37,090 bases of DNA from a virus. The position numbers were made by a program, and so were the translations under genes. How positions within the stretch are numbered: position 1 is the stretch's first letter; each line of letters opens with the position of its first letter. Where the stretch lies: IMG/VR virus record IMGVR_UViG_3300045961_000011, positions 1 through 37,090 of that record, one strand, 5' to 3'. Shown one piece after another: positions 1 through 37,090 of this stretch. The notes under the pieces were generated by a model, which saw nothing but the letters and a program-made list of their open reading frames with translations, was not told the DNA's origin and ran no database searches.

Positions 1-3000
1 CTCGGGGCCCTTGGCGTTGAACGTCACCCAGTAGTCGCCCTGACGCATCAGCGGGAAGTACGGCTCGATCTTGCCCTTGACGGCAAGCCGCTTGTAGATT
101 TCGGTCTTCAGGTTCTTGGCTTCAGCAGCGTCAGCAACCGAGGCGTCGATGCGCTTGAACAGCAGGTCGAGTAACTTCTCATGGGACTCGGCGTAGGAGT
201 CGCGCATCTGGTTGTAGATGGCCTGCCCCTCGGGGCCGAGTTGGCTCCACTTCGCCTGAAGTTCTTTCCAGATGGATTGCTTGTCTGCACCACTCTTGGA
301 GGTCTTGCCCTTGTACTCACCGACGGGTTTGCTGGGGTCAACTTCCTCACGGGTGGACTTGGCGATCACGTCGTTGAGCAGGGCCTCTTTGTCGGGGTTG
401 CCCTTGATCCACTTCTGGATGCGCTGGTACGTTCCGTCCACTGCACGACGGCGCTCGTCGATTGCACCGCCCCACTGCTTTTCCAGTGTGTCGAGTTGCG
501 GGGCCATCGGGATGTCTTTGGAGGCAACCTCGGTCAAGGCGTTCAGCGGCAGGCTGCGCAGAATCACCGTCTTGGTGACGTTCGGAATCTTCTCGCGCAA
601 GACTTCGTAGATGCCACCGATGAACTGATTGTCCATGCCGGGCATCTTGATGATCTTGTTGTCGAGCGCCTTGAACACGTCCTTGCCGGTGCCCAGCACG
701 GAGGCTTGGTACAGGGTACCGTTGCCCATGGCCGACATGCCCGGTGCAAGGATGTTGCCGATCAGCACGTCAGCCGAGTCGAGCGCGGAGTCCAGACCCT
801 TGGGCGACATACCCACCATGCGGCGCAACAGGTTCCCCACAGCGTTGAGGAATCGGCGCAGTGCGCTGATCGGTTCACCCTTGGGGTTGATCTGTGCCAG
901 CCGCTGCTGGAAGTCGGGGTTGCTGAATGCCTCGGAAACAAACTCATCCACTGACTTCGCACCGTATGCGCCGTCGAGCGAATCCTTGACCGCCGCGAAC
1001 AACTCGTTGAGTTGGCGCGTCATCGGGTGAGATTTATTGGTGAGTGTCTTCAGCGCCGCCGCGTGAGTGGCCTCGTGGAGCAAGGCGTGTGCGTTGGCAC
1101 CCTCGGTGGCATCGAGCCTGATGGTGTTGGTCTTGGTGTCGTACTCGCCAGCCAGTGGGCGACCCTCAGAAGTCTTGAGGTCTTTGACGAACTCGACGTT
1201 GACCCCGGGCAGTGCGTTCTTGAGTGCCTGTGCGATCTTGGCGTTGCGGCCACCCATGTGCTTGGCCAGCGAGTCCAGCGCCCCATTCAGGTCACCAGCA
1301 CGCAGGGCACGCATCACTTCAGGATGCAGAGGTGCGAACACACGCACGGCTTCACGGGCCAACTCGGGGTTGTCGTCCACCTGCTCTTGCACGGCCTTGT
1401 CGAGGGCTTGCTTGGCGTTGAACCAGTCCATACCCCGGCGTGTTTGCGCCTCGGCAGTGATGAAGAAATACTCCAGCCGCTTGCGCAGTTGGTTCTTCTG
1501 AGCGGCGCTCAAGGAGTTGTAGTACGCCTCAGCATACTTGCCCCCGGTGCCAATGAGGAAGTCGTCACTGCCGGTCTTGCCGAACTTGATGGGCGGCATC
1601 TCACCCCGCGCCAGCGCGGCGGTGATCTCGTTGAGTTCTTTGGACACGTTCCGTTGTGGGTACGTGGCCATGTAGATGTCGTGTGCCAGCGACTCCAGCG
1701 CAAAGTCCTCGTTGGAGGATGCCAGCCCTTCGTATGCACCGAGGTCACCTTTGGCGGCAGGTTGGGTTTTGGTCTCCGCCTTGGCTTCGGTCTTCGGCCC
1801 CTCTTTCAGTGCACCCGACTCCACGCTTGTTCGTGTTCCAGCGTCACCAGCAGGTTTCCCACGATCTCCCAGTCCAGCGGACTTAGGTGCTTCAGTTCGC
1901 TTGGTATCAGCAGCGGCTCCAGTGCGCTTGTCCTTTCGACCGCTCTCTTTGCGATCTTCAGCGCGAGTTCCAGTTCCCCCACCGACATCTCCTGCGTCTT
2001 TATCACGTCCTCGTGTTCCGTCACTTGGCTTCTCCTTCGTGGGCTTCTTGGCGGATGTTCCCGAAGTTTGTTTCGGGAACAATTCCTTTTGCTTGGCCAG
2101 ACCGCCGAACGCCTGCATCGCCATGCGCTCGATGGCATCCTTCGTGCCTTGCGACACGCTGGAGTTGGTGCGCACCTTGGCAAAGATGTTGGCCACCACC
2201 GGCTGCTGCGCCGGATCGGCCATATCCATGTCGATCAGTTGCTTGTAGAACCCGGACTGCTTGGGCAGGCCCGTCTGTGCCAGCACGTCAGCCGACAACT
2301 TGGTGGGGAACGGGGTCTTGGATGCGTACGACCGTGAAGGCTCATCGGAGCGGCCAGTAAACGGCTTCTCCTCTTGCTGGGCCATCTCGGCCTCAGAGAA
2401 CGCTTCGGGCGCTTTGCCCTTGGGCTTGCCCATGCCGGGGAAACTCATCTGCGCAGGCTCCCGTGTGGGTGCCTTCTTCTCGGGAATCAACGACTCCAGC
2501 GAGCGCAGTTCTTTCTTGGCACCCTTGGCTTCAGGCACCGCTTCGACTTCTTCCTCGACCGCACCCTCGGGTTCTTCCAACAGGCGAATGTCATACGCCT
2601 TGTTGATGAGGTTCTTCTCCCGCTCAGTCAACGACAAGTCAGTAAAGCCTTCGGCCTTGAGTGCGCGGACGAACTCCTTGGGGATGTTGCCTTGCTTGGG
2701 GCTTTCGATGATGGGCAGCAACAACTCAAGACGGTTGTCCTGAGAGGTCTTGGTCTGCTTGGCTTCCAGCCGCCCAGTCAATTCGGCGAGGTCGGACTCA
2801 AACTTCAGGCGCTCCTGCTCGGCCTTGGATGCAACGTCGGCTGCTTCCATCTCGCCAATCTGTGCGGTCTCCAACTCATCGACGAGATCACGGGTTTGCG
2901 TGTCACGCTCTGACTTCATATCAGGCGCTTTCACACCCACGTCCGCAAGTAGTTGGCGTACCGCATCGAAGTCCTGCGACTCAACGCGCAGATCGCCCGT

Positions 3001-4098
3001 AACCGGGTCGAGTGTGGTGGCGAAGTTCTCTTGAATCAGCCCACGGACTGCATCCTGTTCAGCGTCAGGAACACCGCGCAACGACACCGACTTGGTATCT
3101 GCGGGTTTACCCTCGGGTGCTGGGGGGCCAGCCACGTCGCTGGGAAACAACTCACCTTGCGGTGCTCCAGACGTGGGCCCTGTTACGCCGCTTGGCGGCA
3201 GTCCGGTAGGGGCACCCTCAGTAGGGGTACCCTTGGGTTCGGAGGTGGGTGCAGCACCACGACGACGGCCCGGGATAGCCATGTCCAGAATCAGGCTGGC
3301 CAGAACACCGACACCGGCACCCGTGGCTCCTGACTCACCAGCACCCTCGATCAGTTCTTGGCCGGGCTTGTACAGCCCCTTGGCGATGGCGTTCTGGGCG
3401 ACTTCCTGCGCCGCTTCCGTGGCACCCTCGACACCGCCCGAGATCAGGGCACGCTTGACGAACCCGATGGCTTTGCCTGCACCGCCCGGGAAGGCTGCGA
3501 GGGCCATGTCGATTGCCGTGTCAAACGCACCGGGGATGGTGCCCAGTGCCGTGGCTGTGCTGCGCTGTTCACCTGTGGCTCCGCCACGTTCAGCACGCTC
3601 TCGTGCTTCACCTGCGCCAGCGGCCAGACCGACACCCACACCAGCGGCAACGCCCGGGGCCCCGAGCAGGGCCAGCGGAGCGACCGGCAGGAACGAGCCG
3701 ATGCCTTCACCGAGGCGGCGACCGACGGAGCCTTCGTACCCACGCTCGGCCTCAAACGGCTTCTTGGCGATACCGGCGATCTCTTTGATCTTCTCGCGTG
3801 CAGACTTCTCAGTGTCCTCGGGCAGCAGGGCGCTGATACCAGTTCCTGCGGTTTCGGCCAGACCAATCGCACCGGGCACCACGCCTTTGAAGAATTCCTT
3901 GACGTTGCCGCCAACCGTGGTTTCAGGTTCGACAGCGGGGCGTTGGCGTGCTTCGGCCAGACGACGTTGGACTTCGGCACTGCGCTGTTCGCGCTCGTAC
4001 CGTTTGGCAGCGAGGATCAGGCTCTGTTGAGAAGCACCTTCTGGCCCCTCAATCTCGTAAGTCGAGCCATCCGGTGCGGTGATCTCATACAGCGGCAT
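1..4098 (-). CDS. Giant internal virion / polyvalent-type protein with HEATH metallopeptidase motif (3' end cut by window edge)
   Basis: The frame is open from an ATG at 4098 to base 1, giving at least 1366 residues; the end lies outside the window. The start follows AAGGA six bases upstream, ten bases after the preceding stop. The N-terminus (MPLYEITAPDGSTYEIEGPE) resembles the opening segment of large phage internal proteins. Residues about 60-280 are Ala/Gly-rich and hydrophobic, with an EG-x-TE helix at 224-228. Residues about 280-800 are low-complexity, charged and Pro-rich. An HEATH zinc-peptidase motif (H1008, E1009, H1012) is followed by DEFVSEAF at about 1051-1058, where E1052 or E1056 could be the third ligand. 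This resembles the peptidases of phage polyvalent proteins, which are thought to be injected with the DNA. The injected role is inferred from that family and from its place after the nozzle genes. Confidence 0.8.
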   Translation of the reverse strand, partial: MPLYEITAPDGSTYEIEGPEGASQQSLILAAKRYEREQRSAEVQRRLAEARQRPAVEPETTVGGNVKEFFKGVVPGAIGLAETAGTGISALLPEDTEKSAREKIKEIAGIAKKPFEAERGYEGSVGRRLGEGIGSFLPVAPLALLGAPGVAAGVGVGLAAGAGEARERAERGGATGEQRSTATALGTIPGAFDTAIDMALAAFPGGAGKAIGFVKRALISGGVEGATEAAQEVAQNAIAKGLYKPGQELIEGAGESGATGAGVGVLASLILDMAIPGRRRGAAPTSEPKGTPTEGAPTGLPPSGVTGPTSGAPQGELFPSDVAGPPAPEGKPADTKSVSLRGVPDAEQDAVRGLIQENFATTLDPVTGDLRVESQDFDAVRQLLADVGVKAPDMKSERDTQTRDLVDELETAQIGEMEAADVASKAEQERLKFESDLAELTGRLEAKQTKTSQDNRLELLLPIIESPKQGNIPKEFVRALKAEGFTDLSLTEREKNLINKAYDIRLLEEPEGAVEEEVEAVPEAKGAKKELRSLESLIPEKKAPTREPAQMSFPGMGKPKGKAPEAFSEAEMAQQEEKPFTGRSDEPSRSYASKTPFPTKLSADVLAQTGLPKQSGFYKQLIDMDMADPAQQPVVANIFAKVRTNSSVSQGTKDAIERMAMQAFGGLAKQKELFPKQTSGTSAKKPTKEKPSDGTRGRDKDAGDVGGGTGTRAEDRKESGRKDKRTGAAADTKRTEAPKSAGLGDRGKPAGDAGTRTSVESGALKEGPKTEAKAETKTQPAAKGDLGAYEGLASSNEDFALESLAHDIYMATYPQRNVSKELNEITAALARGEMPPIKFGKTGSDDFLIGTGGKYAEAYYNSLSAAQKNQLRKRLEYFFITAEAQTRRGMDWFNAKQALDKAVQEQVDDNPELAREAVRVFAPLHPEVMRALRAGDLNGALDSLAKHMGGRNAKIAQALKNALPGVNVEFVKDLKTSEGRPLAGEYDTKTNTIRLDATEGANAHALLHEATHAAALKTLTNKSHPMTRQLNELFAAVKDSLDGAYGAKSVDEFVSEAFSNPDFQQRLAQINPKGEPISALRRFLNAVGNLLRRMVGMSPKGLDSALDSADVLIGNILAPGMSAMGNGTLYQASVLGTGKDVFKALDNKIIKMPGMDNQFIGGIYEVLREKIPNVTKTVILRSLPLNALTEVASKDIPMAPQLDTLEKQWGGAIDERRRAVDGTYQRIQKWIKGNPDKEALLNDVIAKSTREEVDPSKPVGEYKGKTSKSGADKQSIWKELQAKWSQLGPEGQAIYNQMRDSYAESHEKLLDLLFKRIDASVADAAEAKNLKTEIYKRLAVKGKIEPYFPLMRQGDYWVTFNAKGPE

Positions 4099-4107
4099 GG
4101 CTGATCC

Positions 4108-5910
4108 TTATCGTGTGGGTTCTTTCTTGCGTACGGTGTATCCGCCAGTACCTGCGCCAGACTTACCGTAAAGACGAGACTCTACCAGTGCTTTGGCCTC
4201 ATCGAAGTCCTTTGTCACGGAATCGACTGCGGCATCAACCTGAAGCATGATGTTGTCACGCTGCTCCAACAGTTTCTTGTCCGTCGGCGAGGCTTGCAGT
4301 TGCATCTCGATCATGCTCAGTTGTGGGCCGAAGCGTTTCTGCACGGCTTCCACGGCACGGGCACGGTTGGTCACGATGGTGTTCAAGTGACCCTGCATGC
4401 GGGAGAAGTCCAGCGACTCGCGCTGCACGGCGTTCGCGGCGTTTTGCGCAGCGACTTTGGCCATCTCCACCTGACGCTGAAGTTCAGCGGTGCGTGCCTG
4501 TGAATCGGTGCCGTAGATGTTGGTGCCGCTGGCTTGACCTTGGCGGCGCTGTGCACTGGCTTGCTCCAGACCCTTGAGGCCACCTTCGATGGCTTTGGGG
4601 ATACCTTCGCGCTCCAGACCGACCAGCCCCTCACGGGACTTCTGCATCGCCTCAAAGTCTTTGATGCGCTGGGCACGCTGGCCTTCATCGTAAGCAATAC
4701 CCGATGCAGCACCACCACCGAACTCACCGAAGCGACGACCACCTGCACCGATCAGGAACTGCTTGAGACCTTCCCGACGCTGCCGCTCAGGATCGTAGGT
4801 CTCGTCAAACATCTTTTGGCGCTGGGCGATACCTTGGGTATATACCGCACGCTGTTCAGGAGACAGTTCATACATCTTGCGGATGCGGTCTTCCTGAGCA
4901 CGCTGCGCGGCTTCGGGGTCACGGGCCACGTCGGTTTCAATCGACTCTTTCAGGCCCGGGATCATCGGCACAGGGGGAGTGCCCGGTGCAGGCGGACGAG
5001 CCGCAGCAGGAGCGGCAGGGCCAGCGGGGGCAGCGCCAGACGGAGCGGCAGCAGGAGCCAGCGCAGCGGGTGCAGCAGGACGTGCAGGTGCAGCGGCAGG
5101 CAACGAGGCCAGACCAGCGGCAGTGCCACGCTTGGATTCATCCGGGTAGGTGTCAGCCACAGCAGGAGCGGCAGGGCCAGCGGGGCCAGCGGGGGTAGGC
5201 AGTGGGGCGCGGTCAAAAAGACGGCTGGGAGGAATTGCTGCACCACCGCGTTCGCTCAGACGACGCTGACGCTCTGCTTCGCGTGCATCGTTTTCGGCGT
5301 CCTTTGTTTCTTGACGTAGTTGCAAATCCAATTGCAGCATGCGGCGGTTGTAGTCCGGCAGGCTTTCCCCTTCGCGGCGCTTACGGCGAGGGTCTTCGAC
5401 TGGATCACCAGTAGCAAACGCAACGATGCCACCTTCGGCCATCATCTTGGGCTGTGCAGCGGCCTGAGCGCCGGGTGCCCGGGCGATACCACTCATCAAC
5501 CTTTGCATGTTGGCTTGTTGCTGCTCGGTCTGCTGCTGTGCAGTGTCACCGCGCTGCTGGGCCAACTCGTTCTTGGTCATGTCCATGACTTCCTTCTCGC
5601 GCTGTTGCGCGACGGTCATGGCACCTTCACCCTGCTGGGCTTGCTGCTGGGCCATCTGCATCTGCATCTGACGTGCAGCGGCATCCTTCTCCGACTTGAT
5701 CTTCTGAAGCGCCAACAGGTCGAGTAGGTCTTGCGACATCTGATACCGCTGCTGGAGCGGTGCAGGGTTGCCACGGTATGCGGCAACGCGATCTTCGACA
5801 GAGCCGAGGTTTGCCATCGGGCTGGCCTTCATGGGCGAAGGCATCGGTTGTTGTGGTGCACGGCCCTGAGACATGAGCCCTGCGAGTCCTTGTGCGTTGG
5901 GTGCCTGCAT
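4108..5910 (-). CDS. Internal virion/structural protein, Gln-rich coiled coil with Ala/Pro linker (600 aa)
   Basis: This 600-residue protein has no catalytic motif I recognise. Residues about 75-140 are Gln/Met-rich and predicted helical or coiled coil. A short motif, MMAEGGIVAFATGD, lies near residues 155-168 and belongs to a Gly-Gly motif class also seen in neighbouring virion proteins. Residues about 237-313 are an Ala/Pro low-complexity linker. The C-terminal third is helical, charged and Arg/Gln-rich. It sits between two other internal-protein genes, with a 3-base gap from the upstream gene and a 9-base gap to the downstream one, and has a GGGGG-type ribosome site. Context suggests an internal (ejection) or tail-hub protein. 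The function is inferred only from position and composition. Confidence 0.75.
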   Translation of the reverse strand: MQAPNAQGLAGLMSQGRAPQQPMPSPMKASPMANLGSVEDRVAAYRGNPAPLQQRYQMSQDLLDLLALQKIKSEKDAAARQMQMQMAQQQAQQGEGAMTVAQQREKEVMDMTKNELAQQRGDTAQQQTEQQQANMQRLMSGIARAPGAQAAAQPKMMAEGGIVAFATGDPVEDPRRKRREGESLPDYNRRMLQLDLQLRQETKDAENDAREAERQRRLSERGGAAIPPSRLFDRAPLPTPAGPAGPAAPAVADTYPDESKRGTAAGLASLPAAAPARPAAPAALAPAAAPSGAAPAGPAAPAAARPPAPGTPPVPMIPGLKESIETDVARDPEAAQRAQEDRIRKMYELSPEQRAVYTQGIAQRQKMFDETYDPERQRREGLKQFLIGAGGRRFGEFGGGAASGIAYDEGQRAQRIKDFEAMQKSREGLVGLEREGIPKAIEGGLKGLEQASAQRRQGQASGTNIYGTDSQARTAELQRQVEMAKVAAQNAANAVQRESLDFSRMQGHLNTIVTNRARAVEAVQKRFGPQLSMIEMQLQASPTDKKLLEQRDNIMLQVDAAVDSVTKDFDEAKALVESRLYGKSGAGTGGYTVRKKEPTR

Positions 5911-5913
5911 CTC

Positions 5914-6828
5914 TTAACCCCCGGTCGTGGTAGTAGAAGAACTCGTACCCGACGCAGTGGTGCCTCCCGCAGTGCTGGTGGGCGTTGCGGCCTTGGTGCC
6001 AAAAATGCGGTCGTACAAGTCCATGATCCCGCCTGACTGGCTGAGGATGTTGGACAGTGCACTTGGTTGCGAGTATGAGTATGTCTGAGCGGCCAGAGGT
6101 AAGCCTTGCAAAAGCGACTGCATGTACTGCGTTTGCTTGTACGGATAGTCCCGTTCCTCTTTGAACTGCGCGATGTCAGCCTCAATGCCCTGCTGCTCAA
6201 TAGCACGTTGCTGGGCACCGAAATCGGCTTGGCGCTGAAGCGCGGCCAGACCGAAGTCCTGCGCACTCTTGGTAGATGTCAGGCCAAGTTCCTGCTCACG
6301 GTTGAACTGGCCGAGCGCCTGATCGTAGGCGGTCTTGTACCCCTGCCCCGTGATATTGGCCAGATTGGTTGCCAGATTGCGCTGGCCTTCCGACTCCATC
6401 AGGGCTCCGCGACCACCACCGAATGCACCTGCGCGAGTCAATGCCGTGCGGTTGCCGAGATTGGTGATCTGCGCTTGGCGACGGGCCTCCTCGATCTGCG
6501 GGTTGAGCGCAGCCTCAAGGTAGGGGTTCATCAGTCGGCTGGCGTCTTCCGCAGTGAATTGTTGTGGCGTGAACGCCTTCATCTGCTCAGTTGGAATGGT
6601 CAGTCCTGCGATGCCCTGAAACGCAGTTTCCTGTACGGGAGATGCACCGGCAGTCAGGGGGCCTTGGTAGGCTTGGTAGTCTTGCCCGGCGAGTGCTTGG
6701 CCACGGCCCAGCATCTCGGTGACATACGGGCCCGCCCAGTTGGAGAGCGAGGATTCGGTGCCAGTCTGTTGGCCGACGCCGGTAGCAGCCGTTGCCGCCG
6801 AGGAAGTTGATGTGGGTGCGGTTACCAT
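5914..6828 (-). CDS. Predicted internal virion (ejection-type) helical protein (304 aa)
   Basis: The protein is mostly alpha-helical with a conserved-looking core, RLMNPYLEAALNPQIEEARR at about residues 96-115, followed by NRTALTRAGAFGGGRGALMESEGQRN. This pattern is frequent in phage structural proteins coded beside ejection proteins. The helical middle (about 130-250) is rich in Gln, Glu and Ala. The N-terminus and C-terminus are Ser/Thr/Gly low-complexity tails. The start ATG is preceded by GAGGTAACGC. It lies 8 bases after the 316-aa gene and 3 bases before the 600-aa gene, so it belongs to the same transcript. No enzyme motif is visible. The role in the capsid interior or the tail tip is inferred from the neighbourhood. 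Confidence 0.75.
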   Translation of the reverse strand: MVTAPTSTSSAATAATGVGQQTGTESSLSNWAGPYVTEMLGRGQALAGQDYQAYQGPLTAGASPVQETAFQGIAGLTIPTEQMKAFTPQQFTAEDASRLMNPYLEAALNPQIEEARRQAQITNLGNRTALTRAGAFGGGRGALMESEGQRNLATNLANITGQGYKTAYDQALGQFNREQELGLTSTKSAQDFGLAALQRQADFGAQQRAIEQQGIEADIAQFKEERDYPYKQTQYMQSLLQGLPLAAQTYSYSQPSALSNILSQSGGIMDLYDRIFGTKAATPTSTAGGTTASGTSSSTTTTGG

Positions 6829-6836
6829 GCGTTACC

Positions 6837-7787
6837 TCATACGGGCATAAATTTGTCGGGATTGACTTGCTTACCTTGCTTGGTCGTGCCGGTGCGTGCC
6901 TTGCGAAGCCTGTCCATCATGGAATACAGACGCTCTGCCCCGGCCTCGGAATTTCCGTTACCAAGGTGACTTACAACGTCAGCAGGGATCACAAATTCGC
7001 CGTGGCTCAACCGGGCCTCCTGTTTTCCATCAATTCGTGCTGGAATTTTATCAGCCATGCCATCTGTTGCGCCACCTAAATATCGTCCTTTGGCCAGTGC
7101 AGTGATGCCTCCGGTTGCATATTGGGGTACGGGTTTGTCCTGAATGACCTCCGATGCTGGGCGACCTTCCCGCACGTTGGCCGACTGTTCGCCTTTGGCG
7201 GCAGCGTCGGTTGTCGGGTTGCGGCGTTGCTGGGCAGGGTTGGCACGGTTGAGGGCTTCCAGACCTGCGGCCTCCTCACGGGCAGCAGTGCGTGCGGTCT
7301 CAGCGGCTTCGCCCGGGGCGGCGTACTTCATCTGGGAGAAGTAGCGCTGGCCACCACTGCCGGGGCGGCGATCAGGGTCAAACGTGCCGGGGGTGGCTTC
7401 ACGCACCGCCTCGTATTTGGGGATACCGCCTTGGTAGCCAGTCTTGGGTTGAGACTGGTTGGATTGGTAGAGGCCATACAAGCCCCCGGCTGCTGCCGCT
7501 ACGCTCCGCCAATCGGTGCTACCGTTGGGGTTGGTGAAACTCTTAACGAGTTGGTTTGCGGCAGTCTGCCCGAGTTTACGGAGCATGCCACCTATATCCA
7601 GTTGCTCGTTGGGTGTGAGGTATGCCATGTCATACGTCTCACCGGAAGGGTCAGTCCACTTCCCGTTACCATAACTCCATCCCTCCATGGAGTCGGTGCC
7701 AGACGTATTGTCCAGTTCTCCATACCCATAGGAGTCATCACCTGTGTCGATGTACTCCCCTGTGATCTCGTCGTAGTATCCCGGCAT
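6837..7787 (-). CDS. Virion-associated protein with conserved GGITALAKGRYL...LSHGEFVIP C-terminal segment (316 aa)
   Basis: The first 90 residues are acidic and Tyr/Gly-rich. The middle is Ala/Arg-rich and probably disordered. The last ~95 residues hold a segment common in environmental phage proteins: YATGGITALAKGRYLGG, then DGMADKIPARIDG, LSHGEFVIPADVVSHLG and a closing helix RLYSMMDRLRKARTG. The function of this segment is unknown to me. The start is one base past the stop of the 1722-aa gene (TTAATATG), which suggests translational coupling. Position among the giant internal proteins suggests that it is part of the virion. No membrane span or catalytic motif is seen. Confidence 0.75.
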   Translation of the reverse strand: MPGYYDEITGEYIDTGDDSYGYGELDNTSGTDSMEGWSYGNGKWTDPSGETYDMAYLTPNEQLDIGGMLRKLGQTAANQLVKSFTNPNGSTDWRSVAAAAGGLYGLYQSNQSQPKTGYQGGIPKYEAVREATPGTFDPDRRPGSGGQRYFSQMKYAAPGEAAETARTAAREEAAGLEALNRANPAQQRRNPTTDAAAKGEQSANVREGRPASEVIQDKPVPQYATGGITALAKGRYLGGATDGMADKIPARIDGKQEARLSHGEFVIPADVVSHLGNGNSEAGAERLYSMMDRLRKARTGTTKQGKQVNPDKFMPV

Positions 7788-7788
7788 A

Positions 7789-10700
7789 TTAACCCCTCAA
7801 AAATTTGAGCAATTCATCGTTCACTTCATCCAATTCGCCACGAACTGCACCACCCTGTGCGTAGGGGGTAACAAACATCTGTTGTTGCGAAGGATTGGCA
7901 AAAATGCTGCTCCAGTCATAAATGTACCCAATCTTGGCTGGATCGGCTGCTTTTACAGTAACTTGTTGTCCTCCGACATCCCCGGACTGACCCAGCATCT
8001 GCATCATGGTGTTCAGGTTGCCCAGACGTTGAGTCTTGAGCGCCGCCTGTTCCTGTGCCTGACGGGTGCGTTCGGCTTCTTCGATTGTCCGGCGCTCAAG
8101 GTTGCCGATCTCACCAAAGACGCCCGTGGGTGCCCACTTGGTGCCAGCCGCAGGATCGAACCGGAACGGCTGATTTGGGTCAGGCTTGTAGTCAGGCTGC
8201 TGCGAACGCAGCACGGTCTCGATGGCAGTCTTATCCTTCTGGTCGATTACCCGGTCACCGTTGTAATCCAGATTCGGGTCGTACGCGCCTTGCGTTTGCA
8301 GCAGATTGATGATCGCATCGAGGTCTTGCTGGGTGGCAGGAGTTGCCTTCTGGCCAACGGTCGTTTGCAAGTCGCCAATCTGGGTGCCGAGGCGCTGCTC
8401 GGTTTCGCCAATCTTGGTCGTCAGTGCGGCCTCGGTCTGGCCGATCTTGGTCAGGATGTCTTCGCGGGTGGTGCCCAGTTGCGTGGCCACGTCGTCCACG
8501 GCACGGCCAAGGGCCTCATCCCGGGAGATGCCAGCCTTCTCGTACTGAGCCATCCGGTCGAGGATGTTGGTCTCGACATCACCAATCTTGGTGGTCAGGT
8601 CTCCCTTGACACCCTCGATTTCCTCAGACAGCCCAGTCTTGGTCAGCCCCAGTTCTTTGAGGATGGCCTCCTGCGACTCAGTGATCTTGGTGCCGAGGCT
8701 GGTCTCAACGCCGCTGACTTGCTCCTTCAATGCAGTCTCGGTGGTGCCGATCTGCTTGAGCAGGTCTTCGCGGGTGGTGCCCAGATTCTTAGCCACATCA
8801 TCAATGGCTTTGGACAGCGCCTCATCCCGAGCGATACCCGACTTCTCGTAGTCGGCCATCTTGGTCAGGATGTTGGTCTCAACCTCTCCAACTCTGGTAC
8901 TCAACGCACCGACATCTTTGGACAAGGTGTCAATCGTCTTGGTCAGGTTGGTCTCGGTAGTGTTCAGTCGGGTGAGGATGTCCTCCTTGGTGGTGCCCAA
9001 CTCTGCTGCAACGTCGGCGACTGCCTTCTGCGTGGCTTCATCCCGCGACAACCCAGCCTTCTCGTTGGCAGCGATCTTTTCGAGGATGTTCTTCTCGGTC
9101 GTGGTGATGGCATCGGTCAGGGTGCCGGTCTGCTCGTCCAGTTTGAACCCAAGGTCTTTGACCTGATTGGAGAAGTCCTGCTTCACCACGCTGATGGCGT
9201 CCAGCACTTCCTTACTTGCACCGATGGACAGACTATCCAGTTGCTCCAGCACTGAGTTGTATCGGGCGGTCGGGAGATAGGCTTCGGCCTTACCCGCCAG
9301 ATCAGTTTCGGCGTACTGCCCCATCAATTTCTTGAGGTCGTCGCCGGTAGGCTTCTTCAGCCCCAGTGCCTCATATGCAGCCTTGACCTCACCCTCATCG
9401 ACCATACGAGGATCGACATACTCGCCGATCTTGGTAGCCTGCTCGGCCTCGTTGACCTGCCCGACGAATCGCTTGATTTCGGCATCAGTCGGCTTGTAGC
9501 CCAGATCAGTGAGGTACTTGCGAGCCTCGTCGGTCGTGACCTGCCGGGGGTTCACGTAGTCGGCAACGGCTTTGGTCTGGTCGGCTTCGGCTTTGCTGGT
9601 GACGAACTGACGAATCTCATCCGCCGAGGGGGTATACCCACGGTCAGTGAAGAATGTCTTGGCTTCGTCGTATGTGGTGGCCAGCGGGTCAAACTGCGCC
9701 CGTGCGGCAGCAACCCCAGCGGCTTCGTCTTTCTGCCCGACCAACTTGGCGGCTTCAGCGTCACTGATGGTGTAGCCCTCAGCGCGTGCTGCTGCTTTGA
9801 CTTCTTCGATGTCCAGCACCCGGGGGTCGATGTACTTCTCGACCTCGCCTGCGAGGTTCAGGTTGGACGTTGCACCTGTCAGTGCTTTCACGTCCGCATC
9901 GGAGTATGTGAAGTCGGTGCGTTTGCCCAGTGCGGCCTCGGCCTCGGCGCTGCTGGTGTACGCGGAGTCGTACTTGGTGTTCAGCAGGTTGGCCTGAGTC
10001 ACGCTGTCGGCCACGCCCAGTTTGCTCAACTCAGCCGCAGCCGCCGCAGCGTTCGGCGCGGTGTTGATCGTGTTGGCTACCGTGGGGTTGGCCAGCAAGG
10101 CGTTGGAGATCACGTCGCCAGTGCGGGAAGCGGCGTATGCACCGCCAGCAATCGGGCCACCTGCAATCGTGCCAAAGGCAGCGGCGGCGGTGATGTTCCC
10201 GGCCACATCGCGGCTTGGGTCGAGTTTGTAGAGTTGGCCTTCGAGGAACGCCTGAATCACGGCTTCTTCGCCACCTTCGGTCACGCCCTCTTTGATGGCA
10301 ATCTTGGAGCCAGTTTTGGCAAAGTCGCCCAGTGCTTGGAACGCATCGCCCAGCCCGGTGCCGGTCTTGTTGAGGATCGCCTTCTCCAGCGCCGCGCCGC
10401 CAATACCCATGGACACAGCCGTGGTGGCGGCAGCAACCAGCGCACTGCGCTGTGCGATGTCAAGGGCGATCTTGTCAGCATCGACGGCAGACTTCCCGGC
10501 TTTGATAGCCGAGCGGTAGGCTTCGTCGTACGCGCTCTTGGCAGAGCCACCAGCAGACTCCACGATGTCTGTGGCAATCGCAGCGGTCATACCGGCAGCA
10601 GTGCTCATCTTGGCAGCAACAGCCTCACCGTACTTGAGCGCCAGCGTGGCACCCTTGGCTCCGGTCGCGGCAACACCGCCGATCAGCAGCGGGGCAACCT

Positions 10701-12957
10701 CTTGGATACCCTCGACACCGACGTACTCGGCCAGAAACTCCAGCGGCGCAGACTTGAATGCGCCGTAGATGGCCTTGAGCGTACCGCCCACGCCCTTGGC
10801 GTCACCGATCATCGACTGCATGTTCTTGATTGCGGCTTGGTACTCGGCGGTGTTTCCGGCCTTACCGATGCCTTGCAGCGCATCAGCAAACTTACCCAGT
10901 GCAGTGTTCTTCGGGGCGTACCCTGCCAGCGTGGAGATGCCGTTGATGGATTCAAGGAATCCGCCACCAGCCTTGATCACGTTGGCCGCAGTGTTGATGA
11001 TGGTCGAGTTGCCAGTGCTCTTGGCCCACTCCACCGTCGCCTTGGCGGCGTTGATGATGGACGAGCCGAACGTGGTGTCGGTCTCGGGGTCTTGTTCCGC
11101 AGCAACCAGCAACTTCTCAGCGTCCGTCAGCGTACGTGCCCGCACAATCGTCGGGGGTAGCGACGACACCAATTGCCCACTGACCGGATCGAACCGGGTG
11201 GTGCCTTGGCCAACGTCCTTGTAGACCCAGACCTGTTGCCCGTCGCGGGTAGTATCCGACGACGCAAGGCCGCGATTGACTTCATCGGTCGTGGCAAAAC
11301 GGAACCCGTCGAGCATCTTGTACGCACTGCTGGGTGGCTCTCGCCATGCGCCATACACCGTGTCGGTGTTGAGTTGGTACCCGTTACGTGCGGAGACCGG
11401 CATCAGCCTGTCGGCACCGCCAGCATCTTGGACGAGTTTGGCTCCCGTCACGCCGTTCAATGCACCGACGTTCTTGCCGTAGGTGTCATCGAGTTTTTTC
11501 GTGATGAGCGCAACGTCCGCCGATGCGAGTTGATTGACCGACACGCCTTTGGCCGTAGCAACCTCTTGGAGGATACGGTTCTTCTCGGCGGCGACGTATG
11601 GCTCCACTGCCTTGTTGTTGGTCGCCAAGCCTGCGTTCATGCCGGTGGACAGGTAGTGCTCATACACATCTGCATCGGCAGCGAGGTTGTTGATCGAACG
11701 GTATTCAGCAGCGTTGAAGTTAGGGTCAAGCGCTGTGACGAACGACTTGTTGGAGTTGTCCGTGAACGTGCCTACGTTCTTGCCGAGCGCAGACGATGCG
11801 GTCTCCAACGCCTTGGATGCGTCGTTGTACTTTGTCTCCAGATCAGGGAACACTTTCTTGAGTTCGTCGATCTTGGCTTTGTAGGTGTCGAGGTTGCCTT
11901 TGTTGTCTTCCCAGTACTTGTTGTACTTGGTGACGTAATCATCCGCAGCCTTGGCAGCGGCATTGACATTCTCGACGTAGGCATTCGCACCTTCGATGTC
12001 GCCGGAATCGGCCTTGGCCTGCCAGATAGCCTTCTTGTCGTTGTAGTCCTTGACCAACTTCTCGTGCTCAGACCCCATGGCCTTCACGTTGTTGGCCACC
12101 TCGTTGTACTTCTCGACGTAGTAGTTCTGCGAGTCATAGTTGGCTTTGAGGTTGGCCTGCGCGTCTTTGGCAACGGTGTACTTGCCTTGCGCGGCGGCAA
12201 GGTCTTTGTTCAACTGCTCTCGGGCGATGCCGTCAAACAGATTCTTGGCAAGGATGTCCGCAGACGTGTTGATCAGCGCACGCTGGGCCGCATCCCCGAC
12301 GTTCTTACCCTGCAAGGCAGCAGTAAGCGCCCCGGACAAAGTGCCCGTTACGAGTTGAACTGCGTCTTTGTTCTTGGCGTCTGCAATCACCGTGGATGAC
12401 CCCGGGATCGAACCGATGGCCTTGTCAAGAATGCCGGTAGATGTAATGAGTGACTGCGCAATTGCAGCAGGAATATCCCCGCCCGTCACTGCGGTGCGAG
12501 CAGTAGCCGTCACCGCTGCCTGTACAGGTTTTGGTAGGCCACTGAACCCCGGGATGTTTCCGAGCACTGCACCTGCGGATGCGCTGAGGCCAGCAAGGGC
12601 CCCCTTCTCAATGTCCTCTCCGCGAACGACGGATTGGGCAATACCTGAGGCGACGTTACCTGCAATCGTACCGGCCAATGCGCTACCCGTAGCGGAGGCG
12701 ACGGACGAACCTACAAGGTCACCCGCATAGCCCCCCACATAAGTGGCAACTCCACCTATGACCGCCGACTTTAGAACATCTGAGACGCTACCCCCCTGCG
12801 CCGCAGTGAGTGTGCCTGCGATGACCCCGGTACCGATGGCGGTGGCGGCAATGCCTGAAACGGTTGCGCCTACCAGTGTGGCAGCAACTGCCGTACCGAT
12901 TGTGGCAGCAACCCCAGTCGCCGCAGCGCCGACAAGAATGATTGGTACTGCGGGCAT
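7789..12957 (-). CDS. Giant multi-repeat internal virion protein with Gly/Ala hydrophobic domains and EF-hand/dockerin-like loop (1722 aa)
   Basis: I chose the ATG at 12957, with GGAG seven bases upstream and directly after the previous stop; the longer open frame would overlap that gene. Domains in order: a glycine-zipper hydrophobic N-terminus (about 1-130); helical coiled coil (about 270-400); a segment like DPNFNAAEYRSINNLA...YEHYLSTG (about 405-450); a second Ala/Gly hydrophobic region with an EGVTE helix at 890-894 (about 800-950); about five ~44-residue repeats (about 1000-1225); three long coiled-coil repeats (1285-1511); an EF-hand-like loop D1564-N1566-D1568-V1570-D1572-D1575; and a C-terminus with YAQGGAV. 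Hydrophobic and fibrous segments in such a large protein, placed after the nozzle gene, suggest an ejected channel-forming protein. That role is inference. Confidence 0.8.
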   Translation of the reverse strand: MPAVPIILVGAAATGVAATIGTAVAATLVGATVSGIAATAIGTGVIAGTLTAAQGGSVSDVLKSAVIGGVATYVGGYAGDLVGSSVASATGSALAGTIAGNVASGIAQSVVRGEDIEKGALAGLSASAGAVLGNIPGFSGLPKPVQAAVTATARTAVTGGDIPAAIAQSLITSTGILDKAIGSIPGSSTVIADAKNKDAVQLVTGTLSGALTAALQGKNVGDAAQRALINTSADILAKNLFDGIAREQLNKDLAAAQGKYTVAKDAQANLKANYDSQNYYVEKYNEVANNVKAMGSEHEKLVKDYNDKKAIWQAKADSGDIEGANAYVENVNAAAKAADDYVTKYNKYWEDNKGNLDTYKAKIDELKKVFPDLETKYNDASKALETASSALGKNVGTFTDNSNKSFVTALDPNFNAAEYRSINNLAADADVYEHYLSTGMNAGLATNNKAVEPYVAAEKNRILQEVATAKGVSVNQLASADVALITKKLDDTYGKNVGALNGVTGAKLVQDAGGADRLMPVSARNGYQLNTDTVYGAWREPPSSAYKMLDGFRFATTDEVNRGLASSDTTRDGQQVWVYKDVGQGTTRFDPVSGQLVSSLPPTIVRARTLTDAEKLLVAAEQDPETDTTFGSSIINAAKATVEWAKSTGNSTIINTAANVIKAGGGFLESINGISTLAGYAPKNTALGKFADALQGIGKAGNTAEYQAAIKNMQSMIGDAKGVGGTLKAIYGAFKSAPLEFLAEYVGVEGIQEVAPLLIGGVAATGAKGATLALKYGEAVAAKMSTAAGMTAAIATDIVESAGGSAKSAYDEAYRSAIKAGKSAVDADKIALDIAQRSALVAAATTAVSMGIGGAALEKAILNKTGTGLGDAFQALGDFAKTGSKIAIKEGVTEGGEEAVIQAFLEGQLYKLDPSRDVAGNITAAAAFGTIAGGPIAGGAYAASRTGDVISNALLANPTVANTINTAPNAAAAAAELSKLGVADSVTQANLLNTKYDSAYTSSAEAEAALGKRTDFTYSDADVKALTGATSNLNLAGEVEKYIDPRVLDIEEVKAAARAEGYTISDAEAAKLVGQKDEAAGVAAARAQFDPLATTYDEAKTFFTDRGYTPSADEIRQFVTSKAEADQTKAVADYVNPRQVTTDEARKYLTDLGYKPTDAEIKRFVGQVNEAEQATKIGEYVDPRMVDEGEVKAAYEALGLKKPTGDDLKKLMGQYAETDLAGKAEAYLPTARYNSVLEQLDSLSIGASKEVLDAISVVKQDFSNQVKDLGFKLDEQTGTLTDAITTTEKNILEKIAANEKAGLSRDEATQKAVADVAAELGTTKEDILTRLNTTETNLTKTIDTLSKDVGALSTRVGEVETNILTKMADYEKSGIARDEALSKAIDDVAKNLGTTREDLLKQIGTTETALKEQVSGVETSLGTKITESQEAILKELGLTKTGLSEEIEGVKGDLTTKIGDVETNILDRMAQYEKAGISRDEALGRAVDDVATQLGTTREDILTKIGQTEAALTTKIGETEQRLGTQIGDLQTTVGQKATPATQQDLDAIINLLQTQGAYDPNLDYNGDRVIDQKDKTAIETVLRSQQPDYKPDPNQPFRFDPAAGTKWAPTGVFGEIGNLERRTIEEAERTRQAQEQAALKTQRLGNLNTMMQMLGQSGDVGGQQVTVKAADPAKIGYIYDWSSIFANPSQQQMFVTPYAQGGAVRGELDEVNDELLKFLRG
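8425..9105 (-). repeat. Three long coiled-coil repeats inside the 1722-aa protein
   Basis: Three copies of a roughly 52-residue unit are visible, read on the minus strand at about 9105-8950, 8886-8735 and 8577-8425. Each has the shape VETNILxxMAxYEKAGISRD, then EALxxAVDDVAxxLGTTRED, then ILxxIGTTEtaL. Linkers between copies are heptad-like (TKIGxTExxL). The bases are also similar between copies, for example the LGTTRED codons, so they arose by duplication. Confidence 0.75.
9285..9960 (-). repeat. Tandem ~44-residue helical repeats inside the 1722-aa protein
   Basis: About five diverged units occur at residues ~1000-1225. The shared core is a Y-[IV]-[DN]-P-R turn, a helix of the form DEAKxYLTDLGY, and a second helix of the form TDAEIKRFVGQ. 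The last three copies are clearest, with cores YVNPRQV, YVDPRMV and the GYKPTDAE or KKPTGDD turns. Confidence 0.65.
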
Positions 12958-12958
12958 C

Positions 12959-13399
12959 TCACAACTCCAAGTAGTATGCGGTGTAAGTTTTGCCGTCTTC
13001 GGGCAACACCACCTGTCGTTTCTGGAACGGGAGACGCGAGCGTTTGGCCACCATCTCGTAGCGGTCGTCGTCGGCGTAGGTGTACGCCACTCGGACACCA
13101 ATGCCCTTGAGGTAGTTGGCCAGCATCACGAAGTTCTTGGCCAGCGAAGAAACGGTCTCATCGACCGCCATCGTGTGCACCTCGACCATCCGCTTGCCTT
13201 TGACCAACACAAGGAACAGGGTATTCCCTAAGTGCACCATGCGAATGCCATCTTGCTTCACAAGATTGGCCAAGCCGTTGAGCATTCGGTTGGTTTGCTC
13301 CTCATCGCCGCCCGTCTGTTGACGAAAGTACTCCGTGGCGATGCGCATGATCTCCTTGCCTTCGTCCTCTGACACTGCGTACTTATCTTTATCAGCCAT
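12959..13399 (-). CDS. Small virion-region protein, possibly GNAT-like (146 aa)
   Basis: The ATG at 13399 is supported by AAGGAG six bases upstream; an upstream start seven codons earlier lacks this. The sequence begins MADKDKYAVSEDEGKEIMRI and has a predicted alpha/beta pattern. The C-terminal half (NFVMLANYLKGIGVRVAYTY, then AKRSRLPF) resembles the second half of some phage GNAT-like proteins, in which a helix, a strand and a DDDRYEMVAKR-type helix follow each other. I cannot identify an acetyl-CoA pyrophosphate loop, so enzymatic activity is doubtful. It lies directly before the giant 1722-aa gene, with one base between stop and start. It may be an assembly or internal protein. Confidence 0.7.
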   Translation of the reverse strand: MADKDKYAVSEDEGKEIMRIATEYFRQQTGGDEEQTNRMLNGLANLVKQDGIRMVHLGNTLFLVLVKGKRMVEVHTMAVDETVSSLAKNFVMLANYLKGIGVRVAYTYADDDRYEMVAKRSRLPFQKRQVVLPEDGKTYTAYYLEL

Positions 13400-13468
13400 T
13401 GTGTTCTCCTTACACCGCACTCACAAACGTAAGTGTAGCGACAAGCCTCAGTTGCGTACAGGATGACA

Positions 13469-14119
13469 TCATGGCAGGCGCGAGATAAATGTGGCCGTCA
13501 GGATGACTGCCGGGATGGCGGGGCGCGTAGGGCTTGTACCTGCGGCGTAATGCTCAAGAAACACATCCGCCCCGCTCGACCACCATGCGATTGCCAAGTA
13601 TTTCGTGTCTGGGTCAGTCACAGTGAAGATGCCCGATACCGCAGCAACCACGTGTGACCAATCCGAAAGACTCTTGCGTGCTGGGATGTCATACCGAGTG
13701 TTGCTCAACGGGTAGTTGTCCCCGCTGTCTTTGGCCCACACCTCAATGGTCTGCGCCGCGTTACCCCGGTTGGTGAACTGGAGGCTGAACGCTACAAAAT
13801 ACTGCCCGGGTTCTTCAAACCAGATTTCATGGTTGTTTCGCACCTCGATACCTTGCGTGATGACCGTGGTGTCGTAGGTGACCAAGTTCTCTGACGTGAT
13901 GCCCGCACTGGCCTGATCTGCATCGCTCATGAACATGGCATGCGGAGTCTGCAAATTGGCCGCACCGTTGACCCCAATCAGGGTGTTGTGCGACTCAGTG
14001 AAGCGGTTGTAGAACAGCCGCTGGACGTTGTTGAGTTGGTCTTGGTACGGGCGGTCGTAGACTTCCCGCGCCTGCGGGAGGGCAGGAGGTGCAATCTTTT
14101 GGATCAGTGGTGCACTCAT
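13469..14119 (-). CDS. Virion structural protein, probable jelly-roll fold (216 aa)
   Basis: The N-terminal ~50 residues (YDRPYQDQLNNVQRLFYNRF) match a segment common to podovirus-type virion proteins that binds or trimerises. The remaining ~150 residues form alternating beta strands (IWFEEPGQYFVAFSLQFTNR, IEVWAKDSG, AIAWWSSGADVFLEHYAA) typical of a TNF/C1q-like or other jelly-roll fold. The start overlaps the nozzle gene stop as ATGA, so the two are probably co-translated. A 69-base gap follows before the next gene. It could be a small spike or fibre head attached to the nozzle. That is inferred from fold and position only. Confidence 0.72.
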   Translation of the reverse strand: MSAPLIQKIAPPALPQAREVYDRPYQDQLNNVQRLFYNRFTESHNTLIGVNGAANLQTPHAMFMSDADQASAGITSENLVTYDTTVITQGIEVRNNHEIWFEEPGQYFVAFSLQFTNRGNAAQTIEVWAKDSGDNYPLSNTRYDIPARKSLSDWSHVVAAVSGIFTVTDPDTKYLAIAWWSSGADVFLEHYAAGTSPTRPAIPAVILTATFISRLP

Positions 14120-16221
14120 CGACGACCATCCGCACGCATGTCAATTCGGGGCGAACCCAACTGCCACGTCACACCCAAATCGACGGACTCGACTTTCATG
14201 GCCATCTGACGCCCACGGATGCGGGTGAAAATCTGGCCAGTGAATTGCTCGACCGGCAGCACGGCAGTGCGCGTGACGTTGGCAAAACTCTGATTGGCCA
14301 CCGAGTGGTTGGCGTTCGTCGCGGTGTTCACCGAGTACCCGGAGCCCGAGTTCTTCAAGGGCAGCAGGTACATCGTCGCCGTCGGGGCGGCATTCGTGGA
14401 GTTGGCGAACGTGATGTCAGGCAGCACGCGCCAGACGAACATGAAGTTGTGGCCGTCGTCGAGGTCGAATTCCGAAGACGTGATGGACGCAGCAATCGGC
14501 GCAGGAGTGCCGTTCATGTTGTCGTCCAGACCTTCCTCGTGGTTCACGAGGTTGTTCACGTACGTCGCAGCCAGCGGATAGTTGCGCAGGCCCGAGTCCA
14601 GCCATGCGGTACGGGCCATGGTGCCGTAGTACCAGATGTCTTCCAAGTAGTTGTAGACCACGTACTTGTCCACCGTGGTGGAGTTGGCCGAGCAGTAGAA
14701 CCACCAGATTTCGTGGAAGCCCTCGTTCGTGCCAGCGAACACTTGCTCGTACTGCGCAGTGTTCAAGTCCTCAAAGATGTAACGGCGCAGATCGCAACGC
14801 AGCGCCTGTGTGCGGCCATCGTACTTGTAGAACTTGTCCTTGCCCATCCAATACGACACACCGTTGGCATACGCCACGGCGTTCTGACCCACGAGTGAGA
14901 TGTTGTCGCCCACCAACTGCGCACCCCACACAATCGGTGCACCCACGTACTGAAGCGAGTACAGGGCCGCATCAGACCACACCAGAATTTCCTGACGGGA
15001 CTGCACAGCAGTGATGATCTCAGAGCCCCGCGATAGGCGCAAGAAGCCCGCTTGGTTGGTCGAGGCAGGTGTCCAGTTGTATGGGTCTTCCTGATCGCAC
15101 CAGCGGATCAGCATGGGGTCGAACGTGGCCGAGCCGTAGTCGTTGCAGCCGAAGGCAAACACAAAGCGGTTGATGTCCGAGATCAGCAGGTAGTTCTGCT
15201 GTGTCGGCACGTCCGTGGCCCCACCGAAATCGCTCAGAAGGTACGCGTTGGACGAGATGCGGCAAGTGCCGGTGGCAGCGACCGTGACCTCAATCAGCGC
15301 CCCGCCCGGCGTAGCCGAGATGTTGAACGATGTACCCAAGGGGTTGCGCACGTAGTAAATCTGCCCGGCAGTGATACCGGCAGGCATCGTGGCCCCAGAC
15401 TCAGGGAAGAACCGCAGGGGCGTGCCTTCAGCGTATTCGGCGGCGGTCGTGATGACGGTGGGGTTGGCCACCGTGGCAGAGAACGTGTTGGGACTGAATC
15501 CCGAGGACGCATCCCAGTAGTAGATGCCGCCACCGCGAGGGCCGAAGATCAGGTCTTCGCCAAAGTTGCCTTGGCTCCACAGACGGATCGCGTCGGTGGA
15601 CGGCTGACCGATACCCCACGTGCCAGAACCCCAAGGGCCTGCACCCCACCCGACCAGCGGCACGACGAACGCCGGGCCCACGTTGATCTGGTAGACAGCC
15701 TGTACGGTACCCCCGAGGCCAGACCCGCTGGCGTTGGCGTTGGAGCCCACGTCGATGGTGTACTTGTTGGTGTCGGAGATCGTGATCTGGTACTGGCCGT
15801 AGATCGTCACCCCGTTGATGGTCACCGCAGGGTAGAACGTCACGAAGTCGCCGTCGATGTAGCCACCGTTGGCGTCGGTCACCTCAACAGTCGGAGAGCC
15901 GTTGAATGTCTCGAACGGATTGGTCAGCGTGACGTGATCGCGGTAAGGCGTGATGTCGTTGTACGCACCGCCCGACTCAAGGTAGAACTTGAGGTTGGTG
16001 CCCACGCCGATGAGGTTGATGGAGCCCAGCGTGACCCAGTTCCACAACGACCGGCAGACACCCAGAAACGTGGTGCCCGAGATGCGCTGCCAACCGCCGA
16101 TCTTCTCAGGCGTGCCTTGACGAAAGCGAATCTTGTCGCAGTCAAACCAGCCTCCCTCATTGGTATATCGGGTGTTCTCGCGGTTGACCCCGGGCTTGAG
16201 GGCTATCTTTTTCAGTGGCAT
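14116..16221 (-). CDS. Tail nozzle / P22 gp10-like DNA stabilisation protein (701 aa)
   Basis: The 701-residue protein is beta-rich with many Trp and Gly residues. It starts MPLKKIALKPGVNRENTRYT, the opening of podovirus tail-hub proteins, followed by WFDCDKIRFRQGTPEKIGGW. Repeated blade-like segments such as RFVFAFGCNDYGSATFDPML, IRWCDQEDPYNWTPA and EILVWSDAALYSLQYVG suggest a beta-propeller, as in P22 gp10 and T7 gp12. The protein likely forms the distal nozzle of a short tail, below the adaptor proteins. The start overlaps the end of the endolysin region (stop at 16223), with GGTGACCTGAG before the ATG. The length fits the family. I rate the nozzle call as likely and the exact homology as inferred. 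Confidence 0.75.
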   Translation of the reverse strand: MPLKKIALKPGVNRENTRYTNEGGWFDCDKIRFRQGTPEKIGGWQRISGTTFLGVCRSLWNWVTLGSINLIGVGTNLKFYLESGGAYNDITPYRDHVTLTNPFETFNGSPTVEVTDANGGYIDGDFVTFYPAVTINGVTIYGQYQITISDTNKYTIDVGSNANASGSGLGGTVQAVYQINVGPAFVVPLVGWGAGPWGSGTWGIGQPSTDAIRLWSQGNFGEDLIFGPRGGGIYYWDASSGFSPNTFSATVANPTVITTAAEYAEGTPLRFFPESGATMPAGITAGQIYYVRNPLGTSFNISATPGGALIEVTVAATGTCRISSNAYLLSDFGGATDVPTQQNYLLISDINRFVFAFGCNDYGSATFDPMLIRWCDQEDPYNWTPASTNQAGFLRLSRGSEIITAVQSRQEILVWSDAALYSLQYVGAPIVWGAQLVGDNISLVGQNAVAYANGVSYWMGKDKFYKYDGRTQALRCDLRRYIFEDLNTAQYEQVFAGTNEGFHEIWWFYCSANSTTVDKYVVYNYLEDIWYYGTMARTAWLDSGLRNYPLAATYVNNLVNHEEGLDDNMNGTPAPIAASITSSEFDLDDGHNFMFVWRVLPDITFANSTNAAPTATMYLLPLKNSGSGYSVNTATNANHSVANQSFANVTRTAVLPVEQFTGQIFTRIRGRQMAMKVESVDLGVTWQLGSPRIDMRADGRR

Positions 16222-16222
16222 C

Positions 16223-16588
16223 TCAGGTCACCCTTACCCATTCAGGTTTGCCGATGCCTCGGCTGAAGTGCGGCGTGTCCACCAACTTCCTACCGTTGCC
16301 ACCCCACGAATTCAGGGGGTGCAGCGACTCCCAGTACGCGCCCAACGGTGCCAGCACCGCCTTGTCGTAGACCAACTTACCCTCTTTGAAGAAGTTGAAG
16401 TCCACGGCCATGCGCTTGAGGTGCAGTGAGTTCATGGTCTGGCTGCGGCCAGTCTTGACGTACAACTCCTGCTGCTCGGGTGTGCGATACAACTCGCCTG
16501 CGGTCAAGGTAAACCCAAGACTTGTGGCGTGCTGCACCAACTTGCACATGTCCAACAGAAACGCGGCTTGTTCGGTGACCATGCTCAT
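16223..16588 (-). CDS. M15-family peptidoglycan endopeptidase (endolysin)
   Basis: This 121-residue protein has the zinc-peptidase signature of the M15 (VanY-like, L-alanyl-D-glutamate endopeptidase) family. S54-L-H56 and D63 lie in SLHLKRMAVDFN, and the second site DTPHFSR carries the probable catalytic D104 and the third zinc ligand H107. The N-terminal GELYRTPEQQELYVKTGRS is the usual substrate-side helix. There is no signal peptide, so release to the periplasm needs a holin; the 3TM holin-like gene lies immediately upstream and overlaps by ATGA. Single-domain length is normal for phages of Gram-negative hosts. It cleaves the peptide stem of peptidoglycan at lysis. Confidence 0.9.
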   Translation of the reverse strand: MSMVTEQAAFLLDMCKLVQHATSLGFTLTAGELYRTPEQQELYVKTGRSQTMNSLHLKRMAVDFNFFKEGKLVYDKAVLAPLGAYWESLHPLNSWGGNGRKLVDTPHFSRGIGKPEWVRVT

Positions 16589-17097
16589 TTGCTACCCCCC
16601 TTGCGCATTTCCATGACCTTCTCGACCGTGCGACCACCGAAGTAGGCCGTCATCACGAGCATGCCCCACTGGCCCAGCAGGGAGACGTACGCTTCCTGCA
16701 CCTGAATGCCTGCGGCGCTCAGGCCAGCAAAGACCAGATAGGCGGTCAGGATGTAGATGAGCGTCATCGGGCGAATGTTCTTGGAGAGCGTCGAGTCCGA
16801 TGACATGTCGGCCTTCCAGCGGTCGGAGACATTGTTGTCTTCGTTCGCGGCGGCTTGTAGCATCATGTTCAACTCGTCGATGCCGAGTTTCTTCTCCTCG
16901 ATGCGCAGTCGCAGGAGTTCTTCCTCGTGATCCATCTCGTACTGGCGCAGGCGCACAGTGTCTTCGGCAGACAGCGGTTGGTCGAGTTTGACGCCGGTCT
17001 TTTCCTCAACCCAATCCTTGCCCTTGGCGAGAACGGCGTTGCCGATGAGGGAGAGCCCTTGACTGAGCAGGGGTGCGAGTAACGCAGGAATCGGCAT
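16585..17097 (-). CDS. Holin-like membrane protein (3TM holin type, 170 aa)
   Basis: I chose the ATG at 17097, because AAGGAG lies five bases upstream; the GTG two codons earlier would touch the Shine-Dalgarno. The N-terminus has a hydrophobic helix (ALLAPLLSQGLSLIGNAVLA). A long charged helix spans about residues 35-100. Two membrane segments follow: MTLIYILTAYLVFAGLSAAG and the YVSLLGQWGMLVMTAYFGG region, with a basic C-terminal end. This matches the 3TM holin family of phages and gene transfer agents. It overlaps the endopeptidase start by four bases, a classic lysis cassette. It would permeabilise the inner membrane to let the endolysin out. Fairly sure. Confidence 0.82.
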   Translation of the reverse strand: MPIPALLAPLLSQGLSLIGNAVLAKGKDWVEEKTGVKLDQPLSAEDTVRLRQYEMDHEEELLRLRIEEKKLGIDELNMMLQAAANEDNNVSDRWKADMSSDSTLSKNIRPMTLIYILTAYLVFAGLSAAGIQVQEAYVSLLGQWGMLVMTAYFGGRTVEKVMEMRKGGSK

Positions 17098-17099
17098 GG

Positions 17100-17516
17100 T
17101 CACTCCTTGGAAGTTGTTACGATGTCTTCACCCTTGGACACGGTGACGCGACCATCGGTCACATCCACACGCATGGGCGGCTCTTTGCGGTCGAGTTTGT
17201 CGAGGCGTTCGATCAGCCCCTTGATGACTTCAAACTCAGGTTTTTCTTGCTTGGGCGTCGCTCCCGCGATCCCGTTGAGCATGCTGATGAGGGCGGTGAG
17301 TGCTGCACCCAGTAGCCCCATCACGGCGGCAATTTTCTCGTTCTCCAGAACGACGGAGGCCGTCACTCCAATCACCACGATGAGCGTGATGTAGAACAGG
17401 CCGTGCTTCCCGATTGCCTTACCTGCCACCTCCTTAGCGGGGGCGTTGGCTTCAAGCCGTTGAATTTCAGTCTTGGCTTGAAGTTTGAGTAGTTCAATTT
17501 CGGTCGGCTCGGCCAT
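17100..17516 (-). CDS. Two-span membrane protein of the lysis cassette (138 aa)
   Basis: The ATG at 17516 is preferred: AGGAG lies six bases upstream, whereas the ATG at 17522 directly abuts it. Residues about 1-35 form a charged helix. Two membrane segments follow (HGLFYITLIVVIGVTASVVL and the AAVMGLLGAALTALISML stretch). A charged C-terminal region then ends in a short beta segment (RVDVTDGRVTVSKG). It precedes the 3TM holin gene with a two-base gap. It may be a second holin, an antiholin or a spanin-like partner. I see no lipoprotein signal for a typical outer-membrane spanin. Confidence 0.72.
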   Translation of the reverse strand: MAEPTEIELLKLQAKTEIQRLEANAPAKEVAGKAIGKHGLFYITLIVVIGVTASVVLENEKIAAVMGLLGAALTALISMLNGIAGATPKQEKPEFEVIKGLIERLDKLDRKEPPMRVDVTDGRVTVSKGEDIVTTSKE

Positions 17517-17525
17517 GCTCATCTC

Positions 17526-17738
17526 CTATGCAACGCCCCCAAACAGTGGAGGCAACGTCGTGACTTGGATCGCCACGCTCTGCTTGAGATTCAATGGCTT
17601 CCCGCAGTCAGCGCATGTGTCAGCCTCAAGTTCAGCAGCGTCCAAGTCATACCCACAATGGGCGCAAACGGCTTCAACTTCGTGAGCCGGTTCAATCGTG
17701 CCATCAGGCAGCGTCTTGGGCGGGTGCGTCAGTTTCAT
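17526..17738 (-). CDS. Small zinc-ribbon protein (70 aa)
   Basis: The sequence contains two CxxC knuckles, C25-A-H-C28 and C42-A-D-C45, separated by 13 residues. This is a compact zinc ribbon. The start lies inside the end of the preceding gene (35-base overlap), so translation is probably coupled; the ribosome site (GAAGA) is weak. The N-terminal PPKTLPDGTIEPAHEVE segment and the short beta-rich tail carry no other motif. Possible roles are nucleic-acid binding or a structural zinc site. The function is unknown. Confidence 0.6.
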   Translation of the reverse strand: MKLTHPPKTLPDGTIEPAHEVEAVCAHCGYDLDAAELEADTCADCGKPLNLKQSVAIQVTTLPPLFGGVA

Positions 17739-17898
17739 TCTTCATGTCCGGTACGGGCAGTTGCGGAATGGCTTGCTCGCGGATCGCCTGCACAAGGTCG
17801 GCTACCTGCTCAAACGGCATCTTGCCCAATGCACCGATGATGAAATTCACGGCGTTCAAGGGCAGTTTCAGTTCAATGGTCACGTTCTGATCGTTCAT
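17704..17898 (-). CDS. Small conserved phage protein (64 aa)
   Basis: The sequence begins MNDQNVTIELKLPLNAVNFI, then IGALGKMPFEQVADLVQAIR. This amphipathic strand-helix-helix pattern recurs in small phage proteins encoded next to tail-fibre genes. GGAG lies seven bases before the ATG. The C-terminal tail (about 49-64) is acidic and Pro/Ala-rich. It shares 35 bases with the zinc-ribbon gene. I do not know the function. Confidence 0.65.
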   Translation of the reverse strand: MNDQNVTIELKLPLNAVNFIIGALGKMPFEQVADLVQAIREQAIPQLPVPDMKNETDAPAQDAA

Positions 17899-17908
17899 GG
17901 ATTACTCC

Positions 17909-17939
17909 AAAAATGCAGCCGCTGAAATCGGGCAGCGGC
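17909..17939 (-). terminator. Possible weak intrinsic terminator or attenuator
   Basis: A perfect seven-pair stem (GCCGCTG / CAGCGGC, 17918-17924 and 17933-17939) with an eight-base loop is followed on the minus strand, after four bases, by five T. It lies between the 76-aa gene (ends 17955) and the 64-aa gene. The T-run is separated from the stem and the Shine-Dalgarno follows at once, so it may be only partial or an mRNA structure. Confidence 0.4.
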
Positions 17940-17954
17940 GAAACCCGTCAAACA

Positions 17955-18185
17955 TTATGCAGCAGCCGCACGCAGTGGGGCAAGGTCTTCCGTTGTCCAG
18001 AAGTCCTTGGCAAGCATGATCTTCAGGTGTTCCTTGTTGCGGGACACACAGTCAGCCCAGTCAGCATCTTCCATGCCTTCGGGCTTGCCAGCGTTAATCA
18101 GGTTCACCGAGTCCATTGCGGCGCTGTAGTGGCGTGCGATTTCTTCGGCGGTGGGTTGTTCCACAGGGGTTGCGATTTCAGTCAT
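17955..18185 (-). CDS. Small protein of unknown function near tail fibre (76 aa)
   Basis: The ATG at 18185 has AAGGAG seven bases upstream; the longer frame (from 18212) would overlap the preceding gene and lacks a ribosome site. The sequence begins MTEIATPVEQPTAEEIARHY and is mainly helical, ending in an Ala-rich tail. It follows the 109-aa gene with a 2-base gap. Small helical proteins at this place often help fibre assembly. That is a guess from position. Confidence 0.65.
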   Translation of the reverse strand: MTEIATPVEQPTAEEIARHYSAAMDSVNLINAGKPEGMEDADWADCVSRNKEHLKIMLAKDFWTTEDLAPLRAAAA

Positions 18186-18187
18186 TT

Positions 18188-18517
18188 TTAGGCTCCTTGA
18201 GTTTGTGCCCACGGCAGGGGCGGGGTTACCACGGGCGGGTTCTTTTGCGCATCAATCAGGGCCTGAAGGTTGGCCTCGATCTCGGGGCGGTCGATGCTTG
18301 GGTTAATCCAGCCCCAGACCTGATCTTGAGTGAGTTGGTCGTAGGGCGTGAACGGGGTGCCTGCGGTGTAAGCGACGGGCACGGTGCCAGAACTAACTGA
18401 CCCAAAAAAGCCGTCGGCTGCATTGCATTGCCAATTTACCTCAAACACTACATCAGACTCCCCGTCAATCTGAGAGTAGGAAGGCATCGAGACGATTTGC
18501 CAGTTATAGGTAGTCAT
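18188..18517 (-). CDS. Small tail-fibre-associated conserved protein (109 aa)
   Basis: The protein begins MTTYNWQIVSMPSYSQIDGE and has a central beta segment (DVVFEVNWQCNAADG). It continues PFTPYDQLTQDQVWGWI and ends in NPPVVTPPLPW. This layout is common to short proteins coded beside phage tail fibres in environmental phages. The Shine-Dalgarno (AAAGGAG) lies inside the last codons of the fibre gene, with two bases between stop and start, so the genes are coupled. It may be a fibre cap or chaperone. The function is not known. Confidence 0.7.
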   Translation of the reverse strand: MTTYNWQIVSMPSYSQIDGESDVVFEVNWQCNAADGFFGSVSSGTVPVAYTAGTPFTPYDQLTQDQVWGWINPSIDRPEIEANLQALIDAQKNPPVVTPPLPWAQTQGA

Positions 18518-18519
18518 GG

Positions 18520-21500
18520 TCAGGCTCCTTTACCTTCAAGTTGTGACAAACGGACGCGAAGAGACTTTACCTCTGCGACCAACATTGCAATCACTTCAGC
18601 AGAACCATACTCGACTCCCTGATACTCCGGCTTCCCGCCAGCATCAACGGCGTCTTTCTCGCCGGTAACCGAAGATGGCGACACGACCTGCAATTCGTGG
18701 GCAATAAAACCAACGCCGGCAGAACCATCCCGCTTCCAAGTCCAAGTGCGAGGTTGCAGGGCGTCAATAAACGCGCCGGAGCCCACTACATCTTGTACGT
18801 TTTCTTTCAGGCGGTAGTCTGAAGACGTGTTGTACGAAGTATTTGTGCCGTTCGTTGCGATTGACCCGACGTTCCCCGTGTTGTAGTAGAAGTTGATAAT
18901 CCCGCCGGTGCTTGACTCCCGCCCGATATACATGGCGAGGTTGTTATTTTTGGAGAGGAGGATTGACCCATCATTCTCCAATTTGATGCCGGTAGACCCC
19001 GAGAGCGCCGGGTTTGACCTATTGGCGTTGGCAGACCAAAAGCTCCCACTTGAATCCATGTTATACCGAGGATTCCCATCCCCATCCGACAGCACGATGT
19101 TGTTGCTGGAAGTGCGAATGTCGAGGTTACCTTGGTTGCCGGTGTAGCCGCCGATGATGGTGTTCTTGGAGCCGGTGGTCACCGCGTAACCAGAACCATT
19201 GGTCGTGTCGTTGACGCCAATGAAGGTATTGCCAGTGCCGGTCGTCGCCAACCCACCAGAACTTGCCCCGACAAACGTGTTGTTGCCCCCGGTTGTTTTT
19301 GACGCCCCGGCACCAGTACCAATAAAGGTCTGACCATTACTTGTGGTTACTCCAAACCCGGCCTGATACCCTAAAAATGTATTGGACGTGCCGGTCGTGT
19401 TGGTATACCCAGCCTGAAATCCAATCGCAGTGTTGTTAGACGCTGTAGTGTTATTTGCCAAAGCACCCGCGCCAAACGCAGCGTTGTATGAGCCAGTTGT
19501 GTTGAAACGCAGTGCGGCGTACACACCGTATGCAGTGCCAAAGGCGGCGTTCTCTGAGCCGGTAGTGTTCGCATACAGGACGGCGCGACCAAAAGCAGAG
19601 TTGCCGTTGCCAGTTGTGTTGCTGTATAGGGAAACACTACCAAAAGCATCAATGAACGATCCAGTGGTTGTGCTCGATGCCGCGCCTTGTCCAACGGCAG
19701 TGTTGTTGGATGTGGTGGTTGCGTCGGTCAACGCACCTTGCCCAATCGCAGTGTTATTCTGACCAGTAGTCAACAGGCGTAGGGCTGCGTTACCAACAGC
19801 AATGTTGTAACTGCCGCTCGACAAGCGAGACAGTGGGCCTTCGATAACACCGTCATGCCAAGCGCCGACTGCGATGTTGTCAGAGCCGGTGACGTTGTTT
19901 GTAGAGCCGCCCATTGCGCTAGAGCCAACTGCGGTGTTGTAACCGCCACTGGTAATGGCATAGCCAGCGTAGTATCCAAGGCCTGTGTTGCGATCTGCCG
20001 TTGAGTTGACGAGCGCGTAGTAACCGAGTGCAGCGCTGCTAGTTCCAGTCGTGATGGAGTTGAGCGCAGCATAACCAACCGCTGTGTTGTTGTTAGCGGT
20101 CGTGCTGGAGTTGAGCGACGCAAAACCGAAAGCCGTATTGCTGTTCCCGGTGGTGTTGCTTTTTAACGCACCAAAGCCAACGGCGGTGTTGTTGACGCCC
20201 GTGGTGTTGTAGTACAGCGGGGGCAAAGTAGACCCATCAAACGTACCAACAGCGACGTTTCCTGCCCCTGTGGTGTTGTTGTTCAGAGCGTTGTCGCCAA
20301 TTGCCACGTTTACGCCAGTGGTGTTTTGACCAAGCGCCCCAAAGCCCACAGCGACAGAGTAGCTTCCAGTTGTATTTGCGGCCAAAGCATTATGACCAAC
20401 TGCAACGAGGCGCGTGCCGGTGGTGTTTGCGTAAGCAGCCTGATAACCAACAGCCGTGTTGCTGGAGGCGGTGGTGTTGGAGAACAGCGCATCCCGACCA
20501 AACGCAGAGTTGTAATTTCCAGATGTATTGAAGCGTAGAGCGCGGCTACCAAACGCCGAGTTTTCGACGCCGGTGGTGTTGGCCTCCATTGCGCCGTTGG
20601 CGACCGCAGTGTTGTTTGACCCTGTGGTATTTGCATTGAGGGCGTAGTACCCGACTCCGACGTTTGTCGCCCCCGTCGTATTAGCCGCCAAAGCACTCGC
20701 ACCCACCGCAGTGTTGGTGGACACAGCACCTGCGCCACGGCCTACGGTGATGCCGTAGACGGTCAGGTCAGTGCCGCTATACAGCAGGTTTGCGCTGTCG
20801 GTCAGGTTGCCGCTCGTAGTCGCATAGGTCACGCGACCAGAGGTCAGGGAGGAATCAGCAAAACCCGCTGCGGTCAACGTCGTACCGTCAAATGTCAGGT
20901 TTGCGCTGGTCGTGGCCTGCTTCGATGCGTTGAGGTACACCACCCGATCAGCAGTGCCGCCAGAGAATGTCGCCGTGCCAGAAACCGTGAGTCCGTTGAC
21001 CGTGAGGGTCGTGCCATCAAAGGTCATGTCAGCGTCGTCGGTGAACTGCCCACCTGTGGTCAGGTAGGGCACGCGCCCAGAAGTGCCGTTACTCCAAACA
21101 AGTTTGGGTACGCTCACAGAGCCCGTACCGTTAGGCGACAAAACGATGTTGCCGTTCAAGCCCTGCTGGATTTGGATCGTGCCGCTGTTGGTGCCGCTGT
21201 TGGTCGTCAGATTCAAGTTGCCGGTGCCGTTGGTGGTAATGGCCGCATCGGTGTTCAGGTCGCCAACACGCACAACGTCAGTGCTCAGGATCGCAATACC
21301 CGAGCCGTTGGGGGCCAACGTGATGTTGCCGTTCGCGCCGTTGGCAATCGTGATCGTGCCCGAGTCCGTACCGCTGTTGGTAGAGAGCACGAGGTTGGCC
21401 GCGCCGCCAGTCGTCACAGTCAGCGCACCAGCGCCGTTGGAGGTCAGGGTCACCGCAGCGGCAGAGTCGCCCACACGCACTGTGTCAGCGTCCAGTTGCA

Positions 21501-22290
21501 CATCGCCAGTCCCGTTGGGGGCGATGACGACGTTGCCGTTGGTGTCGGTCGAGGACAGGGTGTTACCGTCGAGCCGCAGGTTGTCCACGTTGATGATGGT
21601 GGCCGGGGTCGATGCGCCAATCGACACACCGTCGATGGTGCCCCCGTTGATGTCCACCAAGGCGAGGTACGCGGTACCGTCGATGTAAACATCTTTCCAC
21701 GAGTTGCCCGACGAACCCAGATCGTAGGTGTTGTCTGCGGAGGGGGTCAGGCCCGAGGCGAACCGCGCCGTGGCGGTGATGGTGTCGCTCGTGGCGTTGC
21801 CCAGTGTGGTGTTGCCGTTGATCGTGGCGTTGCCATCCACAGTCAAGTTGCCGGTGACTCGGCCATCAATGATGGTGGTCACGCAAGCGTTGACATTGGT
21901 GCCGTCGCAGAACAGGAACGCGGTGTTGCCAGCAGCGACTGCCACGCCTGTACCAGCAGCAGTTTTGAGCGTGATGGCGAACGAGGAATCGTTCTTGAGG
22001 ACGTAGAGTTTGCTGGATGCTGGGCAGACGATCTCGCCTGCGCCCGTCAATGCAGAACCGCCAGAGCCCGTCTGCGCGACGAGCATGGCGCAGCGCGACT
22101 CAGAGGTCGTGCCGTTGGCAACAGTCAGGGTCTTGGAGTTACCCGACCAAGTGCTGATGGTGGCAAGACCCGCGACGGCCTGTTCGACCATCGACGTGAT
22201 GTTGTCGTTGACGGTATCTCCCCAAGTACCCGACAACTCGCCGGTAACCGGCAGTGCCAGTTTGAGGATTGGAGTGTATTGCGTAGTCAT
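18520..22290 (-). CDS. Long tail fibre/adhesin with C-terminal Peptidase_S74 intramolecular chaperone (1256 aa)
   Basis: The N-terminal ~40 residues (YTPILKLALPVTGELSGTWG, then DTVNDNITSMVEQAV) are a conserved virion-anchoring segment of phage fibres. Residues about 120-500 are beta-rich with Gly/Thr/Asn repeats. Residues about 515-1055 hold about thirty YadA-head-like 17-residue repeats of the form NTTGxxNTAVGxxALxx. The C-terminal ~100 residues are a Peptidase_S74 chaperone: SDYRLKENV with S1157 and K1162, the Ser-Lys pair used for self-cleavage, then GVGFIAHELQ. In this family the chaperone trimerises the fibre and then cuts itself off. The protein probably binds the host receptor. AAAGGA lies seven bases before the start. 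Confidence 0.9.
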   Translation of the reverse strand: MTTQYTPILKLALPVTGELSGTWGDTVNDNITSMVEQAVAGLATISTWSGNSKTLTVANGTTSESRCAMLVAQTGSGGSALTGAGEIVCPASSKLYVLKNDSSFAITLKTAAGTGVAVAAGNTAFLFCDGTNVNACVTTIIDGRVTGNLTVDGNATINGNTTLGNATSDTITATARFASGLTPSADNTYDLGSSGNSWKDVYIDGTAYLALVDINGGTIDGVSIGASTPATIINVDNLRLDGNTLSSTDTNGNVVIAPNGTGDVQLDADTVRVGDSAAAVTLTSNGAGALTVTTGGAANLVLSTNSGTDSGTITIANGANGNITLAPNGSGIAILSTDVVRVGDLNTDAAITTNGTGNLNLTTNSGTNSGTIQIQQGLNGNIVLSPNGTGSVSVPKLVWSNGTSGRVPYLTTGGQFTDDADMTFDGTTLTVNGLTVSGTATFSGGTADRVVYLNASKQATTSANLTFDGTTLTAAGFADSSLTSGRVTYATTSGNLTDSANLLYSGTDLTVYGITVGRGAGAVSTNTAVGASALAANTTGATNVGVGYYALNANTTGSNNTAVANGAMEANTTGVENSAFGSRALRFNTSGNYNSAFGRDALFSNTTASSNTAVGYQAAYANTTGTRLVAVGHNALAANTTGSYSVAVGFGALGQNTTGVNVAIGDNALNNNTTGAGNVAVGTFDGSTLPPLYYNTTGVNNTAVGFGALKSNTTGNSNTAFGFASLNSSTTANNNTAVGYAALNSITTGTSSAALGYYALVNSTADRNTGLGYYAGYAITSGGYNTAVGSSAMGGSTNNVTGSDNIAVGAWHDGVIEGPLSRLSSGSYNIAVGNAALRLLTTGQNNTAIGQGALTDATTTSNNTAVGQGAASSTTTGSFIDAFGSVSLYSNTTGNGNSAFGRAVLYANTTGSENAAFGTAYGVYAALRFNTTGSYNAAFGAGALANNTTASNNTAIGFQAGYTNTTGTSNTFLGYQAGFGVTTSNGQTFIGTGAGASKTTGGNNTFVGASSGGLATTGTGNTFIGVNDTTNGSGYAVTTGSKNTIIGGYTGNQGNLDIRTSSNNIVLSDGDGNPRYNMDSSGSFWSANANRSNPALSGSTGIKLENDGSILLSKNNNLAMYIGRESSTGGIINFYYNTGNVGSIATNGTNTSYNTSSDYRLKENVQDVVGSGAFIDALQPRTWTWKRDGSAGVGFIAHELQVVSPSSVTGEKDAVDAGGKPEYQGVEYGSAEVIAMLVAEVKSLRVRLSQLEGKGA
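19130..20755 (-). repeat. About thirty 17-residue (51-base) repeats in tail fibre
   Basis: Consensus NTTGxxNTAVGxxALxx repeats back to back, mostly 17 residues, some 16 or with short insertions. On the plus strand they appear as repeated AGTGTTG / GTGGTGTT-type blocks. The units are strongly diverged in bases, which limits recombination, but the amino acid pattern is kept. The pattern is that of trimeric adhesin head repeats. Confidence 0.85.
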
Positions 22291-22301
22291 CTACTGTCCT
22301 T

Positions 22302-23204
22302 TCATGTGACAACATCTTGCCAGCCCGCAGTTTGCGTATCACTCACAACAGTCCAGCCGGATGTTTGAGTATCGTTGACATTTTGCCAGTTTGCGTTCTG
22401 TCCGTCATCAATCTGACCCCAAACATTTACTTGGCCGATCAAACCAGTGGCTTGTACGCCCGTTGGCAGTGCCGTAGCCCCGCCCGTGGCGACCACATCG
22501 CCCAACTGCATGGTGCCTGAGACACCCGTGACAGAGACGACGATAGACAGAGAAAACGAAACTTGACCAATCGCTCCAGTGGCCTCGACCCCGGTGGGGA
22601 AGACGTTGGCCGTACCAGAGATTTGGACGGTGCCCACTTCGCCCGTGGCTTGGACTCCGGTGGGGGAGACAACCGCTTCGCCAATGACGACAACGGTGCC
22701 CACTGCGCCCGTGGCCGTAAGGCCCGTGACAGGGACGTTGGCCGTGCCAGAGACTTGGACGGTGCCCAGTTGAGTGGTGCCCTCGACGCCCGTGACCTGC
22801 ACGATGGCATCGGCCTGAACCACGACGGTTCCAACTTGCCCGACGGCTTGGAGTCCTGACGGGTAGACGTTGGCGTCGCCCGTGACCTGTACGGCCCCGA
22901 TAAAGCCATCTGCCTGTACCCCGGTGGGGAAGACATTGGCCTCGGCAATGACCACGACGGTGCCGATGGCACCCGTGGCTTGGACTCCAATGGGGAAGAC
23001 GTTGGCATCTGCCTGTACAAGGACAGAGCCAACTTGACCCGTAGCCTCAAGGCCCGATGGGTAGACGTTTGCGTCAGCGGTGACGGCGACGGTTCCGACC
23101 GCGCCTGTGCCCGTGACATTTGAATGGCCGACACCCCACCCTTGGTCGCCCCAAGCAACGCCTGAAGCGCCCCAACCTTCAAAGGCTACCTTTGCATCAG
23201 CCAC
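22302..23204 (-). CDS. Tandem 22-residue beta-repeat virion protein, next to tail fibre (300 aa)
   Basis: The start is a GTG, because no ATG is available in frame nearby. Residues 39-258 are ten back-to-back 22-residue units with the consensus VxVxADANVFPTGVQATGAI followed by Gly-Thr. A Gly/Trp-rich leader precedes them. The last ~30 residues carry Trp-x-x-Val-x-Asp-Thr-Gln-Thr repeats. There are no cysteines. The regular pattern suggests a beta-solenoid or fibrous stalk. It sits 11 bases before the tail-fibre gene, so a stalk, fibre adaptor or decoration role is likely. I know no named family that fits. Confidence 0.75.
   Translation of the reverse strand: MADAKVAFEGWGASGVAWGDQGWGVGHSNVTGTGAVGTVAVTADANVYPSGLEATGQVGSVLVQADANVFPIGVQATGAIGTVVVIAEANVFPTGVQADGFIGAVQVTGDANVYPSGLQAVGQVGTVVVQADAIVQVTGVEGTTQLGTVQVSGTANVPVTGLTATGAVGTVVVIGEAVVSPTGVQATGEVGTVQISGTANVFPTGVEATGAIGQVSFSLSIVVSVTGVSGTMQLGDVVATGGATALPTGVQATGLIGQVNVWGQIDDGQNANWQNVNDTQTSGWTVVSDTQTAGWQDVVT
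22431..23090 (-). repeat. Ten tandem 66-base (22-residue) repeats
   Basis: Ten units of exactly 22 residues run without gaps. Most have the core ADANVFPTGVQATGAIG. Units 5 and 9 are a subtype with VTGVxGTxQLG, spaced four units apart, which hints at a higher-order duplication. Base identity between some units is high (for example units 2, 3 and 7). Confidence 0.85.
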
Positions 23205-23214
23205 CTACTCACCA

Positions 23215-23649
23215 TCAAGCGATGCGCAGGATCGCGTTGGATGCGTCTGCGGCAGGGAATTGGATGGTGAAGTTGCCAGCGGTAGAGGTCTTGTCGCCAC
23301 CGAAGTCCAGCACAGCAACCGCAGGGTTGGTCGTGCCGTTGGCCAAATAGATCAACGCGCCACGCGCAGTGATCGTGGCGGTGCTCCACGTGACATCAGA
23401 GAAGTCGATGAACGCCGTGGTGCCGCTGGAAGTGGGAATCTGACTGATTGTCAGGTTCTGCCCACCTGCGCTGTACCCGGTGCCGGTCACCTCGTTGGAG
23501 GTAGTGTAGGCAGTCGTAGCAGCGCCCAGCGTTGCAGCCGAGGTGTACAAAGCGATCTTGAATGTTTGAGAAGTGCCTGTGCCAAAGTCGAATTCCCCGT
23601 CGAGGATACCGACCTTGAACGAAGTGCACATTGCTTGCGAAATTGCCAT
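23215..23649 (-). CDS. Beta-rich virion structural protein (144 aa)
   Basis: The protein begins MAISQAMCTSFKVGILDGEF, the opening of a common environmental-phage structural family. It is strand-rich (TFKIALYTSAATLGAATTAY) and Thr/Gly/Ala-rich throughout. AAGGAG precedes the ATG. It lies between the adaptor gene and the 22-residue repeat gene. It could be a minor tail or decoration protein. The function is inferred from composition. Confidence 0.7.
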   Translation of the reverse strand: MAISQAMCTSFKVGILDGEFDFGTGTSQTFKIALYTSAATLGAATTAYTTSNEVTGTGYSAGGQNLTISQIPTSSGTTAFIDFSDVTWSTATITARGALIYLANGTTNPAVAVLDFGGDKTSTAGNFTIQFPAADASNAILRIA

Positions 23650-23660
23650 GAGAATTCTCC

Positions 23661-24296
23661 TTAACTGACAGGGATACGGACTTGCCCAGAGCGATACGCA
23701 TCCTGCCGCAGTTTGCCGTCGCCCAGATTTTTCAACAGGCCAATGGCCTGCACATACAGCCGCTCGTAGAGGGCCACCATGTCCTGCTCACCCTTCATGA
23801 AGCGAATGGCTTCCACCAGTGCGCCATTGAGGAGAGCAGAATCAAATTCATTGCCAAGCCACGTGGTTCCAGCGGTGACGATGGACTCGGGGTAGTAGCC
23901 GTAATGCAATTCAGCGCTGTAGGCCAGATCAGGAGTGGGGCCGAGGATGAACGCAGAGTCGTCGAAGTTGGCGTAGTGCTTTGGGCGACCACGAGCCGCC
24001 AAGTTGTTCTTCGGGTATGCCTCGCGGATGAAGTTCACGTCCTTGTTCAGGAGGTAGTGATACTCCCCATCGGCGTCGATGACAGCCAGCGAGTAGCAGT
24101 ACAGGAAGTCCGACGGAATCTGGAGGTACTGATTGCCCGTGGACATCGCGCCAGTCACGTTCTTGCGCAACGCAGGAATCTGCACCGTGTTGTAAATCTT
24201 TTGCTCGGCCTGTTGCGTGAACATGGCGAGTTCATCCGCCGAGAACTCGTTCTCGCAGATGGTTTGGATGTTGATGCACAACTCGGTGTAGTTCAT
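23661..24296 (-). CDS. Head-tail adaptor (connector) protein, SU10/P22-type (211 aa)
   Basis: The N-terminal helices (MNYTELCINIQTICENEFSA, then DELAMFTQQAEQKIYNTVQI) are typical of podovirus adaptor proteins that bind below the portal. They are followed by a beta region, YLQIPSDFLYCYSLAVIDAD, a central KHYANFDDSAFILGPTPD strand set, and C-terminal helices (ALVEAIRFMKGEQDMVALYE). AGAGGT precedes the ATG. The second adaptor-like gene at 24901-25611 has the same layout, so the pair may form two stacked rings. The role is inferred from this pattern. Confidence 0.75.
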   Translation of the reverse strand: MNYTELCINIQTICENEFSADELAMFTQQAEQKIYNTVQIPALRKNVTGAMSTGNQYLQIPSDFLYCYSLAVIDADGEYHYLLNKDVNFIREAYPKNNLAARGRPKHYANFDDSAFILGPTPDLAYSAELHYGYYPESIVTAGTTWLGNEFDSALLNGALVEAIRFMKGEQDMVALYERLYVQAIGLLKNLGDGKLRQDAYRSGQVRIPVS

Positions 24297-24305
24297 GGCT
24301 ACCTC

Positions 24306-24500
24306 TTAGGCCATTGGGCCTCGGCTCATCACGCCCTTGGTGGCAGCGCCAGCGCCGCGCATCTTGATGCCGCTGGTCTTGGTCGCGGGATATGGATCAG
24401 CCCGCTTGTTACCGGCCACGGTGCGAGTGTTTTTCAGGTCTTCCTTGACCGACTCAACACCTGCTTCGGCCATCTTGAATGGTTTAATTTTTCCAGACAT
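24306..24500 (-). CDS. Very small basic virion-region protein (64 aa)
   Basis: The ATG at 24500 has AAGGAG six bases upstream; the GTG one codon earlier is too close. The 64 residues are Lys/Gly/Ala-rich, ending in KMRGAGAATKGVMSRGPMA. This C-terminal pattern (GxxMRGxGAATKG...RGPMA) occurs in small proteins from many environmental phages. The gene lies between the zinc-ribbon and adaptor genes. The function is unknown; basic and Gly-rich composition fits DNA or capsid contact. Confidence 0.68.
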   Translation of the reverse strand: MSGKIKPFKMAEAGVESVKEDLKNTRTVAGNKRADPYPATKTSGIKMRGAGAATKGVMSRGPMA

Positions 24501-24511
24501 CACTGACTCCT

Positions 24512-24901
24512 TTACGTTATCACCACGTTCACTATACCAACTTGCCCTTGCGCAACCAAGTTGTTTGGTGTCAAGCCAGCATCATAACTACGTGAACCAC
24601 CCACGGGGTTCCAACCCCACTGAATGTTTCTACTTCCTTCGCCAATCGAACCATCGGCTAACACGCCCGACTGCACGTACGTGTTGTCAGGGCGGGGGTT
24701 GCGCAGGGCCTGCGGATCATCCACAGGGTACATGCCCAACTGCAACTGCGGCTGGTCAGGCTCCCAGCACTCCTTGCACACCAACAAGTTGACCTGCTTG
24801 GTCTTGATGATGAGCGTGCGCAACTCGCGCAGGCGAAAGCGAAACCCGCATCGGTCGCAGATCGCAATGGCGATCTTGGCTGACGCATAGCGATTTCCCA
24901 T
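24512..24901 (-). CDS. Zinc-ribbon virion-region protein (129 aa)
   Basis: Two CxxC pairs, C15-D-R-C18 and C42-K-E-C45, form a zinc ribbon at the N-terminus, with FRFRLRELRTLIIKTKQVNL between them. After EPDQPQLQLGMYPVDDPQAL the C-terminal half is Gly/Asn/Val-rich. The family recurs in podovirus-type head-tail regions. The start overlaps the upstream adaptor stop (TGATG), with GGAGG six bases before it. It could stabilise the connector or bind DNA. Zinc binding is a clear prediction; the role is not. Confidence 0.75.
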   Translation of the reverse strand: MGNRYASAKIAIAICDRCGFRFRLRELRTLIIKTKQVNLLVCKECWEPDQPQLQLGMYPVDDPQALRNPRPDNTYVQSGVLADGSIGEGSRNIQWGWNPVGGSRSYDAGLTPNNLVAQGQVGIVNVVIT

Positions 24902-25611
24902 CAGCCGCCTCCGATGTACGAACGGCGGGGCACAAAGCGTACCGACGCCTTCTCACGGTCTTCCCCTGCGGCGTAATCAAACTGCTCGTCGTACTGCGCT
25001 TTGAGCATGGGTACGCGGTCAGTCAACTCAGGCACCTTGGTGGCGATGTGGTACGCCAGACCTGCGGTCAGTGCAGGCAAGAAGCGGAAGTTGGCATCAG
25101 CCGTTTGAACACCGGCCCCAGCATCTTGGATACGGCGCATGCGCCAGTATTTGAAGACGTAGTAGGGATTACCCTCAGTGCCTTGGTCAGGGACTGGCCA
25201 GACCACGATCTTGGGCGCATCGCGCAAGCGGCGCACCCACACTTGGATAGGGCGGGCCTGCTGCAACTTGTTGGGGATGGTCGCGTAGGTAGAAACACTG
25301 ATACGCGTGATGGCCAGATCGGCCTGTGTGGCCACGTTACCTGCGCCTGTGCGGATCACGTGATCGAGCAAGTCAATGGTGTCCGCAGGAAGATCGTACT
25401 CTGCGGTGCCTTGAACGAGGTTGACTGACCCTTCGTCAATCGTCCACATGTTGATGCCACGGTTCTGCCACTCGATGGTCATCAAGTTCATGGAGCGACG
25501 AGCAGTGCGCAGGTCGTAGCCCGTGCGCATCTCGCGGCCAGCCCGCTCCCACGCCTCCTCGGCGATCTCAGTGAATTCGAGATTGAAGTCGGTCGTGCCC
25601 GAAGTCGTCAT
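24901..25611 (-). CDS. Head-tail adaptor protein (gp4/gp11-like, 236 aa)
   Basis: The N-terminal helices (FNLEFTEIAEEAWERAGREM, then RTARRSMNLMTIEWQNRGIN) resemble the adaptor family of P22/T7-type phages. The strand region carries NLVQGTAEYDLPADTIDLLD and KIVVWPVPDQ, and the C-terminus is helical (LAYHIATKVPELTDRVPMLK). The start overlaps the preceding stop as TAATG. Together with the 211-aa gene it probably forms rings joining the portal to the nozzle. The call is based on layout, not on an identified active site. Confidence 0.78.
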   Translation of the reverse strand: MTTSGTTDFNLEFTEIAEEAWERAGREMRTGYDLRTARRSMNLMTIEWQNRGINMWTIDEGSVNLVQGTAEYDLPADTIDLLDHVIRTGAGNVATQADLAITRISVSTYATIPNKLQQARPIQVWVRRLRDAPKIVVWPVPDQGTEGNPYYVFKYWRMRRIQDAGAGVQTADANFRFLPALTAGLAYHIATKVPELTDRVPMLKAQYDEQFDYAAGEDREKASVRFVPRRSYIGGG

Positions 25612-25844
25612 TACCTATACCCCGCTGTCTTCTTGGCGATGTTCTTTGGCTGGGCAACAAACTGTTTGCCCTTGGCTTTGCCAGCACGCTTGGCACGGGT
25701 TGTGGCGGCATACTCGGCAGGGCTGAGGGCCTTGATCGCAGCATCCGGCAAATACCGCTCCCCCGTCTTGTTCGACGGTTTACCGGACTTGGTACGCCAT
25801 TTCTGGTCTGTCCAGTCCTTGAGCGATTTCTGCGGAGCCTTCAA
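25611..25844 (-). CDS. DUF5872-like small basic protein, TTG start (77 aa)
   Basis: The start is a TTG overlapping the stop of the previous gene (TTGA), with AAAGGTGGGGGG about eight bases upstream; a longer frame from 25910 would overlap 67 bases. The product starts MKAPQKSLKDWTDQKWRTKS and contains KTGERYLPDAAIKALSPAEY, then AATTRAKRAGKAKGKQF. I recall this pattern as the DUF5872 family in phages and some viruses. It is strongly basic (about 25% Lys/Arg). It may bind DNA in the capsid; the function is unknown. Confidence 0.75.
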   Translation of the reverse strand: MKAPQKSLKDWTDQKWRTKSGKPSNKTGERYLPDAAIKALSPAEYAATTRAKRAGKAKGKQFVAQPKNIAKKTAGYR

Positions 25845-26161
25845 TCTCGGTACCCCCCACCCTTGGCCTTGTACTGCTTGGCCAGCAGTTGCGCTTTGCG
25901 GGCGCTCCACTGACCTGCACCTGTGCCTTGCACGGCTTGCCCTTTGATTTTCTCAAAAAGCGATTTGCGCATGCCCGGCTTGGTGTAGTTTCCGGCCTCG
26001 TTGACCTTGCCACCTTCCGCATACATGGTGAACTCGTCCCCGTCCTTGCGGCGCTTGGTCACGCCGTTGTCGTTGAACTTGTCACCGTCTTTGCGGCGCA
26101 TGGTTTTGCCGCCCGGCATTTTGCTGGGCATCATGGCTCCCATACCACGGCTGGGCATCAT
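25841..26161 (-). CDS. Small basic virion-region protein with YAEGG motif (106 aa)
   Basis: The 106 residues are Lys/Gly/Met-rich. The centre holds TMYAEGGKVNEAGNYTKPGM, then RKSLFEKIKG, and the end is WSARKAQLLAKQYKAKGGGY. This NEAGNYTKPGMRK...QWSARKAQ pattern is widespread in environmental phages. The ATG follows GAGGTCTGCC, and the stop overlaps the next start. There is a 12-residue near-duplicate, RRKDGDKFND and RRKDGDEFTM. The likely role is structural or DNA-contact. Confidence 0.72.
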   Translation of the reverse strand: MMPSRGMGAMMPSKMPGGKTMRRKDGDKFNDNGVTKRRKDGDEFTMYAEGGKVNEAGNYTKPGMRKSLFEKIKGQAVQGTGAGQWSARKAQLLAKQYKAKGGGYRD

Positions 26162-26169
26162 GGCAGACC

Positions 26170-26442
26170 TCAGTACATCTTGCAGTTGGTCTTGCCTTTT
26201 TTGGCAATACCATCTGCGCGTGCGGACACGGAGCCACCCTTTTTGAAAGGCTTGGCAGACCCGCCGTCAATGTCTTGGGGAACCGGCATACCTTCGCGGA
26301 ACATACCTTCGCCCTTGGGCATCGGCTTCTTTGGAGGTGCAGGGCGCTTCATCGGAGGCTTGCGTGGAGAAGGCGTAGCCGACGCGCCGTCGATGTCTTG
26401 CGGCGGTTGGCCCATCTCAGCGGTGTAGACGCGATCTTTCAT
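26170..26442 (-). CDS. Small Pro/Lys-rich protein with duplicated PQDIDG motif (90 aa)
   Basis: The ATG at 26442 overlaps the previous stop (ATGA); the GTG at 26448 is an alternative. Two copies of PQDIDG[AG]SA[TK]P flank a Pro/Lys-rich linker, and the C-terminal end is SARADGIAKKGKTNCKMY. That ADGIAKKGKT motif also occurs in the next gene upstream. The product is strongly basic and likely disordered. The function is unknown. Confidence 0.65.
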   Translation of the reverse strand: MKDRVYTAEMGQPPQDIDGASATPSPRKPPMKRPAPPKKPMPKGEGMFREGMPVPQDIDGGSAKPFKKGGSVSARADGIAKKGKTNCKMY

Positions 26443-26822
26443 GCGCACATCCCGCCCTTCTTGTACATGCCACCACCGGCCATCTTGATCTCGGTGCCCT
26501 TGGTCTTGCCCTTCTTGGCAATACCGTCAGCGGCCTTATGGCCAGCGGCCAAGCCGCCAGAAGCCATCTTGACCTTGCCACCGGACTTCAGGCCAGCGTG
26601 AGCCTTGGATGCGGGTTTTGCGGCATGCTTGGCCAATGCGGCAGGCATACCCTTCATGTTTTTCGTTGCCATAGTGTCACCACCTTTCGTGAACTTGCGG
26701 CCCTTATCGGCCTTTGTGAACTCTTGCCCCACGGACTGCGGGACGCCTGCCTTCTTGGCGAACGCCGGGTTGTTGGCCACCGCCGCCATGAAATTGTGTT
26801 GCTTCTTACTTGTGCTCGGCAT
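26439..26822 (-). CDS. Small Lys/Gly-rich virion-region protein, possibly a two-part fusion (127 aa)
   Basis: The ATG at 26822 follows GAGGT; an earlier in-frame ATG at 26864 overlaps the upstream gene. The N-terminal half begins MPSTSKKQHNFMAAVANNPA, then FAKKAGVPQSVGQEFTKADK, a pattern seen as a separate short protein in other phages. After KFTKGGDT an internal ATG at 26672 with its own AAAGGTGG begins a second basic segment (MATKNMKGMPAALAKHAAKP) that ends in ADGIAKKGKT and GGGMYKKGG. The product is histone-tail-like in composition. The function is unknown. Confidence 0.65.
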   Translation of the reverse strand: MPSTSKKQHNFMAAVANNPAFAKKAGVPQSVGQEFTKADKGRKFTKGGDTMATKNMKGMPAALAKHAAKPASKAHAGLKSGGKVKMASGGLAAGHKAADGIAKKGKTKGTEIKMAGGGMYKKGGMCA

Positions 26823-27051
26823 GCTGACCTCGCATCGCGTCAATCTTGCGCTCAATCCGGTCAAACCGCTCCATCAACTGCGCCATATCGGCACGGAATT
26901 CCGTGCGCGTGATGTGATCACGTGCCACTTCCTCGCGGGTGCGATTGAGCAATATGCTGAGGCGCTGCAACTCAGCAAACTTTTCTTTCACGACGAACCC
27001 CAACAGCGCAACAATTGCTGTGAGGATCATGTTCCATACCATCATTTCCAT
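26806..27051 (-). CDS. Membrane-anchored coiled-coil protein (81 aa)
   Basis: One N-terminal membrane span (about residues 3-21: MMVWNMILTAIVALLGFVV) is followed by a charged helix (KEKFAELQRLSILLNRTREE) and heptad-like coils to the end (ERFDRIERKIDAMRG). There is no cleavable signal. It could be a spanin-like or holin-accessory protein, although it lies away from the endolysin cassette. It overlaps the next gene by 17 bases. The ribosome site is weak (GGAA). Confidence 0.6.
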   Translation of the reverse strand: MEMMVWNMILTAIVALLGFVVKEKFAELQRLSILLNRTREEVARDHITRTEFRADMAQLMERFDRIERKIDAMRGQHAEHK

Positions 27052-27052
27052 A

Positions 27053-27313
27053 TCAGCAATTCCATGCTCTCAGTGATTTATTGATACGGGAGTTCGGGTC
27101 TTTTTTGGTCTTCTCCGAAGTCAACTTTTCCTTCATACCGGACATTCTCGAACAGAAGGACGCACGGCGTCCTTTGTCCTCTTTGGTCTTGGGTTTCGGG
27201 GCTGGCGGTTTGAGGTTCATGCCCTGCTTCTTCGCAGAGGCGCGGCCTTTGGCGTTGAGACCCCCCTTGGGGTCTTTGCCTTCCGCCCGTTGCCATGCTG
27301 GAGACTTAGCCAT
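27053..27313 (-). CDS. Small basic phage protein, DUF6321-like (86 aa)
   Basis: The protein starts MAKSPAWQRAEGKDPKGGLN, then AKGRASAKKQGMNLK, and has a C-terminal core, GRRASFCSRMSGMKEKL, ending in SLRAWNC. This PAW-x-R-x-EGK-x-PKGGLN...SFC-x-RM-x-GM...WNC pattern is frequent in environmental phages; I believe the family is DUF6321 but cannot verify it. It is strongly basic, with two conserved Cys (C-terminal Cys and SFC). The start overlaps the preceding stop by 8 bases. The function is unknown. Confidence 0.72.
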   Translation of the reverse strand: MAKSPAWQRAEGKDPKGGLNAKGRASAKKQGMNLKPPAPKPKTKEDKGRRASFCSRMSGMKEKLTSEKTKKDPNSRINKSLRAWNC

Positions 27314-27587
27314 AGAAGACCGTGATCGAACTCACGTTCGTCACGTCCACATACACATTGGTCTCGAACAACACCCCCTCTGCTGGGATGGCGACGTTAA
27401 AAATCTCCGCCAGAGCGGGGGTGTTGATCTCGATTTTGGTCGTGCCACCGGAGCCGCCATCTTTCAGCACAACCGACCCTGCACTTGCGGAGCAGGTGAT
27501 GGTCATCGCTTTGATGCGAGCCCGGGCACCTACGAGGGTGCCGTCATCGGTGCGCGTGGCACTTTTGACATCGGTTTGAACTGTCAT
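27306..27587 (-). CDS. Small beta-rich virion-region protein (93 aa)
   Basis: Thr/Val/Ile-rich strands run through the protein (ARIKAMTITCSASAGSVVLK, IEINTPALAEIFNVAIPAEG, LFETNVYVDVTNVSSITVFY). This looks like a small beta-sandwich. GGAGGTCGCC precedes the ATG. It follows the 177-aa structural gene and overlaps the basic protein. It may be a minor capsid or decoration protein. The function is inferred only from composition. Confidence 0.65.
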   Translation of the reverse strand: MTVQTDVKSATRTDDGTLVGARARIKAMTITCSASAGSVVLKDGGSGGTTKIEINTPALAEIFNVAIPAEGVLFETNVYVDVTNVSSITVFYG

Positions 27588-27599
27588 GGCGACCTCCGA

Positions 27600-28133
27600 T
27601 TAGGCGTCAGCGAACGGAGTAGCCACAGAGCCCGAGCCCAGCAAGATGCCGGTCACGAAGTACTTGTTGGCGTCCACAGCAGTGATCTCGATCCACGAGC
27701 CAGCAATACCACCAGTGGTGGAGCCGTCGAGGTTGATCACGTCGTTCGATGCTGCTGGAGCATAGCCAGAGACTGCGCCACTGGAATCGGTGTCCACCAT
27801 CATGATCGAGCCCACGAACTTGTCAGTGCCGTCAGTCTTGATGGCCAAAGCAGAAGCAGTGGTCTCAACAAACACGCGGTAGGTTGCACCGATGTTGTTG
27901 ATAGTGTTGGGGTCAGCGCCCGGGCCAGAAGTCACCGGATCAGGGGTGGCCACGATGGCGGGCAAAGTGATGATCAGGGTTGCATCGTTGGTGCGCAGGG
28001 TGCGACCAGCGTAGTTTGCAACGTCCAGAGTCAGGGTGTTGGTGCCGTTGGCAACCTCAACGACGGTGTTGGGGCCTTGGGTGTAGAAGCCACCCAGCGA
28101 ACGTACTGGGCCAGAGAAGGTAGTGCGAGCCAT
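27600..28133 (-). CDS. Virion structural protein, beta-rich (177 aa)
   Basis: The sequence begins MARTTFSGPVRSLGGFYTQG and then alternates Thr/Val/Asn-rich strands (NTLTLDVANYAGRTLRTNDA, ATYRVFVETTASALAIKTDG). The fold looks like a small beta-barrel or sandwich of the type used by head decoration proteins. It is the first gene after the terminator-like hairpin at 28239-28270. GAGGAAACT precedes the ATG. The role (head decoration or fibre base) is inferred. Confidence 0.68.
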   Translation of the reverse strand: MARTTFSGPVRSLGGFYTQGPNTVVEVANGTNTLTLDVANYAGRTLRTNDATLIITLPAIVATPDPVTSGPGADPNTINNIGATYRVFVETTASALAIKTDGTDKFVGSIMMVDTDSSGAVSGYAPAASNDVINLDGSTTGGIAGSWIEITAVDANKYFVTGILLGSGSVATPFADA

Positions 28134-28238
28134 AGTTTCCTCACATGCGAGTTATGGTGTGTTCGTCTGCATGTCGCCAGCCGGGCCTGTCAAACACACC
28201 GGAATTTCCCGGTTTGGTTCAAATATACACGATCCGAC

Positions 28239-28270
28239 AAAAAAGAAAAGGGGCCGAAGCCCCTTTTCTT
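28239..28270 (-). terminator. Intrinsic terminator after major capsid gene
   Basis: A perfect 12-base-pair stem (28243-28254 with 28259-28270) closes on a four-base loop, read CTTCGG across the loop on the minus strand, the very stable UUCG tetraloop. Six T follow on the minus strand (28244-28239, two of them in the stem). It begins six bases after the capsid stop. This is a textbook rho-independent signal, placed to set capsid mRNA apart from the downstream genes. Confidence 0.88.
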
Positions 28271-28276
28271 GTCTCA

Positions 28277-29185
28277 TCAAGCGCCGGGAGAACCGAAGAC
28301 GCCCAGAGGATCAGACACACCGAACGAATAACGCTCGCGGGCCTTGTAACGGCTGTTGCCGGTGTCGAAGTCAGCGTCCATACCTGTTTGCATTGGGGTA
28401 CGTACGAAGTGCTTCAGACCGTTAGGCACGTCAGTCATCAGGAACCATGCGTTGTTGTCAGTCAAATAGTGGTTGACTGCATAACCTTCGGGGATGGAAC
28501 CCATCGACTTCAAAGCGTTGATGTCGTTGTCGGCGGTGGAGACACGCAGTTCGGTCTTCAACAGACGCTCGGCCACGAACTGGAGGCTTGGAGGCACAAC
28601 CAATTTGCGGGGCTTGGCGGCAATCAGAAGACTGCGTTCGTCCGTCCAACCTGCGATCTGGATCACGGCGGCTTCCAAGGAAGTCTCGTTCAGATCGGCA
28701 GCGATGGTGGGGCGGTTGCTGTTGGTACCACCGGAGACCAACGGGTGGGCGGTGGAGAACAGCGTTTGACCGTCACCGTAGGTGGGGCCACCAGCGAAGC
28801 CTTGGTTCAGGATCGCAGCGGCTTTCACCTGCTTGGTGTAAGCCATGGCACGAGCCAACGCCTTGGTGTAGCGGCTGGACAGAGAGTCGTACAGGTTGTC
28901 TTCGATGGCCTCTTCGGTCAGCGAGAAACCCATAGCGATGGTCTCGTGCACGTAGCGTGCAGTCCATGCTTCTTGAGCGTTGTCATATGCCAGCGCAGAA
29001 CCTTCGTTCTTCACAGGCGCGGCGCTGAAGCCGGAGAGTTTCGTCTCCTCTTCAAAAGAACGCTCAGAGGTTTCGCTCTCGAAAATCTCTTTGTGTTCTT
29101 CGCCGTATTTTTTGTACTCCAAACCAAACAGCGCGTTAAGGCCGGGCAGGAGTTCTTTCAGTAGTTGGGCACGAGAAATTGCCAT
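28277..29185 (-). CDS. Major capsid protein, Mu gpT-type family (302 aa)
   Basis: The protein begins MAISRAQLLKELLPGLNALF, the opening of the gpT-type major capsid family, followed by HETIAMGFSLTEEAIEDNLY and ARAMAYTKQVKAAAILNQGF. It continues STAHPLVSGGTNSNRP, DLNETSLEAAVIQIAGWTDE and NAWFLMTDVPNGLKHFVRTP. Length (302) fits the family. AAGGAG is seven bases before the ATG. The terminator hairpin follows within six bases. It is preceded by scaffold and decoration genes, the usual order. It builds the icosahedral shell. Confidence 0.9.
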   Translation of the reverse strand: MAISRAQLLKELLPGLNALFGLEYKKYGEEHKEIFESETSERSFEEETKLSGFSAAPVKNEGSALAYDNAQEAWTARYVHETIAMGFSLTEEAIEDNLYDSLSSRYTKALARAMAYTKQVKAAAILNQGFAGGPTYGDGQTLFSTAHPLVSGGTNSNRPTIAADLNETSLEAAVIQIAGWTDERSLLIAAKPRKLVVPPSLQFVAERLLKTELRVSTADNDINALKSMGSIPEGYAVNHYLTDNNAWFLMTDVPNGLKHFVRTPMQTGMDADFDTGNSRYKARERYSFGVSDPLGVFGSPGA

Positions 29186-29196
29186 GATCTAACTCC

Positions 29197-29853
29197 TTAG
29201 ACGCCGGTCGGGTTGTTGTACATGTGGCCACCGTTCCATGCGACGACGTTAGGCGTACCTTCGGTCAACGTGATGTACGGAGCATTGAACTTGCAGATGA
29301 ATTCGCAGAATTCACCAGAAGCGTTCGCGGTGTCTGGGACACCTGCCACGATGCGGATGGGGAGAGATGCAGTAGCAGCGGCGGTGGAGCCGTTGATACC
29401 CACAGCGGAATCGCCAGTGGTGGTCGAACCGGAGTTCTGCACCAGAGCGACGTTGTTGCCGATCACGGTTTGGCCGTAGAAGGCGACAGTGGTGCCCGAA
29501 GACACAGCAGCGACCTTGAACAGAATATCGGGATCGTCAGCCACGATGGCTTGCGCGTCAGAGGCAACGGTGCTGGCGGGCCAGTACTGTGCGAAGACAG
29601 GCTGCTTCGTGGAAGGGTTGGTGTAGGTGCAGCCAAGGAAAATACCAGCAACGCCGTTGGATGCAACGGTAGTTGTGCCAGTGTCTTTCTCGACAGTGCC
29701 ATCGCTCACCAGTTTGACCACATCGCCGTAGAAGATGTTCGTGGCATAGCCACTTGCGATCTTCAGGTTGCGGGTCGAACCAGCGAACACCTGACCGCCA
29801 ATCAGATTGGTCGGTTGCAAGCCGTACGGCTTGTCAATGGTGGGGTAAGCCAT
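29197..29853 (-). CDS. Head decoration / structural protein (218 aa)
   Basis: The protein begins MAYPTIDKPYGLQPTNLIGG and is strand-rich (IASGYATNIFYGDVVKLVSD), with a C-terminus around GGHMYNNPTGV. Placed immediately upstream of the capsid gene, with an 11-base gap, it is likely a capsid decoration or co-assembling protein. GGAG precedes the ATG. No catalytic motif is seen. The decoration role is common for this position but inferred. Confidence 0.72.
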   Translation of the reverse strand: MAYPTIDKPYGLQPTNLIGGQVFAGSTRNLKIASGYATNIFYGDVVKLVSDGTVEKDTGTTTVASNGVAGIFLGCTYTNPSTKQPVFAQYWPASTVASDAQAIVADDPDILFKVAAVSSGTTVAFYGQTVIGNNVALVQNSGSTTTGDSAVGINGSTAAATASLPIRIVAGVPDTANASGEFCEFICKFNAPYITLTEGTPNVVAWNGGHMYNNPTGV

Positions 29854-29871
29854 GTTTTGACTCCAAAAAAA

Positions 29872-30321
29872 TTAGGTTCCTCTACCGAAAGTGACCTTCG
29901 TTTTGCGCTCGTTGAAGAGCGGCATACGTGGATCATTTTCGCGCATGAGACTATGGTCAACCGACTGAATCTGAGCACTTGCTTCCTGACGGAAGAAGTC
30001 ATTTCGGTCTTCGACCAACTCTTTGGGTGCTTTGCACAGCAGCAGGCCACCAATCAGAATGTTGTCTTTGAAGCGGTCATTTTCGATGCCAGCCACAAAG
30101 ATTTCCGGGTGATCCGATGCTTTGACGGGCTCCCAGCCCTCGCGGAGTTTGAGGGACACGTTCATGGGGTCAGACTCGCCGCGAGTGCTGACGCGAACCC
30201 AGTGGAATTCATAGCCCTCCTCGGGGTGAGGAGTAGGCAGCGTATCTGGACGAATCCAGTTGCGCTTGCGGGCCGTTTTTTCACGGGTTTCCAGTTCTCG
30301 GTTCAGTCTGTTCTCAGCCAT
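29872..30321 (-). CDS. Conserved virion-region protein (149 aa)
   Basis: The protein is charged and begins MAENRLNRELETREKTARKR, then NWIRPDTLPTPHPEEGYEFH. It has VSLKLREGWEPVKASDHPEI, a central GGLLLCKAPKELVEDRNDFF helix and a C-terminal ERKTKVTFGRGT. It recurs between the scaffold and capsid genes of many environmental phages. It overlaps the scaffold stop by 8 bases, with GAGGAAAC before the ATG. It may help capsid assembly. The function is not established. Confidence 0.72.
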   Translation of the reverse strand: MAENRLNRELETREKTARKRNWIRPDTLPTPHPEEGYEFHWVRVSTRGESDPMNVSLKLREGWEPVKASDHPEIFVAGIENDRFKDNILIGGLLLCKAPKELVEDRNDFFRQEASAQIQSVDHSLMRENDPRMPLFNERKTKVTFGRGT

Positions 30322-31360
30322 TTTGTTTCCTCATTTCCATAGCAACCTGTTTGGCGTATTCTTCCAGCGGCACACCAAGCCGTTTGGCCAATGCCACCTG
30401 CGTTTGCGTCAGCACGATCTTTTTGGGCGCAGTGCTACGTGTTGCTGGTGCCACGACGTTCGTCTTTCGACGAGGCTTCGTTTCCTCTGGTTCATCATCC
30501 TCGTCAGCTTCAAACTGATCGGGGAAGACTTGTCGCATACGAGAGTTGATCTTCTCGTAGTACTCATCTGAGCGAGGGTTTACACCCTGTTTGACCAATT
30601 TCTGATGCAACCCCAACGCGAAACTGGTCATCTCATCATCAGACCCAAACCATGAATTGTCTTGTTGCCATTTCACGGCCCGGTCATCGACTGCTGGGGC
30701 GGTTACCTGAGTTTGTACATCAGTTTCAGACTCTTGTAAAGCGGGTAGTTTGAGATTGTTTACTCGCTCCGACTTCATTTTTGCAGCAGTCAGTTCTTCC
30801 TGCGCTGCAACAACGGCGTCTGATTCACCCGCATCATAGGCTTGTTTGAACTTGGACTTGGCCTCCTCCAACTCGCGCTCGGCCATCTTCTTGGCCTGCT
30901 CCAGCATCGCCTGTTGGTTCTGCCCCACGGTGCCCTTGAGTTTCTTGTTCTCCTCAAGCAGGCGTGCGGTCATGGCCTCCAGTTCGGCTTTCTCACGTGC
31001 GGCTTGCTCGGCGGCGCGGCGCTGGTCGTGATAGCCCTTGCTGAAGTGCTGGAGACGCTTCTTGACCTTCTCCGAGTAGGACTCCAACTCGTCGTCAGTC
31101 AGTTCGTCAGGGGGTGTCGAGGGCTTCTTGCCCCGGTCTTTCTTGGGGGTGTCGTCCACCACCTCAATGTCGAGGTCATCCTCGTCGTCCTTGGCCTTGG
31201 GCGACGCTTTCTTGTCGTCCTTGGTGTCAGGCACGTCAGCGAAGGGGTCACGGCGACCGTCGATGACGATTTCGGCGGAGCCGTCCTCTTTCATCTTGAT
31301 GTCTTTGCTCGTGTCCCGTTCGGGATCGGGGAACTCAAACGATACTTTTTCCATGGGCAT
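30314..31360 (-). CDS. Capsid scaffolding protein (348 aa)
   Basis: The ATG at 31360 is chosen because GGAAGGAG lies eight bases upstream, inside the last codons of the Tad2-like gene; the longer frame from 31456 would overlap that gene. The N-terminal third is Asp/Lys-rich and disordered (DDEDDLDIEVVDD). The middle is a long coiled coil (about 115-205, KAELEAMTARLLEENKKLKG). The C-terminus ends KRLGVPLEEYAKQVAMEMRK, a capsid-binding-type helix. Length and charge fit scaffolds. It lies upstream of decoration and capsid genes. It is not seen to carry a protease domain. Confidence 0.82.
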   Translation of the reverse strand: MPMEKVSFEFPDPERDTSKDIKMKEDGSAEIVIDGRRDPFADVPDTKDDKKASPKAKDDEDDLDIEVVDDTPKKDRGKKPSTPPDELTDDELESYSEKVKKRLQHFSKGYHDQRRAAEQAAREKAELEAMTARLLEENKKLKGTVGQNQQAMLEQAKKMAERELEEAKSKFKQAYDAGESDAVVAAQEELTAAKMKSERVNNLKLPALQESETDVQTQVTAPAVDDRAVKWQQDNSWFGSDDEMTSFALGLHQKLVKQGVNPRSDEYYEKINSRMRQVFPDQFEADEDDEPEETKPRRKTNVVAPATRSTAPKKIVLTQTQVALAKRLGVPLEEYAKQVAMEMRKQNG

Positions 31361-31362
31361 GA

Positions 31363-31659
31363 TCAGCACTCCTTCCAGTCGTCTGCGAGCATGTCGCTCT
31401 GCGACGCAAGCCAACCGGGCAGGTATGCCTGACGGCCATGGGCGTTCACAGTCCACATGTCAATATGGGGCAAGATTTCCATCTCACTCAACCCCCGCGA
31501 TTCAAGGAATTCGGCGTTGATCGGGCTGTTGGGGCGCAGGTTCTCTTTGGACACGGTGTAGCCACCGGCCAGCACGAGGAACATGCCTTTGCCATTCCAG
31601 CCCTCACGGGCCACTTTTTTGCCAGCCTTCAAGGCGGCGATTGCATCTCCGAAGTTCAT
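31363..31659 (-). CDS. tad2: DUF2829 / Tad2-family protein (anti-Thoeris type, 98 aa)
   Basis: The ATG at 31659 follows AAGGAG six bases upstream; the longer frame from 31725 would run into the GroES gene. The product has the full family signature: MNFGDAIAALKAGKKVAREG, then WNGKGMFLVL (21-30), and a C-terminal PGWLASQSDMLADDWKE (81-97). Proteins of this family (Thoeris anti-defence 2) bind and sequester signalling nucleotides that activate Thoeris, and some also bind CBASS cyclic dinucleotides. Length is normal. The last codons (AAG GAG) contain the Shine-Dalgarno for the scaffold gene, so its translation is tied to morphogenesis. The family assignment is firm; anti-defence activity in this phage is not shown. 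Confidence 0.85.
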   Translation of the reverse strand: MNFGDAIAALKAGKKVAREGWNGKGMFLVLAGGYTVSKENLRPNSPINAEFLESRGLSEMEILPHIDMWTVNAHGRQAYLPGWLASQSDMLADDWKEC

Positions 31660-31669
31660 CAGAGTCTCC

Positions 31670-32053
31670 TTACGCACGCGTGATGCCACGCGGATCGGCC
31701 ACGACTGCTTCGATGGAGTCGTCATTCATCAGGCGGTATTCCACGCCATTGACCCGGATGCGCGTGCCAGAGTTGGCTCGGAACACCACAAAGTCACCTT
31801 GCTTGCACCAAGGGCCGTTGGGGAAACGCTCCTTGTCGGCATAGGCTTGTTCGCCCATATCGAGCACCACCCCAGTCACAGTCATCAACTGCTCCTCGTA
31901 CATGGTTCGCTCGGATTTCACGATACCCATCGAGTTGAAGGTCTCTTCAATCTGGGGCAGCGCGATCAGCAACCGATACCCGACAGGCTTTGGCATCTGC
32001 GCCTCGATTTCAGCCTCGGTCACGGCGGTAGTTTCTTCAGTCATCGTCATCAT
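31670..32053 (-). CDS. GroES-like co-chaperonin (127 aa)
   Basis: The Cpn10 fold pattern is visible: KPVGYRLLIALPQIEE at about 22-36 (first beta strands), a mobile-loop-like segment (about 38-58, FNSMGIVKSERTMYEEQ), the GVVLDMGEQ hinge (61-69), WCKQGDFVVFRANSGTRIRV (82-101) and a closing YRLMNDDSIEAVV. Bacterial GroES is about 97 residues; the extra residues are an N-terminal extension of about 20 and a C-terminal PRGITRA. It would pair with host GroEL to fold capsid or other phage proteins, as phage T4 gp31 does. Position between portal and scaffold supports this. The start is uncertain among the ATGs at 32053, 32050 and 32044. Confidence 0.85.
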   Translation of the reverse strand: MMTMTEETTAVTEAEIEAQMPKPVGYRLLIALPQIEETFNSMGIVKSERTMYEEQLMTVTGVVLDMGEQAYADKERFPNGPWCKQGDFVVFRANSGTRIRVNGVEYRLMNDDSIEAVVADPRGITRA

Positions 32054-32237
32054 CTTTCATTTGGGAACGCAAAAGGTCTTTGGTGGTTTCAATGGCGAGT
32101 TGGAGACCTCGAATCCGACCCACCACCTCCCGGTATTCGTCGAATGACTTGCATCCTCCGTTCACCAGAAACTGGGACGAGGAGGCCACTTCCTCCTCGT
32201 ATTTCTCAATCAGCACGTCAAAGACGGTTTTGGCCAT
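32037..32237 (-). CDS. Small portal-adjacent protein (66 aa)
   Basis: The protein is a single helical, charged chain beginning MAKTVFDVLIEKYEEEVASS and ending in a run of Asp (DDDDD). It overlaps the co-chaperonin start by 17 bases. AAGGAG lies before the ATG. A short helical gene directly after the portal is common in environmental phages. It may assist portal or packaging assembly. The function is unknown. Confidence 0.68.
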   Translation of the reverse strand: MAKTVFDVLIEKYEEEVASSSQFLVNGGCKSFDEYREVVGRIRGLQLAIETTKDLLRSQMKDDDDD

Positions 32238-32240
32238 GGA

Positions 32241-34691
32241 TTACTCCTTGTTGCCGCTGGCTGGCGGCTTTGGTTGGCCTTTCGGTGCGGCGAGCACCTT
32301 CAGGGCATCGAGTCGCAGGCGTTCTGCGGACTGGCGATCTTGTGAGGAGACGCGGTTCTTCTCGTTATCGACCGTGGCCATGGTGCGCATGGCTTCAAGT
32401 TTCAGTTTCTCGGACGCGATCTGTGCGTCGGTCTGATCCTTCTGGGCCTTGCGAGTGACCTCCATCTCCTGCACCTTGACCTTGGACTGCTCCAACTGGA
32501 ACAGCGGGTCGGCTTGCTGCTGCTGGGCCTGCTGTTGTGCGGCCTGCTGCTGGTGAGCCTGTGCAACCTGCTTGCCTGCATCTGCGATGAGGCGAGCCAG
32601 TTGAACCTCCATGTCCTCTGGCAATTCCTCGTCGGGCGGGGGCAACGTGACGCCCAGACGCTCTTCGATCTGCTTGCGGTAGGAGAAGCCCAAGTGCTCG
32701 GCGATGTGCGCTTGCAGGCTGGCCATGATCTGCTGGGCCATCGGGTTCTGACCAATGCTGGCAGCGATCATCGGGTCTTGCATGAACGACTGGTGCGCGG
32801 CGATGTGCGCCTCGTGATCTTGATAGATGAATGCCTTGAGCGGTTTACCCACCAGTGCTGACATGTTCTCAGACACGGGGTCACGTGGCTTCTGATCCTC
32901 GCTCGTTGGGACGATCTTGTCGGCGTTTTTGACGCCCAGCGTCTCGATCATCTGGCGGTGCAGGTACGGCAGATCGTAAATCTGCGGGGCGCTCTGGGCC
33001 ATCTGGAACACCGCTTGGTACTGCACCACGCGCTGCGCCATCGTGCTGGCGTTCGGATCGCTCACGGGGATCACGTCCACCATGGCGTAGTCGGCCTGCC
33101 GCGCCCGGGTGTGTCCGGTGTCAGGCTCGTACTGGTACTCCTCGGGGGCGTAGTCAGCGATGATGGCCTTCAGGAGTTTGAACTCCTGCTTCATGGCAAA
33201 GTGCACACGGCTCTGGACAGCGGCCATGGGCTTGAGCGTGCGCTCCAGCAGGGCCAGCGTGGTGCCCACAGGAGCCTGCGCGGACATGTCCGAGATGTTC
33301 ATGTCGGAGATCGCGCCGAGGCGGCGACCTTCTTCCGTGATCCGCTGGAGCAGGGCCAGCAGAGTCTGGCTTGGCTCTTTGTACGGCAGGGTCATGATGT
33401 TGTCTTTGACCGTGCCCGATGGCACGTCAACATCACGGAACTCGCCCGGCTGGATCGGTGTGTCGTCACCCTTGATGCGCAGACCTCGGGTCTTCAGGCC
33501 ACCCGGCAGGTTGCTCAGGGTGCCAGCGTCCACCAACTGGCGAATGATCGAGGTGCCAGCGCGGGCGTACCCGCCGATGATGTGGATCAGGCCAAGGCCA
33601 TAGAAGCCAAAGCCCGGGACGTAGACGTAGTGCACGAAGTGGTTGCGCTTGAGCATGAGGGGGTCTTCCTCATCCCAGTTGCGGCGCACGGCCAGCACCT
33701 TGCCGGTGCCTTTGTCGATGGTCACCACGTACGGCTTGGCGAGGTCATTCTCCTCGTCATCCACGCCGTCGATGCACAGGTTTGCGTGCACTTCCAGCAG
33801 GGCGTAGCGGTCGTCATCTTGCAGGGTGAAGCCACCCTCCTCGGCCTTTTTCTTCTCGATGTCCGTGTGGAACTGGAGCGGTTCGCCCAGATCGCACTCG
33901 CGGTAGAAGCCTGCATCCATCAGGCGTTCGAGTTCATTCTTGGTCTTGCGCATCACGTGGGTGACACGCTCGGCTTGCTCGATGTGGCTGGTGCCGTAAG
34001 GCACGATGACATCTTCTGCTGGCAGGTAGATCGAGACTTGCCGTCCGATGTTCGGATCGAAGTACACCTTCTTGAACGCAGAGCCTGCAAGGCCCAGCGA
34101 GTAGAGCATGCGCTCGTGCTCGGAGCGGTACTCCACCATGCGCTCGGTGACCTGATAGTTCATGTCATCGCGCACGCGCTCGGCGGCTTCTTCCTTCTCC
34201 TTGGTGACCTTGCCCAGAATCTTTGTCTTCACGGGCCCGGCAGCAGGGAATGTCTCGCTCATGGTCTCGGCTTGGAAGCGGATCGCCGCCTCGGCCAGCA
34301 CGGTGGAGAACACGCCACACGCGTCGTCCCACGGCTCGGTGCGCTCCTCGTACTTGAAGCCCAGCACTTCGAGGCCCTTGACGAATGTGTCGGCCCACTC
34401 CTTGCGTGCTGTGATGTCAGCCTCCACGAGGTCTGTCAGATCAGACGCGAGTTTTTGCAGTGCGCCCTCATCCATGAACTCAGCGAGGTTGTCACCAAAC
34501 TCGCCTTCCTCGTCGTCCTCGGATGACCCTTCGAGGTTGACCTCGACAGTGCCGTCAGGGTTCTCGATGATCTCGACTTCGCCAAGGCCCGGGGCCTCGA
34601 TCTCGACCTCGACACTCTCTATGTCCTCGGCCTCTTCGTCCAGCCCTTTCGGCGCTTGGTACAACCCGGGAGTCATGCTGCTCGTTGCCAT
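32241..34691 (-). CDS. Portal protein (816 aa)
   Basis: I chose the ATG at 34691, with AAAGGA six bases upstream; the TTG two codons earlier is less likely. A very acidic N-terminal ~70 residues precede the portal core, DEGALQKLASDLTDLVEADI and SAFKKVYFDPNIGRQVSIYL. It continues GLGLIHIIGGYARAGTSIIR, SQTLLALLQRITEEGRRLGA and ALLERTLKPMAAVQSRVHFA, features of large podovirus-type portals. The C-terminal ~130 residues are Gln-rich, coiled-coil (AHQQQAAQQQAQQQQADPLF) and basic, like the barrel of P22. Length fits portals of this group. It forms the DNA entry vertex. It follows the large terminase by 11 bases. Confidence 0.85.
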   Translation of the reverse strand: MATSSMTPGLYQAPKGLDEEAEDIESVEVEIEAPGLGEVEIIENPDGTVEVNLEGSSEDDEEGEFGDNLAEFMDEGALQKLASDLTDLVEADITARKEWADTFVKGLEVLGFKYEERTEPWDDACGVFSTVLAEAAIRFQAETMSETFPAAGPVKTKILGKVTKEKEEAAERVRDDMNYQVTERMVEYRSEHERMLYSLGLAGSAFKKVYFDPNIGRQVSIYLPAEDVIVPYGTSHIEQAERVTHVMRKTKNELERLMDAGFYRECDLGEPLQFHTDIEKKKAEEGGFTLQDDDRYALLEVHANLCIDGVDDEENDLAKPYVVTIDKGTGKVLAVRRNWDEEDPLMLKRNHFVHYVYVPGFGFYGLGLIHIIGGYARAGTSIIRQLVDAGTLSNLPGGLKTRGLRIKGDDTPIQPGEFRDVDVPSGTVKDNIMTLPYKEPSQTLLALLQRITEEGRRLGAISDMNISDMSAQAPVGTTLALLERTLKPMAAVQSRVHFAMKQEFKLLKAIIADYAPEEYQYEPDTGHTRARQADYAMVDVIPVSDPNASTMAQRVVQYQAVFQMAQSAPQIYDLPYLHRQMIETLGVKNADKIVPTSEDQKPRDPVSENMSALVGKPLKAFIYQDHEAHIAAHQSFMQDPMIAASIGQNPMAQQIMASLQAHIAEHLGFSYRKQIEERLGVTLPPPDEELPEDMEVQLARLIADAGKQVAQAHQQQAAQQQAQQQQADPLFQLEQSKVKVQEMEVTRKAQKDQTDAQIASEKLKLEAMRTMATVDNEKNRVSSQDRQSAERLRLDALKVLAAPKGQPKPPASGNKE

Positions 34692-34702
34692 GTTCAATCC
34701 TT

Positions 34703-36304
34703 TCAGTAGTAGCGGTTTTTGCTACGCGATTTGAAGTACCTGACCTCATCGGGCTCGTCACTCGGGAGCCGGATAAAGCCGCCTTGGCGGAACCGCATGA
34801 GTGCCATCACCGTAGCGTCAACCAAGTCATCGTGGGCCATGAACGGAAATCCTGCGATCTCCTCGACGACTTCCTCTGCCCAGCGGGTCTGCGGAACCCA
34901 GCATATACCCGACCTCACGATGTCCGCCACAGAGTTTAACCGTGCTAACTTGTCACCGCTACCTCTATGTGGTGTGTATTCACCCACAGGGATGCCCATG
35001 CGTCGCAATTCTTGATAGAGCGCAGTGCCTGATGACTTCTTTTCCACGATGAACGCGTCAGGCTCCCACTCACGATACTCCTCTTGCGCCAAGGTCTTGA
35101 GTTCGGGGAACTCCAGCCGCTTCTTGATGCTGTTGAGCAGGATGATGTTGTAGGCGTTGGCACCCGGCCCCTCGCGCTCCTCATTGAAGAACACGCCCCA
35201 CGTGGTGATGGCTGTGTAATCGGCCCGGTTGTGGCTCTCGGCTGCGGCGTCCAGCGTCATGATGACGTACTCGCACGATGGCGGGTCTTCCTTTGTCCAC
35301 TCGTTCCACCACTCGCGCTTGACGACGCTGGCCTCTTCCGACGTGGGGTTCTGCTGGTACTGCGCGTTCCACTGGAACACAGGCATGGACGCCTTGGTGC
35401 GGTACAGCGCATCGAGGTTGAAGAACTCGGGCCACAGGGGCTTCTCGATCTTCTTCTTGACGCCATCGACTTCTCGCTCGACCTCAATGATGGCGGGGAA
35501 CTCCACCACCTCATACTGGTCAGCCTTGTCGTTCTGGGACATGTCCCGGGTCACACGCCCAGTCAGGTCATCCTGATGCCACCGTGTTTGCACGATGGCC
35601 ACACGTCCACCGGGCATCAAACGCGTGCGGGCACCGTAGGTGAACCACTCGTATGCCTTCTCGAACACGTCAAAGTTGCCGTTGATGATGTCCTGCTCGT
35701 TGTGTGGGTCGTCCACCAGCAGCAAGTCAGCGCCTCGCCCGGCCAAGGCAGAGCCCACGCCGCAGGCAAAGTACTCGCCGCCCACGCTGGTGTTCCAGCG
35801 CCCGGCAGACTTGGAGTCCGACGCAAGGCCCACATTGGGGAAGACCTCTTTGTACGCATCGGAGTCGATGATGTTTCGCACCTTGCGACCAAAGTCCACG
35901 GCGAGGTCTGTGGTGTGGGACACCATCAGCACCTTCTTGTTGGGGTAACGTCCTATGAACCACGCTGGGAAGTAAATGGAAACCAACTGTGATTTGCCAT
36001 GGCGCGGTGGCATGTTCACGCACACCCGGTCGCTTTCGCCCTTGGCGATTGACATCAGCAGCGTGGCCAAGATGCGGTGGTGGCGTCCGACCTTGTAGTC
36101 GGGCTGCATGTGCTTGCAGAACTCAATCAGATCGTCGTAGCACGCCTTGGCCAACTTGCGAGCATTGAGCACATCGGCGATTTTCTCGATCTCGACCTGC
36201 TCCTCTGGCGTGTAGGAGTCGAGGTTGTCCAGCATCAATTGGATTTCCTCCTCCGTGAAGTCCAGAAGCAGGCTATCGACGGTGGATTCAGTACCCTGAC
36301 TCAC
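34703..36304 (-). CDS. terL: Terminase large subunit (ATPase and nuclease, 533 aa)
   Basis: Starts at a GTG in a GTGA overlap with the small-terminase stop. ATPase: Walker A-type MPPRHGKS at 98-105, Walker B LLLVDD at 194-199 and the coupling motif QTRWH at 239-243. RNase-H-like nuclease: D352 (VIMTLDAAAE), E421 (AFIVEKKSSG) and the D492/D493/D496 cluster (HDDLVDAT). The full set of catalytic residues is present, so it should be active. It drives DNA into the prohead through the portal and cuts the concatemer. It is a normal 533-residue phage terminase. Confidence 0.93.
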   Translation of the reverse strand: MSQGTESTVDSLLLDFTEEEIQLMLDNLDSYTPEEQVEIEKIADVLNARKLAKACYDDLIEFCKHMQPDYKVGRHHRILATLLMSIAKGESDRVCVNMPPRHGKSQLVSIYFPAWFIGRYPNKKVLMVSHTTDLAVDFGRKVRNIIDSDAYKEVFPNVGLASDSKSAGRWNTSVGGEYFACGVGSALAGRGADLLLVDDPHNEQDIINGNFDVFEKAYEWFTYGARTRLMPGGRVAIVQTRWHQDDLTGRVTRDMSQNDKADQYEVVEFPAIIEVEREVDGVKKKIEKPLWPEFFNLDALYRTKASMPVFQWNAQYQQNPTSEEASVVKREWWNEWTKEDPPSCEYVIMTLDAAAESHNRADYTAITTWGVFFNEEREGPGANAYNIILLNSIKKRLEFPELKTLAQEEYREWEPDAFIVEKKSSGTALYQELRRMGIPVGEYTPHRGSGDKLARLNSVADIVRSGICWVPQTRWAEEVVEEIAGFPFMAHDDLVDATVMALMRFRQGGFIRLPSDEPDEVRYFKSRSKNRYY

Positions 36305-37056
36305 TGCACCGGGCCCCCATCTGGGTCTTCAGTGTGACTGTCTGGGCCATCGGACTCGATGGCGGGTTCTGGCTCGTAATACGACCCCGTTTTTGCAGTT
36401 TTCTCGCAAATTTCCGGTTTATTTTCGTGTTCCGACACGCCAAGCGTCGAATTTTCGACGCTCAGGCCCAGTTCAGCATCAACGTCTATGATCTCACCAC
36501 CCATTTCAATGGCGGGCGAGTGGTTCGACTCCTCTCCAGCATCGCGCCGGATAAGACGTTGCAGTTTGGCCCGCAACTTTTCCTTCAACTCGTCCGTGGT
36601 CTGGTGCGTGATCGTCACTTCCTGCTTCTCGGAGAACAGCCCCACGTCGGAGTGCTTGCCCAGCAGTTCCAATGCACGGATTCTGATGCGCGGATCGGGG
36701 TTTCGGGACTCTTCGAGCAGCCTATTTGTCACCAAATGACGCATTTCGACAGCATGCGTGACCACTGCACGACCATATTCGTCGAGGTAGTCGCGGATGT
36801 TGATCAGCGAAGCCGGGGTGAGGGCTGCGGCACGCACGTGGTTGGTGAGTTTGGAGGTGCGCTCGGGGTCTTCAGCGTACGCCGCAGTCAATGCAGCGGC
36901 TGTTTCCTTGTCGCCGGGGGTGGGCTCGATGTCCAGCCCATGCTTTTCCAGCAGCAACGCCGAGCGGCATGCTGCCTCGGCCCGCTCTCGCAGGTCGATG
37001 TATGAGATGTCAGGCGTGATTTCCACCCCCAACTCAGGCATGAGTTCAATTGTCAT
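36301..37056 (-). CDS. Terminase small subunit-like DNA-binding protein
   Basis: The gene lies directly upstream of terL, overlapping by GTGA. The N-terminal region is helical (YIDLRERAEAACRSALLLEK). A central SLINIRDYLDEYGRAVVTHA, then VEMRHLVTNRLLEESRNPDP and RIRIRALELLGKHSDVGLFS are the helical pattern of terminase small subunits that recognise pac/cos DNA. The C-terminus (about 170-250) is acidic and disordered. The ATG at 37056 is used; a GTG at 37086 is also in frame and the reading frame stays open to the window edge, so the true start may lie upstream. Confidence 0.72.
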   Translation of the reverse strand: MTIELMPELGVEITPDISYIDLRERAEAACRSALLLEKHGLDIEPTPGDKETAAALTAAYAEDPERTSKLTNHVRAAALTPASLINIRDYLDEYGRAVVTHAVEMRHLVTNRLLEESRNPDPRIRIRALELLGKHSDVGLFSEKQEVTITHQTTDELKEKLRAKLQRLIRRDAGEESNHSPAIEMGGEIIDVDAELGLSVENSTLGVSEHENKPEICEKTAKTGSYYEPEPAIESDGPDSHTEDPDGGPVQ

Positions 37057-37090
37057 GTTCGCAAGTCCATATAGACCGATGTGCACAGTG

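Follow-up and report, generated by a model that had tools for sequence, protein, structure and literature searches.

The 37,090-nucleotide viral DNA analyzed here (the window) carries a gene for a predicted Tad2 sponge of nucleotide immune signals between the genes for a GroES-type co-chaperonin and a putative scaffold. At a probability of about 0.74, this gene was gained as a precise cassette within the head operon, at a recurrent site for counter-signaling genes (the GroES/scaffold slot). The observations behind this reading are the family, fold, and invariant residues of the protein, the in-frame placement of its gene with overlapping ribosome sites, a near-isogenic relative in which the site is empty, and the recurrent occupation of the site by four families of nucleotide-signal antagonists. 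The Tad2 protein itself is of an already known kind; the slot, as far as could be found, has not been described so far, since no published description of it was found in openly licensed full texts. The capsid operon seems to hold a slot reserved for counter-defense.

Identification of a Tad2-family protein

The first-pass annotation had assigned a Tad2-like (DUF2829) gene to positions 31363–31659, and these coordinates proved exact. The open reading frame runs on the minus strand from 31659 to 31363, from ATG to TGA, and encodes 98 amino acids; no Tad2 is encoded when the interval is read on the plus strand. The two family motifs that had been noticed, REGWNGKGMF and GWLASQSDMLADDW, are both present in the product, which matches the Tad2-like profile PF11195 over positions 1–71 of 73 with a score of 84.7 bits (E = 6.5e-24; curated cut-off, 25 bits). 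Its sequence relatives in the PDB are Tad2 or AcrIIA7 entries only, the top one being SptTad2 (E = 3e-16), and a search with a profile of 63 relatives recovered the same seven sequences. All 16 columns that are invariant in the 63-member alignment are kept by the window protein (F3, A6, R18, G20, W21, N22, G23, M26, M68, W83, A85, S86, Q87, D89, D94, and W95).

Structure prediction, named as a check when the gene was annotated, agreed with the family assignment. The AlphaFold (AF2) monomer model has a pLDDT of 95.4, its top 24 Foldseek matches are Tad2/AcrIIA7 throughout, and its VIA Z scores to solved Tad2 proteins are 10.4–12.4 (12.4 for SptTad2 8wjd, 11.9 for HgmTad2, 11.2 for ModTad2, and 10.9 for SPO1 Tad2), compared with 5.1 for the next unrelated chain. 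A helix-bearing insertion between β2 and β5 (residues about 38–58) is visible in the model, and in this insertion and in its length the protein is like SptTad2 and HgmTad2. From these results, we conclude that the window protein is a member of the Tad2 family with the Tad2 fold. Its dN/dS relative to the L002 homologue is ∼0.04, which shows that the reading frame is not a chance one and that the protein is held under purifying selection. The GC content is 57.9% for tad2, 56.8% for the GroES gene, and 58.4% for the whole window.

Tad2 proteins are homotetramers in which the β2–β5 insertion is tied to the binding of cyclic dinucleotides (cGG) and separate inter-protomer pockets are tied to the binding of gcADPR (PMC12043709). 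By analogy, the window protein is predicted to form a Tad2-type tetramer and to bind the cyclic ADP-ribose signals of Thoeris. Its β2–β5 insertion is of the longer type found in SptTad2 and HgmTad2, so cyclic dinucleotides such as cGG or 3'3'-cGAMP may be further ligands, which would give the protein a dual specificity.

Organization of the head operon

On the minus strand, the genes of the operon follow the order probable terminase small subunit, terminase large subunit, portal, a 66-aa protein, GroES, Tad2, putative scaffold, a 149-aa protein, a 218-aa protein, and major capsid protein (MCP) (Table 1). The earlier placement of tad2 between a co-chaperonin and a scaffold gene therefore stands, with GroES (PF00166) on its 5' side and the putative scaffold on its 3' side. 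The latter name reflects position, as the gene sits upstream of the MCP gene; its product has no family in Pfam, and its match in PHROG is to the uncharacterized phrog_28737 only. The same order of head genes, without Tad2, is found in Planktothrix phage Pag-Yong1 and phage DSL-LC04 and, more distantly, in Alcaligenes phage QDWS535. The phage that carries the window is water-dwelling.

Table 1. Features of the window's head operon, in minus-strand order
Feature	Position	Strand	Evidence or remark
Probable terminase small subunit	36301..37086	-	phrog_51, weak
Terminase large subunit	34703..36304	-	phrog_38, 353 bits; PF17289
Portal protein	32241..34697	-	phrog_1216, 97.5 bits
Conserved small protein, 66 aa, between portal and GroES	32037..32237	-	Homologue in most lineage A relatives
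GroES-type co-chaperonin, 127 aa	31670..32053	-	PF00166, 27.5 bits (cut-off 21.1); phrog_3188
Tad2 Shine-Dalgarno AAGGAG	31666..31671	-	Overlaps GroES stop (TAAGGAG); cassette 5' boundary
Tad2-family gene, 98 aa, predicted to encode a sponge of nucleotide immune signals	31363..31659	-	PF11195, AF2 model, VIA, dN/dS
Scaffold-gene Shine-Dalgarno AAGGAG	31369..31374	-	Within Tad2 Lys-Glu codons, W-K-E-C tail
Putative scaffold gene, about 348–350 aa, ATG at 31360	30314..31360	-	phrog_28737, uncharacterized
Conserved head-module protein, 149 aa	29872..30321	-	phrog_36003
Conserved head-module protein, 218 aa	29197..29853	-	phrog_37556
MCP, 302 aa	28277..29185	-	phrog_371; PF10124; annotated MCP of Pag-Yong1 73% identical

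Both junctions of tad2 combine coding sequence with a ribosome site. The GroES gene ends in ...GCG-TAA, which overlaps the GGAG of the Tad2 site, and the distance from this stop to the Tad2 ATG is 10 nt. At its own 3' end (TGG-AAG-GAG-TGC-TGA), tad2 stops 2 nt before the scaffold ATG; as had been noticed, its last codons hold the scaffold ribosome site, so that in the junction GACTGG-AAGGAG-TGC-TGA-TC-ATG the AAGGAG is 8 nt from the scaffold ATG. The junction between GroES and Tad2 showed no promoter-like site. From this we infer that tad2 is co-transcribed with the head genes, and late timing would follow from that co-transcription. A 12-pair hairpin with a T-rich tail (28243–28270, minus strand) lies directly 3' of the MCP gene and is likely the terminator or an attenuator of the head operon.

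A near-isogenic relative has an empty site

Over the 15.6 kb that it shares with the window, relative L162 is about 97–98% identical (5.4 kb upstream at 98.0%, 10.2 kb downstream at 96.7%). Its MCP is identical to that of the window, and exactly tad2 is missing from its slot. The slot is also empty in L082, the portal of which is 90% identical. Both empty sites contain the sequence TAAGGAG-GCATACC-ATGCCC, in which the TAAGGAG that serves as the Tad2 ribosome site in the window is kept. Because the L162 junction, TAAGGAG-GCATACC-ATGCCCATGGAAAAAG, equals that of L082, the ancestral state here is the empty one, and the window gained tad2. Based on these comparisons, the window tad2 is best described as a recent in-frame cassette. 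Like a classical moron, it sits at a junction of core genes and varies in presence among close relatives; a promoter and terminator of its own and a deviating base composition, which also mark classical morons, are missing (its GC content is as in the flanks).

Survey of the GroES/scaffold slot

Slots were collected in four samplings, with Tad2, with the window's portal and capsid (lineage A), with the capsid of lineage B, and with the GroES of lineage B, and in extra samplings with Acb2 and RyR queries. Lineage B is diverged from lineage A (portal about 31% identical). The samples are similarity-based and comprise at most 80 loci per query, and many of the contigs are fragments.

Among the matches listed, lineage A contributed 123 distinct GroES/scaffold slots, 118 of them empty and 5 with a coiled-coil gene of 70 aa. 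None of these 123, sampled besides the Tad2 carriers of the lineage (the window, L002, and L003), held Tad2. In lineage B, 7 of the 63 distinct slots listed among the capsid matches and 22 of the 49 listed among the GroES matches were occupied; the latter 45% is not a population frequency because the operon that supplied the GroES query itself bears cargo. All 29 of these occupied slots contain Tad2, Acb2-hairpin (PF24729), RyR (PF02026), or PF13876 genes, either singly or as two or three in a row, such as Acb2-Tad2-PF13876 and Tad2-RyR-PF13876. Over all sources and not counting the window, there were at least 52 distinct occupied slots, of which 47 were filled with genes of the four families, 5 with the coiled coil, and 0 with other cargo. 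The cargo models behind this count were made from the first inserts found; they explained all of the later inserts from the GroES sample, and representative inserts were confirmed by Pfam. The survey rules out that the window tad2 is a one-off oddity, and the empty slots (118 of 123 in lineage A, among the matches listed) rule out that it is a conserved core head gene.

The coiled-coil family of lineage A slots (GVTSDFDWYEL...; L103:10860-11072, L111:3831-4046, L120:2763-2972, L183:5494-5706, and L207:5515-5769) has no clear match in Pfam; by its association with the slot it is a candidate counter-defense gene. A scan of genome contigs for prophage relatives returned no host, its matches being two short MAG contigs.

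Cargo families and the history of Tad2 in the slot

For each of the four families found in the slot, members are reported to sequester or degrade nucleotide immune signals. Tad2 is a sponge for gcADPR and cyclic dinucleotides, and Acb2 is one for cyclic oligonucleotides (PMC12043709); the ligand of ModTad2 is His-ADPR (9eib; PMC13299392). Phages use RyR-domain proteins to cleave or sequester 2'/3'cADPR (PMC13232231), and PF13876 (gp49/66) corresponds to Acb4, a family of CBASS sponges (PMC11722364). A PF13876 member from the slot matches Acb4 9e4w (phmmer E = 6e-4). The Acb2 assignment rests on Pfam PF24729, as phmmer against the PDB gave no chain at E 0.001 for the Acb2-like slot protein. Single genes of L399 and L409 that carried an RyR/gp49 label were counted as PF13876 only, the label being a ∼28-bit cross-match from a shared tail. 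Judged by family, the slot would mix antagonists of Thoeris and CBASS signals that belong to unrelated families.

The RyR and PF13876 genes that close the slot in lineage B share one short tail, DDFPLGKA..SGEGxCEACQ (for example L326:2878-3294, L327:4290-4757, L325:4270-4749, and L354:4369-4731), which suggests that cassettes are swapped by homologous recombination. Many Tad2 proteins have an N-terminal domain of ∼74 aa of the YIGTK...GYISWSP type (L325:3767-4285, L354:3899-4384, and L035:2934-3440), which is common to other phage proteins (phrog_9467 and phrog_872).

In a Tad2 tree with cleaned labels, the slot label requires 8 changes, at least 4 of which are forced by supported branches, indicating that Tad2 came into the slot several times. 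In a tree whose rows mixed repeat contig copies with non-slot rows, the window and L002 (lineage A) cluster with L013 (lineage B) at a support of 98/83, and the Tad2 of L003 clusters with the replication-region Tad2s of L004 and L008. These groupings suggest that Tad2 probably crossed between lineages A and B. A W-x-E tail, which supplies GGAG-type ribosome sites, ends 8 of the 10 Tad2s that abut a scaffold gene compared with 11 of the 123 elsewhere.

Other sites in the same genomes

Between scaffold and capsid, none of the three gene junctions at the loci surveyed contains an insert >150 bp. The site 3' of the MCP gene holds GIY-YIG/NUMOD3 and possible HNH-type homing endonucleases (L106:10282-11136, L183:9044-9961, and L310:7939-8598), and the site 3' of portal in some relatives holds glycosyltransferase-2, cupin/JmjC, and 2OG-Fe(II) oxygenase genes (L153:2300-3034, L160:5331-6329, and L207:2984-4141). 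On 41 long contigs, 19 of 21 matches to the four families fall in the slot (PF11195, 8/8; PF24729, 3/4; PF02026, 1/1; PF13876, 7/8), a count in which one match was scored across a contig end and 3 of the 41 contigs had been recruited by Tad2 or Acb2 queries.

The contrast that had been drawn with Tad2 genes in early or accessory regions was borne out: relatives 82–84% identical adjoin helicase or ATPase-type genes (L004 and L008), and the Tad2 genes of named phages adjoin recombination and ssDNA-binding genes. Other structural positions also carry Tad2: it is found 5' of terminase-like genes, following the capsid gene, between scaffold and the head gene that comes after it, and directly ahead of GroES (L014:2632-2931; L029:3472-3750 and L030; L063:6001-6315; L056:3683-3973; L254:176-466).

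Discussion

If tad2 is translated from the head mRNA, the sponge would be made together with the capsid proteins and, given the output of the head operon, in the large amounts that a stoichiometric sponge requires. Its most likely role would be to hold down TIR or CBASS signaling as capsid or other structural protein accumulates. Binding to the major capsid protein has been published for Thoeris sensors (PMC12578639), which makes a capsid-triggered defense plausible and a capsid-coupled dosage attractive. Because sponges act by amount, strong translation from the head operon could by itself explain the placement, and what favored the slot may be high expression or a tolerance of inserted genes, not timing. 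Early expression is common among published signal antagonists (PMC13232231, PMC11722364). The first-pass interpretation, in which a late sponge perhaps blunts a defense triggered by capsid or portal build-up, is partly supported. A broader proposal, which we regard as tentative and give somewhat less than even odds, is that the capsid operons of two or more diverged podovirus-like lineages maintain a dedicated and swappable slot immediately 5' of the scaffold and capsid genes. Sponges and signal-degrading enzymes would be made from it in time with the protein that capsid-sensing TIR/CBASS systems detect.

The strongest competitor, which we also hold to be somewhat short of probable, is that the sponge works and the GroES/scaffold junction merely tolerates an in-frame gene that brings its own ribosome site, so that the enrichment reflects common mobile antagonists recombining among themselves. 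The many other places in which Tad2 is found and the end peptide common to the RyR and PF13876 genes of lineage B fit this explanation. It is weakened by the control sites, since other tolerant sites hold different cargo and the three later junctions are never used, and by the convergence on one site of four unrelated families that the same genomes hardly carry elsewhere; we nevertheless keep it as a rival. That tad2 was co-opted for a role in the head, as an assembly factor, decoration protein, or chaperone cofactor, with its Tad2 ancestry incidental, would accord with its position beside the co-chaperonin and scaffold genes and with the strong purifying selection. This we consider most improbable: the gene is dispensable, being absent from L162, which has the same head genes, and from every other lineage A slot among the matches listed (123), and unrelated signal antagonists replace it at the site, while the family-invariant residues are all kept. 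An inhibitor of type II CRISPR-Cas, acting instead of or besides nucleotide binding, is suggested by PDB matches named AcrIIA7 or "Inhibitor of Type II CRISPR-Cas" (8kbi and 9kzr), and AcrIIA7 has its fold and family in common with the window protein. This too is improbable, as the same protein (HgmTad2) has been solved with cADPR and cGG (8kbj and 8kbk) and all other slot cargo comes from families that act on nucleotide signals.

A recurrent slot for cassettes such as the window tad2 bears on where antagonists are looked for. Searches for counter-defense genes usually concentrate on early or accessory regions, and inspecting the genes between GroES and scaffold offers a simple rule for finding new ones, which at once nominates the 70-aa coiled coil. 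If the slot is indeed dedicated and timed, this coiled coil, which in the lineage of the window occurs only there, would be a further undescribed antagonist. Whether phages time counter-defense to their own trigger, the capsid, is a question made directly testable by the natural pair of phages, about 97–98% identical, with and without tad2.

Comparison with known systems

The window protein shares with the Tad2 sponges SptTad2 (8wjd), HgmTad2 (8kbi-8kbm), ModTad2 (9eib), and SPO1 Tad2 (8sme-8smg) its PF11195 membership, a fold at Z scores of 10–12, a similar length, and the invariant motifs GWNGKGM and GWLASQxDMxxxDW. Unlike theirs, its gene is embedded in a head operon and contains the ribosome site of the next gene, and its ligand is predicted from the family.

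The anti-CRISPR region of Mu-like Pseudomonas phages described by Bondy-Denomy in 2013 is reportedly located in the head operon. Like the slot, that accessory region places counter-defense genes among core genes and varies between close relatives (PMC4378225). Its genes act on CRISPR-Cas and are typically low in GC, whereas the window has flank-like GC, no visible promoter or regulator, and cargo directed at nucleotide signals. Antagonists of nucleotide signaling are co-located, as in the slot, in the SPO1 cluster that contains Acb4 (PMC11722364), but that cluster lies among small uncharacterized genes with early activity and the slot lies in the capsid operon. In Klebsiella phage IME346 (NC_071137), a DUF2829 gene is inserted with 4-nt overlaps between TerL and DUF1073 (portal-type), an insertion into the packaging/head module as in the window; the phage group and the slot differ, and the placement is independent. 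RyDEP/RyR-domain proteins, which degrade or sequester 2'/3'cADPR (PMC13232231), have a fold unrelated to Tad2, and their family occurs in the same slot of related phages and not in the window.
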